A DNA stretch of 64,000 bases from NCBI RefSeq assembly GCF_000702205.1, contig NZ_JNKW01000010.1:37606-101605 (forward strand), in the 5' to 3' direction. The position numbers were made by a program, and so were the translations under genes. Below are positions 1-64,000 of the stretch, piece by piece; position 1 is the first letter of the stretch, and the number at the start of each line of letters is the position of its first letter. Source of the stretch: Lachnospira multipara LB2003. GTDB taxonomy: Bacteria > Bacillota > Clostridia > Lachnospirales > Lachnospiraceae. The notes under the pieces were generated by a model, which made no database searches, was not told the DNA's origin, and saw only the letters and a program-made list of their open reading frames with translations.

Positions 1-2358
1 ATCTATTATTTCTGAATTAATATCACTAACTCCCTCTGCTCTAAGACAGCTATACTTAAATCCATTAATTCCTGAAATATTATCTATTGCTGTTATTGTT
101 ACTTCTGGCTTTGCTTTATAAAAGCCAAAACTAATTCCTTCAATCACCTTATCCAAAACACTAGTAGATAAACTAACCGATAAATTAGTTGGCGCACTTG
201 TATCTACAGTAAAATCATATTCATCATATTCCTTAGCCTTATTTCCAGCTAAATCGTAACACTCAATATTAAAGCTATAGTTAGCGTCTCCTGGATAATA
301 AATTGTTAGCTCATGTCTATCTCCATTATGTTTCCATTCAAGAATTTCATATAAGCTATCATCATCTAAATCATTACCTGCAAAATCCTTAGCAGTAATA
401 TCTATAAAAACATTATCCTCACTAAAATCATGCTCAATTACTGTAATCACAGCCTTTTGACTTTCATTATAATAATCTCTTAATTTATTATTGTTATCCT
501 CTATTCTATTAATTACATTTTTATTAGAATACTCTATGTTTAACTCTGGTCTTACAGTATCTATAATCATTTTATCTGACTTATAGTCCAGCATTTCATT
601 ATTACAAAGATCTGTATAATTAACTTCAAACTCATATTCTCCATCAAAAGAATGATCAGCGTTAACTAAAAGATTAACTATAGCTTCATGTTCTGTATCT
701 GAAATATCCTGCCAATCCGCTTTTAATCTCTTTTTATTACCCTTAGCATCCTTTAAATAAATCTCCACATCTTCCGAATTAAAATTCTTTTCTGTTATTG
801 TAAATTTCGCTGTTAAGTCGCTATTGTAATAATTTTTATCTCCTACTGTATTAGAAGCTTTAGTATATTCCACATCAGACATAAAAGGTCTAGTCTTATC
901 AATTACTACTGTTTCAGACTCATAAAAATCCATATCATTTCCTGATGGATCCTTATATGACATACTTATCTTATAACTTCCATCCTCTGTTAAATCTAGA
1001 CTGGCCTTATAATTATCTTCATCACTACTATCCTCTGTCCAATCTAAACTTTTACTTTCATAAACTCCATCATCCTTTTTTACACTTATCTTAACGTCAT
1101 CAGCGTAAAAATTAACTTCATGAATATTAAAATTAAAAGTCATATCATCATTAAAATAATGAGTATCATCCAGACTTTTTTCATATCCACCATTCTTTAA
1201 ACCGTAAGTCACACTTGGTACTGGATTAATAGTATCTATTACAAAAGCAGAATTATCATTATAATTTTTAGTTTTATTACCTGCCTTATCAACTGCCCTA
1301 ATTACTAAATTACCTCTTAACTGTTCTGCCTTATCAGACGGAATTGTTAAACAAGCGGTATACTTATTAGGATTACTAGAATCCTTACTTGCACTTACAG
1401 TTCCAGATAAAGATTCTATATTAGTCTTACTTGCTCCATCTTCACGCTTATATTCCCATTCAAAATAATCTACACCAGATTCATAATCATATGCTGATAA
1501 TTTTATCTCTACATCGCCATCATAAAATCTAATATCATCCTTTATATTAGCCTCAGGGAAATTTACAGATAAATTAGAAGGAGCAACTGTATCAATTTTT
1601 CCAATATCTAATTCCTGTTTTTTTGTTATTTCACCTGTTGTAACATTTCTTAAATAAATCTCTTTTTTGGCATTCTCACCTTGATCTTTAGCATAATTAT
1701 CACTAATTTCACCAAAAACGACTTTGTCTGAAAATTCAAGTTTATTCCCTTTCATTTCATCAGCCCTTATGATTTCATAGTTCTCATCTGGTTTAACAAT
1801 AACCACAGTATTATACCAATCATTTAAACCATTAGGCCCTGTAAGTTCTTCGTTTTCATTGTCATAAGAATAGAGTTTATAGTTAAACTCCTCTATATTG
1901 GCTAAACTAATATTTAAGCTATAACTTGCATTCATAGCCTCATAGCTACTTGCCTTATTCCACCAAGATGCTCTATAAGCTTCTAAATTAGCAGTTACAT
2001 TTATACTAAGTTTTTCATCATTACTCTCAATAGCATTAACAAGCTTTCCATAATCATTAATGGTTATTGTTCCCTTATTAGCATCTATTAAAAGGCCATA
2101 GCTTTCTGACTTATCTAGGCTATAAGTTAACTTAGATTTAATTTTGAAATTTTTTGCATTTAATTTATTAGTTGGAATATCTGCATTAGTCCCTAAAACA
2201 TAATCAACACTATCCTTTTCAAAAGCTATTAATAATTCATCTTTTATAGTATCTGCTTTAATGTCCATTATATACAAAGGCATTTCTGAAATTATTATTA
2301 ATATACACATTAAAAATGCCAATAGTTTCTTAGTTAATTTAAAGCTATCTTCCTTCAT
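1..2358 (-). CDS. Secreted Ig-like repeat surface protein (partial, C-terminus beyond window)
   Basis: The frame is open from an ATG at 2358 to the window edge, giving 786 codons with no stop, so the C-terminus is missing. The first 36 or so residues look like a signal peptide: charged MKEDSFKLTKK, then a hydrophobic stretch, then IKAD. The rest reads as tandem bacterial Ig-like modules of roughly 100 residues. Each ends in a (V/I)DT-x-x-P-type joint, and several carry the pattern YYNSDLTAKFTITEKNF, then an acidic strand, then a Y.D..GN turn. Such modules occur in cell-surface adhesins and stalk proteins. The anchor, or any enzymatic or binding head, would lie in the missing part. It is the last visible gene of the FHA/PP2C/kinase operon, 29 bases after the small membrane gene, so it is probably the surface output or sensor partner of that signalling set. 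The binding target is unknown. Confidence 0.8.
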   Translation of the reverse strand, partial: MKEDSFKLTKKLLAFLMCILIIISEMPLYIMDIKADTIKDELLIAFEKDSVDYVLGTNADIPTNKLNAKNFKIKSKLTYSLDKSESYGLLIDANKGTITINDYGKLVNAIESNDEKLSINVTANLEAYRASWWNKASSYEAMNASYSLNISLANIEEFNYKLYSYDNENEELTGPNGLNDWYNTVVIVKPDENYEIIRADEMKGNKLEFSDKVVFGEISDNYAKDQGENAKKEIYLRNVTTGEITKKQELDIGKIDTVAPSNLSVNFPEANIKDDIRFYDGDVEIKLSAYDYESGVDYFEWEYKREDGASKTNIESLSGTVSASKDSSNPNKYTACLTIPSDKAEQLRGNLVIRAVDKAGNKTKNYNDNSAFVIDTINPVPSVTYGLKNGGYEKSLDDTHYFNDDMTFNFNIHEVNFYADDVKISVKKDDGVYESKSLDWTEDSSDEDNYKASLDLTEDGSYKISMSYKDPSGNDMDFYESETVVIDKTRPFMSDVEYTKASNTVGDKNYYNSDLTAKFTITEKNFNSEDVEIYLKDAKGNKKRLKADWQDISDTEHEAIVNLLVNADHSFDGEYEFEVNYTDLCNNEMLDYKSDKMIIDTVRPELNIEYSNKNVINRIEDNNNKLRDYYNESQKAVITVIEHDFSEDNVFIDITAKDFAGNDLDDDSLYEILEWKHNGDRHELTIYYPGDANYSFNIECYDLAGNKAKEYDEYDFTVDTSAPTNLSVSLSTSVLDKVIEGISFGFYKAKPEVTITAIDNISGINGFKYSCLRAEGVSDINSEIID

Positions 2359-2387
2359 ATCTTTATTACTACCCTCGTTTTTTATTT

Positions 2388-2729
2388 TTATATTTTTTCT
2401 TTAGTATGAATTAACATCAAGGAGTCAATCATCTCTAATCCTTCATTATTATCTTCTTTTATCAAGCTTTGAGTTTCCTCTGTATCTAATAATTCACATG
2501 TTTCATTATCTTCATTTTCAATTTTTCTATAAGATAAATCTAAAACTTTTTTATGATTAATCTCATTATTATGTCTCATTAATTCAATTGTTTTTCTAGC
2601 ATTTCGTCCATTTAAATCTCCTATTAAATCAGGAATTTTAAAGACAACAAAAACAATTATAGTTAAAACAAAAAAGACAATTGCCAAAAGAAAAAATACT
2701 AGAGAAAATCTGTTTAAAATATCTGCCAT
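2388..2729 (-). CDS. Small single-span membrane protein of the kinase operon
   Basis: This 113-residue protein has one strong membrane segment (about residues 8-31, rich in F, L, I and V). A charged cytoplasmic or exposed tail follows, with many D, E and N residues. No family is recognised. Its ATG shares one base with the stop codon of the kinase gene (TAATG), so translation is probably coupled. A GGAG ribosome binding site sits about 12 bases upstream. The tail has several Thr residues next to acidic residues (for example ETCELLDTEETQS), which could be kinase substrates; that is inference only. A role as a small accessory subunit between the kinase and the Ig-like surface protein is suggested by position alone. 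Confidence 0.6.
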   Translation of the reverse strand: MADILNRFSLVFFLLAIVFFVLTIIVFVVFKIPDLIGDLNGRNARKTIELMRHNNEINHKKVLDLSYRKIENEDNETCELLDTEETQSLIKEDNNEGLEMIDSLMLIHTKEKI

Positions 2730-4414
2730 TAGTTTCTTTTCTCCTCTACACTTACATAACTCCTGTTAATTGCATCTAAAAACTCGTCTTGTTTACTTAG
2801 AATCTCATCTTGTAACCTAAGTGATTGTTCTTTTAAAACAGTAAGATTTTTACTTCTTTCATAGATTCTGTTATAAAGACTAATAACACTTTCCCTAGGA
2901 ACATTGACCTGAGCCATAAGATTTCTTTGATCATATAAAAACATAACCACGCCATTATAAAGTGTTAATTGATCATATGCATTAGAATCTGTCACTAACT
3001 CTATTGCCTCATCTATACTTGAAAACAATTCATCATAATTTTCCTTAGATGCCTCTTCAACACTAGTATTATTTAAAATGAATTTCTTATAAAATGAACA
3101 TATTAAATAATAACTATCTGAAATTGTCTGTTTATCAAAACTAGTTTGATTCTTATAATTAGCCTCAAAAAATGGATATGCCTTTTGAACTCTAGTTGCA
3201 AAACTATAACCTCCATTATTATTATCTGTATAGTAATTAAAGTAGAGCATTCCAATCATATAATTTAATCTTGATACTTCCTTAGACCTAATATCTAACT
3301 TATCTTTATTGGCATTATAAATAGCTAAAAATTCATCGTTTTGCTCTTTACTAAACCTTCCTTCATCTTGATAAGCTTCAACTAGTTTTATATATGCATC
3401 AACCCTAGATGGATAGATCTTAATTGCAGCTTTGTAATTACTAATCTTATCCTCAAAAGAACTTGCTGTTGATGTTGAAACTAATAAATCATAATCGCCA
3501 TTGTTAATATTTCTAGCACTTATCTTAGTAACAAGTCCTAAAAGCAAGAAAACAACTGTAGCAAGACATAATGATATAAACAATCTTAACTTTCTTTTTT
3601 GCTTTCTTTTATAATCCTTAGTAATTAACTCTGGGTGTTCTAAATCATATAAAAGATCATTACAGTTTTGATATCTATGTTCGGGTGCTGGAGAAACACA
3701 CTTGTCAATAATTAACTCCATACCTTCTGATATCTCAGGATTCCACATCCTTACAGGAGCATAACTTTCACCCCTTCTTGGATCTATTCCTGTAAGTAAA
3801 TGATGCATTGTCATTCCTAGAGCATAAATATCTGATCTAGCATCAGTTTGACCACTATACTGCTCTGGTGGTGCATAACCCTTAGTTCCTAAAACCGTAG
3901 TATCAGATAAACTTTCTTCCTTATACTCTCTAGCAATACCAAAATCTATGATTTTAATGTTACCTTCCGGTTTTAACATAACATTAGCCGGTTTCATGTC
4001 TCTATATATAATAGGCGGTTTTTGTTGGTGAAGATATGATAAAGCATCACAAAGCTGTTTTGCCCACTCTAACACTAACTCTTCTGATTGTGGCCCCTGT
4101 TCTAATAAAATCTTATCTAGTGATTCACCTTCGATATAATCCATTACAACATAAATAGTCACTCCATTATCAATAATATCTACAATTCTAGGCAGTGCAG
4201 GATGATCTAATCTCTTCATAAGATTAGCTTCCGCAAGCAAACTATTAACAACAATTTCATCATTTTTCCCAGTTTTACTTTTTCGGATTTCTTTAATTGC
4301 CCACTGCTTATTAAGATGAGTATCCATTGCTAAATAAACGACAGACATTCCGCCCTTACCTATCTGTGTAAGAATTTTATATTTTCCATCAATAACAGAA
4401 CCAATATTAGCCAC
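2729..4414 (-). CDS. Transmembrane serine/threonine protein kinase (Hanks type, no PASTA domains)
   Basis: This 561-residue protein starts at GTG (4414), seven bases after AGGAGGTG. The N-terminal kinase domain (about 10-260) is complete: glycine loop GKGGMS (19-24), catalytic lysine in AIKEI (K41), YRDMKPANVM catalytic loop (D139), DFG (157-159) and the activation-segment end GTKGYAPPEQ (176-185). All key residues are intact, so it should be active. One membrane span follows at about 278-297. The outer part (300-561) has no PASTA repeats. Instead it looks helical and TPR-like, with a first pair of helices around YKAAIKIYPSRVDAY. It therefore differs from PrkC/PknB peptidoglycan sensors and probably senses a protein or another ligand. 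It sits between the PP2C phosphatase and the small membrane gene, with 11 bases separating it from the phosphatase stop. Confidence 0.9.
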   Translation of the reverse strand: MANIGSVIDGKYKILTQIGKGGMSVVYLAMDTHLNKQWAIKEIRKSKTGKNDEIVVNSLLAEANLMKRLDHPALPRIVDIIDNGVTIYVVMDYIEGESLDKILLEQGPQSEELVLEWAKQLCDALSYLHQQKPPIIYRDMKPANVMLKPEGNIKIIDFGIAREYKEESLSDTTVLGTKGYAPPEQYSGQTDARSDIYALGMTMHHLLTGIDPRRGESYAPVRMWNPEISEGMELIIDKCVSPAPEHRYQNCNDLLYDLEHPELITKDYKRKQKRKLRLFISLCLATVVFLLLGLVTKISARNINNGDYDLLVSTSTASSFEDKISNYKAAIKIYPSRVDAYIKLVEAYQDEGRFSKEQNDEFLAIYNANKDKLDIRSKEVSRLNYMIGMLYFNYYTDNNNGGYSFATRVQKAYPFFEANYKNQTSFDKQTISDSYYLICSFYKKFILNNTSVEEASKENYDELFSSIDEAIELVTDSNAYDQLTLYNGVVMFLYDQRNLMAQVNVPRESVISLYNRIYERSKNLTVLKEQSLRLQDEILSKQDEFLDAINRSYVSVEEKRN

Positions 4415-4425
4415 AATCTCACCTC

Positions 4426-5187
4426 CTATTCTGCCTTAATAAGAATCGCTGAAATATTATCTTTTTCCATACGCTTCTTAACTAATTCTATTAAGTACTC
4501 TAGTCTATTAGCCATTTCCTTCTTGCCTTTTAATTCTTCAATTGCCAAATATTCTAGCATCTCTGCCTCAGTTAATTCGTGTCTAAAACCATCTGAGCAA
4601 AGTAGATATACACCTGATTTAATTATTCCAGTTTTTAGCTCTGCCCTTAGATTCTTAGATGCACCCACACACTGTAAAAGCATATTTCTTCGCTTATCTT
4701 TTTTTGCTTCACTAGGGCTTAACCTTCCGCTTCTTATTTCTCTTTCAATAAAAGTATGGTCAGTAGTTAACTGTTTTATATAACTATCTATATAATATAA
4801 ACGCGTATCACCTACATGAACCAATAAATAGTCATTATCAACAAACAAAATTCCTGTAAATGTTGTTCCCATAGAAATAGATTTTTCCTTAGAATAACTA
4901 AGCATTTGCTTATTTATTTCCTCAAGCATATCTTCCCATTCTTTAGCAATAGCATTAAGATTTAAATCATTTAATCTGAATGTTATTTTTTTGTCAAACC
5001 ATTCACAAAATTTTTTTACAACAGCTCCACTTGCTAGCTCTCCTTTTTCTAGTCCGCCCATGCCATCACATATGATAGCCATTACTATCTCTGCACCTTT
5101 ATATCTAGCATGTTTATATAATAAGCTGTCTTGATTTACCTTTTTTATTATTCCCTTATCTGTTTTAGCTACAACTCTAAAATTCAT
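4426..5187 (-). CDS. PP2C-family serine/threonine phosphatase
   Basis: This 253-residue protein should remove phosphate from Ser/Thr targets of the neighbouring kinase. PP2C metal-site motifs are visible in order: KGIIKKVNQDS (D20), ICDGMGG (D41), HVGDTRLYY (about 125-132), TTDHTF (141-146), LLCSDG (D199) and KDNIS (D243). Length and motif order match stand-alone soluble PP2C proteins (PrpC/Stp type). No signal peptide or membrane span is seen, so it acts in the cytoplasm. It lies between the FHA gene and the kinase with short gaps of 15 and 11 bases, the usual arrangement of a kinase-phosphatase pair in one transcript. Confidence 0.92.
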   Translation of the reverse strand: MNFRVVAKTDKGIIKKVNQDSLLYKHARYKGAEIVMAIICDGMGGLEKGELASGAVVKKFCEWFDKKITFRLNDLNLNAIAKEWEDMLEEINKQMLSYSKEKSISMGTTFTGILFVDNDYLLVHVGDTRLYYIDSYIKQLTTDHTFIEREIRSGRLSPSEAKKDKRRNMLLQCVGASKNLRAELKTGIIKSGVYLLCSDGFRHELTEAEMLEYLAIEELKGKKEMANRLEYLIELVKKRMEKDNISAILIKAE

Positions 5188-5202
5188 AACACTAACCCTT
5201 TA

Positions 5203-6294
5203 TTAAACTCTAAATTCAAATTCTTCATTAGCTAATTTTATTATATCCATATCATGAATTTCGTATTCTTCATTAGCTGCTATTAAATTACCATTCACAT
5301 ATGTTCCATTTTTAGAGCCTAAATCTAAAATATAATAGTTTCCTGCTCTAGTAATAATCTGAGCATGCTTTCTACTAACCATATTATTATCTAAAACACA
5401 ATAATCAGAATAACTTCTTTCTTTACCAATTCTAAAATCTTCCTTATTAATTTCAAATACGTTATCTGTGCTGATTCTTCGCATCTTAGCATAGTTGACT
5501 CTAACTTCTTTTAAATCTAATAAACCTGTAACCTCTTCATCTATTAATAAGCCTGTAGCCTCTTCATCATAATCATTAAGAAGTCCTGTGGCTTCATCAT
5601 CTAATAAGCCTGTTAACTCTTCATAATTATCTAATTGGCTAATTTTTTTTCCATTTTCTTCTTTTCCTTCGTAATGTTCATAATAATGCTTAGGCTTATC
5701 TGTCATAAAACCACTCTGCCCTGCATTATGTCTCTTTATTGTATTAACAATAGTTCTATCTTCCCTCGTTATGAAATTTTCAATTTTACTGATATCAAAT
5801 GCCGATAAAGAATTAAGATAATAAACAAATCTTGATATATAATCCATATCTTTTTCATGCATAGGTTTTGCTGCATAAATGATCTGTTCTAGAAATCCCA
5901 TCAGATTTACTGCTTTATCTCCACCATCAAGCGGTAAGTAAATAAACTGCATCTCTTTTGTAGTTTCATTAATATAAACATGTCGAATATCCCAAACCAC
6001 GCAAGACAAACTTAAAGCATTTGCTTTTATCTTCTCGCTAATATCTAAAACTTGTTCTATCATAAAGAAGAAATCATGTTTTGATACTTCTTGCTTTAAG
6101 CGTTCTTGTAAGCTTATAGCAACAGGTCCGTAATACTCTATTGATCTTTTCTTAATTATCTTAATCTTTAAAAGACCTCTTAGATTTTTTCTTGAAAAGA
6201 AATCTAATGATACATCATTAATTCTTTCAGAAAAGGACAAAGAAGCTTTTAAATTAAGCTGACAGTTTCTAGTTTTAGCTTTAAACTTTGCCAT
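5203..6294 (-). CDS. FHA-domain protein with four TGLL phospho-threonine-like repeats
   Basis: The start is placed at the ATG at 6294, where GGAGAG lies four bases upstream; the longer frame to 6345 has no such site. The protein is 363 residues. Residues about 1-200 form a globular region like the N-terminal domain paired with FHA in many clostridial proteins (DUF6382-like, recalled with moderate certainty). A charged linker carries four E-x-x-TGLL or E-x-TGLL copies with Thr at 228, 236, 247 and 256. The FHA domain follows (about 287-358) with the RIG, SRKH and NGT motifs that bind phospho-threonine. FHA domains often prefer pThr with an aliphatic residue at +3, which TGLL supplies. By analogy with GarA/OdhI, the kinase may phosphorylate these Thr residues and the FHA domain may then bind them in cis or trans. 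It is the first gene after the invertible promoter. Confidence 0.85.
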   Translation of the reverse strand: MAKFKAKTRNCQLNLKASLSFSERINDVSLDFFSRKNLRGLLKIKIIKKRSIEYYGPVAISLQERLKQEVSKHDFFFMIEQVLDISEKIKANALSLSCVVWDIRHVYINETTKEMQFIYLPLDGGDKAVNLMGFLEQIIYAAKPMHEKDMDYISRFVYYLNSLSAFDISKIENFITREDRTIVNTIKRHNAGQSGFMTDKPKHYYEHYEGKEENGKKISQLDNYEELTGLLDDEATGLLNDYDEEATGLLIDEEVTGLLDLKEVRVNYAKMRRISTDNVFEINKEDFRIGKERSYSDYCVLDNNMVSRKHAQIITRAGNYYILDLGSKNGTYVNGNLIAANEEYEIHDMDIIKLANEEFEFRV

Positions 6295-6355
6295 ATTACT
6301 CTCCGTTTTAATATGTTTAATCTTTAATATAAACATATATATCATAATTATCTAT

Positions 6356-6387
6356 AATCTTGCGTAGAACTATCAGTTCTTAACCAA
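6356..6387. repeat. Left inverted repeat of the invertible cassette
   Basis: Exact reverse complement of 7483-7514 over 32 bases. The core AGAACT-ATC-AGTTCT is itself a dyad with 6-bp arms and a 3-bp centre, like a pair of recombinase half-sites. It lies in the 5' leader of the FHA operon, between the promoter and the FHA start. Confidence 0.95.
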
Positions 6388-6406
6388 TGAGCACACAAGT
6401 GTTTGT

Positions 6407-6435
6407 AGTTTACCAAACTAAAATATATATGTCAA
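6407..6435 (-). promoter_or_regulatory. Consensus promoter inside the invertible segment, reading toward the FHA operon
   Basis: On the minus strand, TTGACA (6435-6430) and TAAACT (6412-6407) are separated by exactly 17 bases. Transcription should begin near 6400, run through the left inverted repeat (6387-6356) and reach the FHA start at 6294. A dyad, TAGTTTACCAAACTA (6406-6420), covers the -10 box and could be an operator or an accessory recombinase site. Confidence 0.75.
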
Positions 6436-6521
6436 CTAATGAAATGAAAGATTATTAAATGTTTGGATTTGGAATTATGTAGAATTTCATACAAATATCA
6501 TATAAATACATAGGAGGTCAT

Positions 6522-7490
6522 ATGAACGAAGAATTAATACAATACAAAAGAGAAATTACAATAAAGGATTTATTGGAACAATGGCTAAGGAATAAGGAAT
6601 ATCAGCTTAAAAAATCTACAATTCTAAAATATAAAAACATAATTAATCTACATATAATCCCTGAGATTGGTGATGTTAAATTAGAAGAAATAACATTTAA
6701 TACTATCAACCAATTTCTGTATAATAAAAGTCTTACTGGCAGAATAAATGATAACAAAAACCTAAGTAAATCCTATATAAAAACCATGGCTATCATTCTT
6801 TCATCAGCTATAAACTATGCAATTCTTTATGGTTTAACTAAACCTCTTGTAGGAAAAATTATTAAACCCTCCATAACAAACTCCAAGATAATAGCTTTAA
6901 CTAAAGAAGAACAATATAAATTAGAAAAGCATTTATCTAAATGTAAAGATAATACCGAATTAGCCATTATAATAGCTCTTAATACAGGTTTAAGAATAGG
7001 CGAGATTTGCGCATTAAGTTGGGCTGATATAGACTTAAATAAGGATATTCTTCATGTAAAAAATTCTGTCATTCGTATAGAAGATTCTTCAAATAATAAA
7101 AGCTCTAAAACTAAACTAATTATTGATCTGCCTAAATCTAAGCATTCTATTCGAGATATTCCTATAACAAGTAAATTAAAAGAGTATCTATTAAAATATT
7201 ACGTTCACAACAAATACGATTATGTCTTAACAAATTCTAATGAATTTTTAAGCCCAAGAACTTTAGAATATAGATTTCATAGCTTCTTAAAAAAATCTGG
7301 AATTAAAAACTTTAATTTCCATATTCTTAGACATACTTTTGCCACAAGATGTATAGAATGTGATGTTGATATTAAGACATTAAGTGAAATAATGGGCCAT
7401 GCCAGTGTGAATATTACGCTTAATAATTATGTGCATCCTTCTTTTGAAAATAAAAGACATCAGCTTGAAAAGCTGGATAATTTTGGTTAA
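6522..7490 (+). CDS. Tyrosine recombinase (phage-integrase family), probable DNA invertase
   Basis: This 322-residue protein starts at an ATG with AGGAGG four bases upstream. It has an N-terminal SAM-like core-binding region (about 12-110) and a C-terminal catalytic domain. The full set of active residues is present: R158 in NTGLRIGE, K205 in LPKSKHSIR, H267 and R270 in HILRH, H293 in MGHAS and nucleophile Y303 in NNYVHP. Unlike integrases of mobile islands, it has no excisionase, cargo or tRNA target beside it. Instead it lies alone between perfect 32-bp inverted repeats, and its last codons form part of the right repeat. The likely job is inversion of its own segment and hence switching of the promoter at 6407-6435. 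It could still be a relict integrase that happens to be flanked by repeats. Confidence 0.9.
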   Translation: MNEELIQYKREITIKDLLEQWLRNKEYQLKKSTILKYKNIINLHIIPEIGDVKLEEITFNTINQFLYNKSLTGRINDNKNLSKSYIKTMAIILSSAINYAILYGLTKPLVGKIIKPSITNSKIIALTKEEQYKLEKHLSKCKDNTELAIIIALNTGLRIGEICALSWADIDLNKDILHVKNSVIRIEDSSNNKSSKTKLIIDLPKSKHSIRDIPITSKLKEYLLKYYVHNKYDYVLTNSNEFLSPRTLEYRFHSFLKKSGIKNFNFHILRHTFATRCIECDVDIKTLSEIMGHASVNITLNNYVHPSFENKRHQLEKLDNFG

Positions 7491-7514
7491 GAACTGATAG
7501 TTCTACGCAAGATT
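7483..7514. repeat. Right inverted repeat of the invertible cassette
   Basis: Exact reverse complement of 6356-6387. It includes the last two bases of a Phe codon, the Gly codon and the stop of the recombinase, so the coding end is regenerated in either orientation. Outside the 32 bp the two flanks match only loosely. Confidence 0.95.
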
Positions 7515-7545
7515 TAAAATCTAGATTATCATAAATGTTATTTAT

Positions 7546-7580
7546 AAAAACGCCTTCATCCCTTAGGATGAAGGCGTTTT
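7546..7580. terminator. Bidirectional terminator outside the invertible cassette
   Basis: A perfect 10-bp stem, CGCCTTCATC/GATGAAGGCG, with a 6-base loop has A-tract and T-tract flanks. It ends metY transcripts from the right and recombinase transcripts from the left. It would also block the cassette promoter in the inverted state. Confidence 0.88.
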
Positions 7581-7639
7581 ACATACACATATTATTTATA
7601 AAACTTTGCTTAGTTTGTTTGTTTTTTTTCTAAAAACAA

Positions 7640-8923
7640 TTAGATCTGATCAAGTGCCTGAGCTAAGTCTGCAATTAAGTCCTTCTTATCTTCAAGACCA
7701 CATGACATTCTAACTAAACCTGCTGGAATTCCTGCAGCCTTAAGCTGTTCATCATTCATCTGACGATGTGTTGATGTAGCTGGGTTTAAACAGCATGTTC
7801 TAGCATCTGCTACATGAGTTTCAATAGCAGCAAGCTTTAAGCTCTTCATAAACTTCTGAGCTGCATCTCTACCGCCTGCAAGTTCAAATGAAACAACACC
7901 ACAACCACCATTTGGAAGGTACTTCTGTGCTAAATCATAGTACTTATCTGACTTAAGACCTGAGTAATTTACCTTAGTTACCTTAGGATGAGCCTCTAAG
8001 AATTCAGCAACTGCCTGTCCATTCTCAACGTGTCTTGGCATTCTTACATGAAGTGATTCAAGACCAAGGTTTAAGATGTATGCATTCTGTGGAGACTGGA
8101 TTGAACCGAAATCTCTCATAAGCTGTGCTGTTGCCTTAGTAATAAAGGCACCTTCCTTACCAAACTTCTCGGCATAAGTAATACCATGATAAGATTCATC
8201 TGGTGTACAAAGTCCAGGGAATTTATCTGCATGTGCCATCCAGTCAAATTTACCAGAATCTACAATACAACCACCTACAGCTGCACCATGTCCATCCATA
8301 TACTTAGTTGTTGAATGAGTTACAATATCTGCACCCCACTCAATTGGTCTACAGTTTACTGGTGTTGGGAATGTATTATCTACAATTAGTGGTACTCCAT
8401 GTTCATGAGCTACCTTTGCAAACCTCTCAATATCAAGCACTGTAAGGGCAGGATTTGCAATTGTCTCACCAAATACCGCTCTTGTATTATCCTTAAATGC
8501 TGCATTAAGCTCTTCTTCTGTAGCTGTTGGTTCTACAAATGTTACATCAATACCCATTTTTTTCATTGTAACTGCGATTAAATTAAATGTACCACCATAA
8601 ATTGATGATGATGCTACAATATGGCTTCCACATTCGCAGATATTAAAAAGAGCAAAAAAGTTAGCAGCCTGACCTGATGATGTAAGCATTGCTGCACTTC
8701 CACCTTCTAAATCAGCTATCTTAGCAGCAACATAGTCATTAGTAGGATTCTGTAATCTTGTATAAAAATAGCCTTCAGCCTCTAAGTCAAAGAGCTTACC
8801 CATATCCTCACTTGTATCATACTTAAATGTTGTTGACTGTACTATAGGAATCTGTCTTGGTTCACCATTCTTAGGTCTATAGCCAGCCTGTACACAGCTA
8901 GTGTTAATTGAATAATTTTCCAT
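7640..8923 (-). CDS. metY: O-acetylhomoserine sulfhydrylase (PLP-dependent, Cys/Met metabolism family)
   Basis: The product should make homocysteine from O-acetyl-L-homoserine and sulfide (or cysteine from O-acetylserine) in the cytoplasm, using PLP. The start is set at the ATG at 8923 (427 residues), because GGAGG lies just before it; the longer frame would begin at a TTG overlapping that site. Visible family motifs include YTRLQNPTND, TSSGQAAN, DNTFPTP and the PLP-binding lysine in HSTTKYMDGHG (K207). The SxxRGCG-like end RMSCGLED is present. Length fits MetY (about 425-430), which is longer than MetB/MetC. No SAM riboswitch is visible upstream; a 15-bp hairpin lies in the leader instead. 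Confidence 0.93.
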   Translation of the reverse strand: MENYSINTSCVQAGYRPKNGEPRQIPIVQSTTFKYDTSEDMGKLFDLEAEGYFYTRLQNPTNDYVAAKIADLEGGSAAMLTSSGQAANFFALFNICECGSHIVASSSIYGGTFNLIAVTMKKMGIDVTFVEPTATEEELNAAFKDNTRAVFGETIANPALTVLDIERFAKVAHEHGVPLIVDNTFPTPVNCRPIEWGADIVTHSTTKYMDGHGAAVGGCIVDSGKFDWMAHADKFPGLCTPDESYHGITYAEKFGKEGAFITKATAQLMRDFGSIQSPQNAYILNLGLESLHVRMPRHVENGQAVAEFLEAHPKVTKVNYSGLKSDKYYDLAQKYLPNGGCGVVSFELAGGRDAAQKFMKSLKLAAIETHVADARTCCLNPATSTHRQMNDEQLKAAGIPAGLVRMSCGLEDKKDLIADLAQALDQI

Positions 8924-8953
8924 TTTCGCCTCCAAAAAAGTTACTATAGGAAG

Positions 8954-8993
8954 AAAGGATAAGTATTACGAGGTTACATAATACTTATCCTTT
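8954..8993 (-). promoter_or_regulatory. Long hairpin in the metY leader
   Basis: AAAGGATAAGTATTA and its exact complement form a 15-bp stem around a 10-base loop, 30 bases before the metY start. There is no clean T-run after it in either direction. It may be a leader structure, a weak terminator of the lyase gene or an RNA-stability element. A possible promoter, TTGCTT-17-TAATAT, lies just upstream on the minus strand. Confidence 0.45.
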
Positions 8994-9081
8994 AAACCCT
9001 TACATGATATATTAACTCAAACTTTAATTGTAAGCAATCTATATTTTTTAAGACAGTCTTATTTTTTCTTAAAAGTTTATA

Positions 9082-11433
9082 TTAATAATTCACTTCCTCT
9101 AATATCCAATCCTGACAATTATAGCCATTCATGCTAAATTGCTGTACATTAGCGCCTGAGGCAGTTGAACCGTTTGCAATCTCAATAACCGATGCATCCT
9201 TAGATGCCTTTGTATAAATTTTGTATGAGCCATCCTTATTCTTAGAGAATTTAAATTGCTGTGCATCAGACCCAGATTTTGTGTATATCTGAATATTAGT
9301 GCCATTAGTTGCCTGATTTCTATTAACATCAAGTAAATATGTATTGCCATCTCCTAGCATACTATAAATATAATAATATCCACTTCCTGCATACTTCACA
9401 GTCCATGTATTATATGCTGCAGGGCCATAAGCTCCCCACTGGTCCACATTAGTAGCTGCAGCTGCTGTTCCTCCAGATACTTCAAGATAAAGACCTGAAT
9501 TAACATTCTTAATCATATATTTTTTGTTAACATCTATTGCTGATGCTGATACCCCTTGGCTACTATTATTAGAAGTCTGATTTCCTCTAACCTTTACACT
9601 TGGCATACTAGGAAGGCTCTTATCTGAACCTAGGTAGAATGAAGTGTGTGCTGGTTGATTGTATCCTACATTCTGTCCTGCAACCTGATTTCTATATTGT
9701 GGATCTTGCATAAGAGTAGTAATTCTGTAATCTGTATCATATGGTGTTGAATAAATTCTAATTGAATTTCCATCAGCACTTTGCCAGATAACCTCTTCTC
9801 TCCAATCCCCTAAGATATCAGCACAAAGACAAGGAGTTGCCTTAGTTGAGTTATTAGATGCAATCTCACTAGATGAGAATAATGTTGAGATTTTACTTGG
9901 ACTAATATATTTTGTGATCTTAGTTCCATCAAGTAACTCATCTTCTAAATCTCCATCCCAATAACATAAGAAATTAACACTTGGTCTATTAGTTGCTATG
10001 CTGCTTCCACTTGAATTATATAAATCACTTGATGCTGTAGACCAAAACTCTGCTCCGTAATTTCCTGCATAAATATTACCTGCAGCAGCTCTACCCGTGT
10101 CTGCGCTTGCATTATAATGGAAAATCTTGCTTCCTGTGTTAGCATCTAATAATGAAACACCATAAGGTTTTTCTTCATGACATGTCCATACTTCTAGTCC
10201 TGGTCTATCTGGTAAAAAATCTCCCACATGAAGAGCATCGCCATGACCTAACTTCGTACACCACTTAATTGAGCCATTATCATCAAGACACAATCCACCA
10301 AAAATCAATTCCTGTTTACCATCTCCATCCACATCTGCTGGCATACAGTTATGATTACCATTTCCTGCTGCATAAGAGTTGTTTGAATCATTAGTATCAA
10401 AAGTCCAACGCACCTTTAATTTTTTATTAACCACATCATAAGCTGTAGCTGTCATTCTAGTATAATAACCTCTTGCTGTTACTGCTGTTGGATGATCTGA
10501 ATCAATATACATTACAGCACCAAGGAATCTATCTACTCTATTACCATATGAGTCACCCCAACTCTTAACACTACCTCTTGCTGGTGTATAATTAACAGTA
10601 TCAAGGCACTCACCTGTCTGACCATCAAATAATGAATAATACTCAGGGCCTGATAAAATGTAGCCCTTAGAATTTCTGTAATTCTTAGAAGCATCACCTA
10701 TTACTTTGCCCTTGCCATCCTTAGTTCCATCTGCCGTCTTACAGGTCATTTCAGCCTTACCATCACCATCAAAATCTGCAACTAAAAATTGTGTGTAATG
10801 AGCACCTGCTCTAATATTAACTCCAAGGTCTATTCTCCATAATCTTTGACCTGTTAACTTATAGCAGTCAATATAAACATTATCTGTCTTTCCGGATTGT
10901 GAATTATCCTTTGAATTTGAAGGATCCCACTTTAGAAAAATCTCATAAGTTCCATCCCCATCAACATCCCCTACTGAAACGTCGTTAGGTGTATAGTTAC
11001 TAGCCGGTTTACTCAAATTTAGTTCTAGATAACTATTATTAGAAGAAACCACAGGACTATCACTTGAAATAACCTTATTATTCACAATAGTATCTACGCG
11101 ATAATTTGAATTAGCATTGCCACTTTTGTCAATATAACAAGTAGAATCTGTGGAATTGCTAGTATAAATAAGATTATTATCTCTATATAGCTTAAAAACA
11201 GTATTGCTGGCATCACTAGCCAAAAGTCGCCAACTAACAATCATTCCACTACCTGTGTTAAAAACACTCATTCCCCTATTTAAGTATTCTACCGTTACAG
11301 GATTTGCAGCCTTAGTTTCTGTAAGATTAACATTTAAGCCAAGTACAGCACCAACTCCTAGTGTTGCGGTTAATAAAGCACTGGCTGCCGACCTTATTAA
11401 AGGCCCTTTTCTTAGTCTTTTTAATCCTCCCAT
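9082..11433 (-). CDS. Secreted rhamnogalacturonan lyase (PL11) with C-terminal ricin-type CBM13 domain
   Basis: This 783-residue exported enzyme should cut the rhamnogalacturonan I backbone of pectin by beta-elimination. Residues 1-43 are a signal peptide (KRLRK, a hydrophobic core, then ETKAANP). A fibronectin-like start with RGMSVFNTGSGMIVSWRLL follows, then a beta-propeller lyase body to about 620. This carries the repeated Ca-binding-like D-x-D-x-D-G loops (for example DVDGDGTYEIFLKWDP and DFDGDGKAEM) typical of PL11 (B. subtilis YesW/YesX type). Residues about 635-783 form a ricin-like trefoil with QW/QQF motifs (CBM13). A weakly spaced AGGAGG lies 12 bases before the ATG. No transporter or other pectin genes adjoin it. 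Together with the GH5 enzyme at 46263 it points to a plant-fibre lifestyle. Confidence 0.92.
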   Translation of the reverse strand: MGGLKRLRKGPLIRSAASALLTATLGVGAVLGLNVNLTETKAANPVTVEYLNRGMSVFNTGSGMIVSWRLLASDASNTVFKLYRDNNLIYTSNSTDSTCYIDKSGNANSNYRVDTIVNNKVISSDSPVVSSNNSYLELNLSKPASNYTPNDVSVGDVDGDGTYEIFLKWDPSNSKDNSQSGKTDNVYIDCYKLTGQRLWRIDLGVNIRAGAHYTQFLVADFDGDGKAEMTCKTADGTKDGKGKVIGDASKNYRNSKGYILSGPEYYSLFDGQTGECLDTVNYTPARGSVKSWGDSYGNRVDRFLGAVMYIDSDHPTAVTARGYYTRMTATAYDVVNKKLKVRWTFDTNDSNNSYAAGNGNHNCMPADVDGDGKQELIFGGLCLDDNGSIKWCTKLGHGDALHVGDFLPDRPGLEVWTCHEEKPYGVSLLDANTGSKIFHYNASADTGRAAAGNIYAGNYGAEFWSTASSDLYNSSGSSIATNRPSVNFLCYWDGDLEDELLDGTKITKYISPSKISTLFSSSEIASNNSTKATPCLCADILGDWREEVIWQSADGNSIRIYSTPYDTDYRITTLMQDPQYRNQVAGQNVGYNQPAHTSFYLGSDKSLPSMPSVKVRGNQTSNNSSQGVSASAIDVNKKYMIKNVNSGLYLEVSGGTAAAATNVDQWGAYGPAAYNTWTVKYAGSGYYYIYSMLGDGNTYLLDVNRNQATNGTNIQIYTKSGSDAQQFKFSKNKDGSYKIYTKASKDASVIEIANGSTASGANVQQFSMNGYNCQDWILEEVNY

Positions 11434-11542
11434 ATTTTATAAAAACCTCCTAAAAATATTTGTTATGATATAGATAGCTTATATCAATCACTTTTATCAT
11501 ATTTTTTTATAAAACGTTATTCAATAGGCTTTTAACACTAAA

Positions 11543-11582
11543 AAAAGACGCATTCTTCCTAATTATTAGGAAAAATACGTCT
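11543..11582 (-). terminator. Terminator after the HAD hydrolase gene
   Basis: Imperfect stem AGACG-CATTCTTCCTAAT with its complement, flanked by an A-rich tract (a T-run on the minus strand), 18 bases after the HAD stop. Confidence 0.7.
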
Positions 11583-11599
11583 TCTAGTCACAAATAATA

Positions 11600-12223
11600 T
11601 TACTTTAGTACATCCATCTTAACTAATTCATCAAGTAGGGTTAGTAAATGTTCTTTTGATTTAATAACAATGCCATCCATACCTGTATTTATGCCACCTT
11701 TAACATTTTCTTCTCTATCGTCCAAAAACAAAGACTCTTTTGGATCTATATTATATTTTTCATATAATGCCTTATAAATCGTTGCTTCTGGTTTTAATTC
11801 ATGTACCATGTATGAAACCATCTTGCCATCCACATACTGCCAAAATGATGCATCCTTTGTATGTAAATCTAATAATTCCTTAGAATAATTTGAAAGGACA
11901 TAAATCATATATCCCTTCGCCTTTAATTTGCCAACCATTTTCCATACATCTTCTCTTGGCTGTCTCATCAATCTAGCATTTTCAAAAAACCACTGAATGT
12001 CATCTTCCATATCTTTATACTTAATCTTAAATTCATTAACTATATCCCAATAGCTCATAACTCCCCTATCAAATTCAAGCCAAAGCTTATCATCAAATAG
12101 AGTTCTTCCTAGCTTTATAGCTTTTTCTTCCTCCATTCCATGATCTTTAATTAACATATCCTGCCATCTATAACCCATTAATACTTGTCCAACATCAAAA
12201 ACTATATTCTTGTAATTCTTCAT
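11600..12223 (-). CDS. HAD-family hydrolase (subclass IA-like phosphatase)
   Basis: This 207-residue cytoplasmic phosphatase-like protein has motif I FDVGQVL, motif II VLSNYS, motif III lysine in ELKPEATIY and motif IV FLDDREENV. These match the YihX-like branch of HAD phosphatases, which act on small sugar phosphates such as glucose-1-phosphate. The exact substrate cannot be read from the sequence. The ATG follows GGAAGG. It stands alone between a terminator and a hairpin repeat, so it is probably monocistronic. Confidence 0.85.
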   Translation of the reverse strand: MKNYKNIVFDVGQVLMGYRWQDMLIKDHGMEEEKAIKLGRTLFDDKLWLEFDRGVMSYWDIVNEFKIKYKDMEDDIQWFFENARLMRQPREDVWKMVGKLKAKGYMIYVLSNYSKELLDLHTKDASFWQYVDGKMVSYMVHELKPEATIYKALYEKYNIDPKESLFLDDREENVKGGINTGMDGIVIKSKEHLLTLLDELVKMDVLK

Positions 12224-12273
12224 TATTCTACCTTCCTAATTTTTCTTTATCAGTATTTTCCGATAAAAGAAAT

Positions 12274-12346
12274 GGCGTGTCAAGGTGGTGTTTCTGCCAT
12301 GCGAATAAACTTCGTTCGCACCCAGGCATTCCACTCGTGACACGCC
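12274..12346. repeat. Intergenic GC-rich nested hairpin
   Basis: The outer arms GGCGTGTCA/TGACACGCC enclose further paired blocks (GGTGG/CCAC, TGCC/GGCA, GCGA/TTCGC) closed by an AAACTTCG-type loop. It forms one long imperfect palindrome in an AT-rich gap, similar in style to the other hairpin modules in this window. Confidence 0.7.
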
Positions 12347-12423
12347 TCCAATAATAAAACCCTTACAATTGCTTTTTATAAAGCTTAAAAATAGGCTTTT
12401 ATAAGCCTCTAAATGAGGGTTTA

Positions 12424-13263
12424 TTAATTCATAAATATTGCAACCCAGTAAAGTTGTCCGTTACTATCCGATGCAACGCCTATACCCACTCTTGTATATT
12501 TAGCTGAAACCAATACATTATAGTGAGTAGGGGAATTAATCCAACCGTCTATTATTCCCTTAGGTGTCTGTTGGTAACGTCCCATTACTTCTCCAAATGC
12601 TCCTGACAAGCCATAATAAACTGCTACAGTCGATGCTTTTTGTCCATTAGGTCTTAAATGATGTCCAGTGGAAGGATCCACTGTAAAATAATTATTTACT
12701 GCATTCTCATACGCTCTATGACAAGCTGCCAATTCAATAGTTCCATCATAACTAACAGCTTCTAGTCCATTATTTACTCTAAGTTCATTAATAAGACTAT
12801 AAACCTCGCTTATGTAAGAACTATAAGTTATAGCATTATTTCTTGCTGCGTTTGAATTCACCTCGTCTTCACTCAAAGCAGCACTATAAGCTACAACTGA
12901 TTCGTTTGAACTATAGCTAGAATCTTCTACCTTCTGAGATTCTTCTACCTTCTGACTATCCATTAGTGTACCCACGCTAGTAGATTCGTCATTAGCACTA
13001 GTACTATCAATACTAGCCTGTGCAGTGGTTACTTCTGTAACTTCCTGCGTCTGTGTATCTATTGCTTCACTAGTCTCACTATCAACATCCAAAACAGTCT
13101 CCACTTCACTTTCATCTTCTGCATTAGCTACAGCGGATTGACTAGCTCCGGTATTTAAAAAATTAGGATCAAAACTTACATAAATTACTAATCCTATACC
13201 TATAATTGTAACTAAACTAGCTAAAGCAATCGATAGTTTTCTTCCTTTATCATTGCCTAGCAT
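12424..13263 (-). CDS. Membrane-anchored CAP (SCP/PR1-like) domain protein
   Basis: This 279-residue protein has a short charged start and one membrane or signal segment (about 10-30). A Ser/Thr/Glu-rich linker follows (about 35-140), then a CAP domain (about 148-279). The CAP landmarks are INELRVNNGLEAVSYD, ELAACHRAYENA, a histidine in GHHLRPNG, GEVMGRY, and INSPTHYNVLVSAKYTRVGIG before a final WVAIF strand. Bacterial CAP proteins are extracellular and of mostly unknown function; sporulation and wall roles are reported for some. An AGGAG site precedes the ATG. A TTGACA-like box or other clear promoter was not pinned down. Confidence 0.88.
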   Translation of the reverse strand: MLGNDKGRKLSIALASLVTIIGIGLVIYVSFDPNFLNTGASQSAVANAEDESEVETVLDVDSETSEAIDTQTQEVTEVTTAQASIDSTSANDESTSVGTLMDSQKVEESQKVEDSSYSSNESVVAYSAALSEDEVNSNAARNNAITYSSYISEVYSLINELRVNNGLEAVSYDGTIELAACHRAYENAVNNYFTVDPSTGHHLRPNGQKASTVAVYYGLSGAFGEVMGRYQQTPKGIIDGWINSPTHYNVLVSAKYTRVGIGVASDSNGQLYWVAIFMN

Positions 13264-13396
13264 AATATATCTCCTATACAGTTATATAAAAATATGTCTT
13301 GTCTTTAAGTTACCCTTATCATATACCCTATATATTATACTGTCAAGTAATTTTATGGTACCTTAGTACCATTTTTATTATAACTTTAATGTATAC

Positions 13397-13428
13397 ATAA
13401 AAAGGCGTAGCCTATTAGACCACGCCTA
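13397..13428 (-). terminator. Terminator after the four-span membrane protein gene
   Basis: AGGCGT...ACGCCT stem with a partly paired centre, followed on the minus strand by TTTTT; it sits 10 bases after the stop at 13439. Confidence 0.7.
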
Positions 13429-13438
13429 AATTTTACTA

Positions 13439-14257
13439 TTAATTAGCTTTTCTAAAATCATGCATATATGCCACAAATAAGAAATAAATAAGTATTAAAG
13501 AAGCTAATCCACAAGCCACTGAACTATATAAAGTATAATTCATAGCCACAATCATAATGCTACATAGAACCAGCATCACCATTCTTGCTAGGTTAACAAC
13601 TTGAAAAAAAGTTACTAGGCTTTTTTTCTTAGTATAATGTGGCTCCATAATAGGTGCTAACATTGCCCAGGCTATTGTTACAATTTCAAGTCCAAAGAAA
13701 TAATTCAAGCCATGATACATTGTAAAAGCCCAAGTCATAACCACAATAAAAGTTCCAATAAAGTACAGGCTCTTTAATAGCCTCGCTTTCTTTATCTCCT
13801 TTACTGCCTTCTTTAATTCCATACATGCACCATACAGATTGATTTGTTTAATTTCTTCATTTGTAAGACATTGATCAAGAAAAATAAAGCCTTTATCATC
13901 TGACTTTAACTTATGAACAGCAGCTTTTATTTTTCTTTCTGAAACCTGCTCTAAACCTAGAATTACATTAATAAACCTATTAAAGAAAGTAATTTTTTTA
14001 TCAGAGCAAGACTCTAAAATCTCATCTAAATGATCAATCATTAAATCACTTAAACCAGATTCCTCCGATAGATTAAGCAAGATATCATCTAAATTTTCAT
14101 CAGATGTATCAATTTTAATCTCCTTAACCCTTAGCTTAAAGTAGTTTACAACTTCCAAAATACGGCTGTTGTAATCAAGGACTTCCTTAGCTGAATCATC
14201 CATAAAGACCCCCATTCTATTGGGAATGAGCTTCCCCCCGATGCCTTCACCAATCAT
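13439..14257 (-). CDS. Membrane protein of unknown function (soluble N-terminal half, four C-terminal spans)
   Basis: This protein has up to 272 residues. The N-terminal half is acidic and helical (for example DTSDENLDDILLNLSEESG), with no recognised fold. The C-terminal half has about four hydrophobic segments between residues 160 and 265, beginning at SLYFIGTFIVVMTWAF. The start is uncertain: the ATG at 14257 has a GTGGGAA site, but the ATG at 14203 has GGGGGTC four bases upstream and would give 254 residues. A TATAAT box near 14287-14292 lies upstream. It sits alone between terminators, next to the ThrE-like gene with 64 bases in between. Confidence 0.6.
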   Translation of the reverse strand: MIGEGIGGKLIPNRMGVFMDDSAKEVLDYNSRILEVVNYFKLRVKEIKIDTSDENLDDILLNLSEESGLSDLMIDHLDEILESCSDKKITFFNRFINVILGLEQVSERKIKAAVHKLKSDDKGFIFLDQCLTNEEIKQINLYGACMELKKAVKEIKKARLLKSLYFIGTFIVVMTWAFTMYHGLNYFFGLEIVTIAWAMLAPIMEPHYTKKKSLVTFFQVVNLARMVMLVLCSIMIVAMNYTLYSSVACGLASLILIYFLFVAYMHDFRKAN

Positions 14258-14321
14258 ATTTAATTCCCACGAGTGTTGTAGTTATATTATACTACATTTA
14301 GAGTCAAAATGGGATTAAAAT

Positions 14322-15557
14322 TTATCTATCTCTTTTCATAATAAATCTCTTAGTCAAACCTTTTTCATCAAGACGTCTAGTTATAACGTCTGCAATTGCT
14401 GTTACTATTATTACACCAGCTGCTATACCAAAAGAAATCAAAACTGTTCTTACACCTAAATTAGTAAAGCCTTGATAATCTCCTGACACCGCTCTTCTAA
14501 GAGTTCTATATAATAAACCTCCTGGCACCATTGGCACAATTCCTGGTACCAAAAATACTGTAACAGGGCATTTATAAACCCTAGCTAGCGCTTCTGTAAA
14601 TATTGTTAGGGTTGCTGTGGCAATTATATAACATAAAAATTCCATAAGGCCTAGACTTGTACATAACATTACTATTGCCCAACCTCCGGTTCCACAAACT
14701 GTTCCCATAAATATATGCTTATAGTCTAAATTAAACCAAAGAGTAATTCCTATTGTTCCACCACAAGCTGCAAAAATTGTTATCCATGCATTAACATCAC
14801 TTTTTACCTCAGAACTTGTTGTACAAAGTGCAAATCCGAATGCAATTCCAAGACACAATATAATAGATTCAACACTTCTTAGTAAGCCAGTAATTGTCTC
14901 CCCTGAGAACATATCTCTAATTGAATTAGTAAAGGCGAGTCCTGGTACAAAAGGCATAATATTTCCCATACTTATAGCTGCTGCATTAAGAGGTAAACCT
15001 ATGGTCATTGGTCCATTAGCTAAAAGTCCACCTGCAAAACTACAGATAAGAATTGCATAGTAATTATTAAGACCTCTACTTAATATGTAGCTATACATAA
15101 CCCTAAGTAACGCTCCTAGTACTGCACAGTAAACCGCCTCCACTGCATCTCCACCAAAAAAGATACAAAAAAATCCAGATACCAAAGCCCAGGATATGGC
15201 AAGTTTCTTTAAAGAGTTACCTTCTTTATTATTGATTTTTTCTAGTCTTTCCCTAAATTCATCCAAAGATACATTGCTGCTACATATACACCTTGATAAA
15301 TTATTTAACTGAGATAGTTTATGCATATCATAGTCTTGTCCAGGTACTCTTCTTGTCTGTGTTATTACCTCTTCATCTGTTTGAACTGTTACAATCAAAC
15401 AAGAAGTGATTCCTAGAATATCTACCTTCTTAGCTCCATAAGCATAGCAAATTCTACTAACCGTAGATTCTACCCTACTTACCTCACCACCTGCCACATA
15501 TAAGCTTTCTCCTAAATCCAAAGCATATTTTACTATTTGTTCCCATTTACCAGCCAT
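14322..15557 (-). CDS. Threonine/serine exporter family protein (ThrE type)
   Basis: This 411-residue protein begins with a soluble domain (about 1-115) containing the family hallmarks YVAGGEVSRVESTVSRIC and VDILGITSCLIVTV. About ten membrane segments follow. The last part, with VFLVPGIVPMVPGGLLYRTLR, matches the second domain of the family (DUF3815-like). Two halves that are often separate genes in Firmicutes are fused here, as in Corynebacterium ThrE. The family exports threonine and serine; the real substrate in this organism is not known. AGG(T) lies eight bases before the ATG. Confidence 0.85.
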   Translation of the reverse strand: MAGKWEQIVKYALDLGESLYVAGGEVSRVESTVSRICYAYGAKKVDILGITSCLIVTVQTDEEVITQTRRVPGQDYDMHKLSQLNNLSRCICSSNVSLDEFRERLEKINNKEGNSLKKLAISWALVSGFFCIFFGGDAVEAVYCAVLGALLRVMYSYILSRGLNNYYAILICSFAGGLLANGPMTIGLPLNAAAISMGNIMPFVPGLAFTNSIRDMFSGETITGLLRSVESIILCLGIAFGFALCTTSSEVKSDVNAWITIFAACGGTIGITLWFNLDYKHIFMGTVCGTGGWAIVMLCTSLGLMEFLCYIIATATLTIFTEALARVYKCPVTVFLVPGIVPMVPGGLLYRTLRRAVSGDYQGFTNLGVRTVLISFGIAAGVIIVTAIADVITRRLDEKGLTKRFIMKRDR

Positions 15558-15594
15558 TTTATAACCTCATTAGAAATAGTTACCTATCTCTACC

Positions 15595-16242
15595 TTATCT
15601 TTCTAAAATATCTTCCACGTCACAGCCTAGTGCCCTTGCTAAGTTTACTACCGTCGCCACACTTGCCTTATTAATATCATTTTGACGTTGTTCGTATAAT
15701 TGAATCATTCTATAAGTTACTTCCGATTCATTAGATAGCTGCCTTTGAGAAAGTCCCCTTGCTTTTCTTATCTTAGCAAGATTCGTTACCATTTCCTTCT
15801 TCTTAGAATTAATAATTTTATAGGCTTCCTTTACAAAAAGAGATATATCTTCATCATGTAGTCCGTCGTACAAAGACAGTATCTTCTCTATTGTAAGCCC
15901 TCTGCGGTAAATGTCAATAAATCTTAGGCCAGAATACCATTGAAAATAACAAAGTGCCCATCCACACCAATACTCTGGTTCATCAAACTCCTTATTTCTA
16001 GGGCTTATTGCCTGAATCTCTTTTTTCTCTTTTATTAAAACCAAATCACACAATTCAACTCCAGACATACCAGTTATAACTTTAGGATTACCCATCTCAA
16101 ATTGAGTGGCTACACCTGTCTCCATAAAACTAGTAAAAAAATCATCTCCATTAAGCTTAAGATCAAACATAGCATAATCCATCATATCACCTAGGTTACA
16201 CATAGCATCATCCAAGTAAGAATCGTTGTACGAATGCATCAT
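15595..16242 (-). CDS. Predicted antitoxin/regulator with C-terminal XRE-type HTH
   Basis: The start is set at the ATG at 16242, eight bases after GGGGTGG, rather than the longer frame to 16272; this gives 215 residues. Residues about 5-55 form an acidic helical domain seen in partners of DUF3990 genes (YLDDAMCNLGDMMDYAM). A middle region has YWCGWALCYFQW. Residues about 155-215 form a lambda-repressor-like HTH: KARGLSQRQLSNESEVTYRMIQLYEQ, followed by a VATVVNLARALGC helix. It overlaps the end of the DUF3990 gene by 35 bases. The likely role is neutralising the upstream ADP-ribosyltransferase-like protein and binding DNA to autoregulate; this is inference from pairing. Confidence 0.8.
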   Translation of the reverse strand: MMHSYNDSYLDDAMCNLGDMMDYAMFDLKLNGDDFFTSFMETGVATQFEMGNPKVITGMSGVELCDLVLIKEKKEIQAISPRNKEFDEPEYWCGWALCYFQWYSGLRFIDIYRRGLTIEKILSLYDGLHDEDISLFVKEAYKIINSKKKEMVTNLAKIRKARGLSQRQLSNESEVTYRMIQLYEQRQNDINKASVATVVNLARALGCDVEDILER

Positions 16243-16900
16243 CGTCAACCCACCCCGCTTCACAAATATCATTAATATAGAAATTTTCTATGTCCGTCTC
16301 TTTAGCAATTTCTTCCATAAATGAGTTTCTAAATTTCATATCTCTTGCAAGCTTTTTAGGATAATAAATCTCCTTATTTGCAAATGTAGCTTTGCAAAAC
16401 TCCATTAATTCATATGCTTTCTTAGTTCTTAATACAACCTGAAGTCCATTTTTCCCAAGCCTCATAGCTTTATAAAAAATATCAATTGATATTTCGTTAT
16501 TTAAAAAGGCATTAGTTATGGCAAAATACGAATCATCCGCTCTAAAGCCCTTAACAATATCGCACTTCCAATAGTCCACATAAAAATTATCCAATATATA
16601 TTTTCTAGCTCTAATAGCATCCTCTCCATTAATTCGAAACTGCCTGTTTTCAAGCACAATTGCCATCCAGTTTAGAATATTATAATCGCCATTATTAAGA
16701 TCTAGAAAATTAATACCTTCACCCTTAATCTCTATGTCAAACTCACTTACAAAGCCATGGGTCTTATTTTGGCAAGCCCATTCCTTAGTTACTTCCTTTT
16801 CTAGGGAACAATAAAATCCTTGTCCAAAATCATTAAAAATAAAGCCCTCTCCCCATACAGGCTTAGTAACAATTCTTGGGGCACCATGATAAAGTTTCAT
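16208..16900 (-). CDS. DUF3990 protein, ADP-ribosyltransferase-like putative toxin
   Basis: This 230-residue protein carries the DUF3990 pattern. It starts with LYHGA, then FNDFGQGFYCS with KEVTKEWACQ, then the block YWKCDIVKGFRADDSYFAITNAF, and LQVVLRTKKAYELMEF near the end. DUF3990 belongs to the ADP-ribosyl superfamily, where the HG and GFY motifs form the NAD pocket. Such genes commonly sit before an HTH partner, as here. It may be the toxin of a toxin-antitoxin or phage-defence pair that modifies a protein or nucleic acid. No signal peptide is seen, so it acts inside the cell. Its target is unknown. Confidence 0.8.
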   Translation of the reverse strand: MKLYHGAPRIVTKPVWGEGFIFNDFGQGFYCSLEKEVTKEWACQNKTHGFVSEFDIEIKGEGINFLDLNNGDYNILNWMAIVLENRQFRINGEDAIRARKYILDNFYVDYWKCDIVKGFRADDSYFAITNAFLNNEISIDIFYKAMRLGKNGLQVVLRTKKAYELMEFCKATFANKEIYYPKKLARDMKFRNSFMEEIAKETDIENFYINDICEAGWVDDDAFVQRFLLG

Positions 16901-17020
16901 ATCTTATCTCCCCTTATAAATTAATATATTTAGTTGTAATCACATTAGTATTTGTATATATTATATCGTTTCACCGATAGTTTTTCAATAAGGGAAGTTA
17001 CTATTATTTAATTTCTACTA

Positions 17021-17086
17021 AAAAAGCCTTCACCAATTGATATGTACCCAGAATCCTGGACACGTATCAAATAAAGGTGAAGACTC
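17021..17086 (-). terminator. Long hairpin terminator of the suf operon
   Basis: The outer stem GCCTTCACC/GGTGAAG, an inner ATTGATA/TATCAAAT and a TACCCAGA/TCCTGGAC part form a long imperfect hairpin. It ends on the minus strand in GGCTTTTTTAG, just after the sufU stop. Confidence 0.75.
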
Positions 17087-17107
17087 ACAACTTACTCATA
17101 TAAAATC

Positions 17108-17536
17108 CTATTTACATTCAAACATTTCCTCTAATGTATGCCATGATAATACTGCACACTTTACACGCGCTGGCATATGTGAAATATCTTGTAGGGCACC
17201 AGCCTCTTCAAGCTCTTCTAATTCATCTTCGCTAATTTCATCCTTAATCATTCTAAAGAATATATCAGCAAGACGAAGTGCCTCTTCTTTTGTTTTTCCA
17301 AGAACTAGGTCTATCATCATATCTGCACTAGCCTGAGAAATAGCACAGCCATCCCCAACATAACCTGCATCTACGATTTTGTCATTATCAACCTTTAGCT
17401 TTAAAGTTATTTCATCACCACATGATGGATTAACTCCATGTAACTCATAGTTAGCATCTTTAATATCCGTCTTGTGATATGGATTTACATTATGTTCTGT
17501 AAGTATTTCATTATAAAAAGATCTATTATTCTCCAT
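17108..17536 (-). CDS. sufU: SUF iron-sulfur scaffold/sulfur-transfer protein SufU
   Basis: This 142-residue protein has the three zinc/sulfur-binding cysteines in the expected places: C39 in NPSCGD, C64 in GDGCAIS and C126 in RVKCA. It also has the SufU-type insert before the last cysteine that separates it from IscU. SufU takes persulfide sulfur from SufS and passes it to the SufBCD scaffold. Its ATG lies 11 bases inside the end of sufS, and it is the last gene of the operon before a long terminator hairpin. Confidence 0.93.
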   Translation of the reverse strand: MENNRSFYNEILTEHNVNPYHKTDIKDANYELHGVNPSCGDEITLKLKVDNDKIVDAGYVGDGCAISQASADMMIDLVLGKTKEEALRLADIFFRMIKDEISEDELEELEEAGALQDISHMPARVKCAVLSWHTLEEMFECK

Positions 17537-18767
17537 AACCTAATTTACCTCTTATCTGTTTTAGACATTCTATAAATCTATCAATGTCTTGTTCATTATT
17601 GTAAAACCCTATACTTGCTCTTGTTGTAGAATTTAGGCCTAACCACTTAGTTAGTGGCTGTGCACAATGATGTCCTGCACGAATATTAACTTTATATGCA
17701 TTCATAATTTCAGAAATATCATGTGGATGACATCCATCAACTGTAAATGTTAATATTCCATGATGATTATCAGGATTATTCGAACCAACAACATGAACAT
17801 GTGGTATTTCTATCATCTGCTTATAGGCATACTCGCATAGCTGATTTTCTCTTTGTTCAATGAAATCAAAGCCCAAATCATTGATATAATCTATTGCTGC
17901 ATGTAAGCCTACAGCTCCACCGGCATTAACGGTTCCTGCTTCAAATTTATGTGGAAGTTCTGCATAAGTTGCTCCCTCAAGAGTTACATACTCTATCATT
18001 TCTCCGCCATAAAGAAATGGTGGCATCTTATCCAATAACTCCTTCTTACCATAAACAGCACCAATACCCATTGGAGCTAACATCTTATGTCCAGAAAATA
18101 CTAAAAAGTCCACATCTAAATCCTGAACGTCTACCTTCATATGTGGCACTGACTGTGCACCATCACATACAAAAACTGCTCCATTTTTATGAGCTATAGC
18201 AGCTAATGACTTAATGTCATTTAAACATCCAAGCACATTAGAAACCTGAGTAATTGCAACTAGTTTAGTTTTTTCCGAAATAATATCTTCAAGGGCTTGT
18301 GGTAGAAGTGTTCCATCTTTTAAAGGTTCTAAATACTTAATTGTAGCGCCAACTGCCTTAGCTACCTGTTGCCATGGAAGCATATTAGAATGATGCTCCA
18401 TTACACTAACAATTATTTCATCCCCTTCTTGTATGAAATTTCTACCATAGGAATATGCAATTAAATTCAAACTCTCAGATGCATTTCTAGTAAAAACAAT
18501 TTCTGCACTTTCCTTAGCATTTATGAATTTTCTTACTGCTTCTCTAGCATCTTCATACCTTTCTGTGGCAATTACTGATAAATCATATAAACCTCTTAAA
18601 GGATTAGCATTCTCTTCTTCGTAGTACTTTCTAACTGCATCTAAAACCTGTCTTGGTTTTTGAGATGTTGCAGAATTATCTAAATATGAGTATGTATCAT
18701 TTATAATAGGGAAATCAGCTCTAATTTTTGCTCCCTTAGCTCTTAATTCTTCAATTGTATATTGCAT
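17526..18767 (-). CDS. sufS: Cysteine desulfurase SufS
   Basis: This 413-residue PLP enzyme takes sulfur from cysteine and leaves alanine. Visible motifs are YLDNSATSQKP at the start, RNASESLNLIA, VMEHHSNMLPWQ, the PLP lysine in FSGHKMLAPMGIG, and the persulfide cysteine in RAGHHCAQPLTKWLG (about C369), which is the group II (SufS/CsdA) arrangement. AGGGAGG precedes the ATG. It lies 33 bases after sufD and overlaps sufU by 11 bases, the typical order sufC-B-D-S-U of Firmicutes (here without sufA). Confidence 0.95.
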   Translation of the reverse strand: MQYTIEELRAKGAKIRADFPIINDTYSYLDNSATSQKPRQVLDAVRKYYEEENANPLRGLYDLSVIATERYEDAREAVRKFINAKESAEIVFTRNASESLNLIAYSYGRNFIQEGDEIIVSVMEHHSNMLPWQQVAKAVGATIKYLEPLKDGTLLPQALEDIISEKTKLVAITQVSNVLGCLNDIKSLAAIAHKNGAVFVCDGAQSVPHMKVDVQDLDVDFLVFSGHKMLAPMGIGAVYGKKELLDKMPPFLYGGEMIEYVTLEGATYAELPHKFEAGTVNAGGAVGLHAAIDYINDLGFDFIEQRENQLCEYAYKQMIEIPHVHVVGSNNPDNHHGILTFTVDGCHPHDISEIMNAYKVNIRAGHHCAQPLTKWLGLNSTTRASIGFYNNEQDIDRFIECLKQIRGKLGYGE

Positions 18768-18800
18768 ATTAGCCCTCCCTTTTTAACCATATTTATTAGA

Positions 18801-19883
18801 CTATTCAGAAATAAATGATTCCCACTTATTTCTTATCTCCTCATCGGAAATTTTACTAATAACTGAATGAAGTCTTGCTTTTGCAAGCATTTCATATATA
18901 TCCTCTTCTTTTATTCCTCTTGATTTTAAATAAAAAAGTTTCTCATCATCAATCTGTCCAATAGTTGCCCCATGATCACCTTCAACATCTTCCTCGTCAC
19001 AAAGAATAAGCGGTATTGTTTGGTTTACTATTGTATCATCAAGAAGCAATACATCTTCTAACTCGCTTCCCTTTGAACCTGCACAACCTCTAATAAAATC
19101 AATTGTTCCTCTAAAAATCTTAAAGGCTTCGTCTCTAAGAATTCCTTTTACATCAAGGTTTGAATTAGTTTTTTTGCCCTTCTGGAATTCCACAAAATTC
19201 ATATCTAATTTATCTTTATTCTCTACTAAATATGCAACTTCTGCATTAAATTCGGAATTATCACCTACTAAATTAGATCTTGAACCTAAATAGGTCTTTG
19301 AAGCTCCTATAATAACCTCTTTTAAATCAAATGTGCTCTTCTCATCCTGCATAGATCCTATGTCATTAATAAAAGTTACACCTGATCCCATTCTTTGAAG
19401 CTGAATAAGATTAATACTTGCACCCTCTTCTAAGACTATCTTAGTCTGAATGGCTAGATGTGCACTTACTTCACTTTCACTTTCAAATTCTTCAAAAACA
19501 ACAGCCTTACAATTTTTCTTAACTACTATTTCAATTGCACTTGCCCATGCGCTCTGATTCTTAACAGTCCACTTTAATTTAAGGACATTAGAATCACCCT
19601 TATTTATTTCATATCTATTTAAAGTGATATTGTTATCAAATAATAGATTATCCATATCAGGGCCAACCCCTGTAATATTCACCTTATTTGCTGCTGCAAT
19701 TCTCATTGCACCATTATCTCTTGCATCAATATTTCTTCTAGTTAATGAATCAAGAGTATTATCTATATCACCATTTTTATCAGATGTAAAAATACTGTTT
19801 TGTAATTTAGGAATGCCAACAACTTCGCTACCATTCATTTTAAGCCAATTCCATGTTTCAGCTGGTAAATGATTTATATACAT
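18801..19883 (-). CDS. sufD: Fe-S cluster assembly scaffold subunit SufD
   Basis: This 360-residue beta-helix protein is homologous to SufB but shorter. Conserved C-terminal features are SELEDVLLLDDTIVNQTIPLILCDEEDVEGDHGATIGQIDDEKLFYLKSRGI, including the histidine in GDHGA, and a helical tail. With SufB and SufC it forms the SufBCD scaffold on which clusters are built. It starts at an ATG after AAAGGAGGG. The gap to sufB (134 bases) holds two GC-rich hairpins, one of them also carrying AAAGGAGGGACC. Confidence 0.92.
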   Translation of the reverse strand: MYINHLPAETWNWLKMNGSEVVGIPKLQNSIFTSDKNGDIDNTLDSLTRRNIDARDNGAMRIAAANKVNITGVGPDMDNLLFDNNITLNRYEINKGDSNVLKLKWTVKNQSAWASAIEIVVKKNCKAVVFEEFESESEVSAHLAIQTKIVLEEGASINLIQLQRMGSGVTFINDIGSMQDEKSTFDLKEVIIGASKTYLGSRSNLVGDNSEFNAEVAYLVENKDKLDMNFVEFQKGKKTNSNLDVKGILRDEAFKIFRGTIDFIRGCAGSKGSELEDVLLLDDTIVNQTIPLILCDEEDVEGDHGATIGQIDDEKLFYLKSRGIKEEDIYEMLAKARLHSVISKISDEEIRNKWESFISE

Positions 19884-19931
19884 ACGGGTCCCTCCTTTAA
19901 TTCACGTTACCAATTCCGGTGGTTTTTTTTG

Positions 19932-20016
19932 GGAGTTGCATCCATGAGATGCGCTTTGCGCTGGGATGCAACAAGATCAAAGGGATCCTCCCACTTCGTG
20001 GGTCCCTCCTTTGATC
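19932..20016. repeat. Two GC-rich hairpin repeats between sufB and sufD
   Basis: 19935-19971 forms GTTGCATCC/GGGATGCAAC with a GCGCTTTGCGC tip. 19975-20016 forms GATCAAAGG/CCTTTGATC with an inner CCCACTTCGTGGG tip. The second is the same element as the copies at 40850-41176 in reverse orientation. Both lie within the suf transcript and may slow read-through or protect the RNA. Confidence 0.8.
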
Positions 20017-20017
20017 A

Positions 20018-21427
20018 CTAACCAATCGCACCTTTCATTTCTAGGCGGATTAGATTATTCATTTCCACTGCATACTCTAGTGGTAATTCCTTTGATACAT
20101 TATCTGCAAATCCACTTACAATTAATGCTTTGGCATCATCTTCTGAAAGGCCACGGGACATAAGATAAAATACAGTATCATCACTTATGCTTCCTATCTT
20201 AGCTTCATGTCCTACATCTGCATCCTTAGTTCTAATATCCATTGCTGGTATTGTGTCTGACCTTGAAATATCATCAAGCATTAATGAGGCACAACTTACA
20301 GAAGACTTTGAATTTTTTGCCTGAGGCTTAATATTAACTGAGCTTCTAAATGTATTTCCACCACCTGATTTTGAAATTGATCTGGTATTTATATAACTTG
20401 TTGTATTCTCTGCGTTATGAATAACCTTACATCCTGTATCTAAATCCTGTCCTTCACCTGAGAAGGTTACACCTGTAAATTCAGATTTTGCACCCTTTCC
20501 CTGTAACACTGAAGTTGGATAAAGGTAAGATACATGAGAGCCAAAAGATCCTGATATCCACTGAATTGTACCACCCTCTTCTACTAAAGCTCTCTTAGTA
20601 TTTAGGTTGTACATATTCTTAGACCAGTTCTCTATTGTGGAATAACGAAGAGTTGCATTCTTTCCTACAAAAAGTTCTACACAGCCGGCATGTAAGTTAG
20701 CTACGTTATATTTTGGTGCTGAACATCCTTCTATAAAGTGTAAATCAGCTCCTTCATCTACAATAATTAACGTATGTTCAAACTGACCAGCTCCTGGAGC
20801 ATTAAGTCTAAAATATGACTGAAGCGGAATCTCTACCTTAACTCCCTTTGGAACATATACGAATGAACCTCCTGACCAAACTGCTCCGTGAAGTGCTGCA
20901 AACTTATGATCTGTTGGAGGAACTAATTTCATAAAATGCTCTCGTATCATATCTCCATACTCTCCATGAGTTGCACTTTCTAAATCTGTATAGATTACAC
21001 CAGCTTCAGCAACTTCCTTACGAACATTGTGATATACAAGCTCTGAGTCATACTGTGCACCTACACCTGCTAGAGATTCTCTTTCTGCCTGAGGGATTCC
21101 AAGTTTTTCAAAGGTATCCTTTATTTCTGTTGGGACCTCTTCCCAATTAGCTCTCATCTTATTATCCTTTGGACGAACATAAGTAACAATCTTGTCCATA
21201 TTTAAACCATCTATTGATGGACCCCACTGTGGGAAAGGAGTCTCATTAAAAATCTTAAGTGACTTAAGTCTTAAATCCAACATCCAATCAACATCGTTTT
21301 TTTCCTTAGAAATCTGTCTTACGATTTCTTCTGACAGTCCACCATCTAGCTTATATGCATCTTTATCTTCATTTCTAAAGTCATAAATACTTCTATTTAT
21401 ATCTTCAACATATGTCTTTTCCTTCAT
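20018..21427 (-). CDS. sufB: Fe-S cluster assembly scaffold subunit SufB
   Basis: This 469-residue protein matches SufB over its full length: DWMLDLRLKSLKIF, GVGAQYDSELVYHNVRKEV, SGGSFVYVPKGV, HFIEGCSAPKYNVANLHAGCVE, RYSTIENWSKNMYNLNTKRA, CKVIHNAENTTSYINTRSISK and the C-terminal DADVGHEAKIGSISDDTVFYLMSRG. The cysteines in EGCSAP and HAGCV and the histidine in VGHEA fit cluster-assembly positions. AAGGAGG precedes the ATG, 32 bases after sufC. Confidence 0.96.
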   Translation of the reverse strand: MKEKTYVEDINRSIYDFRNEDKDAYKLDGGLSEEIVRQISKEKNDVDWMLDLRLKSLKIFNETPFPQWGPSIDGLNMDKIVTYVRPKDNKMRANWEEVPTEIKDTFEKLGIPQAERESLAGVGAQYDSELVYHNVRKEVAEAGVIYTDLESATHGEYGDMIREHFMKLVPPTDHKFAALHGAVWSGGSFVYVPKGVKVEIPLQSYFRLNAPGAGQFEHTLIIVDEGADLHFIEGCSAPKYNVANLHAGCVELFVGKNATLRYSTIENWSKNMYNLNTKRALVEEGGTIQWISGSFGSHVSYLYPTSVLQGKGAKSEFTGVTFSGEGQDLDTGCKVIHNAENTTSYINTRSISKSGGGNTFRSSVNIKPQAKNSKSSVSCASLMLDDISRSDTIPAMDIRTKDADVGHEAKIGSISDDTVFYLMSRGLSEDDAKALIVSGFADNVSKELPLEYAVEMNNLIRLEMKGAIG

Positions 21428-21458
21428 AATACCTCCTTATTAGATTTAGTTTATAAAT

Positions 21459-22202
21459 CTAGTTAATGTAATTTTCAAAACCATTATTGTTGATTTCATC
21501 AACAAGGGAAGCATCACCTGATTTTACAATTTTTCCATCTACCAAGATGTGTGTATAATCCACATCAAGAGATTCAAGAATTCTTGTACTATGAGTAATA
21601 ATGATTAAAGCTCCACCAACCTTCTCTTTATATGCTTTAATTCCTTCAGATACTGTCTTTACTGCATCTACGTCAAGTCCTGAATCTGTTTCATCTAATA
21701 TTGCAAGATTTGGCTTTAACATAAGTAGCTGTAAGATTTCAGCCTTCTTTTTCTCACCACCTGAAAAACCTACATTTAAGTCTCTGTTAGCATAAGACTT
21801 ATCCATTGAGAGTAATTCCATGGATTTTTCCAAATCCTTCTTAAAATCCCAAAGTCTTATTCTTCCACCATTTCTATTCTGGTAAGCATTTCTAATAAAA
21901 TTAGAAAGTGTAATTCCAGGAACCTCAATTGGATTCTGGAAAGAAAGGAACATTCCCTTCTTAGCAATTTCATCAGTCTTGCTTTCTGTAATATCATCAC
22001 CATTAAAGATAATCTGACCTGAAATCTTCTCATACTTAGGATTACCCATTAATACATTACCTAGTGTTGACTTACCAGCTCCATTAGGTCCCATAATTAC
22101 ATGTGTTTCTCCTTCCTTTACAAGAAGATTTAGTCCATGAAGGATTTCCTTATCCTCAACTCTTGCCTTTATATCCTTTACTTCTAGAATAGTATTTGCC
22201 AT
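21459..22202 (-). CDS. sufC: SufC ATPase of the SufBCD complex
   Basis: This 247-residue ABC-type ATPase has Walker A GPNGAGKST, Q-loop FQNPIEVPGIT, signature GFSGGEKKKAE, Walker B LAILDETDSGLD and H-loop THS. The FQ(N/Y)P..IPG and GGEKK forms are specific to SufC. It is soluble, not a transporter, and powers remodelling of SufB-SufD. It is the first suf structural gene and follows the HxlR gene by 24 bases, with AGGAGG before its ATG. Confidence 0.95.
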   Translation of the reverse strand: MANTILEVKDIKARVEDKEILHGLNLLVKEGETHVIMGPNGAGKSTLGNVLMGNPKYEKISGQIIFNGDDITESKTDEIAKKGMFLSFQNPIEVPGITLSNFIRNAYQNRNGGRIRLWDFKKDLEKSMELLSMDKSYANRDLNVGFSGGEKKKAEILQLLMLKPNLAILDETDSGLDVDAVKTVSEGIKAYKEKVGGALIIITHSTRILESLDVDYTHILVDGKIVKSGDASLVDEINNNGFENYIN

Positions 22203-22226
22203 TTTTTATACCTCCTATATACTTAA

Positions 22227-22652
22227 CTATTTCTTATCAGGGTTAATGCTATCAAAACACTTTTGTTTATCTGCTTTTCTAGCTTCCTCTAATCTTATCT
22301 TTGCCTGTTCAAAATTAGTTGCAGCCTCTAATTTAAACTGTTCTAGCGACCACTCTCTAATTGTGTTTAAGATAGGAATAATGCTCTTACCCTTATCTGT
22401 TAAACCATATTCAACTCTTGGTGGTATTTCATCATATTGCTTTCTCTCAATAATATGTTCCTGCATAAGTTCCTTAAGAGTTGAAGCAAGCATTCCATCT
22501 GTTATTTCTGACATTTCGTCCCTTAACTGGTTGTATCTAAGGGTTCCCTTATCGTTTAATACACAGATTGCTCTTGATTTCCACTTTCCACCAAAAACCT
22601 GGAATCCATATTCAATTGGGCAATAAATATTCTTCTTCTTGTCTTCTTTCAT
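22227..22652 (-). CDS. HxlR-family transcriptional regulator heading the suf operon
   Basis: The start is taken as the ATG at 22652, just after GAGG, giving 141 residues; a GTG at 22658 would overlap that site. The protein is a winged-helix HxlR member: YCPIEYGFQVFGGKWKSRAICVL, LRYNQLRDEM, ITDGMLASTLKEL, IIERKQYDEIPPRVEYGLTDKGKSI. The family cysteine in YCP (C11) is present and may sense redox or electrophiles. Firmicute suf operons usually have IscR-type or no regulator, so an HxlR member in this place is unusual. It probably controls its own operon and perhaps the divergent MATE gene through the paired AAAAGTTCAA/TTGAACTTTT sites. Confidence 0.85.
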   Translation of the reverse strand: MKEDKKKNIYCPIEYGFQVFGGKWKSRAICVLNDKGTLRYNQLRDEMSEITDGMLASTLKELMQEHIIERKQYDEIPPRVEYGLTDKGKSIIPILNTIREWSLEQFKLEAATNFEQAKIRLEEARKADKQKCFDSINPDKK

Positions 22653-22688
22653 GCGCACCTCACAAATTTATCTTTCACTTTTAATTTA

Positions 22689-22716
22689 ATTATCTAATGT
22701 AAACAAAAGTTCAATC
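22689..22716 (-). promoter_or_regulatory. Probable promoter of hxlR-suf
   Basis: On the minus strand TTGAAC (22716-22711) and TAATTA (22694-22689) are 16 bases apart, 36 bases before the start. The -35 box is part of the AAAAGTTCAA arm of the inverted repeat described next. Confidence 0.45.
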
Positions 22717-22765
22717 TTGTATGTTACTTTTAGCAGTAATATAATGTCCTGTGTTGAACTTTTAT
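22707..22765. promoter_or_regulatory. Widely spaced inverted repeat between hxlR-suf and the MATE gene
   Basis: AAAAGTTCAA (22707-22716) and TTGAACTTTT (22756-22765) are exact 10-bp complements, about 49 bases (near five helical turns) from start to start. One arm lies on the probable -35 box of hxlR-suf. This suits a dimeric regulator such as HxlR binding two sites. Confidence 0.5.
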
Positions 22766-22883
22766 GGAATTATATCACCATACTATTAAAAATACAAGCT
22801 ACTATTAAAAATAATAGTATTGGATTTTACTGGGAAAAGTTAACATTTTATTAAATCACGAAAGGATATATTAAGAATTAATT

Positions 22884-24221
22884 ATGACTAAAGATCTTAC
22901 CAAGGGAAAAATACTTCCCTTACTAGTTAATTTCACAATACCACTTGTAATTGGAAATATATTTCAATTAACATACAACGCAGTGGATAGTATTATCGTT
23001 GGTAGATTTGTTGGTGCTACTGCATTAGTTGCTGTTGGTACTGCCAATCCTATTACAAGCCTTATGATTAAGCTTCTTAACGGACTTTGTCTTGGTGCCG
23101 GAATCCTAATGGGCGTTCAATTTGGCGCTAAGGATTACAAAACCTTAAAAAGACAGATTAGTACCACAATGCTTGCAGGCCTATTTTTCTCAATCTTTAT
23201 AAGCCTTGTGTGCATAATACTTGCTCCAGAAATTCTTATAATGCTACAAATCGATTCATCTGCATTACAGGAAGCAACAAGCTATATGCGAATTGTATTT
23301 TTAGGTCTAATTTTTACCTATGGATACAATTTCTTATCAAGTACACTTCGTGCCCTAGGCGATAGCACAACCCCGCTTTATTTCCTAGTTGCAAGTGCAA
23401 TTATTAATATAATTGGAGACTTGCTATTTGTTATTATATTTAATCTTGGTAGCAATGGATGTGCAATTGCAACTGTTATCAGTGAATTTTTAAGTGTGCT
23501 TTTTTGTATTATTTACATTAAGAAAAAAGTTCCACTCCTAGACCTTAGAAAAGATTGGATTATATTTGATACGAGCTTACTTAAAAAGACCATAAGCTAT
23601 GGATGGGCATCTGCTATGCAACAGGCAACTGTTCAAGCAGGAAAAGTTGTAATTCAGGCAATTGCTAACTCCATGGGTGTTGCTGTTGCTGCTGCATTTA
23701 CTATTGTTAATAGAATCGATGATTTTGCCTACACCCCTGAACAAAATATTGGTCATGCCATGACAAGTCTCATGGCCCAAAACAGAGGTGCTAAAGATTA
23801 CAAGCGTGTTAAACAAGGATTCTTTGAAGGTATGAAATTAGAACTTATATATGGATTCATGGTTTTACTTGTATGTTATTTACTAGCAAATCCTTTAATG
23901 AGAATCTTCTCAACAGATAGCACAGTAATCGCAGAAGGTGTGACATACCTACATATCATTGCCTTTTGCTATTTGCTACCTGCAATTACCAATGGTGTTC
24001 AAGGCTACTTTAGAGGAATTGGCGATTTAAAAATCACACTAATAAGCAGCTTTGTTAATATGTTTGGCAGAATAATTGCCTGCTTTATACTTGTTTACTT
24101 CTTTAAATTTGGCATTAGTGCCTTCCCATACGCATACTTAATTGGATGGATTGGCATGTTAATTGCTGAATTACCACTACTCATTAGAAATATTAAAAGC
24201 GGCAACTACATCCAATCCTAA
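22884..24221 (+). CDS. MATE-family multidrug/cation efflux transporter
   Basis: This 445-residue inner-membrane protein has about 12 hydrophobic segments in two six-helix halves. The start DLTKGKILPLLVNFTIPLVIGNIFQLTYNAVDSIIVGRFVG and the YVF..LR.LGDS-like FLSSTLRALGDSTTPLYFL are typical of the DinF/NorM-like MATE branch common in Clostridia. It pumps drugs or metabolites with Na+ or H+ as driver. Its own ribosome site is weak (GAAAGGA, far upstream). It is divergent from the hxlR-suf operon and may share the operator between them. A terminator follows. Confidence 0.92.
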   Translation: MTKDLTKGKILPLLVNFTIPLVIGNIFQLTYNAVDSIIVGRFVGATALVAVGTANPITSLMIKLLNGLCLGAGILMGVQFGAKDYKTLKRQISTTMLAGLFFSIFISLVCIILAPEILIMLQIDSSALQEATSYMRIVFLGLIFTYGYNFLSSTLRALGDSTTPLYFLVASAIINIIGDLLFVIIFNLGSNGCAIATVISEFLSVLFCIIYIKKKVPLLDLRKDWIIFDTSLLKKTISYGWASAMQQATVQAGKVVIQAIANSMGVAVAAAFTIVNRIDDFAYTPEQNIGHAMTSLMAQNRGAKDYKRVKQGFFEGMKLELIYGFMVLLVCYLLANPLMRIFSTDSTVIAEGVTYLHIIAFCYLLPAITNGVQGYFRGIGDLKITLISSFVNMFGRIIACFILVYFFKFGISAFPYAYLIGWIGMLIAELPLLIRNIKSGNYIQS

Positions 24222-24238
24222 TCTATTTATAAAAAAAT

Positions 24239-24280
24239 ACGCCAAGATAAAGGATTAACCTTTATCCTGGCATATTTTAT
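24239..24280. terminator. Bidirectional terminator between the MATE and ABC permease genes
   Basis: GCCAAGATAAAGG/CCTTTATCCTGGC stem with a short loop, T-rich on the plus-strand side and A-rich on the other, placed between two convergent genes. Confidence 0.8.
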
Positions 24281-24302
24281 GCGGATATTATAATATTTTT
24301 CT

Positions 24303-26444
24303 TTAGTATTTATCTTTCATATTTATAAAATAAATATAATCACTTACTTCATTTAAGTCTTCATCTTGATAATAAGCATCATAGTTTTCATAATAGTCAT
24401 CATCATATATACGACTTACATACACACACAAGAATTTATCATTAGCATCAATTTTCTCTATACTTTGACCTGTCTTTAAAGCCTCTATAGCAGTTTCTAT
24501 AATTTCTTTTTTGTCTTGCTCGCTTAGAGAATATTCATGTGCCGTAATAGATGCTCTATCCTTGCAACTATATGAGTGTAGTGCAAATCTAATACTGTAT
24601 TTCTTGCCATTTGTAAGGCTAAACTCTGCTCCATAGTCAAATAAATCTACACTTGAATCATTACTAATGCCTTCAAGTTTTTTTATAAGCTCATTTTTTA
24701 ATTCAGTATTACTATTTAGTTCATCGATTCTATAATTCATCATTTCTGACATGGCTTCAGGTGTGTAATCCTGTGACAATGGAATTGATACATTATATTT
24801 CTTACCATTTCTTGAAAAATCCACATTAAAATCATTATAACTATTAGTAAGTCTTGCATAGAAACAATCCTTAAAATCTAAAGATTTTAATTCCTGTACA
24901 GCAATACTATATACTTCATTTGCCTTATTATAATCTAATTCAAAAGGACCATCATAGTTAACAGAAACCTTCTTAACATCAGGATAATCATAATATACTT
25001 TTTTATATTTAGCATTTGACTCAAGTCTAGCTGCCAAGTTATTAATTTCATCCTCATTTAGCCATACAATTCTCTTGTTATCAAAAATAAATCCCTTAAA
25101 TCCCACAATTACGGCTATGTTTCTTTCCTCACTTGCAAAATCAAAATTATCTTTTTTGGCTTGTTCCTTCGATTTTTCAAATGCATTAGAAAGAATATCT
25201 ATTACCTCTTCATCCTTTATTTCAATGGACTTAGTCTGACTTATTAAATAGTTAGTTTCTATCGCATTAATGTTATTACACATCACACTAAGGGTTACAG
25301 ACTTTGTATTATCTAAGGTTGGAGTGTAGTTATTAATATTATCAATTATAAAATCCAATCCAAATGATATTAAAATCGTTAGCACAAGTCCAACTATAAA
25401 TCCTGGAATTGCCTTATAAATATATGAAATTCTCTTAGATGAAACAAATTCATAAAGTCCAAGAACAAATATAGTTACTAGTATTGTAGCAACTATTTCC
25501 CATACATCCTGGTATCCGCCTTCTGAATTAATAAATGTCACAAAGGAAACTATATTTATTGCTGTAACTATAGCAACGCAAATAACAAATCTTACTGGTT
25601 TACTAATTGCTCCCTGACCTGCATATTCAGATTTTCTCTTATTAAACACTATCATTGCAAGCAGCAAATATATTATTGATAAAATAATTGTATATACGTA
25701 ACTTGCCTTACATGTAACTATTTCCGTAAAATCAAAGTCCTGATTAAATCCTAAGTCTGAAAATATTATTCCCACATCCAGATTATATCTATTATTAAGC
25801 AGCCCAGGAACGTTATTTACTCTAAGAATTGTTGCTGAATCAATTAATTCAAAAGCTAAGCTTGTAATAAACCTAGGTAGAAAAATTATCATACCTGATG
25901 TAATACAGTTACTTAGCACATTTCCTGTAAGAGCACAGCCAAGAGAAATGGCACATAAAGCCTGAAAGCCATATAAGAACATACTTATATGCATAAGTAT
26001 AATTCCCTTAGTATCAATTACATACCACTGACTATTAAAACCGTAACATATAAGCTGTGACACTAAACTTGATAATATAATTAAGAAAAACCAGCTAGTT
26101 GCAGCTAGAAATCTACTTAAAAATAAGGCATTACGTGTATATGGTAAGGAATGATAAAAATCCGATCCACTACGAGTATTTTGAAAATGCCATATTAAAA
26201 TTCCCAACGTCAGTATAATAAAGGGAATTATAACAACTAGGTATTCATTGTCTGTAACTCCAGAAACAATGATTTTCCCATAAGTATCAGTATGCTTTAA
26301 ATATGCTTTATAAGAACTAGCTTCATTAATAATTCTTGTACATGAAATAAAAACGGAAAGCACAATTCCTATAATTCCAATGATTTTTATCTGTAAAAAA
26401 ACGCTTTTATATAAATTAAAACTAAAAATCTTCTTATCGTTCAT
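24303..26444 (-). CDS. ABC-2-type transporter permease with large extracytoplasmic/C-terminal domain
   Basis: This 713-residue protein has a first part (about 1-345) with eight or so membrane segments, including the ABC-2-like YHSLPYTRNALFLSRFLAA motif. A further segment follows at about 350-370. The rest is a hydrophilic domain of about 330 residues (DUF6449-like, recalled with moderate certainty). It follows a GntR gene and an ABC ATPase in one operon, the layout of YtrA-type cassettes that respond to cell-envelope antibiotics in Bacillus. The substrate is unknown. GGGAGG precedes its ATG at the edge of the 73-bp repeat block. Confidence 0.82.
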   Translation of the reverse strand: MNDKKIFSFNLYKSVFLQIKIIGIIGIVLSVFISCTRIINEASSYKAYLKHTDTYGKIIVSGVTDNEYLVVIIPFIILTLGILIWHFQNTRSGSDFYHSLPYTRNALFLSRFLAATSWFFLIILSSLVSQLICYGFNSQWYVIDTKGIILMHISMFLYGFQALCAISLGCALTGNVLSNCITSGMIIFLPRFITSLAFELIDSATILRVNNVPGLLNNRYNLDVGIIFSDLGFNQDFDFTEIVTCKASYVYTIILSIIYLLLAMIVFNKRKSEYAGQGAISKPVRFVICVAIVTAINIVSFVTFINSEGGYQDVWEIVATILVTIFVLGLYEFVSSKRISYIYKAIPGFIVGLVLTILISFGLDFIIDNINNYTPTLDNTKSVTLSVMCNNINAIETNYLISQTKSIEIKDEEVIDILSNAFEKSKEQAKKDNFDFASEERNIAVIVGFKGFIFDNKRIVWLNEDEINNLAARLESNAKYKKVYYDYPDVKKVSVNYDGPFELDYNKANEVYSIAVQELKSLDFKDCFYARLTNSYNDFNVDFSRNGKKYNVSIPLSQDYTPEAMSEMMNYRIDELNSNTELKNELIKKLEGISNDSSVDLFDYGAEFSLTNGKKYSIRFALHSYSCKDRASITAHEYSLSEQDKKEIIETAIEALKTGQSIEKIDANDKFLCVYVSRIYDDDYYENYDAYYQDEDLNEVSDYIYFINMKDKY

Positions 26445-26461
26445 TAATTAGCCTCCCAACT

Positions 26462-26625
26462 CTTCGAGATTGCAACAATTTTTGGAACCCCACGATTGCA
26501 GCGCCTTCGGCTGCGTGGGGCTACATTGCAAGCTCTTCGAGCTTGCAACAATTTTTGGAACCCCACGATTGCAGCGCCTTCGGCCACGTGGGGCTACATT
26601 GCAAGCTCTTCGAGCTTGCAACAAT
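26462..26625. repeat. 73-bp tandem hairpin repeat (about 2.2 units) overlapping the ATPase 3' end
   Basis: Units begin with GCAACAATTTTTGGAACCCC at 26472 and 26545, and a partial third unit begins at 26618, giving a period of 73 bases. Each unit folds into two hairpins: CCCCACG/CGTGGGG with a CTTCGG loop, and TTGCAAGCT/AGCTTGCAA with a TTCG tip. The two full units differ in the loop flank (GGCTGC versus GGCCAC). The last bases encode the C-terminus and stop of the ATPase. Confidence 0.88.
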
Positions 26626-27499
26626 ACCCTAGACTCTCCATTTCGTATATGAATACTTCTTCAAGGGTCAATGGTAATATTTCAAGAAGTATAGGGTTTA
26701 AACTAGAAAGTCTGTCATATACTTCATCTTTGTTGCCATTAATAATTATGTTAGCTACTGAACCCTGCTTAACAAAGTTAATAATCTCAAATCCGTCAAA
26801 TTTTGTCTTATCAAAATCTTCTTTAAAGGCAACCTGAACCTTAAATTTATGAGTCTTTAAATCTAACACATCGCTATCAAGCACAAGTCCCCCCTGATGT
26901 ATTAATATAAGATGGTCACATAAATCCTCTAATTCACGTAATGAATGAGAACTAATAATTATAGTTGTCTCTCCTTGTAAAACCTTGTCATATAATAAAT
27001 TCTTAACATGTCTTCTAACAACTGGATCTAGTCCATCAAAAGTTTCATCAAACAATAGGTATTTTGCATTGGTTGAAAGAGCAAGAATAATTGCAGCCTG
27101 TCTTCTCATTCCCTTAGAAAAATATCCAATATTCTTGCTTATATCTAGCTTAAAGCTTGCAACTAATTCTTTGAATTTATCTATGTTAAAATCGTCATAA
27201 ATATCTTTATAAAAAGAAGCCATATTTTTTAAATTAGCTCCCGGTAAGAAAAATAGCTCATCCCCAACAAAGCAAATATCCTTCTTAACATCAGGATTGT
27301 TATAAACAACCTTACTATTAAATTCAACAACTCCATTATCTGGCTTATAAATACCAGCTAATACTCTTAAAAGTGTGGATTTTCCAGCACCGTTAGAACC
27401 TACCATACCATAAATACTGCCCTCTTCAATATTACTTGATATATTTTTTAGTGCCTCAAAACGATCAAATTTCTTACATACATTCTTGATTTCTATCAT
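26594..27499 (-). CDS. ABC transporter ATP-binding protein (YtrB-like)
   Basis: This 301-residue ATPase has Walker A VGSNGAGKST, Q-loop then YFSKGMRRQAAI as signature (SKGM instead of SGGQ, common in this branch), Walker B YLLFDETFDGLD and H-loop SSHSLREL. It should power the permease encoded at 24303. Its ATG comes directly after the GntR stop, with GGGAGGTG upstream. The final residues (about CCKLEELAM and stop) are encoded by the 73-bp hairpin repeat, so the original gene end was replaced or extended by the repeat. The core domain is intact, so function is probably kept. Confidence 0.9.
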   Translation of the reverse strand: MIEIKNVCKKFDRFEALKNISSNIEEGSIYGMVGSNGAGKSTLLRVLAGIYKPDNGVVEFNSKVVYNNPDVKKDICFVGDELFFLPGANLKNMASFYKDIYDDFNIDKFKELVASFKLDISKNIGYFSKGMRRQAAIILALSTNAKYLLFDETFDGLDPVVRRHVKNLLYDKVLQGETTIIISSHSLRELEDLCDHLILIHQGGLVLDSDVLDLKTHKFKVQVAFKEDFDKTKFDGFEIINFVKQGSVANIIINGNKDEVYDRLSSLNPILLEILPLTLEEVFIYEMESLGYCCKLEELAM

Positions 27500-27859
27500 C
27501 TAGTACACCTCCCTAATAAGATCTAATATCTCATCTTTACCAATACCTGCCATCTTCATTTCAACTAACAGGCTCCTTAAATCATCAAACTTTTCTCTCT
27601 TATCATTACCAATTATTTCCTTGGCATTAACTGAAATAAAAGAGCCTTTTCCAGGGACAGAGGTAATCAAACCCTTTCTGTCTAACTCAGTATAGGCTTT
27701 CTGTATTGTATTAGGATTTATACTCAGACTTCCCGATAAATTTCTAACTGAAGGCATCTTATCATTAGATTTCATAACTCCCGTTAAGATCATCATTTCA
27801 ACTTGTTCCACAAGTTGCTCATAAACAGGCGTACGAGACATAACGTCAATATTAAACAT
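27500..27859 (-). CDS. GntR-family regulator (YtrA subfamily)
   Basis: The start is taken as the ATG at 27859, seven bases after AAAGGTGG, giving 119 residues; the frame extends to 27901 without a better site. It opens with the winged helix typical of GntR: TPVYEQLVEQVEMMILTGVMKSNDKMPSVRNLSGSLSINPNTIQKAYTELDRKGLITSVPGKGSFI. Only a short helical C-terminus follows, as in YtrA-type regulators, which lack a ligand domain. It probably represses its own operon with the ABC genes through the palindrome at 28004-28034. Confidence 0.88.
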   Translation of the reverse strand: MFNIDVMSRTPVYEQLVEQVEMMILTGVMKSNDKMPSVRNLSGSLSINPNTIQKAYTELDRKGLITSVPGKGSFISVNAKEIIGNDKREKFDDLRSLLVEMKMAGIGKDEILDLIREVY

Positions 27860-27911
27860 TCTCTGCCCACCTTTCATACATTTGCCTTTCAAGTAAATCA
27901 TAAATATTACA

Positions 27912-27987
27912 AAAATAGCAACCCCCTATTTGCATCTGTGTTTTTGGGATAAAGGTTGATAACATTAATTTACAGGGATTGCTATTC
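27912..27987 (-). promoter_or_regulatory. Long-range inverted repeat in the gntR-ABC leader
   Basis: AATAGCAACCCCC near 27914 and GGGATTGCTATT near 27976 are complementary arms that would close a stem-loop of about 75 bases in the 5' leader, ending about 50 bases before the chosen start. It could be a structured leader or a second operator pair. No known riboswitch class is recognised. Confidence 0.4.
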
Positions 27988-28003
27988 AAAATAAAAGTGT
28001 GTT

Positions 28004-28034
28004 ATAACTGTACTATCTGTCTTAGTACAGTTAT
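28004..28034 (-). promoter_or_regulatory. Palindromic operator of the gntR-ABC operon
   Basis: ATAACTGTACTA, 7 bases, then TAGTACAGTTAT: perfect 12-bp arms. On the minus strand the downstream arm ends in TTATAAC, which could be a -10 box, so a bound regulator would cover the promoter. GntR/YtrA operators are palindromes of this kind. Confidence 0.6.
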
Positions 28035-28063
28035 ATTATTAACCATAAATTTGTATTTGTCAA

Positions 28064-28100
28064 TAAAAAAAAAGAGAAATGTAAAAATTACATTTCTCTT
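28064..28100 (-). terminator. Terminator after the padR gene
   Basis: AAGAGAAATGTAA/TTACATTTCTCTT stem with a 3-base loop, followed on the minus strand by a run of nine T. Confidence 0.88.
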
Positions 28101-28107
28101 AAAATTC

Positions 28108-28449
28108 CTAATTAAGCAAAATATTATTCACATTAGATGAAAAATTTTTCCATAATTCCTTTAATTCATCAAGCACAACCAAACCTGGCATTGTTATGGA
28201 ATAGTACTTTCTACTAACTTCTCTTGCCTTAGGCTCTGTCCACTTAGAAACAACTAAGCCTTCGTCTTCAAGTCTATAAAGAATAGGATAAAGGGTTCCC
28301 TCCTTTACTGTAAACATCTCATTACTTCTTGCTTTCATCTCAGTTAAAAGCTCATAGCCATATTTCTCATGTTCACTAAGTAATTGAAGAACAAGTATTT
28401 CAAAAACTCCTTTTTTTAACTGTCTTTCATACTTTTTATTAATCGCCAT
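28108..28449 (-). CDS. PadR-family transcriptional regulator
   Basis: This 113-residue winged-helix protein has the PadR pattern FEILVLQLLSEHEKYGYELLTEMK, FTVKEGTLYPILYRLEDEGLV and PREVSRKYYSIT. It lacks a long C-terminal helix, placing it in subfamily 2. Such regulators usually repress a neighbouring transporter or membrane gene by binding a small hydrophobic ligand or wall-active drug. Here it starts 11 bases after the NUDIX gene on the same strand and is followed by a terminator, so the two genes probably share a transcript. The target is not evident. Confidence 0.9.
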   Translation of the reverse strand: MAINKKYERQLKKGVFEILVLQLLSEHEKYGYELLTEMKARSNEMFTVKEGTLYPILYRLEDEGLVVSKWTEPKAREVSRKYYSITMPGLVVLDELKELWKNFSSNVNNILLN

Positions 28450-28460
28450 TAATCCATATC

Positions 28461-29336
28461 CTACTTTTCTAAATATTCTAGCATCTTATTGTCAATTTGA
28501 TTCTTAAAACGACTATAACGTCTTTGTTCTGAAGGAACAAACCTATCAGATTCTACCATGGCATGAAATTCTTCATAATCAACAAATTTATAATCCATTG
28601 TCTCTCCAATCTGAAGTGTTATCTTTGGTTCTGACTCAATAGGATTAATATAACTATGATAAATTACATGTTTTTTAGAATCCACAAATTGATATAGAGG
28701 AACTAAATCCTCTGGATTTGCCTTGATTCCAGTTTCTTCTAAAAGCTCTCTACACGCGCCATTTCTAGCATCCTCTCCCTTTAAGATAGAGCCTCCTGTG
28801 ATTTCCCACTTTAATGGATAGGTCTTATTTCTAGAACGCTGTGTAACTAATATCTTCTTAGTTTCATTTACAATTGTATAAACTAGCACTACTACATGGA
28901 ATACTCCGTCTGGTAATGATTTAGCCTGACTTCTCTTTACATCAAGTCCAAGTCTATGCTCATTGCAATCATATCCATCCCAGATTTCATCATCAATGAT
29001 TTCTAGCTCACTTTCATAATACTGTTCATTAAAGTAAATCATCTCTTCTAATTGCTGTCTAGTATAATGAATGTTCTCTGGAACAATAATCCAAACAGAA
29101 TTATTCTCGCTATCATCCTTTCTTCTAACAATAGCTGTCAAAACTCCGGTAAATTCGTCTAGCGGAACGTCCACACCTAATACATAAGCCATCTGCTTAC
29201 TATAATCACCGTCTAATTCTGACATTTCCTCTTTCTCAATGTAGCCACAATTTATAGGGTACACTATCGAGGGGTTTTCTTCATCATTACTTCCTAAAGG
29301 ATGATCAATTTTAACAGTAACTGTTTCTACTCTCAT
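28461..29336 (-). CDS. NUDIX hydrolase with extra N-terminal region
   Basis: This protein has 291 residues. The NUDIX box lies at about 181-203, GSILKGEDARNGACRELLEETGIKA, with the REx2EE core intact (RELLEETG). The N-terminal 120 residues are outside the domain and rich in acidic strands (VKIDHPLGSNDEENPS). NUDIX enzymes split nucleoside diphosphate derivatives; which one cannot be read from the sequence. GAGG lies seven bases before the ATG. The gene is followed closely by padR. A second NUDIX gene lies at 34739. Confidence 0.82.
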   Translation of the reverse strand: MRVETVTVKIDHPLGSNDEENPSIVYPINCGYIEKEEMSELDGDYSKQMAYVLGVDVPLDEFTGVLTAIVRRKDDSENNSVWIIVPENIHYTRQQLEEMIYFNEQYYESELEIIDDEIWDGYDCNEHRLGLDVKRSQAKSLPDGVFHVVVLVYTIVNETKKILVTQRSRNKTYPLKWEITGGSILKGEDARNGACRELLEETGIKANPEDLVPLYQFVDSKKHVIYHSYINPIESEPKITLQIGETMDYKFVDYEEFHAMVESDRFVPSEQRRYSRFKNQIDNKMLEYLEK

Positions 29337-29421
29337 ATTACCTCACTTTTATATCAAATAAAATTGACATGATAACTGTCTCATGTGTTAAATATACACT
29401 ATTAATTTTCTATTATCAACT

Positions 29422-30987
29422 TTAGAACAATGGAGAAATTAATCTTAAAATACACTGACTCATTCTAAGTTGCTGCTTTTTATAATCCGAATATTTTAAA
29501 GAAACATTTTCTGATCTTGCAAAAATTTCTTCAAAATTCTGTCTAACCTTAACTGCCACTTCTCTATCGTAAATAAGTGTACCATTTTCAAAGTGATGAT
29601 ATAAGCTTCTAAAGTCCATATTTATTGTATTTACTGCTGATATCTCATCATCACAAACCCACTGTTTAGCGTGCATAAATCCTGGTGTAAACTCATATAT
29701 CTTAACTCCATGCTTTACTAGACCAGCATAATAAGAACGTGTCATGGAATAAGTTACCTTTTTATCAGGAATTCCAGGCGTAACAATCCTTACATCAACA
29801 CCCCTTCTTGCTGCAAGGGTTAATTCCCTTCTCATCTCGTCTGTAATAATAAGATAAGGAGTTGTTATGTATACATAGGTCTTGGCATTTTTTATCATAT
29901 TAAGATAGACATTTTCTCCAACTCTATCTTTACCAAAGGGGCCATCTGCATATGGGCACACATAGGCATTACTTGTATCTGTTAAATACTTAACCTCAGA
30001 AAAATCTATATCTATATATTTATTAAAGTCCGTATCTGATAACTTAATTGCATTCCACATTGATAAAAAAATCAAGGTGTAATTCTTAACAGCCTTTCCT
30101 GTTACCTTAATTCCTGTATCATACCATTCTCCATAAGGATGGGTGATATTAAAATACTCATCTGCTAAGTTATAACCACCTGTTACAGCATAAATGCCGT
30201 CAACCACTGTGATTTTTCTATGGTCTCTATTATTCATAAACATATTAAAAAATACCCCAACAGGGTTAAACACTCTACATTGAATGCCTTTAGCTCGCAT
30301 CTCCTTAATAAAATCCTTATTAAGGAAAAAGATACTGCCAACATCATCATAGAATAGTCTTACCTCAACCCCTGCCGCAGCTTTTCTAATTAGAACATCT
30401 TTAATTCTACCAAAGCTCGTTGCATCCTCTATTGCATGGTATTCCATAAAGATAAATGTCTTGGCTGTCTCTAGGGTTTCTATTAAGCTTTCTAAACCGT
30501 CTTCTGCTCTTTCATGATATTCTACCTTTGTCTCATCATAAACCGGAAAAGCAATATGTCTATATAAATACTTAAATTCGTTAGAAATCCCCTTATCTGT
30601 ACTATCTAATCTATTGGCAACCCCTTGATCTTGAACCATAAATTGATTCATATAATCAGTAATTGTCTGAAATTTTGCCCTGGATTTTTTGGTAATTATA
30701 GGTTGTCCATATAAAAAATACAAAGGCAAACCCATAATAGGAAAAGCTAAAATGGCAATAATCCATGGGGTTCGAAGGGCTGCATTACTTGTTTTTACAT
30801 ACATCTTAAGTACAACAATTATTGCAATAACAATAAATATCAAATTCAATCTTTCTGCGTGTTCACGCAAGGCATAGACTAGCGCCTCAATCCATACAAT
30901 CTGTAATATAAACATAAATACAGATACAAATAAACGACTGGCGCTATTCTTGGCTGATGTCTTTTTCTCTGTTCGTATATTTGACAT
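29422..30987 (-). CDS. cls: Cardiolipin synthase
   Basis: This 521-residue protein has two N-terminal membrane segments (about 19-38 and 45-62, with another near 77-92). Two phospholipase D catalytic motifs follow: HRKITVVDG (with N-R-D before it) and HAKQWVCDDEISAVNTINMDFRS. This is the bacterial ClsA arrangement, joining two phosphatidylglycerol molecules into cardiolipin and glycerol at the inner membrane. Many Clostridia carry more than one copy. GAGG precedes the ATG. It looks monocistronic, with gaps on both sides. Confidence 0.92.
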   Translation of the reverse strand: MSNIRTEKKTSAKNSASRLFVSVFMFILQIVWIEALVYALREHAERLNLIFIVIAIIVVLKMYVKTSNAALRTPWIIAILAFPIMGLPLYFLYGQPIITKKSRAKFQTITDYMNQFMVQDQGVANRLDSTDKGISNEFKYLYRHIAFPVYDETKVEYHERAEDGLESLIETLETAKTFIFMEYHAIEDATSFGRIKDVLIRKAAAGVEVRLFYDDVGSIFFLNKDFIKEMRAKGIQCRVFNPVGVFFNMFMNNRDHRKITVVDGIYAVTGGYNLADEYFNITHPYGEWYDTGIKVTGKAVKNYTLIFLSMWNAIKLSDTDFNKYIDIDFSEVKYLTDTSNAYVCPYADGPFGKDRVGENVYLNMIKNAKTYVYITTPYLIITDEMRRELTLAARRGVDVRIVTPGIPDKKVTYSMTRSYYAGLVKHGVKIYEFTPGFMHAKQWVCDDEISAVNTINMDFRSLYHHFENGTLIYDREVAVKVRQNFEEIFARSENVSLKYSDYKKQQLRMSQCILRLISPLF

Positions 30988-31094
30988 ATTATAAATTCCT
31001 CATACATATAATTTCTTCTTAATATTACAACAAAATAATATCTTTACAAGCACACTTAGGCTTTCTTCATAGTAAATTAATTATTAGCTATATC

Positions 31095-32927
31095 CTAAGT
31101 CTCAACCCCAGCAAATTGTGTCATATACAAATCATAATATTTTCCCTTTGCCTTAATTAATTCCTTATGGTTACCCTTTTCCACAATTCGTCCATTATCC
31201 ATAACAACAATTAAATCTGCATCCTGAATTGTTGAAATTCTATGGGCAATAATTAAACTTGTTCTATTTTTCATAAGATTAACCATGGCATCCTGAATTC
31301 GTTTTTCAGTTCTAGTATCAACATTGGATGTAGCCTCGTCTAAAATAAGAATTTTAGGTTTTGCAAGAAATGCCCTGGCAATGCTTAATAACTGGCGTTG
31401 ACCTTGGGAAATATTCTGCCCCTCTTTTGCTAATCTAAAGTCATATTTTCCTTTAAAGTGATTAATCATATTGTGGCAACGGCTCATTTTACAAGCATCA
31501 ACCACCTCTTCATCACTAGCCTCTAAATTAGAATATCTAATATTATTCTTAACAGTATCTGCAAAAAGCACAGTATCCTGTAATACAATAGCTGTGTTTT
31601 TACGCAAATTATTACAATCTATATCCTTTATATTAACATTATCAACTAAAATCTCACCGCTGTCTATATCATAAAAGCGCATAAGTAGGTTAACTACTGT
31701 TGTTTTACCACTACCTGTAGCCCCAACTAAAGCCACCTTTTCTCCTGCCTTAACCTCTAAATTAAAATCGTATAACACCTGTTTTTCCTTAGTATAGGAA
31801 AAATTGACATTCTTAAAGCTAATAACTCCCTTAGCCTCATCCATTTTTTGGCTACCTGACTTATCTTCAAGGGATTCATCCATTACTGCAAATACTCTTT
31901 CTGCACCGGCAATTGCTGTCTGAATTTGTCCATAAATATTGGCAATTTCATCAATCGGTCTTCCAAATTGCTTAGCGTAAACTAAAAAAGCAGAAATAAT
32001 ACCAACAGAAATAATGCCATTAATTGCGAAGTACCCTCCAAAGGCCGCAATAATCACAAAGCCAATATTATTAATAACATTCATTATAGGTCCCATGGAA
32101 CTAGCTAGTACCTCTGCAACAATTCCCACCTTAGTAAGATTATCAGAAGTCTTAGCAAAATCCTTTAAAACCTGATCTTGCCTATTATAGGCAGTAACTG
32201 TCTTATAGCCTGTTACCATTTCTTCAATTGTACCATTTAGGCTTCCAAGTAAAAGCTGTTTTTTCTTATAAAAAGTTCTCATGGCCTTAGATAAGAACTT
32301 AGTTACAAGTAAAGTAAGAATTACAGTAACCATGGAAAATACTGCAAGTCTTGGGCACAAATAAATCATCATAACTGCTGTTGCTATAATTGTTATAACT
32401 CCTGAAAAAAGAGAGGATAAGCTTTGAGAAATAGTTGTAGAAACATTCTCAACATCGTTGGTCATCCTACTCATAATATCCCCATGGGAGTGGGAATCTA
32501 AATACTTAATTGGCAAATTAACAATACAATCAAATAGATCTGTACGCATTTTTCCAACTATTCTTTGGCTTAATTTAGCACTTAAACGAGTCTGAATAAA
32601 AGAACTTATACTATAAATTCCATAAATTATAAGAAGTATTACGAGTATAGGAGCTATCTTATTAAAATCTCTAGCAATTATGCAGTCAATGGCATTACTC
32701 TGCAATTTAGGAGCATAAACTGATGTTATACATGCAATAACTACTGCAAATAATAAGACTATTAGTGTATTTAATTCATTCTTAAAGTATTTAATTAAAC
32801 GGACTATGGTTTTTTTACCATCTTGAGGTTTTTCAACCATAAGATTTCTTTTGCCACCACGGCCTGTACCCATCATTTTACTATAATTCTTTATATCTGC
32901 AGATTTGCTCATATTATCATTAGGCAT
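31095..32927 (-). CDS. ABC exporter half-transporter (catalytically competent partner)
   Basis: This 610-residue protein has about six membrane helices (60-340) followed by an ATPase domain. Walker A is VGATGSGKTT, Walker B ILILDEATSNVD with the catalytic Glu, and the H-loop IIAHRIST is intact. The signature reads ISQGQ rather than LSGGQ. It overlaps the upstream half-transporter by eight bases. In heterodimeric exporters (BmrCD, TM287/288) one ATP site is degenerate and is built from the variant signature of one subunit and the variant Walker B of the other; that is what is seen here. The likely substrates are drugs, lipids or peptides. Confidence 0.9.
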   Translation of the reverse strand: MPNDNMSKSADIKNYSKMMGTGRGGKRNLMVEKPQDGKKTIVRLIKYFKNELNTLIVLLFAVVIACITSVYAPKLQSNAIDCIIARDFNKIAPILVILLIIYGIYSISSFIQTRLSAKLSQRIVGKMRTDLFDCIVNLPIKYLDSHSHGDIMSRMTNDVENVSTTISQSLSSLFSGVITIIATAVMMIYLCPRLAVFSMVTVILTLLVTKFLSKAMRTFYKKKQLLLGSLNGTIEEMVTGYKTVTAYNRQDQVLKDFAKTSDNLTKVGIVAEVLASSMGPIMNVINNIGFVIIAAFGGYFAINGIISVGIISAFLVYAKQFGRPIDEIANIYGQIQTAIAGAERVFAVMDESLEDKSGSQKMDEAKGVISFKNVNFSYTKEKQVLYDFNLEVKAGEKVALVGATGSGKTTVVNLLMRFYDIDSGEILVDNVNIKDIDCNNLRKNTAIVLQDTVLFADTVKNNIRYSNLEASDEEVVDACKMSRCHNMINHFKGKYDFRLAKEGQNISQGQRQLLSIARAFLAKPKILILDEATSNVDTRTEKRIQDAMVNLMKNRTSLIIAHRISTIQDADLIVVMDNGRIVEKGNHKELIKAKGKYYDLYMTQFAGVET

Positions 32928-34656
32928 CTTTACTACCTCCTAACTGAGAATTATAGATATCCCTATAAACTCCACTAGTTTCTAGAAGTTCGCTATGACT
33001 TCCAACTGCTGATAATCTACCATCCTCTATAATAACGATCCTGTCAGCATCCTTAACTGAAGCTATTCTTTGTGCTACGATTATCTTAGTCATATTAGGA
33101 TATTCACTATTAAGATTTTTATAAAGATTAGCCTCTGTCTTTAAATCTAGTGCTGATGTGGCATCATCAAAAATTAAAATACTAGCCTTTTTTAGCACTG
33201 CTCTTGCAATGGCAACTCTCTGTTTTTGTCCACCAGAAAGACTAGTTCCACCCTGACTTACCATTGTGCCTATACCCTCTGGCTTAGAATCAATAAATTC
33301 ACTTGCCATACTTATGTTGGCTGCATGCATTATTTCATCATAACTAGCCTTTTTGTTGCCCCAAGAAATATTCTCTCCTATGGTCTGATTAAAAATTTCG
33401 CTTTTTTGCAAAGCTATAGAAACTAAATCACGTAAATCTTTTAACTTATAGTCTCTAACATCCACATCATCTATAAGAATACGTCCAGCAGTTACATCAT
33501 AAAATCTAGGAATTAAATTTACCAAACTTGACTTACCACAGCCTGTCTCCCCAAGAATTCCTATGGTTTCACCTGGATTTATAACTAAACTGAAATCCTT
33601 TATTATCATAGTTTCTTCCTGTGTTGGATAAGCAAATGAAACATGATCAAATTCTATTTTTCCTCTTGCCTCTTTCTTTCCATTAAAATTGCCATCCCTA
33701 ATAACTGGAACACAATCAAGCACTTCTTTAATACGTCTCCAAGAAGCTACTCCCCTTGATGCAGTCTGGAAAATCATATTCATTCTCATAATTGCATTTA
33801 AAACCTGTGAAACATAGGTAATTGCTGCCATTACCTCACCTGGTGTAACAACTCCCCTATAAACATTTATCTGTCCTACCTTAATAATAGCAACAACGCT
33901 ATAATTAAGAATTATATTCATAATTGGTGTCATAAAGGACAATAAAAGTAAGACATCAAGCTGTGTATCAACTAATTCCTTATTAGTTTTTTCAAATCTA
34001 TTGATTTCATAATCTTCTCTGACATAAGCTTTTACAACCCTTGATCCTGACACATTCTCTTGCATTACGTTATTTAAATTGTCCAGTTTTTTCTGTAAAA
34101 TACTAAACTTTGGGTTTGCCTTTGAAATAAAATAAATCACGCATAATATAATTAAAGGTAGGGAAATTACTATTACTACTCCAAAACTAAGATTTAATGA
34201 AAGCATACAAATAAGGCCACCTATAAAAAGCATAAAGGTTCTTACAAAACCTCTTATTGCCATTTGCACAAAGGTCTGAACCTGTGTAACATCATTGGTA
34301 ACCCTAGTAATTAATGATCCTGTTTGAAATTTATCTGTCTGACTGAAAGAAAAAGACATTATTCTATTAAACATATCTTTTCTTAAGTCATTACCGAAAT
34401 TTTGTCCTGCTATATTAGCAAAAACACCTGATAGAATTCCGCACACTCCACCTATAGCCACAAAAGCTATCATCATAAGTCCTGTATGAATTACCAAATT
34501 TAAATTACCTACACCATTATTGTTTAATCCAAGCACACCATCATCCACAATTATACTCATCATTCGTGGTTGCATTAAATCCATAAAGACTTCACCTAGC
34601 ATAAAAAGTGGAGCTAGAATGGCTGCCCACCAGTATTTTTTTATATACTTTAACAT
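32920..34656 (-). CDS. ABC exporter half-transporter (degenerate-site partner)
   Basis: The start is taken as the ATG at 34656, after AAAGGAGAGG, giving 578 residues. Six membrane helices are followed by an ATPase domain with Walker A GETGCGKSS and a perfect LSGGQKQR signature. However, Walker B reads ILIFDDATSALD, with Asp in place of the catalytic Glu, and the H-loop reads VAQRIAS, with Gln in place of His. It therefore cannot hydrolyse ATP well at its own Walker site and should work as the regulatory half of a heterodimer with the next gene. It is the first gene of a two-gene operon. Confidence 0.9.
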   Translation of the reverse strand: MLKYIKKYWWAAILAPLFMLGEVFMDLMQPRMMSIIVDDGVLGLNNNGVGNLNLVIHTGLMMIAFVAIGGVCGILSGVFANIAGQNFGNDLRKDMFNRIMSFSFSQTDKFQTGSLITRVTNDVTQVQTFVQMAIRGFVRTFMLFIGGLICMLSLNLSFGVVIVISLPLIILCVIYFISKANPKFSILQKKLDNLNNVMQENVSGSRVVKAYVREDYEINRFEKTNKELVDTQLDVLLLLSFMTPIMNIILNYSVVAIIKVGQINVYRGVVTPGEVMAAITYVSQVLNAIMRMNMIFQTASRGVASWRRIKEVLDCVPVIRDGNFNGKKEARGKIEFDHVSFAYPTQEETMIIKDFSLVINPGETIGILGETGCGKSSLVNLIPRFYDVTAGRILIDDVDVRDYKLKDLRDLVSIALQKSEIFNQTIGENISWGNKKASYDEIMHAANISMASEFIDSKPEGIGTMVSQGGTSLSGGQKQRVAIARAVLKKASILIFDDATSALDLKTEANLYKNLNSEYPNMTKIIVAQRIASVKDADRIVIIEDGRLSAVGSHSELLETSGVYRDIYNSQLGGSKDA

Positions 34657-34673
34657 GTCCTCTCCTTTATAAA

Positions 34674-34706
34674 AAAATGACAACCCTAATAAGAGCTGTC
34701 ATTTTA
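34674..34706. terminator. Terminator after the second NUDIX gene
   Basis: AAATGACA/TGTCATTT stem with A-rich and T-rich flanks, between the NUDIX stop at 34739 and the ABC start at 34656. The weak stem makes this moderate. Confidence 0.55.
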
Positions 34707-34738
34707 TTAGCATTTTAAAGAACTAATAAATATTGCCA

Positions 34739-35242
34739 CTAATCTTCAAAAACCTTCTTAATACTGTCATAGTGTAAAAACTCACCTCTATCAGCAATTT
34801 CCTTGATTTCTTCTATAGTCGCAAATTTAAATTCCAATGCTTCCTCTTTTTGTATTTTAACGTCATTTTCATTAATATCCATCTCAAATCTGTATATATC
34901 AACGAAATAATTATCCTTTTCCTTAGGATTATCTCTTCTATAACTAAAGCAAAAGCCTCCCTTAGCTTCAGAGACATCTATACCCGTTTCCTCAAATACC
35001 TCTCTTTTTACAGCATCTAAGGATGTTTCCCCGCTTAGGGCTGCACCTCCTGAAACCTCCCAATGACCTGGAGCCCATGCTTTGCTTAGAACTCTTCTTG
35101 TAATTAAAAAAGTATTATCTGGTCTTTTTATAACTCCTAATACTGTTAAATGATAATCTCCTGGCTGCATATTCCAGTCATTTCTTACCATTGTTCTTCC
35201 TGTCTTTTCCTTATTAACATCGTAGATGTCCCAAATTTCCAT
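34739..35242 (-). CDS. NUDIX hydrolase
   Basis: The start is set at the ATG at 35242 (167 residues, MEIWDIYDVNKEKTGRTM), with GAGG about nine bases before it. The longer frame to 35275 adds residues not usual for the family. The NUDIX box GAALSGETSLDAVKREVFEETGIDV carries the core REVFEETG. The WDIYD...TGRTM start is typical of the branch annotated as isopentenyl-diphosphate isomerase-like or generic NUDIX in Clostridia; the substrate is unknown. It stands alone upstream of a block of hairpin repeats. Confidence 0.85.
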   Translation of the reverse strand: MEIWDIYDVNKEKTGRTMVRNDWNMQPGDYHLTVLGVIKRPDNTFLITRRVLSKAWAPGHWEVSGGAALSGETSLDAVKREVFEETGIDVSEAKGGFCFSYRRDNPKEKDNYFVDIYRFEMDINENDVKIQKEEALEFKFATIEEIKEIADRGEFLHYDSIKKVFED

Positions 35243-35318
35243 TAACTCATTCCTCACAATTCCACATAAAATCATAGCATGCCTTCTAACGAAAACATGC
35301 TATATTACTACATCAAGT

Positions 35319-35447
35319 CAAGACTCGCTCGCGAGTCTTGCGCGCTGGATTCGGGTCTGCTTAAGCAGACAAATTCCTGTCCGAATCCGTGCGCATCCTC
35401 GCGGAGCGTTTAACTCAGTCGGAGCTTATACTCCGATTGAGTTAAAT
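35319..35447. repeat. Compound GC-rich hairpin block
   Basis: Three stems in a row: CAAGACTCG/CGAGTCTTG (35319-35340); a GCGC...GGATTCGG/CCGAATCC...GCGC stem with an inner TCTGCTTAAGCAGA; and TTTAACTCA/TGAGTTAAA with TCGGAG/CTCCGA (35409-35447). It is strikingly GC-rich against its flanks. A shortened relative lies at 38771-38811. Confidence 0.8.
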
Positions 35448-35471
35448 TATATCATATAAAACTTAAATTTT

Positions 35472-36758
35472 TCAATTATATGTTTTGTCATATTCTGCCT
35501 TAAGAGCTTTTTGTCTTTCTTCAGATAAGTTGCCATAAATAAGTTTACAAGCATCATAGGTTTGAGCTAGATTTTTCACTGCAAAAAGCCATAAATAAAA
35601 ATCCATTCCCTGCTTAGGCTTTGATGCCTTATCTTTAGTTTCTACCTTAACTTTTATTTCTGCCTCAGTTTTAGTTTCTGCCTCAACTTTCGCCTCTTGC
35701 TTTACTTGTACTTGTCCTAGATTGTCCTCTAGATTAACAGCTAGTCCTAGATTTTTAGCCAAATCTTGAATTGGCTTATTTATTTTTCTTATATTATTGG
35801 CAATTCCAATATTAACGTTAAAGGTATTCTTATCCTTATACATTGCAAAAGCTACCCAAGCCGCAAGCTGTGCGTTGCCATTTACATCTGACATAAAAAT
35901 AGATTTACTTGCACCAGCTGTTAACTCCTTCAGTCTAGAAAAAATGAATTTATTAAATTCATGTCTACTAAGTTTTCTTTCCTTTGCCTCAGTAAGAGCA
36001 GTATTAAGTGCATTTCCAAATTCTTCCTTAGACAATAAACTGTTCTTATTAACAGGATTCATAACAACTAAAGAAGATTCCACACCCAACTCTCTTTTTA
36101 CATTGTAAGCAAGAGCAACTGCCTGTGGTGTATCAAGGCAATAATTGACTTTAGCATCTTTATCTAAATAAAAAAGGCAAGGCACCTCTTCCGTCTTAAA
36201 TCCAGCCACACAAATACCCCTTGTTTCTAATAATTCAAGAGTTCTTGTTATATCGCATCCTGGCTTAATTCCTGAACATACAATTAATACATCCTTTTTT
36301 GACAATTCATCAATATCTGGAGAAACATTTAAGCTTTGATCTGCTCCGTTTGTAATTCCACCAATAGAAGCACATACAACTATTTTTATACCAACAATAC
36401 TTGCTATCTCCACTGTGGCTGAAGTTGTAAGCACGCCTGTTTCCTTGGCTGCAATTGAAAGTGCTAAATCTTTTTTAGCTATACAAGAAACACTTTCTAT
36501 ATTGGTTCCTATGGATTCTATATCCTCGTCACTAAGCCCTATCTTTATCTTGCCATTTATAACTGCAATTAAAGCAGGAACAACCTCGTACTCTCTAATA
36601 GATTCCATCACAACATTTGCAAGCCCTTTATTCTCAGGATACTGTAAATTTGAAAAAATGGCTGATGTCTCTATTGCCACAATAGGTATATTTTTTTCAA
36701 TGGCATCTGAAACTTCCTCAGATATCTCCAAAAATCTATTTTCCATATTTTTCTCCAT
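35472..36758 (-). CDS. Divergent pseudouridine-5'-phosphate glycosidase-like protein with C-terminal extension
   Basis: Residues about 10-330 of this 428-residue protein follow the PsuG fold, an enzyme that splits pseudouridine 5'-phosphate into uracil and ribose-5-phosphate. Likely catalytic positions remain: E30 (AIET), K95 or K96 (IAKKDL), D148 (NVSPDI), K165 (CSGIKPGCDI) and N293 or N295 (DVNGNA). Other hallmarks are changed: the usual THT after the first Glu is TSAIF, and the HRGA loop is TNGA. A Lys/Glu-rich linker (about 349-383) and a 45-residue helical tail are extra. No psuK kinase adjoins. The protein may have altered substrate choice or be a paralog; activity is uncertain. The start may be the ATG four codons later. 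Confidence 0.7.
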   Translation of the reverse strand: MEKNMENRFLEISEEVSDAIEKNIPIVAIETSAIFSNLQYPENKGLANVVMESIREYEVVPALIAVINGKIKIGLSDEDIESIGTNIESVSCIAKKDLALSIAAKETGVLTTSATVEIASIVGIKIVVCASIGGITNGADQSLNVSPDIDELSKKDVLIVCSGIKPGCDITRTLELLETRGICVAGFKTEEVPCLFYLDKDAKVNYCLDTPQAVALAYNVKRELGVESSLVVMNPVNKNSLLSKEEFGNALNTALTEAKERKLSRHEFNKFIFSRLKELTAGASKSIFMSDVNGNAQLAAWVAFAMYKDKNTFNVNIGIANNIRKINKPIQDLAKNLGLAVNLEDNLGQVQVKQEAKVEAETKTEAEIKVKVETKDKASKPKQGMDFYLWLFAVKNLAQTYDACKLIYGNLSEERQKALKAEYDKTYN

Positions 36759-36812
36759 CTTTCCTACCGATTACCAAAAGCAAAATTTTCAAGTTTAAAA
36801 AGCTACAGATAA

Positions 36813-38120
36813 TTAAAAATCAGCTATAACTCTATTACGTCCAGTTGACTTTGCTTTATATAGCATTTCATCAGCTCTCTTAATAACTTTGTTATTCTCA
36901 TCCTCTGTTCTTCCCCTTGTAATACCAAAAGACATTGTTACCTTAATTGTGGTGCCATTTATCTTAATAGTTTCCTTAGCAATTATTTCGTCAATACGTT
37001 TTAAATATTTAACTGCCGTTTCATAGTCCATTCTTTCAAACACAAGTAAAAACTCTTCACCGCCCCATCTTGCTACAAAGCCTTTACCATTCATGCTTTT
37101 TCTTAAAATGTTAGCAACCGTGACTAAAACCTTATCACCTGCATCGTGGCCATAGGTATCATTAATTTTTTTAAAGTAATCAATATCTCCAATTGCAACA
37201 CTGAACTGAGTTCCGTTATTTTTTGCCTTAAAAATCGTTGTTGATAGTTTAGTATCTCCTCGCCTTCTATTATTTATCTGGGTTAGAGCATCTAATTCAA
37301 TCATAGCTTTTAAGGCCTTTTGCATCTTAGTTACAGATCTTGCCATACTTCCTATTTCATCTGGTCGATTTAAAATACTTGTATCTACCTGGCTATCTAA
37401 TTTTCCCTTAGATACTGTATTAAACTGTTTTTCTAGTCTACGAAGAATATCTACAAAACGATTTATCATTTTTCTATTAACAAGGGCTATTAAGATTATA
37501 CCCATAATTCCAACAAAAAATACAGGAATTAATCTGATAACAATGTACAATGTTACCTTCTTGGCAGATTTTAAAACCTCTACCATTCCTATAATCTGTC
37601 CATCTGAATTATAGATAACCTTATAATACGCATAATATATAACCCCATCCAAAGTAACATTATTATAAAATCTAGATTTTCCCTCTTCTAAAACCTCTCT
37701 TGTTACCTTGCTATGTGCAGCTAAATTAACCAATCTATTCCCATTATCATCAACAAGCGTTGAAATAACTCTTAAGTCCTTATAAAAAAATGTAATGTCT
37801 AAATCCGTTCCATCAACTATCTTATCAATTAAGTCGTAGTTATTATTAAGGACAGTTTCCCCCTTATAAATAACCACTTCTTCTTCTCCAACTTTAGTAT
37901 AATCACCCGGATTTTCTCTATCCATCATATTAATAGCAACATTAGCCATATTATCTAGTTCTCTTTTAACATCATTATCGACTGTAATCTTCATTAATGT
38001 GTCAAAAAGTAGCATAATAACCACTAATGTAACTATTGTTGGTACTAATATTGAAAAAAGCATTTCCCCATGTATACTTTTTTCCTTGATGGCTTCCTTA
38101 GGATTTTTTTCCTTGTCCAT
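36813..38120 (-). CDS. Membrane-bound diguanylate cyclase with extracellular Cache-like sensor
   Basis: This 435-residue protein has a membrane helix (21-39), an outer sensor region (about 45-185, single-Cache-like), a second helix (about 190-214), a HAMP-like linker and a GGDEF domain (about 275-435). The active site reads GGEEF (353-357), an accepted active form, and the FKKINDTYGHDAGD substrate motif is present. The inhibitory I-site RxxD upstream of GGEEF is replaced by NGKG, so product feedback at that site is not expected. It should make cyclic di-GMP in response to an external signal. GAGGGG lies before the ATG. It is a single gene. Confidence 0.9.
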   Translation of the reverse strand: MDKEKNPKEAIKEKSIHGEMLFSILVPTIVTLVVIMLLFDTLMKITVDNDVKRELDNMANVAINMMDRENPGDYTKVGEEEVVIYKGETVLNNNYDLIDKIVDGTDLDITFFYKDLRVISTLVDDNGNRLVNLAAHSKVTREVLEEGKSRFYNNVTLDGVIYYAYYKVIYNSDGQIIGMVEVLKSAKKVTLYIVIRLIPVFFVGIMGIILIALVNRKMINRFVDILRRLEKQFNTVSKGKLDSQVDTSILNRPDEIGSMARSVTKMQKALKAMIELDALTQINNRRRGDTKLSTTIFKAKNNGTQFSVAIGDIDYFKKINDTYGHDAGDKVLVTVANILRKSMNGKGFVARWGGEEFLLVFERMDYETAVKYLKRIDEIIAKETIKINGTTIKVTMSFGITRGRTEDENNKVIKRADEMLYKAKSTGRNRVIADF

Positions 38121-38213
38121 ATTTACCCCTCTGTTTGCCTAATTTTTCACGCAAGTTTCTATTAAAATAATAACACAAACAGAGGTTAATCTCAATATAA
38201 CATAATATTTTAA

Positions 38214-38714
38214 CTATCTATTATCCACCTTTTCTGGATACATATCATGATGTGTTAATCTATCAAAGGCAACCTCTTCCCACTTAGTACCTTTCTTACC
38301 ATAATTGCAATATGGGTCAATTGAAATTCCTCCTCTTGGAGTAAACTTGCCCCAAACCTCAATATACTTAGGGTTCATAAGCTTAATTAAATCCTTCATT
38401 ATGATATTTACGCAGTCTTCATGGAAATCCCCATGGTTTCTAAAGCTAAATAAATATAGCTTTAATGACTTACTTTCTACCATTAACTCTCCTGGAACGT
38501 AAGAAATATAGATTGTTGCAAAATCAGGCTGTCCTGTAATTGGACATAAAGATGTAAATTCAGGGCAATTAAATTTTACAAAATAGTCATTGTCTGGATG
38601 CTTATTAACAAAAGTTTCAAGAACTTCTGGAGCATAGTCTGATTTATATTTAACACCTGCCTTACCAAGTAATGTTACATTTTCTCTTTCTTCTGGTTTT
38701 CTTGTTGTACTCAT
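38214..38714 (-). CDS. queF: NADPH-dependent preQ0 reductase QueF
   Basis: This 166-residue type I (unimodular) QueF reduces 7-cyano-7-deazaguanine to preQ1. Motifs include [25 protein letters not shown], with the active cysteine in SLCP, and [24 protein letters not shown], containing the NADPH-binding ESKSLK and the catalytic Asp/His HEDC. It is the last gene of a queD-queE-queC-queF set. The gap to queC (98 bases) contains a short hairpin-repeat remnant. Confidence 0.95.
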
Positions 38715-38770
38715 AATTTACCTTAGGCTATTAGCCTTACCTTTCTATGTATAAGTTTTAATTTGTATCG

Positions 38771-38811
38771 TCAAGACTCGCTCGGAGCTTGTACCCCAAC
38801 TGAGTTAAATT
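38771..38811. repeat. Shortened copy of the 35319-35447 hairpin block
   Basis: TCAAGACTCGCTC is followed directly by GGAGCTTGTACCCCAACTGA and GTTAAATT. It matches the first and last parts of the larger block with the middle missing, as after a deletion between repeats. Confidence 0.7.
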
Positions 38812-38812
38812 C

Positions 38813-39517
38813 CTAGAAAGTAAATCCTAGGGCTGGATCTTCGACGCCGTTAAGTCTAAAAGCTTCTGCTCTATCTATACATGTTCCGCAAACTCCGCAT
38901 GGCTTATCCTTACCTTCATAACAACTCCATGTATACTTATAAGGTGCACCAAGTCTAAGACCTTCCTTGACTACATCAGCTTTATGAGAATTAATAAATG
39001 GTGCTTCTACTCTAAGCTGCTTACCACTACCCTCATAGATTGCCTTATTCATAGCATCGTTAAATACTGTTGAACAGTCTGGATAAGCACTTCCTGCTGC
39101 ATCATCTGCATGAGCGCCATAGTAGATTACGCTGCATTCCTTAGAAAGAGCAAAGCTTGCTGCTGAGGATAAGAATAGCCCATTTCTAAATGGAACATAT
39201 GTTGAAACTGGCTTACCATCAGTTTCTTCAAGCTGCTTAGCATAACTTTCCTTAGGAATTTCTCCATCTGAACCCTTTAAAAGAGTACAATTGCTGTATG
39301 TAAAAATCTTAGCTAAATCAAGTGTATAAAGTTCAACACCATAAAACTCACAAACCTTCTTAGCGCTCTTAATTTCTCTATCATGCTTCTGACCATAACT
39401 AATTGAAAGAGCAACTACGTTGTCCTTACCATATTTATCAACTGCCATTGCAAGACATGTTGTACTATCAATACCACCACTGCATAAAACTAATGCTTTT
39501 TCTTTTTTCTCTGTCAT
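38813..39517 (-). CDS. queC: 7-cyano-7-deazaguanine synthase QueC
   Basis: This 234-residue enzyme converts carboxy-deazaguanine to preQ0 using ATP and ammonia. The N-terminal PP-loop LCSGGIDSTTCLA (about 12-24), the middle YVPFRNGLFLSSAASFA, and the zinc-binding cysteines SCYEGKDKPCGVCGTCIDR (near 198-216) are all present. It lies between queE and queF on the same strand. Confidence 0.96.
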   Translation of the reverse strand: MTEKKEKALVLCSGGIDSTTCLAMAVDKYGKDNVVALSISYGQKHDREIKSAKKVCEFYGVELYTLDLAKIFTYSNCTLLKGSDGEIPKESYAKQLEETDGKPVSTYVPFRNGLFLSSAASFALSKECSVIYYGAHADDAAGSAYPDCSTVFNDAMNKAIYEGSGKQLRVEAPFINSHKADVVKEGLRLGAPYKYTWSCYEGKDKPCGVCGTCIDRAEAFRLNGVEDPALGFTF

Positions 39518-39575
39518 AATCTATACCTTCCTTTTCTTTTTATTGTCGTAATTAGCTTCGCTAAATTACGACAGG

Positions 39576-40268
39576 TTAAACTCCTTGCTTGTTTGGGTCC
39601 CAGATGATTTTATGCATCTGTAACTGTAAGAAAACATCATTCATTTCATGTTCCTTCATAAAATCAACGATATCCACTGGCTCAATCTGGCCAAACACAG
39701 GACTTATGATACAATTCGCTTTTGCTGTTAAGTCATACTTAGTTATAATTTCAAGAGTTCTTTCAAGGTCGGCTCTACTTCCACTAACAAACTTAACTGA
39801 ATCTTCTTTATGAAGATAGTTGAAATTATCAGTATTCATAGCTGCCTCACAACCTGAACTTGCAAGCTTATAATCAAGAGTCATAACCGGACGGCGCTCC
39901 CAATCATCGTATTTTTTAATAGACTGACTTCCGTTAGTCTCGATTTCAAGTCTAATATTATCTACTTCTAAAATTGCAGCAATAAGCTTATCAACATCCT
40001 TCTTTAAAAGAGGTTCTCCACCTGTTAATGTCACATTTTTACAATTAGATTTCTTAACAATGTCTACAATTTCAGGAATTGTCTTTTTTTCAAATTTTAC
40101 ATCAGCCTTATTAGCCCACTTAGTATCACAATAGCTACAATCTAGGTTGCAACCTGCAAGACGGATAAAAAGTGCAAGCTGACCTGCCCTTCTACCTTCA
40201 CCATTAATACTAATAAAATGTTCTACTAAAGGAAATGTAATCTCATTATTAATGTCCATTTTATTCAA
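39576..40268 (-). CDS. queE: 7-carboxy-7-deazaguanine synthase QueE (radical SAM)
   Basis: This 230-residue radical SAM enzyme carries the cluster motif CNLDCSYCDTKW (CxxxCxxC; residues about 35-42), preceded by the QueE signature ISINGEGRRAGQLALFIRLAGC. TGGEPLL for SAM binding follows. It rearranges carboxy-tetrahydropterin, the QueD product, to carboxy-deazaguanine. It sits 12 bases after queD, so they are co-transcribed. Confidence 0.95.
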   Translation of the reverse strand: MNKMDINNEITFPLVEHFISINGEGRRAGQLALFIRLAGCNLDCSYCDTKWANKADVKFEKKTIPEIVDIVKKSNCKNVTLTGGEPLLKKDVDKLIAAILEVDNIRLEIETNGSQSIKKYDDWERRPVMTLDYKLASSGCEAAMNTDNFNYLHKEDSVKFVSGSRADLERTLEIITKYDLTAKANCIISPVFGQIEPVDIVDFMKEHEMNDVFLQLQMHKIIWDPNKQGV

Positions 40269-40280
40269 TCCTTTTTCTGT

Positions 40281-40688
40281 TTATTTTGTATATGTTGCGT
40301 AGTTCTTAGGTGTTTCATAAACCTTTACTTCTACAATTGGATATTCCTTCTTCTCTAACTCATCGAAGAAATACTTAGCAAAATTTTCTGCTGTTGGAAT
40401 AAAATCCATAACATTTATCTTAAAGCCCTCATCCATTAATGCAGCAAAAGTCGCTGGCTTTAAGCTATCTTTTTTCATAATTAAACTATGATCTAAATTG
40501 TCGCAAAGCTCCTTTAAATCCTTCTTGATGTCAGTAAAATCCACTAACATGCCAAGTTCATCAAGTTCTTCGCCCTTTAGGGTTACTTCAATACTCCATC
40601 TGTGACCATGAAGATTCTTACATTTACCTGGATAACCGGCAAGAAAATGTGCCGCATCGAATTCGCCTTTTGTTGTAACACTATACAT
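40281..40688 (-). CDS. queD: 6-carboxytetrahydropterin synthase QueD
   Basis: This 135-residue protein of the PTPS family has zinc-binding histidines in FDAAHFL (H15) and NLHGHRWSIEV (H27, H29), and the catalytic cysteine in GKCKNLHGH. DNLDHSL and the ETPKNYATY end fit QueD. It is the first gene of the queuosine-precursor set. AAGGAG lies eight bases before the ATG. No GTP cyclohydrolase gene is nearby, so the first pathway step must be encoded elsewhere. I see no preQ1 riboswitch in the leader. Confidence 0.94.
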   Translation of the reverse strand: MYSVTTKGEFDAAHFLAGYPGKCKNLHGHRWSIEVTLKGEELDELGMLVDFTDIKKDLKELCDNLDHSLIMKKDSLKPATFAALMDEGFKINVMDFIPTAENFAKYFFDELEKKEYPIVEVKVYETPKNYATYTK

Positions 40689-40743
40689 AATAATTACTCC
40701 TTAAAAACTAAAAACACTAATTTATCATGTACCAAAAAGACTA

Positions 40744-40781
40744 AAAATAAATAAAGCCCCAGAGTTAGACACTTCTGGGGC
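40744..40781 (-). terminator. Terminator upstream of queD
   Basis: GCCCCAGA/TCTGGGGC with a 10-base loop, followed on the minus strand by a T-rich tract. It would end transcripts coming from gltX before queD. The 420-base gap behind it contains only hairpin repeats. Confidence 0.8.
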
Positions 40782-40849
40782 ATAAATTCAGAATTTAGCC
40801 CTAGTTTTATTTAACGACAGGATGGTACAAATGAACTGTCTCCTGTAGC

Positions 40850-41176
40850 AAGGTGCCCACAAAGTGGACAGATCCCTTGCTACACGTGCACATCTCATTG
40901 CCGAAGGCAATTCTTATGGCGGTGCACTCTCTGTAAAAAGGAGGGACCTACGAAGTGGGAGGATTCCTTATTACACGTGACCGCCCATTGCCGAAGGCAA
41001 TTCTTATGGCGGTCACTCCTTTTATCCTTGTCTTAAGGGGGACCGCGTAAGCGGTGGATTCCTTAAGACCCAAGGTGAAACGTTAGTTTCAGCTTGATGT
41101 GTGCAAGTACTTCATAATTAAATATTGAGGTACTTGCACACAAAAGGAGGTGCCCACAAAGTGGGCAGATCCCTTT
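40850..41176. repeat. Cluster of four related GC-rich hairpin elements between queD and gltX
   Basis: Four related units of the form AAGG(A/G)GG..CC.AC.AAGTGGG..GAT(C/T)CCTT occur at 40850-40878, 40937-40969, 41033-41067 and 41142-41176. Between them are two near-identical CATTGCCGAAGGCAATTC tips, closed by TGCAC or TGACCGCC arms (40890-40926, 40977-41016), and a GTGTGCAAGTAC/GTACTTGCACAC hairpin (41099-41141). No ORF or known RNA is seen here. The same unit occurs at 19975-20016. Confidence 0.85.
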
Positions 41177-41204
41177 TCACTTTATATTTCTTATTCAATT
41201 TTTC

Positions 41205-42902
41205 CTACTTAATACAAGCCTGAATCTTCTCTCTCATTACATCCTCACCCATAATATGAACAATAGTCCAAAGGTCAGGTGTGTTAGCTCTGCCAGTTAC
41301 TGCAATTCTTACAGCCTCAGCAATATCTGAAACTGAGCCCTTGTAGTTCTCTGGATTAGCCTTATAAGCCTTCATATCTGATGCATATCCTAATTCATCA
41401 GCGATTTCCTTAAGCTTGTTAAACCAAGCAGAATTATCATCGTTATGGTCATACTTAGCAAGGTAAGCTGTTAAGATCTTGCTGATTTCTTCAGAATCTA
41501 ATCTAAAGTCATCCTTTTCCTTACCATTCATATCAACTTCTCCACCTTCAATAAATGGTTCAGTTACTGCATCAATGCCAAAGAAGTAATCAAAGAGGTT
41601 AAGAATCTGTCTAGCATACATAAGATCCTTTCTTCTTCTCTTAGCACCAACACCCATGTATAAACGAAGAATAGAAAGCATTTTTTCCTTATCAGCAAAC
41701 CAAATCTTAGCCTTCTCTGGTTCATTTTCAGTAGCCCAATTATAAAGGAATTCATAAACGTCTTCCTCAGATAACTTAGAGAATTCGTTCTTACAAATGT
41801 TATGAAGCTTTTCCTTATCAAAAAGAGCACCAGAAACACTCATCTTCTCAACTGTAAATGGGAATTCATTAATATCCTTATCAGGATACTTGTCATGCCA
41901 TTCCTCAAAGTTAGAGTTAAGAAGTGTAAGAAGATAAACCTTCATTGTGTATGGATGATAACCATCCTTACGGTAATAATCAAGGCTTAACTCAGGATCC
42001 TTTCTCTTAGATAACTTTCTCTTACCACCAGTTGTTTCATCAAACTTCATAAGATGAGCTGTGTGAGCATACTTAGGCATCTTAAATCCTAACACATGGA
42101 ATAATTCATAATGTGTAGGAACTGATGATAACCACTCGCCACCTCTAATAACTGTTGTTGTTCTCATGAAATGATCATCAATTGCATGAGCAAAGTGATA
42201 TGTTGGAATACCATCCTTCTTTAAAAGAACGATATCATGAATATTCTCTGGTAACTTAATTTCACCCTTAATGCTATCAACAAATGTGATTTCCTTATCT
42301 GGGCTACCCTGTGAACGAAGTCTTAATACATAAGGCTTACCTGCCTTAATGTTCTCTTCAATTGTTTCATAAGATAAGTTACGGCTAATAGCATATTTTC
42401 CATAGTAACCTGTAAGTTCCTTATTAGCTTCCTGCTTCTTTCTGATTTCTTCAAGTTCTTCCTCAGTAGCAAAGCAAGGATAAGCTAAACCTCTTTCAAC
42501 TAATGATTTAGCAAATGTATGATAAATCTCTACTCTCTGTCTCTGGAAGTAAGGGCCATATGCATTACGAGGATCTGAATCATCAAAACCTGCACCCTCA
42601 TCAAATTCTATATCAAAATATTTTAAAACGTTAATAATAATATCAACGGCACCTTCTACTTTACGCTTTTCATCTGTATCTTCGATACGAAGATAAAAAA
42701 CTCCACCCTTTCTATGAGCAATTCTTTCATCAGCTAATGCTGAATAAAGGTTACCTAAATGAATAAATCCTGTAGGTGATGGAGCCATACGTGTAACTTC
42801 AGCACCGTTAGGTAACTTTCTATATGGGAATTTCTCTTCATAATACTCTGGTGTATGTTCTACATCAGGAAATAAAAGATTAGCTAACTTCTGATAATCC
42901 AT
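41205..42902 (-). CDS. gltX: Glutamyl-tRNA synthetase
   Basis: This 565-residue class I synthetase charges tRNA-Glu. The HIGH-type motif is APSPTGFIHLGNL (about 40-52), FYLRIEDTDEKR follows, and the KMSKS-type loop is KRKLSKRKDPELS. It is longer than the usual 480-500 residues, with a 35-residue N-terminal extension before the Rossmann fold (LANLLFPDVEHTPEYYEEKFPYRKLP) and inserts in the anticodon part. This longer form is common in Lachnospiraceae. Such genomes usually also charge Gln via GatCAB, not visible here. No T-box leader was recognised upstream. Confidence 0.92.
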   Translation of the reverse strand: MDYQKLANLLFPDVEHTPEYYEEKFPYRKLPNGAEVTRMAPSPTGFIHLGNLYSALADERIAHRKGGVFYLRIEDTDEKRKVEGAVDIIINVLKYFDIEFDEGAGFDDSDPRNAYGPYFQRQRVEIYHTFAKSLVERGLAYPCFATEEELEEIRKKQEANKELTGYYGKYAISRNLSYETIEENIKAGKPYVLRLRSQGSPDKEITFVDSIKGEIKLPENIHDIVLLKKDGIPTYHFAHAIDDHFMRTTTVIRGGEWLSSVPTHYELFHVLGFKMPKYAHTAHLMKFDETTGGKRKLSKRKDPELSLDYYRKDGYHPYTMKVYLLTLLNSNFEEWHDKYPDKDINEFPFTVEKMSVSGALFDKEKLHNICKNEFSKLSEEDVYEFLYNWATENEPEKAKIWFADKEKMLSILRLYMGVGAKRRRKDLMYARQILNLFDYFFGIDAVTEPFIEGGEVDMNGKEKDDFRLDSEEISKILTAYLAKYDHNDDNSAWFNKLKEIADELGYASDMKAYKANPENYKGSVSDIAEAVRIAVTGRANTPDLWTIVHIMGEDVMREKIQACIK

Positions 42903-43075
42903 AATATCCTCCTAAACTATTTTATAAGCTTTCGCCTATATCCAACTAAATAATAGATTGAACTGTAAAAGACAATCCAATCTATTTTACACATTTTTTT
43001 GCATTTTTTCAATATGCTATTTTTCCTTGCTTTCGCTGTTATAAATAAATTGAGAATTTCATAAGAATAATTGCT

Positions 43076-43283
43076 TTATCGGGAGTTTTTTAGATACTTG
43101 GATTCGATTTCATACTCACTTCCGTATCGATCTATCAATAGATTTAATGCCTTATCTATTTTAGACTGAAACGCCTCTTTCTCGTCATCTGAAGAAAAAT
43201 CGTTGGAGGTGAATTCGCTTGGTGTATCTATGTATAATCCATCGAAAGTTTCCTGGATATCTAACAACAGATTATCTTTTCAT
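43076..43283 (-). pseudogene. Small acidic gene with apparent one-base frameshift near its start
   Basis: An AAGGAG site lies before an ATG at 43283, but that frame stops after three codons. Removing one A from the AAAA run right after the ATG restores a frame reading MKDNLLLDIQETFDG and continuing for about 68 codons to 43076. The only uninterrupted frame would need a TTG start at 43267 with no ribosome site. The protein would be small, acidic and helical (SSDDEKEAFQSKIDKALNLLIDRYGSEYEIESKYL); no family is recognised. It may be a recently broken gene, a slippage-controlled gene or a sequencing error. Confidence 0.5.
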
Positions 43284-43358
43284 GTAATTTCTCCTTATAG
43301 TTGTTCTCAACTCTTTCTTGTTTTGATTTATTTTAACAAAACTAAAAAATATGATAAA

Positions 43359-43565
43359 GTGACCAAATTCGGAATGTTACGCAATTATCTTTCCGTTTTA
43401 TGTCACCTTTATAAAAGCTTAACTTAAAAGTGACCAAAATGCTGTTAATAGTGACCAAATCCGGAATAATTAACTACATTTTTTGTCAACTTTCTTACGT
43501 TTTAGCCCATTTCTCTTACGTTTTACGTCACCTTTTACGTTTTACACCACTCCTCTTACGTTTTA
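43359..43565. repeat. Two short-repeat arrays: GTGACCAAA (3 copies) and TTACGTTTTA (4 copies)
   Basis: GTGACCAAA occurs at 43359, 43430 and 43451; two of the three continue with TTCGGAAT or TCCGGAAT. TTACGTTTTA occurs at 43495, 43516, 43535 and 43556, spaced 21, 19 and 21 bases, close to two helical turns. Several copies are followed by CGTCACCTTT. The 385-base gap between the small gene and the DUF234 ATPase holds nothing else that I can see. Confidence 0.75.
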
Positions 43566-43668
43566 CGTCACCTTTGTAATTGGAAACTCTTGTAAATACT
43601 GGATTTGTTTCGACATAAAAGAAAAGTGTTCATCTAAACAAAAACTAATAAATAATGTTGTTCTTACA

Positions 43669-45093
43669 TTATTTGTACATATCATCTAACGTTATTAAAA
43701 TTATATTTGATGTATCAATGTTATTGAACCATTCAGTAAATCCAGAGAGTGAGAACAATAAATAGTGGGTTACAGCATATTTACCTGTGATTAATTTGGA
43801 TCTTCTGATTAATGTTTCACAAATTGTTTTATCTATCTTTTCTTTTTTAAATTTACATTCACCTACGATTGCTGTGTTATCTACAGTAGATATTCCAACC
43901 ACATCAATATCAGCTGATTGCTGATACCAGTTATTATTTTTGTCTTTTAAATGTTCAACTCCCCACCAAGTTCCTGTTTCAGTTATAAATGAACCATATG
44001 CACCAAGTATTCCTTGTTCTAAGGTATAATATCTACACATTTCCTCGAAAACACTTCCCATAAATGAATGAAGCTGATTTTTTACAACTTTATCATAGTA
44101 TAGCTCGCCTTGCCCCATTTCAATTACGCTAACAGCTTTAGGGATGAATTGATACCAAAACTTAAACATATGGTCTTTTAGTACATATTGTGTTTTTTTC
44201 TTGTTTTTCTCCTCTGTAATACAATGCTTTTTTTCAATTAATCCAACATCAATTAGTTTTTCAAGCGAATATAGAACTGTTGAGTCTTTTTCCTTAATTT
44301 TTGAAGAGATTATATTTAATGTTGTTTCGCCTGACGCAACCTGTTCAATAATATTATTTACAATAGTTACATCAGCAAATTCTTGTGTAAGGAAATTTTT
44401 AGTTTCATCATAAAGATATCCGTCTGTACTAAAAAATTGATTTTTAATATTTTCATCAAGGCTCTTGTCAGCCTGGAACATTGATAAATATTTTGCTACA
44501 CCTCCAGTAACTCCATAGCATATAGCCTTTTCTTCAGCAGTATAATTAGGTGTGAATAATGCAGCATCTCTATAATTAAAAGGTTCTAGTTTTATTTGTG
44601 AAGTTTTACGGCCAAAAAGAGGACTTTTTTCGCTTAAGATTTTATTTTCCATAAAACTTAAAGAAGAGCCGCAGAGTATAATCATAAGGTTTTTGTCGAG
44701 CCATTGTGTATCAATATATTTCTGCAATATAGATAATAGTGATGTGTCTTTTTCCGCCCAATAAGGGAGTTCATCTATAACTAAGACTAGTTTTTCTGAT
44801 AAATTTGTTAATTTTTTTGTTATTATATTTAATACATTTTCTAAGGAAGGAAAAGTAGCGTCCGTATACTCAGGATCTAATACTTCCATTACTTGTTTCG
44901 AGAATAATTCTAAATTTCTATCTGGACCGACTTTAGTAGCTGTATAAAAAATAGCCATTTTCCCTTTTAAAAATTCTGTAATCAAAAAGGATTTACCAAT
45001 TCTTCTACGACCGTAGATAACAGTCATACCAAATTTTGGACTTGAATAGATTTTTTCTAATGAATTTAATTCTTTTTTTCTACCTATGAACAT
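43669..45093 (-). CDS. Archaeal-type AAA ATPase with DUF234/PD-(D/E)XK-like C-terminus
   Basis: The start is the ATG at 45093, five bases after GGAGG (474 residues). The N-terminal ATPase domain has FIGRKKEL, Walker A IYGRRRIGKSF, Walker B LVLVIDELPYW and sensor ILCGSS. A winged-helix region follows (about 250-330, TTLNIISSKIKEKDSTVLYSLEKLIDVGLI). The C-terminus has WWGVEHL and then the nuclease-like core ADIDVVG with GECKFKK, that is D..ECK. This family is widespread in bacteria and archaea and its function is not settled; it is often found near mobile or defence genes. The gene is flanked by AT-rich repeats at both ends. Confidence 0.85.
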   Translation of the reverse strand: MFIGRKKELNSLEKIYSSPKFGMTVIYGRRRIGKSFLITEFLKGKMAIFYTATKVGPDRNLELFSKQVMEVLDPEYTDATFPSLENVLNIITKKLTNLSEKLVLVIDELPYWAEKDTSLLSILQKYIDTQWLDKNLMIILCGSSLSFMENKILSEKSPLFGRKTSQIKLEPFNYRDAALFTPNYTAEEKAICYGVTGGVAKYLSMFQADKSLDENIKNQFFSTDGYLYDETKNFLTQEFADVTIVNNIIEQVASGETTLNIISSKIKEKDSTVLYSLEKLIDVGLIEKKHCITEEKNKKKTQYVLKDHMFKFWYQFIPKAVSVIEMGQGELYYDKVVKNQLHSFMGSVFEEMCRYYTLEQGILGAYGSFITETGTWWGVEHLKDKNNNWYQQSADIDVVGISTVDNTAIVGECKFKKEKIDKTICETLIRRSKLITGKYAVTHYLLFSLSGFTEWFNNIDTSNIILITLDDMYK

Positions 45094-45108
45094 ATTATCC
45101 TCCGTTTT

Positions 45109-45156
45109 ATTCAAATTAATTTTATTCAAATTGATTTTAATAAAATTGATTTGAAT
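45109..45156 (-). promoter_or_regulatory. ATTCAAAT repeats upstream of the DUF234 ATPase
   Basis: ATTCAAAT occurs at 45109-45116 and 45124-45131, and inverted as ATTTGAAT at 45149-45156. They lie between a TATACT-like box near 45160-45165 (minus strand) and the start codon. Possible operator half-sites for self-control. Confidence 0.35.
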
Positions 45157-45235
45157 TAAGTATACTATATTATTTTATTAATTACAACATTTAGTAATCT
45201 TTTTATCTAGCCCTCCAATTTTTTACAATAAACTA

Positions 45236-45281
45236 AAAAGCACAGTATACTATCCTAAGACAGTATACTGTGCCCTTTTTT
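45236..45281. terminator. Bidirectional terminator
   Basis: A perfect 12-bp stem, GCACAGTATACT/AGTATACTGTGC, with a 10-base loop and A and T tracts on the two sides, downstream of the Cof-type gene on the minus strand. Confidence 0.88.
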
Positions 45282-45319
45282 ATTTGATTCTAATTAATCT
45301 TCAAATCCACATTAATAAA

Positions 45320-46153
45320 TTAAATAATTTCAAGAATGTTTTTAAGTGCGTAAGCCACACCATTCTCGTCATTGGAAAGTGTTATATAATCAGCTTCGCT
45401 TTTAAGAGCTTCATTGGCATTAGCCATCGCCACTCCTATTCCTGCAAATTTGATCATATCTATGTCGTTGTCTGCGTCTCCAAATGCCGCTACCAAATCC
45501 CTATCAACTCCTAAGTAATCTGAAAGGAATTTAAGACCTGATGCCTTACCGCAATCCTTATAGGAAAACTCAAGCATTACAGGACTAGCACTTGTAATAT
45601 AAACGTCGGATGTTTTAGAACTAATTTCTTCTATAATATCCTTCCTTATATCTTGATCTCCTAATATAATATTCATACAATCTAAATTGTCTTTATTTTT
45701 TCGGATAAAATCTATAATATTATCAACCGGATGTCTTGTTCTTCTTATGTATTCAACTGAACGCACATTATCACCTACAATCAAAGGATTTTCTATATAA
45801 TCCTTCTGTGCATAAGCCGTTCCATTAATAAAGCATTCAAAAGTTATGCGTTTGTACTTTTTAGACATGCTAAGAATTAAATCAACTGAATCAGCTAATA
45901 ATTTATAAGCCTTTATAAGTTCTTTATTCTTAACTTTATAGATAGCGGCTCCATTACTTGTAATTGCATATTCAATGCCAGGGACCTCCAACACTGCTAT
46001 AGGAAGAGCATCAAATGCGCGTCCACTAGCAATACATACATTTACTCCATTATCCATAGCAGCCATCAAAGCATCTTTCGTTTCTTCGGATAATTTTCCG
46101 TTTTTATCAAGTGTTGTTCCATCTAAATCTAAAGCAATTATTTTTACGTCCAT
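45320..46153 (-). CDS. Cof-type HAD hydrolase (subclass IIB phosphatase)
   Basis: The start is the ATG at 46153 with AGGAGG three bases before it (277 residues). Motif I IIALDLDGTTLD, motif II ITSNGAAIY with ASGRAFD before it, the motif III lysine in CGKASGLKFLSDYLG, and motif IV AFGDADNDIDMIKFAGIGVAMANA are all intact. This is the Cof/YidA group, which removes phosphate from sugar phosphates, flavin or PLP. The substrate is unknown. It is monocistronic, with a strong terminator after it. Confidence 0.9.
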   Translation of the reverse strand: MDVKIIALDLDGTTLDKNGKLSEETKDALMAAMDNGVNVCIASGRAFDALPIAVLEVPGIEYAITSNGAAIYKVKNKELIKAYKLLADSVDLILSMSKKYKRITFECFINGTAYAQKDYIENPLIVGDNVRSVEYIRRTRHPVDNIIDFIRKNKDNLDCMNIILGDQDIRKDIIEEISSKTSDVYITSASPVMLEFSYKDCGKASGLKFLSDYLGVDRDLVAAFGDADNDIDMIKFAGIGVAMANANEALKSEADYITLSNDENGVAYALKNILEII

Positions 46154-46262
46154 AAGCCTCCTATTTATTTTGACACAATATTGCATAGTATAGTATCATT
46201 AAAAAATTTTGTAAACAAAATGTCCAATATTTTCAAAATTATCTTTTGAACAAAAAGGACAT

Positions 46263-48044
46263 TTACTGATTTTTTATAGCTTGCATAAACCACTTACCTG
46301 CATCGCTATAATCCTCCTCACTCCATCCGCTCGTTTTAGAACAAGAAGAATTTATAAGTGCAGAGGTTTCCGCCTTATTACACAAACTCCATGCAATATA
46401 ACTTACATCTAGGCTATTAAGAAGTTCTAGCCAACTATTAGCCGAAGCATAGTCTATTCCTCCATTTCCTGAAGCATCACAAATACTACATTCAGATACA
46501 AATACAGGAACACCGTTATTAATAGCATACCTCAACTTATTTTGAATATTGTCTTTATGAGTTGCAGCGTAAAAATGCAGACTATAGCATACATTTGCAT
46601 CATCAATTTCATTTCCCACTACTGCATCTACATCCTGAGACCAGGTATTAGTTCCAACTATAACTAAAGCATTAGGATCATTGGCCCTTATTGTTGCTAT
46701 TACAGATTCTGCATATGGTTTTATCTGACTTGCCCAATCTGCCCCCACAGGCTCGTTACATATTTCATATATAACATTGTCGTATCCAGCATATTTCATA
46801 GACATTTCATTAAAAAAGCTAATAGCCTCATCTTTTATCTCATTCGGATTGTAATTTAATACATGCCAATCAATTATAACATAAAGGCCCTGATTAGCTG
46901 CAGCACGAACCCCTTCATCTATCTTAGCTTTTAAAGTCTCCTTATCTCCACCAGTTAAATAACCTGCGTATTCCCTAGGATACATAGCAATTCTAAACAC
47001 ATTTATGCCAAAATCAGCTTTTAGGCTTGCCATGGCTGATTCGTTAACATATTCCGGGAACCAAGAAAGTCCATGACTACTCACGCCCCTTAGCTGAACC
47101 ACATTTCCACTAGCGTCCACAAGCTTAGTTCCACTTACTCTTAATCTGCCTGTTGGAATGTTTTTATTTCCAGCCACAGATGTTACTGGCTCATTATCTT
47201 CCACTGCTTCAGGGTTTGAATCTTCTATGACTGGCTCGTTATCTTTGCTTACTTCATAAGCATTATTATCATCATTAGCATTATTAGCTGTATTAATTGA
47301 CTCTACATCCCCATCTGTTGCAAACTCACTAGCTGTCTGAGCTGCTGTTACGGCAGCCTCTGCTATTGTTTCTTGTTCTTCCTTAGGTTCTGTATTTAGG
47401 ACTATCATATAGTCATAACATGCTCTAATTGCTATTACTGGCGCATCTGCATAGCTTAAAAAACATCGGCTAGCTACAAGTGCCGCATTTGCTAAATTTT
47501 CGTCTATTTCTTCTGTTTCTACTTCATCTCCTGCATTGATTTCTTCTGTTACTTCTACGCTTTCCTGACTTTTAGTTTCCTCTTTATTAGAATCCTCTTC
47601 TTTTATATTAGGACTTTCCTTAACCTCAGTTTCAAAAACTGGGCTTATACTTGCATTTATATTACTAGTTTCAGCTGGAAAAGACATAATTAGACCTACA
47701 TTAGATATATTTTCCCCGGCCTTAATTTCCTTATTGTAAGATTCAGGCTTTAGTTCATAACTATTTCCTAAATCACTAACAAAACAGCACCAGGACTGAC
47801 TAATCTCTCCCCCTGACTTTGATATATTTATGGTCCAATCTTGCAGATTTTTACTGCTATTATTAGTTATTGTTAAATTAAATTGAGCATAATATTTACC
47901 TTCTGACTCCCAAGAATTTGACTTAGATACACTAAGATAGACTTGCTCATCTGCCTTTATATTAACAAAACTGCAGTTCATACTTACAATTACTAATACT
48001 AAAGCTAGGGCATATGAGATTAATATCCTAATTACTCTCTTCAT
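46263..48044 (-). CDS. Secreted GH5 endoglucanase with N-terminal CBM2-like domain and long linker
   Basis: This 593-residue protein has a signal peptide (1-31, ending IKADE). A cellulose-binding-like domain follows at 33-138 (FNLTITNNSSKNLQDWTI, SQSW and IKAGENISNVGLIMSF fit CBM2). An acidic linker runs from 139 to 295. The GH5 catalytic domain spans about 298-593, with LRGVSSHGLSWFP, VIIDWHVLN, acid/base E431 in YEICNEPVG, LHFYA and nucleophile E518 in VFVSECSI. The enzyme should cut cellulose or related beta-1,4-glucans outside the cell. Inside the linker, residues about 185-215 are hydrophobic with two cysteines, unusual for a flexible linker. No dockerin or sortase signal is seen. Confidence 0.9.
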   Translation of the reverse strand: MKRVIRILISYALALVLVIVSMNCSFVNIKADEQVYLSVSKSNSWESEGKYYAQFNLTITNNSSKNLQDWTINISKSGGEISQSWCCFVSDLGNSYELKPESYNKEIKAGENISNVGLIMSFPAETSNINASISPVFETEVKESPNIKEEDSNKEETKSQESVEVTEEINAGDEVETEEIDENLANAALVASRCFLSYADAPVIAIRACYDYMIVLNTEPKEEQETIAEAAVTAAQTASEFATDGDVESINTANNANDDNNAYEVSKDNEPVIEDSNPEAVEDNEPVTSVAGNKNIPTGRLRVSGTKLVDASGNVVQLRGVSSHGLSWFPEYVNESAMASLKADFGINVFRIAMYPREYAGYLTGGDKETLKAKIDEGVRAAANQGLYVIIDWHVLNYNPNEIKDEAISFFNEMSMKYAGYDNVIYEICNEPVGADWASQIKPYAESVIATIRANDPNALVIVGTNTWSQDVDAVVGNEIDDANVCYSLHFYAATHKDNIQNKLRYAINNGVPVFVSECSICDASGNGGIDYASANSWLELLNSLDVSYIAWSLCNKAETSALINSSCSKTSGWSEEDYSDAGKWFMQAIKNQ

Positions 48045-48136
48045 AAGACCTCTCCTATATTTCGTCTATAAATTATTATTTACTTGTTCACATTTTTCTT
48101 AACTAAATTCTATCACATGCCAATTTTTAGGTAAAG

Positions 48137-48177
48137 AAAAACGTCAGTACAGTTTTTTGATTCTGTACTGACGTTTT
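48137..48177 (-). terminator. Terminator after the AICAR transformylase gene
   Basis: AAAACGTCAGTACAG/CTGTACTGACGTTTT, a perfect 15-bp stem with a 10-base loop, followed by T-rich sequence in the minus direction. Confidence 0.88.
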
Positions 48178-48216
48178 GATTTATGATTATGATTTATGAT
48201 GCAATTTAATTTTATT

Positions 48217-49398
48217 TTAGTGGTGGAATAAACGCATTCCTGTAAAGCACATTGCAATGCCTCTCTTATTACATGTTTCAATTACATTATCATCTCTAAT
48301 TGAACCACCTGGCTGAGCAATATACTTAACACCTGACTTATATGCTCTCTCGATGTTATCGCCAAATGGGAAGAATGCATCTGAACCAAGAGCTACATTT
48401 GTATTACCATCAAGCCATGCTCTCTTCTCTTCCTTTGTAAATACTTCTGGCTTTGTTGTAAAGATTCTCTCCCACTCGCCATCACGAAGTAAATCTTCGT
48501 ATTCATCACCAATATAAAGATCAATTGCATTGTCTCTATCTGCGCGACCGAGATTTTCCTTAAATGGAAGGTTTAATACCTTTGGATTCTGTCTTAAATA
48601 CCAGTTGTCTGCCTTAGAACCTGCAAGTCTTGTACAATGAATTCTTGACTGCTGACCTGCACCAATACCAATTGCCTGACCGCCCTTAGCATAGCATACT
48701 GAATTTGACTGAGTATACTTTAATGTTATAAGAGAAATGATTAAGTCAATCTTAGCGCTTTCTGGAATTTCTTTATTTTCTGTTACAACATTATCAAGTA
48801 ATTCCTTATTAATTGCAAATTCATTACGTCCCTGTTCAAATGTAACACCAAATACCTGCTTTTTCTCAATTGCTTCTGGCTTATAGCTTGGATCTATTTT
48901 AATAATATTATAGTTACCCTTCTTCTTCTTGCTTAAGATTGCAAATGCTTCATCTGTATATCCTGGAGCAATAATACCATCTGATACTTCATGCTGAATG
49001 AGCTTAGCTGTTGCTTCATCACATACATCTGAAAGTGAAATAAAATCACCAAATGATGACATTCTATCAGCGCCACGTGCTCTAGCATATGCACATGCTA
49101 GTGGGCTTAATTCACCGATTGTTTCATCTACCCAGTAAATCTTTTTCTCAACTTCTGAAAGTGGAAGTCCTACTGCAGCACCTGCAGGAGAAACATGCTT
49201 AAAGCTTGTAGCTGCTGGAAGTCCTGTTGCTTCCTTTAATTCCTTAACTAATTGATAACCATTAAATGCATCTAAGAAATTAATATAACCTGGTCTTCCA
49301 TTTAAAATCTCAACTGGAAGATCACTTCCATTCTCCATAAAAATTCTTGATGGTTTCTGATTAGGGTTACATCCATATTTTAACTGAAATTCTTTCAT
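48217..49398 (-). CDS. Stand-alone AICAR transformylase (PurH C-domain type)
   Basis: The start is the ATG at 49398 after GGAGG (393 residues). It corresponds to only the transformylase half of PurH: QLKYGCNPNQKPSRIF, LKEATGLPAATSFKHVSPAGAAVG with the catalytic KH, LKYTQSNSVCYAKGGQAIGIGAGQQSRIHCTRLAGSKAD, and the end DAFFPFGDNIERAYKSGVKYIAQPGGSIRDDNVI. The MGS-like IMP cyclohydrolase half is absent and is replaced by the separate gene upstream. It adds a formyl group to AICAR in purine synthesis. It follows the cyclohydrolase gene by 49 bases, so the last two steps are co-expressed. Confidence 0.92.
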   Translation of the reverse strand: MKEFQLKYGCNPNQKPSRIFMENGSDLPVEILNGRPGYINFLDAFNGYQLVKELKEATGLPAATSFKHVSPAGAAVGLPLSEVEKKIYWVDETIGELSPLACAYARARGADRMSSFGDFISLSDVCDEATAKLIQHEVSDGIIAPGYTDEAFAILSKKKKGNYNIIKIDPSYKPEAIEKKQVFGVTFEQGRNEFAINKELLDNVVTENKEIPESAKIDLIISLITLKYTQSNSVCYAKGGQAIGIGAGQQSRIHCTRLAGSKADNWYLRQNPKVLNLPFKENLGRADRDNAIDLYIGDEYEDLLRDGEWERIFTTKPEVFTKEEKRAWLDGNTNVALGSDAFFPFGDNIERAYKSGVKYIAQPGGSIRDDNVIETCNKRGIAMCFTGMRLFHH

Positions 49399-49447
49399 TT
49401 TACATTCCTCCAAAAAGCATTGATTAATTATTATTAATCATTATTAA

Positions 49448-50161
49448 CTAGCAATTTTTATTAATTATTCTTGTTTCATATTCACCTGTTGCGATATTGA
49501 TATATCTAACAAATAAAGATACCTTATTATCCTCGTTTAAGTTCTCCCAAACTGTCTTTGTAAATGTATCGATATCACCTGAAAGCTTTACCCATGTAGG
49601 CTCACCTTCATAACTTGGAAGTGGATTTCCATCTCCCATATATGTGTGAATAAAATGACCTTCTCCTGCTAATGGAGCATCATATGTAAATGTGTATCTA
49701 TTACACTGACTAGGATTACCATTATGACTCTTAAGTATTGACATTGCATAATCATACTTGCCTTCCTTAACTGTCATAAGACCTGAAATTCTAGGTGTGT
49801 AATTAGGAGCATCTGGTTCAAATTCTCTTTCTCTTAACGACTCTTCAAAAGTCTGTCCTTTGCTCATATTGTCATAAATTGTGTCTGTCTGATCGCCATT
49901 TGTAACGATTGTCTTATCTCCTAAAACTCTAACTGGAGCATAAATAATAAGACTTGGATCTTCTAGCTTACTTGGGTCATAAGCCTCAGTTCTAATGCCT
50001 TCGCCCTCTGTAACAAATACTCTATTACGGCTATTCTCACTTCTTCCCATAATAAAATAAGCTGTTACTGCGTACTTGCTATCATCAGACATACCAATGA
50101 CAATTCCTCTTCCTGGATATGAACATCCTGAAAGTTCTTTTTCAAGCGATTTGATTTCCAT
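49448..50161 (-). CDS. IMP cyclohydrolase of the archaeal PurO type
   Basis: This 237-residue protein matches the IMP cyclohydrolase family first described in methanogens (PurO): YPGRGIVIGMSDDSKYAVTAYFIMGRSENSRNRVF, YAPVRVLGDKTIVTNGDQTDTI, NYTPRISGL and FTYDAPLAGEGHFIHTYMGDGNPLPSYEGEP. It closes the ring of formyl-AICAR to give IMP. In most bacteria this step is done by the N-domain of PurH. Its pairing with a separate transformylase next door is consistent. AAGGAGAAGG precedes the ATG. Confidence 0.9.
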   Translation of the reverse strand: MEIKSLEKELSGCSYPGRGIVIGMSDDSKYAVTAYFIMGRSENSRNRVFVTEGEGIRTEAYDPSKLEDPSLIIYAPVRVLGDKTIVTNGDQTDTIYDNMSKGQTFEESLREREFEPDAPNYTPRISGLMTVKEGKYDYAMSILKSHNGNPSQCNRYTFTYDAPLAGEGHFIHTYMGDGNPLPSYEGEPTWVKLSGDIDTFTKTVWENLNEDNKVSLFVRYINIATGEYETRIINKNC

Positions 50162-50231
50162 TTTCCTTCTCCTTAAAAAAAATAATTTATATTTAACCTG
50201 CTGGGGGTTAAATCAAATTCATAGCGGGAAA

Positions 50232-51362
50232 TTAATAATTTCCCAATAGTCTTATAGACTTACTCTCTTCCTCAATTCCTCTAAGAGCATTCATTACTAC
50301 TTGGTCATTTATATTTCCTTCTATATCAACGAAAAATCTAAATTCCCATTGGCGACCTTCTATTGGTCTTGATTCAATTTTAGTCATATTTAAACCATTA
50401 TAAATTATATGGCTTAGTAAATTATATAGTGAACCTGGCTCATTGACGCATTCAAAAACGATGCTTGTCTTCTTAGCATCCTTTATAAATGTACGAGTCT
50501 TAGATACAATCACAAATCTTGTTGTATTATTGGCCTCATCAGCTATATCAGTCTTTAGGATTTCTAAGCCATATAGCTTAGCTGCCTCTTTACTTGCTAT
50601 TGCAACATGAGAATTATCCTTATCCTCAAAAATCTTCTTAGCTGCAACTGCAGTGTTTGGCTGGCTGATTTGCTGCCAATCTTTATGTGATTCTAGAAAT
50701 GATTCGCATTGTGTTAGGCCTTGGGCATGGGAATAAACTGTTGTTACTTTTGAAAGATCTGTACCAACCAATCCCATAAGAACATGCTCTACCTTAACAT
50801 ACACTTCTGCGACGATATAGTTATTGTATTCCTGTAATAGATCATAAACCGCTGTAATACTGCCTGTTGTAGAATTCTCTATTGGAAGAACTGCATAATC
50901 CGCCTTTCCTTCTTTAACAGCCTCCATTGCATCCTTCCATGTGGAAACATTGAAATTATCAATGTCTTCTCCAAAATAATCTATCATTGCAGCATAGGCA
51001 TACGCCCCTGGAACTCCTTGATAAACCACCTTTATATTATCTGTATTTATCTTATCAACAATCTCAAATGGTTCTCTTAAGCTTTGTCCATTTTTTTCAA
51101 GTAACATATATTGCCACTTGCGGGAATTAGCCATTATATGCGAGAACAAATCATCAATAGGATGCTCATTCTCCTTCTTAGTCACTAATTTATTAATAGC
51201 TTCAAGTTTCTGTCTTTCTCTTTCTACATCAAGAACTTTCTTACCTGTGTGCAGCTTAAATTCTGCAACCTGCCCAGTAAGCCTCATTCTCTCTTCGAAG
51301 AGTTGAACCAACTGCTTATCGATATTATCGATATTCTCTCTGATTTCTTCTAAATCTAACAT
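50232..51362 (-). CDS. pheA: Bifunctional chorismate mutase/prephenate dehydratase
   Basis: The domain order in this 376-residue protein is chorismate mutase (about 1-85, LEEIRENIDNIDKQLVQLFEERMRLTGQVAEFK), prephenate dehydratase (about 110-285, VVYQGVPGAYAYAA, PIENSTTGSITAVYDLL, NNTTRFVIVSK) and an ACT domain (about 298-376, SIVFECVNEPGSLYNLLSHI and ESRPIEGRQWEFRFFVD). It converts chorismate to phenylpyruvate on the way to phenylalanine. The ESRP motif in the ACT part binds Phe for feedback control. It is transcribed just before the purine genes; a weak TTTAACC/GGTTAAA hairpin lies between. Confidence 0.95.
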   Translation of the reverse strand: MLDLEEIRENIDNIDKQLVQLFEERMRLTGQVAEFKLHTGKKVLDVERERQKLEAINKLVTKKENEHPIDDLFSHIMANSRKWQYMLLEKNGQSLREPFEIVDKINTDNIKVVYQGVPGAYAYAAMIDYFGEDIDNFNVSTWKDAMEAVKEGKADYAVLPIENSTTGSITAVYDLLQEYNNYIVAEVYVKVEHVLMGLVGTDLSKVTTVYSHAQGLTQCESFLESHKDWQQISQPNTAVAAKKIFEDKDNSHVAIASKEAAKLYGLEILKTDIADEANNTTRFVIVSKTRTFIKDAKKTSIVFECVNEPGSLYNLLSHIIYNGLNMTKIESRPIEGRQWEFRFFVDIEGNINDQVVMNALRGIEEESKSIRLLGNY

Positions 51363-51524
51363 TTACTACCTCTCATTTTTTAAATGCTAACTTTGTAATA
51401 TAGCTCTTGTTAAATTCCTTACATTTACTACATTGCGCTAAAACTCACGCCCCTTAATTGTAACTTGTATTTTTACCTTTGGCAAGAATTAATATATTTA
51501 TTTTACAATATTATTTATACATTA

Positions 51525-51553
51525 TTAACAATTCTAATAATATATGTTATAAT
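51525..51553 (+). promoter_or_regulatory. Promoter of the DUF5050 gene
   Basis: TTAACA (51525-51530) and TATAAT (51548-51553) with a 17-base spacer in a very AT-rich stretch, about 45 bases before GGAGG. Confidence 0.7.
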
Positions 51554-51620
51554 ATAAAAAAGTTAATATTAAAATTTAACAATTTATCTTCCATAATCGG
51601 AGGTGATTAACATAAGAAAA

Positions 51621-52637
51621 ATGGTAAAAATAGCCATTGGCGCTATTATTATACTAGCTATTACTATTTTTATTACATCATATATTCTTATTAACCGCAT
51701 TAGTTACAACAAGGATGATGCAACTGGTAATACCACTGGCAATCTCAATAACGGCGGACTTTTTTGCGAATATAAAGGTATGATTTATTTTGCCAATGCT
51801 GCTGATAAAAATAAGCTCTATTGTATGACTTCTGATTGTACTAATGCTAGAAAACTTGTAGATGACTCCGTTGCATATATTAATGTTTGCGGTAAATACA
51901 TTTACTATGTTAGAAATAACTATTCACCAGACGCTATTGCTATGGTTTTTCGTGGACAATTATTTGGACTTTATCGTTGCAACCTTGATGGCTCTCATAT
52001 TCAAACTGTAACAACAGATAAATCTGGAATGATTAGTTTATGCGGTAACTACATCTATTATCAGCATTACGACGACAATACTGCACTTACTTTACAAAAA
52101 ATCAAAATTGATAAGAAAGACCAGACTTTTATAGATGATACTGAATATAACGTTGCCAATGTCTACAATAAAAAAATCTATTTCTCTAATCCAAACCAAA
52201 GAAATAGAATTTATTGTTTAGACACAAGTAATGATTCCATAACACCTTTTTACGATGCCAATTCTTATCTTGTTGACTATGAAGGTGATTACATGTATTA
52301 CATCGATTTAGATAAAAATTATGCCCTAATGCGTGTTAATACTAAGACTCGTGTTCTAGAGCAAATTTTTGCACCACCAGATGGAATTATTGTTAATTAT
52401 AACGTATACGACAAAAAAATATTTGTACAAGTGGAGGGAAAAAACGGTCTTACAACTGGTTTATACCGTTTAAACACTGATGGAACACAGATTGAATATA
52501 TTGCCCAAGGTAATATAACCAATGTTCATTGTACATCAAAATATACATTTTTTATGTATTTTTCAGACCAACAAACTCTATATAGAGTTCCAACCACTGG
52601 AACTTTCTCTAAAGTAGAGATTATTACTATAAAGTAA
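51621..52637 (+). CDS. Membrane-anchored DUF5050 (beta-propeller-like) protein
   Basis: A signal or anchor helix (VKIAIGAIIILAITIFITSYI) is followed by repeats of the form G.YIYY....... LYR.N.DG....., typical of DUF5050, a propeller-like outer domain found in many Clostridia. Its function is unknown. Start choice is odd. GGAGG (51599-51603) is 17 bases before the ATG at 51621, too far for normal use. The in-frame codon at the ideal eight-base spacing is ATA (51612), and a GTG at 51603 overlaps the ribosome site. The ATG is given here as the safe choice (339 residues). Confidence 0.78.
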   Translation: MVKIAIGAIIILAITIFITSYILINRISYNKDDATGNTTGNLNNGGLFCEYKGMIYFANAADKNKLYCMTSDCTNARKLVDDSVAYINVCGKYIYYVRNNYSPDAIAMVFRGQLFGLYRCNLDGSHIQTVTTDKSGMISLCGNYIYYQHYDDNTALTLQKIKIDKKDQTFIDDTEYNVANVYNKKIYFSNPNQRNRIYCLDTSNDSITPFYDANSYLVDYEGDYMYYIDLDKNYALMRVNTKTRVLEQIFAPPDGIIVNYNVYDKKIFVQVEGKNGLTTGLYRLNTDGTQIEYIAQGNITNVHCTSKYTFFMYFSDQQTLYRVPTTGTFSKVEIITIK

Positions 52638-52712
52638 TGTTTTGTTAACATGAAGCTAAGATTAGGTAATTCTTAGCAGCTTTAAATACCTCCTTTTTTA
52701 AATATTTCTACA

Positions 52713-52775
52713 CAAAAAAGGAACTGTATGCTAAATCCAATTCAAGTCCTAGGATTTAACTACAGTTCCTTTTTT
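52713..52775. terminator. Bidirectional terminator between convergent genes
   Basis: AAAAAAGGAACTGTA and TAAATCC pair with GGATTTA and TACAGTTCCTTTTTT, giving a long stem with small bulges and A/T tracts at both ends. Confidence 0.88.
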
Positions 52776-52800
52776 CATTGTTATATTTAATTGTTAATAA

Positions 52801-54636
52801 TTAGTCTCTATCAATAATATTATTCTCTCTAATATCTGCAACTAACTGTCTTCTAAATGCTCTGCAACCTGTTTCGTTCCAATACTTCTTCTTATCAAAT
52901 TTAATTACTTCATAAGAACTATCCATAATATCTGAATTATAGCTTGTAATTGGATCCTTTCTTGGATAGCATACCGTAATTGAATTAACGTATTCTGTCA
53001 TATTAAGTCCAAAGTCGTTGGCAAAACGTCTTGCCTGATCTTTATTACTAAACATCTTTATATGTGAATAATAGCCTACTAAATAAGCAAAATAGTTAAT
53101 ATCAAATTCATCTATCCAATCCCCTTCTGCATTAAAAATTACTACTGGGAATCGTCTTTCATCGTTCTTTATTAACTTCACTAGATTGTCGTAGTCTTCA
53201 TTATTATCTACATACTTAACAGCTTCTTTTAATTTTTCTACATCACAAATACCTATGTTATCAGCTATTTCACCATAGAAATTAGGTCTTGAGAACAATA
53301 TATTATCTGTATCTCTAAATCTATCCTCTGGTTCTGCATATCTGTTAGTTACCTCAAATTCCAGCCTATTATCTATTTTTTTAATTGATGCATCTGAAAT
53401 CCAAAGTCTAGTAGCTACATTTGAATCCAAATGAGTTGTTTTCTCCACAAATTCAAGCTTTTCCGGATTATAGCTAACCATAACCGAATATCCTGGACTT
53501 GTATTAGAATAACTAGCCACTTCTTCTGGTATGTCTGTAAATACTTCATTAAACCTTGAATTTACCCAAGAATAAATAAGGTTTGATGCCTTTCTAAATG
53601 CGTCTTCTATGCTTAAATTATTAAGATCTATATCTGTCTTAGCATGAAAAACCTTATACTGACCCAATGTCTTAAATGGTTCAAACCTTCTACGTCTATT
53701 AAATGAATTGCCTTCTTTCTTCTCCAATTCAATTTTTACAAAAGCGTCATTTAATCTATCATCATTTGGTCCAATCTGATTAACTATTCGTACTATATTA
53801 GTTACTGTAAGTTCAGCCTGCTTTCCATACACATTAAGGCATAACTGATTAATTAAATTAGCTCTCTTGAATTTATAGAATTTCTTAGCCAATTCTGTAT
53901 CACTATTAAAAATCTCCTCAACATATGGATGCAATGGCTCATTCTCAAATTTCAATCTATAATGGCATCTTAACATATCATTCCAGTTCTTATTCTTGTA
54001 ATGGTGATGTCCTAAATCTTCAATAAGTCCTACCATTGAATCATCACATAATTCATAAGTTGCAAGGATAGAATTCATCTTTCTTGCTAATGCTTCATTA
54101 CCACCAAAGGCTGAACCCTTATACCTTGTATCATGCTCTATTTCATGCCAACCTTCAAAGGAATTAGTTCTAACCTGAATTTCAAAAGTATCATCTATGT
54201 AATCTGAAAGCATTGGATTAGATATATTCTTGCTTAAATATGTTGGCAATTTAAAAATACCATTAACCTTACTTGCCTTAAATTCATACTCAGATGCTTC
54301 TGTCGTCTCCCAAACACCTGGTGTTGAAAAAATTGTATCTAGTAAGTCCTTACAAATCTCCACATCATCCTCATAATAAAGAATAACTCTAATACCTACT
54401 AAATCCTGCATCTTCTTATGTTCATTTGGTGAGCCTTCTATCTGATATCTCTTTAATAACAATTTATTAAGGATAGAATCCGATGTTTTAACTCTATAAG
54501 CAACACGATAATAAAAACCTACCTTAGTAAGTTTTTCCTCTATGATGCTTAACAAATCTTCCTTCACAACTTCAGGAACAACGATTTGATCTACATTATA
54601 TTTATTAAATACTTCATTTACCCCGTTGTTATCCAT
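52801..54636 (-). CDS. Long RelA/SpoT-domain protein with unknown C-terminal region
   Basis: Residues about 40-175 of this 611-residue protein match the RelA/SpoT nucleotidyltransferase fold: YRVKTSDSILNKLL, MQDLVGIRVILYYED and FEIQVRTNSFEGWHEIEHDTRYKG, including the catalytic-type Glu in EIQVRT. There is no HD hydrolase, TGS or ACT domain. The usual YxSxH nucleotide-stacking motif is not seen; the corresponding stretch reads NGIFKLP. After 180 come about 430 residues that I do not recognise, with no membrane span. It could be a (p)ppGpp synthetase variant, a toxin-like nucleotide pyrophosphokinase or a non-catalytic relative. It is a single gene, divergent from the metal regulator. Confidence 0.75.
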   Translation of the reverse strand: MDNNGVNEVFNKYNVDQIVVPEVVKEDLLSIIEEKLTKVGFYYRVAYRVKTSDSILNKLLLKRYQIEGSPNEHKKMQDLVGIRVILYYEDDVEICKDLLDTIFSTPGVWETTEASEYEFKASKVNGIFKLPTYLSKNISNPMLSDYIDDTFEIQVRTNSFEGWHEIEHDTRYKGSAFGGNEALARKMNSILATYELCDDSMVGLIEDLGHHHYKNKNWNDMLRCHYRLKFENEPLHPYVEEIFNSDTELAKKFYKFKRANLINQLCLNVYGKQAELTVTNIVRIVNQIGPNDDRLNDAFVKIELEKKEGNSFNRRRRFEPFKTLGQYKVFHAKTDIDLNNLSIEDAFRKASNLIYSWVNSRFNEVFTDIPEEVASYSNTSPGYSVMVSYNPEKLEFVEKTTHLDSNVATRLWISDASIKKIDNRLEFEVTNRYAEPEDRFRDTDNILFSRPNFYGEIADNIGICDVEKLKEAVKYVDNNEDYDNLVKLIKNDERRFPVVIFNAEGDWIDEFDINYFAYLVGYYSHIKMFSNKDQARRFANDFGLNMTEYVNSITVCYPRKDPITSYNSDIMDSSYEVIKFDKKKYWNETGCRAFRRQLVADIRENNIIDRD

Positions 54637-54769
54637 ATCCAGCTAACCTTTCTTAATTATTACTACTCTTTTTTAATTTATCGCCCAGTATCTTAGCTTA
54701 TTATAGCACTAATCCGCATCAAATAAAAGTTAAGAGCTCTTTTATAATTCTTAAATTTCTATATATAAT

Positions 54770-54798
54770 TTGCGAATATATCTTTTTCATGTTATACT
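54770..54798 (+). promoter_or_regulatory. Promoter of the MntR/DtxR-type gene
   Basis: TTGCGA (54770-54775), a 17-base spacer and TATACT (54793-54798), followed by GGAGG before the ATG at 54841. Confidence 0.7.
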
Positions 54799-54840
54799 TG
54801 TCAGAGTAGTCGTTACCTATACATATGGAGGATTTTAAAA

Positions 54841-55218
54841 ATGTCAGAAATTCATGAATCTGCAGAAAATTATCTTGAAACTATACTAATGCTTAGTAAA
54901 AAGCTTCCAGTGGTTCGATCAATCGATGTATCTAACGAAATGGGATTTAGAAAATCATCAGTAAGCATTGCAATGAAAAATTTACGCGAATCTAACTATA
55001 TAACAGTAACAAAAGAAGGATATATTTATCTTACTGACGCTGGTAAAGAGATTGCTGAAACTATTCTAGAACGCCATGAATTACTTACTAAATGGCTTAT
55101 GAGTTTAGGCATTGATTCTAAGATTGCAGAAGATGATGCTTGTAAAATCGAACATGATTTAAGCAAAGAAACTTTTGCTGCATTAAAGAAAGTTATTATA
55201 CAACAAATCGGAGAATAA
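54841..55218 (+). CDS. DtxR/MntR-family metal-dependent repressor
   Basis: This 125-residue protein has the N-terminal winged helix SAENYLETILMLSKKLPVVRSIDVSNEMGFRKSSVSIAMKNLRESNYI. A metal-binding dimer domain follows: ILERHELLTKWLMSLGIDSKIAEDDACKIEHDLS carries the E, H, C and E-H ligand positions of the short MntR/IdeR branch. There is no SH3-like third domain, as in MntR. It should repress metal uptake genes when Mn or Fe is plentiful. No metal transporter adjoins, so its targets lie elsewhere. Confidence 0.9.
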   Translation: MSEIHESAENYLETILMLSKKLPVVRSIDVSNEMGFRKSSVSIAMKNLRESNYITVTKEGYIYLTDAGKEIAETILERHELLTKWLMSLGIDSKIAEDDACKIEHDLSKETFAALKKVIIQQIGE

Positions 55219-55237
55219 TTTATTAGTATTACCAAAA

Positions 55238-55275
55238 CTAAAATCCCCTGCTTATTACTTAAGCAGGGGATTATT
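55238..55275. terminator. Bidirectional terminator between convergent regulator and pflA genes
   Basis: AATCCCCTGCTTA/TAAGCAGGGGATT, a perfect 13-bp stem with a 5-base loop and A/T-rich flanks. Confidence 0.9.
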
Positions 55276-55282
55276 ATATATA

Positions 55283-56041
55283 TTACTTTCCTAAATATCC
55301 CTGATAATTAGCTGTTTCAAGAATATTATTAGCTCTTTCAATTTCTTCCTTTGTTGGAGGTAAGATGCCATCTAATTCATACTTAATTCCAAGTTCTTCA
55401 TATTTTACAACACCTAAAGTATGGTATGGTAATACCTCAAAACGCTTTACTGTCTTAAGTGTCTTAACAAAATCACGTAAGCCTTCTAAATCCTCAGTGT
55501 CATCTGTTACGCCTGGAACTAATACATTTCTAATCCACATATCCTTGTTATTATCTGATAAATACTTTGCTAATTCTAAGATATTCTTATTAGTCCAACC
55601 TGTTAATTCCTTATGTTTCTCATCGTCAATGATCTTAATATCAAGTAAGAATGTATCTGTTAAATTCATAAGTTCATCGAATTTTTTAAGATATTCAGGA
55701 TCTAATGAGAATGGATTACCAGATGTATCTATACATGTGTTAATTCCCTTTGCCTTAGCAAGCTTAAATAATTCAATAATAAAATCCATCTGAAGAAGTG
55801 CTTCACCACCACTAACTGTGATTCCACCACCATTTTTCCAATATGCCTTAAATCTAATAGCTTTATCCATGATTTCCTGTGGTGTCATTTCCATGCCACC
55901 TTCCATACCCCAAGTCTCTGGGTTATGACAATACTTACATCTCATATGACATCCTTTAAGGAAAACTATATATCTAACACCTGGTCCATCAACAGAACCA
56001 AAGCTTTCTAATGAATTAACTCTACCAATTACTTCGCTCAT
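55283..56041 (-). CDS. pflA: Pyruvate formate-lyase activating enzyme
   Basis: The start is the ATG at 56041 with AAAGGAG before it (252 residues); the longer frame adds unlikely hydrophobic residues. It is a radical SAM enzyme: cluster motif CHMRCKYC (C31, C35, C38), GGITVSGGEALLQ for SAM binding, and DTSGNP and DIKIIDDEKHKELTGW typical of PflA. It makes the glycyl radical on PflB (58572). It is separated from pflB by three genes and has its own promoter and leader hairpin. Its leader shares a 19-bp sequence with pflB. Confidence 0.95.
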   Translation of the reverse strand: MSEVIGRVNSLESFGSVDGPGVRYIVFLKGCHMRCKYCHNPETWGMEGGMEMTPQEIMDKAIRFKAYWKNGGGITVSGGEALLQMDFIIELFKLAKAKGINTCIDTSGNPFSLDPEYLKKFDELMNLTDTFLLDIKIIDDEKHKELTGWTNKNILELAKYLSDNNKDMWIRNVLVPGVTDDTEDLEGLRDFVKTLKTVKRFEVLPYHTLGVVKYEELGIKYELDGILPPTKEEIERANNILETANYQGYLGK

Positions 56042-56063
56042 AATAACTCCTTTCATTAATAAA

Positions 56064-56095
56064 AGCACCAGAAGCGTTAATTTACTCCTGATGCT
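56064..56095 (-). terminator. Terminator-like hairpin in the pflA leader
   Basis: AGCATCAGGAG pairs with CTTCTGGTGCT (11 bp with two G-U pairs) and is followed by TTTTATTAA on the minus strand. It lies between the pflA promoter and its ribosome site, so it may act as an attenuator rather than a simple gene end. Confidence 0.6.
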
Positions 56096-56098
56096 AAA

Positions 56099-56117
56099 TT
56101 GTATACAATATACACTT
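56099..56117 (-). promoter_or_regulatory. Shared 19-bp operator-like site at the pflA transcription start
   Basis: TTGTATACAATATACACTT on the plus strand, with TGTATA-CAA-TATACA as a palindromic core. It begins at the expected transcription start of the promoter at 56125-56153. The same 19 bases occur in the pflB leader (60872-60890). Confidence 0.65.
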
Positions 56118-56124
56118 CTTGTTA

Positions 56125-56153
56125 AATATATCACATACGCCTTGTTTTTTCAA
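56125..56153 (-). promoter_or_regulatory. Promoter of pflA
   Basis: On the minus strand TTGAAA (56153-56148), a 17-base spacer and TATATT (56130-56125). Confidence 0.75.
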
Positions 56154-56200
56154 CTCATAGGCATATTTTAATTGTACTAAATACAAGACATTTGCTTAAA

Positions 56201-56419
56201 TTAACTAAATGCTCTCCTAAATAGTGCAACTAGCGCTACAATTGCTAATATTGGGAACACAAAACTTAATGTTGATATCAAAGCAAAGCCTACAATTGCC
56301 AATATCAAATAACCTATAATTCCAAAGAACAATCCGAATACTGTTCCAAATACTTTAAATGAAAATATGGCCATTTTAAAAAAGCCTATAAATAATAATA
56401 GCATTAGTAATGTTATCAT
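56201..56419 (-). CDS. Small hydrophobic membrane protein
   Basis: This 72-residue, almost wholly hydrophobic protein has two or three membrane segments: MLLLFIGFFKMAIFSFKVFGTVFGLFFGIIGYLIL, then AIVGFALISTLSFVFPILAIVALVALF, ending in RRAFS. GGAGG lies nine bases before the ATG, which supports real translation. No family is recognised with confidence; short proteins of this kind are common in Lachnospiraceae. It lies upstream of the pflA promoter on the same strand. Confidence 0.6.
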   Translation of the reverse strand: MITLLMLLLFIGFFKMAIFSFKVFGTVFGLFFGIIGYLILAIVGFALISTLSFVFPILAIVALVALFRRAFS

Positions 56420-56588
56420 AGATTAATCCTCCAATTTTAAAAATAGACAAAGAGAAGATATCTGTTTTGGAAAGGAATGTGTTTATTAATCTTCCCTTTG
56501 CCTATTATTATATTATCAAAAGATTAAAATGACATTAATCATAAGATTAAGATTTTATTAAATATAAAGTGCTTTAAAATGCACTATA

Positions 56589-57785
56589 TTAATGTTCCAT
56601 TCTCCATGCAATAGTTCTTCTTAAATAATGCACATAATCTGGATTCTTGCACATTCCCTTACCTTCAACATCTGAAATCTTAGCTACATCCATACCGTTA
56701 CATGCAGTTGTCTTCATTACAATATTAAGAGCATCAACATCTGTATCATTAGCAATATATGTTCCAATGCCAAATGCTACCTTTACTTTGTCTTTAAAGT
56801 AAGAATTAATCTCATCAGCCTTCTTAAAGTCAAGACTATCACTAAAGAGTAATGTCTTAGACTTAGGATCAATTCCAAGGCTTTCATAATGTGCAATCAT
56901 CTTATCACCCCATTCAAATGGGCTGCCGCTGTCATGTCTAACACCACTAAATAATGTTGCATAAGTTAATTTAAAGTCTCGTAAAAAGCAGTCAGTTGTA
57001 ATTGTATCTGTAAGAGCTGTACCATTTAATACGCCATATTCCTTAACCCAAGCATCTAAAGCATACCAGTTAGAGTATGCTGGATTGTGTTTATGATTTC
57101 CCTGACCTACACACATAATCCATTCATGTGCCATTGTACCTACTGGCTTGGTATTAAGCTTCTTTGCAAGATATACATTAGATGTACCTACAAAAGTTGA
57201 TGCCTTAAAGTTAGCTTTCATAAGTTCCTTTATTGCTAACTCTTGTGCATCAGCTGATAATCTTCTTCTTATACCAAATTCAGAAAATGCGCCTATATTA
57301 TACTCACCGCTAACAAGCTTATTTACCTTATCTTCTAATCTTTCCTTAAAGCTTAATAAAAGCTTATCGTAATCATATTTCATTCTAAAGTAAACTTCAT
57401 TAACAATGGCAAGTGTAGGAATTTCATACATTGAAGTATTAAGCCAAGTACCATTAGTTTCTATTGTTAAGCCACATGGGCTGTCTGTTCCAAATGTAAA
57501 ATCCTCATATCTTGGATGCCATAGACGTAAAAAATCTACATATGATTTCTTAAACCACTGAATAGAAGAAAGATATTCTAACTCTTCTTCCTTAAATCTT
57601 AATTCACAATACATCTTAATTTGGTTCTTAATCTCGTCCACCATTTCTTTAGTAAATACAACATCTTTATTTCTGCATTTAAAAGACCATGTTGTCTCAT
57701 AGCCTGGAAAATGATGATATATTGCCTGCCCCATTGAAAATTTATAAAGATCTGTCTCTAATAAACTATTTATTATCTTATGCAT
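56589..57785 (-). CDS. pncB: Nicotinate phosphoribosyltransferase
   Basis: This 398-residue enzyme makes nicotinate mononucleotide for NAD salvage. Family features include LLETDLYKFSMGQAIYHHFPGYETTWSFKCRN at the start and FSEFGIRRRLSADAQELAIKEL. The phosphoribosylated His region reads GTMAHEWIMCVGQGNH, and TDTITTDCFLRDF, FSGVRHDSGSPFEWGDK and FGIGTYIAND follow. Length matches PncB of the gamma-proteobacterial/Clostridial type. It is a single gene between terminators. Confidence 0.94.
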   Translation of the reverse strand: MHKIINSLLETDLYKFSMGQAIYHHFPGYETTWSFKCRNKDVVFTKEMVDEIKNQIKMYCELRFKEEELEYLSSIQWFKKSYVDFLRLWHPRYEDFTFGTDSPCGLTIETNGTWLNTSMYEIPTLAIVNEVYFRMKYDYDKLLLSFKERLEDKVNKLVSGEYNIGAFSEFGIRRRLSADAQELAIKELMKANFKASTFVGTSNVYLAKKLNTKPVGTMAHEWIMCVGQGNHKHNPAYSNWYALDAWVKEYGVLNGTALTDTITTDCFLRDFKLTYATLFSGVRHDSGSPFEWGDKMIAHYESLGIDPKSKTLLFSDSLDFKKADEINSYFKDKVKVAFGIGTYIANDTDVDALNIVMKTTACNGMDVAKISDVEGKGMCKNPDYVHYLRRTIAWRMEH

Positions 57786-57806
57786 ATTTAACCCCTTTCT
57801 AACTAG

Positions 57807-57852
57807 AAAAAAAAGCCTTTTAAATCCTATGTCCAGATTTAAAGGCTCTTTT
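57807..57852 (-). terminator. Terminator between the 135-residue unknown gene and pncB
   Basis: AAAGCCTTTTAAATC and GATTTAAAGGCT pair around a short loop, with a run of T on the minus-strand 3' side. Confidence 0.82.
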
Positions 57853-57928
57853 AAAAACTAGAATCACATGATTATTGTAATTCTATCAGATTTTTTGTCA
57901 AATCTAAAGTGAAAAATTTAACATTTTA

Positions 57929-58336
57929 TTAAACATGTTTTCCAATAATATTTTTTGCTAGATCTCGTATCATTTTTTCATAGTCATCGTCTGATATTTT
58001 TTTATCTTCAACCTCTACTTTAACAGAACCATCTCTGTAAATAAATTCACCATTTATCTTCATTTCGATATGTCTATTTATTACAGCAATAGCTATTTCA
58101 ATTGTATCAGCATTCCACATTTCATTACTTCCAACTGTTAGCATTTCAATGTAAAAATCCCCAGCTGAAATATTAAATCCGTGGCTATCATACATGCTCT
58201 TTCCTGCTTTATGTATTTTATATTCCATTTCCGTTCCCAAAAACTTTATCAAATCAACATCCATAGCTCTAAATGTCTTACTTGGTAGAACAGCTGGAAG
58301 TTCACATATAAACCTGATTCCCGATACATTCTCCAT
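57929..58336 (-). CDS. Conserved-looking protein of unknown function
   Basis: A 135-residue soluble protein with no recognised family. It begins with a strand-rich part (SGIRFICELPAVLPSKTFRAMDVDLIKFLGTEM), then GFNISAGDFYIEMLTVGSNEMWNADTIEIAIAVINRHIEM, and a charged helical tail ending NIIGKHV. GAGGTG lies before the ATG, and codon use looks like that of its neighbours, so it is likely a real gene. It stands alone between the pflB terminator and its own terminator. Confidence 0.55.
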   Translation of the reverse strand: MENVSGIRFICELPAVLPSKTFRAMDVDLIKFLGTEMEYKIHKAGKSMYDSHGFNISAGDFYIEMLTVGSNEMWNADTIEIAIAVINRHIEMKINGEFIYRDGSVKVEVEDKKISDDDYEKMIRDLAKNIIGKHV

Positions 58337-58493
58337 GTTTTTTCACCTCGCAGAAAATGTTATTTATAAACCATTTTTCACATAATCTATACTGTAATTA
58401 TAACATTTAAATACTTAGTAGTAAACAGAATCTATTCATTCTTTACTACTAATTGTAAATAGACAAGATTCTATTTTTTCAATTTTTAGCATA

Positions 58494-58528
58494 AAAACAA
58501 GGGGCTTGTAGTAAACTACAAGCCCCTT
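58494..58528 (-). terminator. Terminator of pflB
   Basis: AAGGGGCTTGTAG/CTACAAGCCCCTT, 13-bp stem with a 4-base loop, followed on the minus strand by a T-run. Confidence 0.92.
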
Positions 58529-58571
58529 GGCGTCCGAACTATATATATTTAAATTTTATGCTTTTTAAAAA

Positions 58572-60824
58572 TTACATTCTTTCATGGAATGTTCTGCTAA
58601 TAACATCCATCTGCTGTTCCTTAGTTAAGTCGATGAACTTAACAGCGTAACCAGATACACGGATTGTGAAGTTAGCATACTCAGGCTTTTCTGGGTGTTC
58701 CATAGCATCGATTAACTTATCCTTACCGAATACGTTAACGTTAAGGTGATGAGCACCCTGATCGAAGTAACCATCCATTACATTAACAAGGTTATTAACT
58801 CTTTCTTCTTCATTATGACCAAGAGCGTCTGGGTTCATAGTCTGAGTATTAGAAATACCATCAAGAGCCCAACCGTAAGGTAACTTAGTTAATGAGTTAA
58901 GAGAAGCTACTAAACCGTTCTGTTCTGCACCGTAAGATGGGTTAGCACCTGGAGCAAGTGGAGAACCAGCTCTACGTCCATCAGGCATGTTACCTGTGTA
59001 CTTACCATAAACTACATTTGATGTAATTGTAAGGATAGATGTAGTTGGCTTAGAATTTCTATATGTATGTCTCTTCTTAATCTTATCCATGAATGTCTTA
59101 AGTAACCATACAGCGATGTCATCAGCTCTATCATCATCGTTACCATACTTAGGGAAGTCGCCTTCTGTTTCGTAATCAACGTTGAATCCTGTTTCGTCTC
59201 TGATAACCTTAACCTTAGCATACTTAATAGCAGAAAGTGAATCTACTACATGAGAGAAACCAGCGATACCTGTAGCAAATGTTCTTTCAACATCTGTATC
59301 GATAAGAGCCATTTCAGCTGCTTCATAGTAGTACTTATCATGCATGTACTGGATTAAGTTAAGTGTATTAACGTAAAGACCAGCTAACCAGTCCATCATC
59401 TTATCAAACTTAGCTACAACATCATCATACTCTAAGTATTCTGTTGTAACACGTGGATATGCAGGACCAACCTGATCTCTAGACTTAGCATCTACACCAC
59501 CATTGATAGCGTAAAGTAAGCACTTAGCAAGGTTAGCTCTAGCACCGAAGAACTGCATTTCCTTACCTGTCTGTGTAGCAGATACACAGCAGCAGATAGC
59601 ATAATCATCGCCCCAGTAAACCTTCATAACGTCATCGTTCTCGTACTGGATTGAAGATGTATCTACAGAAATCTTAGCAGCATACTTCTTGAAGCTTTCT
59701 GGTAACTTTGAAGAATAAAGTACTGTTAAGTTTGGTTCTGGTGAAGGACCCATGTTCTCAAGTGTATGTAAGAATCTGTAATCTGTCTTAGTAACCATTG
59801 AACGTCCATCAACACCCATACCTGCAAGGTCACAAGTTACCCATGTAGGATCACCTGAGAATAACTGCTGGTAAGCGTTTGGTCTAGCAAACTTAACCAT
59901 TCTAAACTTCATTACTAAATGATCGATTAATTCCTGAGCTTCGCTTTCTGTTAATGTACCAGCAGCTAAGTCTCTTGAAATATAGATATCAAGGAATGTA
60001 GCAACACGACCAACTGACATAGCAGCACCGTTCTGTGTCTTAACTGCAGCTAAATAACCAAAGTATAACCACTGAACTGCTTCTCTAGCATCCTTAGCTG
60101 GCTTAGAGATATCGAAACCATAGCTAGCAGCCATAGCCTTCATACCCTTAAGTGCGTTGATCTGATCCTTTAATTCTTCTCTCTGTCTGATGATTTCATC
60201 GTACATTGTACCATCACCACAGTTGTTGAAGTCATGAGTCTTCTCTTCGATAAGGTAATCAATACCGTAAAGAGCAACTCTTCTGTAATCACCTACGATA
60301 CGTCCACGACCGTATGTATCTGGAAGACCTGTAATAACATGGCTATGTCTAGCAGCCTTCATCTCTGGTGTGTAAGCATCGAAAACACCCTGGTTATGTG
60401 TCTTATGATATTCTGTAAAAACCTTGTGCATTTCAGGATCTGGTGTATAACCATTCTCTGTTAATGACTTCTCAGCCATTGCGATACCACCGTAAGGCAT
60501 AAATGCTCTCTTAAGTGGTGCATCTGTCTGAAGACCTACTACTGTTTCAAGGTCCTTCATTGTTTCATCAATATATCCTGGGCCGTATGCTGTAAGACCT
60601 GAAACAACCTTTGTTTCCATGTCTAATACGCCGCCGTTAGCTCTTTCCTGAGCCTGTAATTCCTGTAATCTACCCCAGAGCTTATCTGTTGCTTCTGTAG
60701 GGCCTGCTAAGAAACTCTCATCACCATCATAAGGTGTGTAGTTCTTCTGAATGAAGTCTCTAACGTTAATTTCTTCTTTCCAAAGTCTACCTTCGAAACC
60801 GTTCCACTGTTCAAACTGTAACAT
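58572..60824 (-). CDS. pflB: Formate acetyltransferase (pyruvate formate-lyase)
   Basis: This 750-residue glycyl-radical enzyme turns pyruvate and CoA into acetyl-CoA and formate, the main fermentation branch here. The active cysteines lie in [10 protein letters not shown] (three in a row instead of the usual pair). The radical glycine is in [10 protein letters not shown] (G725) near the C-terminus. [21 protein letters not shown] and GADAKSRD-like [13 protein letters not shown] are typical. GAGGAG precedes the ATG. The leader of about 150 bases carries the 19-bp site shared with pflA. Its activator is encoded at 55283. Confidence 0.97.
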
Positions 60825-60871
60825 CGTTGAACTCCTCCTTAAAAAGCTATAAAAAATTAATATGTGTGTTA

Positions 60872-60890
60872 TAAGTGTATATTGTATACA
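60872..60890 (-). promoter_or_regulatory. Shared 19-bp operator-like site in the pflB leader
   Basis: On the minus strand TTGTATACAATATACACTT, identical to the plus-strand sequence at 56099-56117, so its orientation relative to the gene is reversed. It lies about 48 bases before the pflB start. Confidence 0.65.
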
Positions 60891-60979
60891 ACTCCAGTTA
60901 AAATAAAAATGTCTCCGCTAAAGCTAATAATTCAATAACTATAACTTTGACAAATCTGTAACAATCTTAACTGCAAATA

Positions 60980-61008
60980 TATAGTAACACCGATTATTCT
61001 CTTTTTCA
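60980..61008 (-). promoter_or_regulatory. Probable promoter of pflB
   Basis: On the minus strand TTGAAA (61008-61003), a 17-base spacer and TACTAT (60985-60980); the leader would be about 150 bases long. Confidence 0.6.
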
Positions 61009-61052
61009 ATAGAACTTTATCAAGTATTAAATTTAATACAATACCACTATTC

Positions 61053-61367
61053 TTACTCTAAACCTGCAAACTTTCTTAAAGCTGGTTCGTTAACAAAGCC
61101 AACCTGCTTAGCTTCTTCCTTACCACCCTTAAATAGAATTAATGTAGGAATTGACATAACATTGTACTTCTCTGCAATATTAGGATTCTCGTCAACATCG
61201 ATCTTAACTACTTTAATTTCATCTGTGCTTGCTGCTACCTTCTCAAGGATTGGTGCAATCATCTTACATGGTCCACACCAAGTAGCCCAAAAATCTACCA
61301 ATACTGGTTTATCTGAATCTAAAACTTCTGTTTTAAAAGTTGCTTCTGTTCCATGAATAATTTCCAT
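61053..61367 (-). CDS. trxA: Thioredoxin
   Basis: This 104-residue protein has the active site WATWCGPCK (C31, C34), the buried Asp in LVDFWA, cis-Pro in VMSIPTLILFKGG and the usual C-terminal helix. It is a cytoplasmic disulfide reductase. No thioredoxin reductase gene adjoins. A good promoter lies just upstream (61431-61459). GGAGG precedes the ATG. Confidence 0.96.
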   Translation of the reverse strand: MEIIHGTEATFKTEVLDSDKPVLVDFWATWCGPCKMIAPILEKVAASTDEIKVVKIDVDENPNIAEKYNVMSIPTLILFKGGKEEAKQVGFVNEPALRKFAGLE

Positions 61368-61430
61368 ATTCCATTACCTCCATTAAATATTACGAATTTA
61401 CATTAGTGTGATTTAATTGTGTACAATTAT

Positions 61431-61459
61431 TTTATAACACAATTTAATTGCGAATGCAA
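61431..61459 (-). promoter_or_regulatory. Promoter of trxA
   Basis: On the minus strand TTGCAT (61459-61454), a 17-base spacer and TATAAA (61436-61431). AATTGTGT (61415-61422) and ACACAATT (61437-61444) form an inverted pair around the -10 box, a possible operator. Confidence 0.7.
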
Positions 61460-61471
61460 GCTTTTTATTTT

Positions 61472-62458
61472 TTATTTATCCATTAAATGTTTAATTTCCT
61501 CTAAAGCTTCCCTATTCTTAGTTGATGTAGCTGTTGGGTTTCTTCTAAGAATCTTTACTAAACTATTAAACTGCTTATTATCTATCATACTTAGTTTATT
61601 CTGTTCTCTTGTAGTTGTTTCTTGAATTGCTTTCATTACAGTTTCATCAATTAACTTATCCTTAAGCAATTCTTTTGCCTTATCAGCAATCTTTGAAAGT
61701 TCTGCCATCTTAGTTTCTTTAAAGGCCATAACTGAATCTGTTAAATCATTTCTCTTTTCTTCAAAATACTGTTTAACATGAACTTTCTTACGACTAGCAA
61801 TAAAGGCTAATTCTCTACGTTTTCTATTATATTTCTTTTTATTTTCCTTAAATTCATCCTCAGCAAATGCATATGCAATTTCAAGTTTTTGTGTAACGAA
61901 TTTTATATGTTCATGCTCTGATGTGATCTTATCAAGCATTGCCTTAAGATCCATAGCTTCATTAAATGAATTTGTAAAATCAACAGACATGTAAATTACT
62001 AGTACAAAAGCCACTATTTCTGTAATAAAGTCTGGTATATCAAGAACCATCTTTTCAATTGGACTATGAATAATTTTGACCATAATACAGGAAAAAAGGC
62101 CCCAGCATAAACTTGCAATCAAACAAATATGACCATTAATATTAAGAAATCTATTAGAATAATCCCAATATCTTACTCCAAATATTTTTTCCATTAAAGC
62201 GCCTGTAAAATATTCCAATACTGTAGCACCCAACATGCCAAGTAAAAAAACAAGAAATACGTTATTTCTAACATTAATAGTGCTAATAAGTATTGTAACA
62301 GCTCCTGCTCCATATATTGGCAAAAAAGGGCCGTGTAAAAATCCCCTATTTACCCATTTTTTCTCTCTAGTTGACACATAGCAAGATTCCCAAACCCAGC
62401 CTATAAAACAATATAAAAAGAAAAAAAGCAACCACTGTGTTAGACTATAATAATTCAT
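61472..62458 (-). CDS. CmpB-type putative transporter membrane protein with coiled-coil tail
   Basis: This 328-residue protein has four or five membrane segments (about 8-185). These carry the family pattern FIGWVWESCYVSTREKKWVNRGFLHGPFLPIYGAGAV and YFTGALMEKIFGVRYWDYSNRFLNINGHICL, annotated in Pfam as a putative ABC-transporter type IV (CmpB). A long charged helical tail follows (about 190-328), likely a coiled coil on the cytoplasmic side. The family is common in Clostridia and its function is not established. It is a single gene, downstream of a divergent asparaginase gene. Confidence 0.8.
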   Translation of the reverse strand: MNYYSLTQWLLFFFLYCFIGWVWESCYVSTREKKWVNRGFLHGPFLPIYGAGAVTILISTINVRNNVFLVFLLGMLGATVLEYFTGALMEKIFGVRYWDYSNRFLNINGHICLIASLCWGLFSCIMVKIIHSPIEKMVLDIPDFITEIVAFVLVIYMSVDFTNSFNEAMDLKAMLDKITSEHEHIKFVTQKLEIAYAFAEDEFKENKKKYNRKRRELAFIASRKKVHVKQYFEEKRNDLTDSVMAFKETKMAELSKIADKAKELLKDKLIDETVMKAIQETTTREQNKLSMIDNKQFNSLVKILRRNPTATSTKNREALEEIKHLMDK

Positions 62459-62680
62459 TTAAATTCCTCTCAATATGCCTTATATTTGTTCAATGATATT
62501 GAATTTATCTAAACTCTCTTGAACAATTATACATTCTATTATTTTTTCTTCTATATGGCTACAATTTAAAAATAAAATTTCCCTCAAAACTCTTAAGTTT
62601 ATTTTAACAAAATACACTTGAACTTTCAACCAAACTACCATTAAAATAGAGTATGCACATTTCAATCATTAGGAGGTTTT

Positions 62681-63766
62681 ATGAATATTCATGTTATCTT
62701 TACCGGAGGTACAATCGGTAGCTTTGTTGGAAGTAACGATTATATTTCCACTGATAAAGGAAGTCCATATAAATTAATTAACTTATATAAAAAATCATAT
62801 GCTAACGCAGCAACTATCAATTTTACAACATCTAATCCCTACACACTTTTAAGTGAGAATTTAGATGGCGATCATTTAAGTCTTCTTATTAAGGATGTTA
62901 ATGAAGCCCTTTCCAATAAGGAATTAGATGGTATTGTAGTAACCCATGGAACTGACACATTACAGTATTCAGCTGCTATTCTTGCCTATGTTTTTAATAA
63001 CGCTAAGATTCCAATTATACTTGTATCTTCTGATTTTGTCCTTGAAGATCCACGAGCTAATGGTCTTATTAATCTTCATGGAGCAATCGATTTTATTAAA
63101 AGAAAAGCTGGAACAGGTGTATTTGTAAGTTACTGCAATAAGGGTGGATTAACAACAATCCATAGAGGAACACGACTTGAGCCGCCTGTTACTCTATCAG
63201 CTGATGTGGAAAGCGTTAAAAAAACTAGTTATGCTAACTTTACATCCGGCAATCTAAACTTTAATCCTAATTACAAGGTAGACCCATCTAATATTGAGAG
63301 TATTACTGAATTAGGTATCAATAGTGCAGATGTTGTTCTTACTAACACATGTACGGAAGTCCTAAGAATTAGACCTTATGTTGGTATGACATATCCTGAT
63401 TTAGATGATGTTTTGGAAAATATTGCCCAGGACAACATTATTGATGAAGAAGAAGGTAAAGACGTGTTTAATAATAGCCTTGAAGCTATTTTACTTGAAA
63501 GCTTCCACTCAGGTACAATTCATGTTACAAAGGAACTTGAAGCCCTTGCAAAAAGAGCTGCCGAGCTTAACATCCCAATTTACTTAATTGGATTGTCTAA
63601 CTCTGAAAAAGCTTACGAAACAGTTGAAGATTATAAAAAGCTTGGAATTATACCACTAAATGAAAGCTCTTATATATCACAATATTGTAAATTATGGCTT
63701 GCAGCTAGTAATGGACTAAATATTAGAGAAGTAATGTCTAAGTCAATTGCGCAGGACTGGATATAG
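62681..63766 (+). CDS. L-asparaginase
   Basis: This 361-residue protein has the two catalytic asparaginase signatures: FTGGTIGSF near the start (T11) and VVTHGTDTLQYSA (T91, D92), with the lysine later in the domain. There is no signal peptide, so it is the cytoplasmic type I kind. It hydrolyses asparagine to aspartate and ammonia. The C-terminal part (SGTIHVTKELEALAKRAAELNIPIYL) fits the second domain. AGGAGG lies before the ATG. A strong terminator follows. Confidence 0.9.
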   Translation: MNIHVIFTGGTIGSFVGSNDYISTDKGSPYKLINLYKKSYANAATINFTTSNPYTLLSENLDGDHLSLLIKDVNEALSNKELDGIVVTHGTDTLQYSAAILAYVFNNAKIPIILVSSDFVLEDPRANGLINLHGAIDFIKRKAGTGVFVSYCNKGGLTTIHRGTRLEPPVTLSADVESVKKTSYANFTSGNLNFNPNYKVDPSNIESITELGINSADVVLTNTCTEVLRIRPYVGMTYPDLDDVLENIAQDNIIDEEEGKDVFNNSLEAILLESFHSGTIHVTKELEALAKRAAELNIPIYLIGLSNSEKAYETVEDYKKLGIIPLNESSYISQYCKLWLAASNGLNIREVMSKSIAQDWI

Positions 63767-63790
63767 TTTCAAAAAAATAATATATCTAAT

Positions 63791-63829
63791 AAAAAACACG
63801 GATAATCGAATAACGATTATCCGTGTTTT
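63791..63829. terminator. Terminator of the asparaginase gene
   Basis: AACACGGATAATCG/CGATTATCCGTGTT stem with a 5-base loop, A-tract before and TTTTCT after. Confidence 0.9.
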
Positions 63830-63831
63830 CT

Positions 63832-64000
63832 CATTCGCAATCCGCTTCGCTCCTTGCTCACGAACGCAGCGATGCTTTCGCATCGTATCATAGAACAGCT
63901 TGCTGTTCTATGATTAACAAAAACACTTTATATAACATTCGCAATCCGCTTCGCTTCTTGCTCACGAACGCAGCCGATGCTTTCGCATCGTATCATAGAA
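63832..64000. repeat. 104-bp tandem hairpin repeat cut by the window end
   Basis: CATTCGCAATCCGCTTCGCT begins at 63832 and, with one base changed, again at 63936, so the period is 104 bases. Each unit contains CGATGCTTTCGCATCG and an ATCATAGAACAG/CTGTTCTATGAT hairpin. The second unit differs by an extra C (CAGCCGATG) and runs off the window. Confidence 0.85.

What the first reader, a model, noticed from the sequence alone, without database searches (positions are those of the whole stretch)
6356..7514. Self-encoded invertible promoter switch controlling a Ser/Thr-kinase and surface-protein operon
Seen directly: a perfect 32-bp inverted repeat flanks a tyrosine recombinase gene; a consensus promoter (TTGACA, 17 bases, TAAACT) inside the segment points out toward the FHA-PP2C-kinase-Ig operon; and a strong terminator lies just outside the other repeat. 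The recombinase stop codon is inside the right repeat, so inversion leaves the gene intact. Inference: the cassette flips itself and toggles the operon ON (present orientation) or OFF (promoter firing into the terminator), in the manner of fim-type switches. Phase-variable control of a phospho-signalling module by a recombinase inside its own invertible segment is unusual, and I do not recall this combination being described.
Basis: partly seen in the sequence, partly recalled or inferred. Interest (0 to 1): 0.93.

Follow-up and report, generated by a model that had tools for sequence, protein, structure and literature searches.

The report
Self-flipping switch for type VII secretion
In this likely Lachnospiraceae genome a 1.16-kb cassette, made of a recombinase gene and an outward-facing promoter-like sequence between two perfect inverted repeats, sits directly before a type VII secretion operon and is predicted to flip itself and so turn that secretion machine on or off; relatives carry the same kind of cassette in both orientations before like operons or before pilus operons.

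Summary
In detail: a perfect 32-bp inverted repeat (6356-6387 / 7483-7514) encloses a tyrosine recombinase gene and an outward TTGACA-17-TAAACT promoter-like sequence; a strong hairpin lies beyond the far repeat. The operon it faces is a type VII secretion (T7SSb) locus: FHA, PP2C, Ser/Thr kinase, Ig-like surface protein, second FHA, ParA-like ATPase, EssC, WXG100. It is not a one-off. Of 108 usable loci (focal included), 67 have the recombinase enclosed by inverted repeats, with an outward promoter far above chance and sites that look like tyrosine-recombinase crossover sites (conserved half-sites; centre free between cassettes, identical within 62 of 66 pairs). The focal enzyme lies in a clade whose cassettes mostly sit before FHA-PP2C-kinase(-T7SS) or Tad pilus operons, in both orientations. 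A near-identical pair of relatives with a sister anatomy (inverton beside the recombinase) shows an inversion directly. Inversion in this strain, recombinase activity and transcription remain untested. Verdict: new variant of a known kind. Invertible promoters, and recombinases inside them (Hin), are known; a self-contained switch on T7SS or Tad machines was not in the papers searched.

The parts
6356..6387 (+). left recombination site (outer half TTGCGTAGAA, centre, inner half TTCTTAACCAA)
   Evidence: perfect inverted repeat; only two copies in genome; matches site family
6407..6435 (-). outward promoter-like sequence TTGACA-17-TAAACT with TG before the -10, facing the T7SS operon (present orientation = ON, predicted)
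   Evidence: family-wide outward promoter signal
6522..7490 (+). tyrosine recombinase, 322 aa, lacking about 50 N-terminal residues that most of its 370-400 aa relatives have (arm-binding role of that stretch recalled); predicted inverter of its own segment
   Evidence: PF00589, PF14659; R158, K205, H267, R270, H293, Y303 invariant in alignments of 31 and 18 sequences (catalytic role recalled)
7483..7514 (-). right recombination site; holds the recombinase stop codon
7547..7580 (.). hairpin, bidirectional terminator-like; predicted dead end for the promoter in the inverted state and likely 3' end of the Cys/Met-metabolism gene at 7640-8935 (-)
   Evidence: I4; -24.2 kcal/mol, z -10.7
5203..6294 (-). 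FHA/DUF6382 protein, first gene of the operon (ORF runs to 6345; likely start 6294)
   Evidence: start from ribosome-binding site read
4426..5187 (-). PP2C-type phosphatase
2729..4414 (-). Ser/Thr protein kinase, with a hydrophobic stretch after the kinase domain (by eye)
   Evidence: Pkinase E 7e-50
2388..2729 (-). 113-aa protein with a hydrophobic N-terminus (by eye), no Pfam match; homologues in the operons of L076, L079, L082, L101
1..2358 (-). start of the 1327-aa Ig-like surface protein; the operon goes on beyond the window (contig C9) with FHA-2, ParA-like ATPase, EssC 1496 aa, WXG100 and others
   Evidence: TIGR03928 1044 bits, cut-off 778; WXG100 E 2e-20

Best explanation
A 1,159-bp cassette that carries a tyrosine recombinase gene and an outward promoter-like sequence between two perfect 32-bp inverted repeats is predicted to invert itself, so that the promoter would drive the adjacent type VII secretion operon in the present orientation and would fire into a terminator-like hairpin in the other. 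Shown: the anatomy; the T7SSb operon; a family of like cassettes with sites of the tyrosine-recombinase type; both orientations before homologous operons in different genomes; one direct inversion between close relatives, in the sister anatomy. Inferred: that the enclosed recombinase is the enzyme, that this strain flips, that the promoter is the operon's main one. OFF may be low rather than zero, since after inversion the recombinase gene would read toward the operon with only a weak hairpin near its end.
For: Perfect, genome-unique repeat around the gene. Of 108 usable loci, 67 (focal included) have repeats scoring 16 or more around the recombinase; the best of one resampled control per locus scored 15. 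Outward promoter score 11.1 on average against 8.9 inward and 8.9 in shuffles; above its own 95% shuffle level in 45 of 64 outward and 1 of 64 inward (3 of 67 segments too short to test). Sites: half-sites conserved between cassettes, centre nearly free (0.02-0.41 bit) yet identical within 62 of 66 pairs; 22 of 4290 between cassettes. Focal clade of 15, SH-aLRT 99. Of 17 cassettes of this type, 8 stand before FHA-PP2C-kinase operons (6 ON, 2 OFF), 7 before Tad operons (2 ON, 5 OFF), 1 before a DUF6273 protein, 1 beside an FHA remnant. EssC follows on the same contig in 5 of those 8. Hairpin with T-run scoring 20 or more on the dead-end side in 7 of 14, operon side 0 of 14, random stretches 17 of 280. 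L102/L111: recombinase DNA 97% and near flank 99% alike, inner 183 bp 24% forward but 93% reverse-complemented.
Against: No inverted junction was seen in this strain; only one assembly, no reads. 41 of the 108 usable loci show no enclosing repeat at the threshold. An earlier control with four resamplings per locus reached 16 once, for the AT-rich L007, whose real score is 20. The cassette is not conserved in its genus: of 21 other genomes only G016 has a recombinase match better than 1e-30, and FHA matches there were partial. The -10 TAAACT is imperfect, and a 9-of-12 promoter-like site lies outside the left repeat, at 6354-6326. The direct inversion is for the adjacent anatomy and a recombinase 37-38% identical to the focal one. 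7 of 14 clade cassettes had no hairpin of that score on the dead-end side. Over all 67 cassettes the automatic reading of flanking genes gives 13 ON, 20 OFF, 19 with outgoing genes on both sides, 7 with none and 8 at contig edges; of the 14 clade members then in hand it called L075, L079, L080 and L084 'both' and L081 and L083 'edge', and their states are my reading from the side on which the named operon lies (for L075 and L081).
Confidence: 0.85

Rival explanations
1. A locked relic: the cassette once inverted, but in this strain it is fixed ON and acts as a plain promoter plus a leftover recombinase.
For: Only one orientation is in the assembly; a homologue with a large internal deletion exists (P0003).
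Against: The two 32-bp sites are perfect and the recombinase is intact with the conserved residues; decay would be expected to erode them.
Confidence: 0.1
2. A small mobile element: the repeats are its ends and the recombinase its integrase, and the promoter effect is incidental.
For: The nearest solved structures are integrases named only 'Int protein' (6EN0, 6EMY, E 2e-15; that these are from Tn1549 is recalled); sister cassettes stand before different operons (L082 FHA/T7SS, L084 Tad; support 98).
Against: One copy in the genome; place before the first gene of the operon in 8 FHA-type and 7 Tad-type cases; outward promoter and far-side hairpin. No empty site was examined.
Confidence: 0.08
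3. The recombinase acts mainly on other sites elsewhere, and the operon is run from a promoter outside the segment.
For: 9-of-12 promoter-like match outside, at 6354-6326.
Against: No other copy of the site in the genome at up to 3 mismatches; the scan's total (15 found, 10.8 +/- 3.6 expected) is near chance, so that match means little.
Confidence: 0.05

Closest known systems
Hin flagellar switch of Salmonella
   Same: recombinase within the invertible segment, 966 bp (PMC5903667 passages); promoter inside as well (recalled)
   Different: Hin is a serine recombinase (PMC11868660 passage); here a tyrosine recombinase, another site type, and a T7SS target
fim-type switches (FimB/FimE, fimS)
   Same: tyrosine recombinase, inverted repeats, promoter inversion, surface machine as target
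   Different: the E. coli segment is about 300 bp and contains only a promoter (PMC5903667 passage); here the recombinase gene is enclosed
Putative 844-bp segment of Providencia stuartii enclosing a recombinase ORF near fimbriae
   Same: a recombinase ORF inside a segment with a read signature of inversion (PMC5903667 passage)
   Different: 14-bp imperfect repeats, fimbrial locus, a gammaproteobacterium; no family described in the passages read
Inverton group 139 with tyrosine invertase group 35 (PhaseFinderDC)
   Same: mostly clostridial invertons near tyrosine recombinases, flipping seen in reads (PMC11892184 passages); by its coordinates the named example has 26-bp arms and a 257-bp span, like L102/L111
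   Different: the passages place the invertase near the inverton; its motif was not available here, so identity with this site family is untested; 'type VII' is not in that text
C. difficile RecV switches (cwpV, flagellar)
   Same: clostridial tyrosine recombinase phase switches (PMC5903667 passages)
   Different: 154-230 bp segments; one recombinase, RecV, acts on several of them

Membership tests
Invertible promoter (inverton) | inverted repeats enclosing an outward promoter | tested here: met
   by sequence; promoter activity not tested
Invertible promoter (inverton) | both orientations in one population | not testable with these tools
   no reads; one assembly of this species reached
Invertible promoter (inverton) | both orientations among relatives | tested here: met
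   homologous operons with opposite cassettes; L102/L111
Invertible promoter (inverton) | expression follows orientation | not testable with these tools
   needs RNA data
fim-type switch | tyrosine recombinase | tested here: met
fim-type switch | short segment that contains only a promoter | tested here: not met
   the recombinase gene lies inside a 1,159-bp segment
Hin-type switch | recombinase inside the segment | tested here: met
Hin-type switch | serine recombinase | tested here: not met
   PF00589 tyrosine family
T7SSb locus | EssC-type FtsK ATPase | tested here: met
   TIGR03928 1044 bits, cut-off 778
T7SSb locus | WXG100 substrate | tested here: met
   PF06013 E 2e-20, TIGR03930 above cut-off
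Inverton group 139 | its published repeat motif | not tested
   the motif is in a supplement; no supplement look-ups were allowed

The most novel reading that the evidence does not exclude
Autonomous, portable phase switches: one gene, one promoter and two sites form a self-contained flipping cassette that has spread through Clostridia and been plugged in before whole surface machines (type VII secretion, Tad pili), so that single cells gamble on owning the entire machine; the same recombinase family also makes the classical adjacent switch.
Probability: 0.6. Interest if true: 0.87.

Novelty: new variant of a known kind. Interest (0 to 1): 0.8.

Why it matters
It would make type VII secretion, a machine known in other Firmicutes as a weapon against competitors and hosts (recalled), a phase-variable bet-hedging trait in gut-type Clostridia, and it gives a recognisable sequence signature (recombinase plus self-flanking TTCGCAGAGT-n5-ACTCTGCGAA-like sites) with which such switches can be sought in any clostridial genome. 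Because enzyme, sites and promoter come in 1.1-1.8 kb, the hypothesis can be tested on a plasmid, and the cassettes are natural parts for one-piece switches in anaerobes.

Tried and rejected
Searching the viral collection for the 32-bp site found nothing. Flanking-gene orientation over all 67 cassettes is only modestly informative: 7 of 59 with both flanks have no outgoing gene where 25% is expected (binomial 0.01). The label 'enclosed by repeats' is clustered on the tree but is not one clade: 20 changes, shuffled mean 33. L022 was left out of the site counts because its repeat is 166 nt long. L009 duplicates L091 and L086 has too little upstream sequence; both were dropped before counting. 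Of the 15 regions fetched, out of 58 places listed, 11 have enclosing repeats of 16 or more and 4 do not (L213, L215, L216, L219); only L210-L212 were added to the clade count, on score, site and operon, and were not placed in the tree. L222 is the same contig as L087 and L216 holds L011. L213, the next best match, showed no repeat and no target operon, was not counted, and its clade membership was not tested. L078 lies inside the focal clade on the tree but has no enclosing repeat, and is not among the 17. L223 looked like a T7SS but its FtsK protein scores far below the EssC cut-off, so it was not counted. L088's operon runs off its contig, L080 had no EssC-grade match and L212 was not tested for EssC. 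Paper searches on T7SS, Tad, Lachnospiraceae and enclosed recombinases gave no paper on such a switch in the listings seen; several listings were capped (for example 15 of 56 and 15 of 54), and subscription papers and preprints are not held.

Full report
Observation. The window holds a perfect 32-bp inverted repeat at 6356-6387 and 7483-7514. It occurs nowhere else in the genome at up to 3 mismatches. Inside lie a tyrosine recombinase gene, 6522-7490 (+), and on the other strand a promoter-like TTGACA-17-TAAACT at 6435-6407 that faces out across the left repeat. Beyond the right repeat stands a 15-bp-stem hairpin, 7547-7580, -24.2 kcal/mol and z -10.7. Turning the segment round in silico leaves the 322-aa gene unchanged and points the promoter at that hairpin. 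The recombinase has the integrase domains PF00589 and PF14659; R158, K205, H267, R270, H293 and Y303 are invariant in alignments of 31 and 18 sequences, the second with the window's own protein; I recall these as the catalytic residues of this class.

The target. The operon to the left is more than a kinase module. On the same contig, all on the minus strand with gaps of at most 87 bp as far as the gene after WXG100, follow FHA, PP2C, Ser/Thr kinase, a 113-aa protein, a 1327-aa Ig-like surface protein, a second FHA protein, a ParA-like ATPase, an 81-aa ORF, a 1496-aa EssC, a 97-aa WXG100 protein and further genes. EssC passes NCBI's equivalog cut-off for T7SS EssC (1044 bits against 778) and the WXG100 protein its own. 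So the switch stands before a type VII secretion locus. The first gene's likely start is ATG 6294, after a GGAGAG site (read).

Not a one-off. I collected 110 loci: the focal one, 29 others from a search of 195 genomes and the best 80 of 584 in GTDB contigs. After one duplicate and one locus with too little upstream sequence were dropped, 108 remained; 67 of them, focal included, have the recombinase enclosed by inverted repeats scoring 16 or more and 41 do not; one resampled control per locus never passed 15, though in an earlier run with four resamplings one control reached 16. The outward promoter between repeat and gene start scores 11.1 on average against 8.9 for the other direction and 8.9 for shuffles; 45 of 64 segments long enough to test beat their own 95% shuffle level outward, 1 of 64 inward. 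Within its own genus the cassette is rare: of 21 other genomes only G016 has a recombinase match better than 1e-30.

Site signature. Aligned on their dyad, the sites read roughly TTCGCAGAGT-n5-ACTCTGCGAA. Between cassettes the half-sites are conserved and the central bases nearly free (0.02 to 0.41 bit), but the five central bases are identical in the two sites of the same cassette in 62 of 66 cases, against 22 of 4290 comparisons between cassettes (L022 left out). Finding the repeats by similarity favours identity, so the within-pair figure is partly built in; the freedom of the centre between cassettes is not. That is what a tyrosine recombinase crossover site needs (established knowledge).

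The focal clade. On a tree of 109 recombinases the focal one falls in a clade of 15 with SH-aLRT 99, of which 14 are self-enclosed, most with TTGCGTAGAAC- or TTCGTAGAAC-like sites; the fifteenth, L078, has no enclosing repeat. Three more cassettes like them came from 397 genomes of the family. Of these 17, 8 stand before FHA-PP2C-kinase operons, 7 before Tad pilus operons, one before a 2333-aa DUF6273 protein and one beside an FHA remnant. EssC follows on the same contig and strand in five of the eight: the focal genome, L076, L079, L082 and L101; in the other three it was cut off (L088), not found (L080) or not sought (L212). In G016 the closest recombinase (46% identical) stands before a Tad operon that itself ends in FHA, PP2C and kinase genes.

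Both orientations. Relative to the operon, FHA-type cassettes are 6 ON (L001, L079, L080, L082, L088, L101) and 2 OFF (L076, L212); Tad-type are 2 ON (L083, L210) and 5 OFF (L007, L077, L084, L085, L211). These states follow the side on which the named operon lies; the automatic reading of nearest genes called L075, L079, L080 and L084 'both' and L081 and L083 'edge'. The flanking proteins match end for end with the cassette turned round, for example L001 against L076 and L077 against L083. A hairpin with a T-run, score 20 or more, lies on the dead-end side in 7 of 14 clade cassettes, on the operon side in 0 of 14 (one of score 16 there, L084), and in 17 of 280 random stretches.

A direct inversion. 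Some relatives carry the sister anatomy, a short inverton right after the recombinase gene: L102, L111, L126, L144, L150. L102 and L111, two Mediterraneibacter genomes by their record titles, have recombinase genes 97% alike, 99% over the next 500 bp beyond the inverton, the same two arms, and an inner 183 bp that matches 24% forward and 93% reverse-complemented, all without gaps; a promoter-like TTGAAT-17-TATACT (9 of 12) points at a NusG-family gene in L102 and away from it in L111. An equally scoring 9-of-12 match lies on the other strand, so the ON and OFF labels there are tentative, but the inversion is plain. It shows that sites of this kind invert in nature; that the neighbouring enzyme does it is inferred.

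Doubts. No reads of this strain could be examined, so flipping here is inferred. In the inverted state the recombinase gene would read toward the T7SS operon with only a weak hairpin near its end (7460-7476), so OFF may be leaky; G016 has a hairpin-like stretch after its recombinase gene, read by eye. A promoter-like match outside the left repeat on the plus strand (6330-6358) could drive the recombinase in the present orientation only, which would bias the switch; this is untested. The flanks of the wider family are mixed: 13 ON, 20 OFF, 19 both sides, 7 neither, 8 contig edge.

Literature. Passages of PMC5903667 give Hin as a recombinase inside its segment and report an 844-bp segment in Providencia stuartii that encloses a recombinase ORF. 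Passages of PMC11892184 link a mostly clostridial inverton group (139) to a nearby tyrosine invertase group (35), with flipping seen in reads. Neither text holds 'type VII', nor does the review PMC11868660, of which I saw passages. The remaining papers I saw as search listings only. So the kind is known; the self-contained tyrosine cassette as a clostridial family, and its use on T7SS and Tad machines, was not found in these searches, several of whose listings were capped.

Noticed in passing
L102:10968-11204 and L111:10968-11204: Short inverton beside a related recombinase, in opposite orientations in two Mediterraneibacter genomes, before a NusG-family gene.
   Followed up: yes
window 6330-6358 (+): Promoter-like TAAACA-17-TATAAT that begins outside the left repeat and points at the recombinase only in the present orientation; could couple switch state to recombinase level.
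   Followed up: no
L069 (G016:C12:64001-83500): Tad pilus operon ending in FHA, PP2C and kinase genes behind an OFF-oriented cassette of the same clade: the phospho-module is shared by two different machines.
   Followed up: partly
L140:5591-16929: A cassette of another recombinase clade in OFF orientation, 268 bp before a kinase gene; some 5 kb further on the same strand lies an EssC-like gene cut by the end of the fetched stretch.
   Followed up: partly
L078:3532-5173: Tandem sites forming a 54-bp inverted repeat 1.5 kb apart near a recombinase of the focal clade that has no enclosing repeat of its own.
   Followed up: no
L081:2231-3757: Clade cassette near an 88-aa FHA remnant, apparently an operon lost by deletion.
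   Followed up: partly
protein P0003: A close homologue of the focal recombinase (95% over the matched 57%) that lacks an internal stretch in frame, possibly a locked switch.
   Followed up: no
window 15595-16900 (-): DUF3990 protein overlapping a gene with an HTH domain; looks like a toxin-antitoxin type pair (recalled, not tested).
   Followed up: partly
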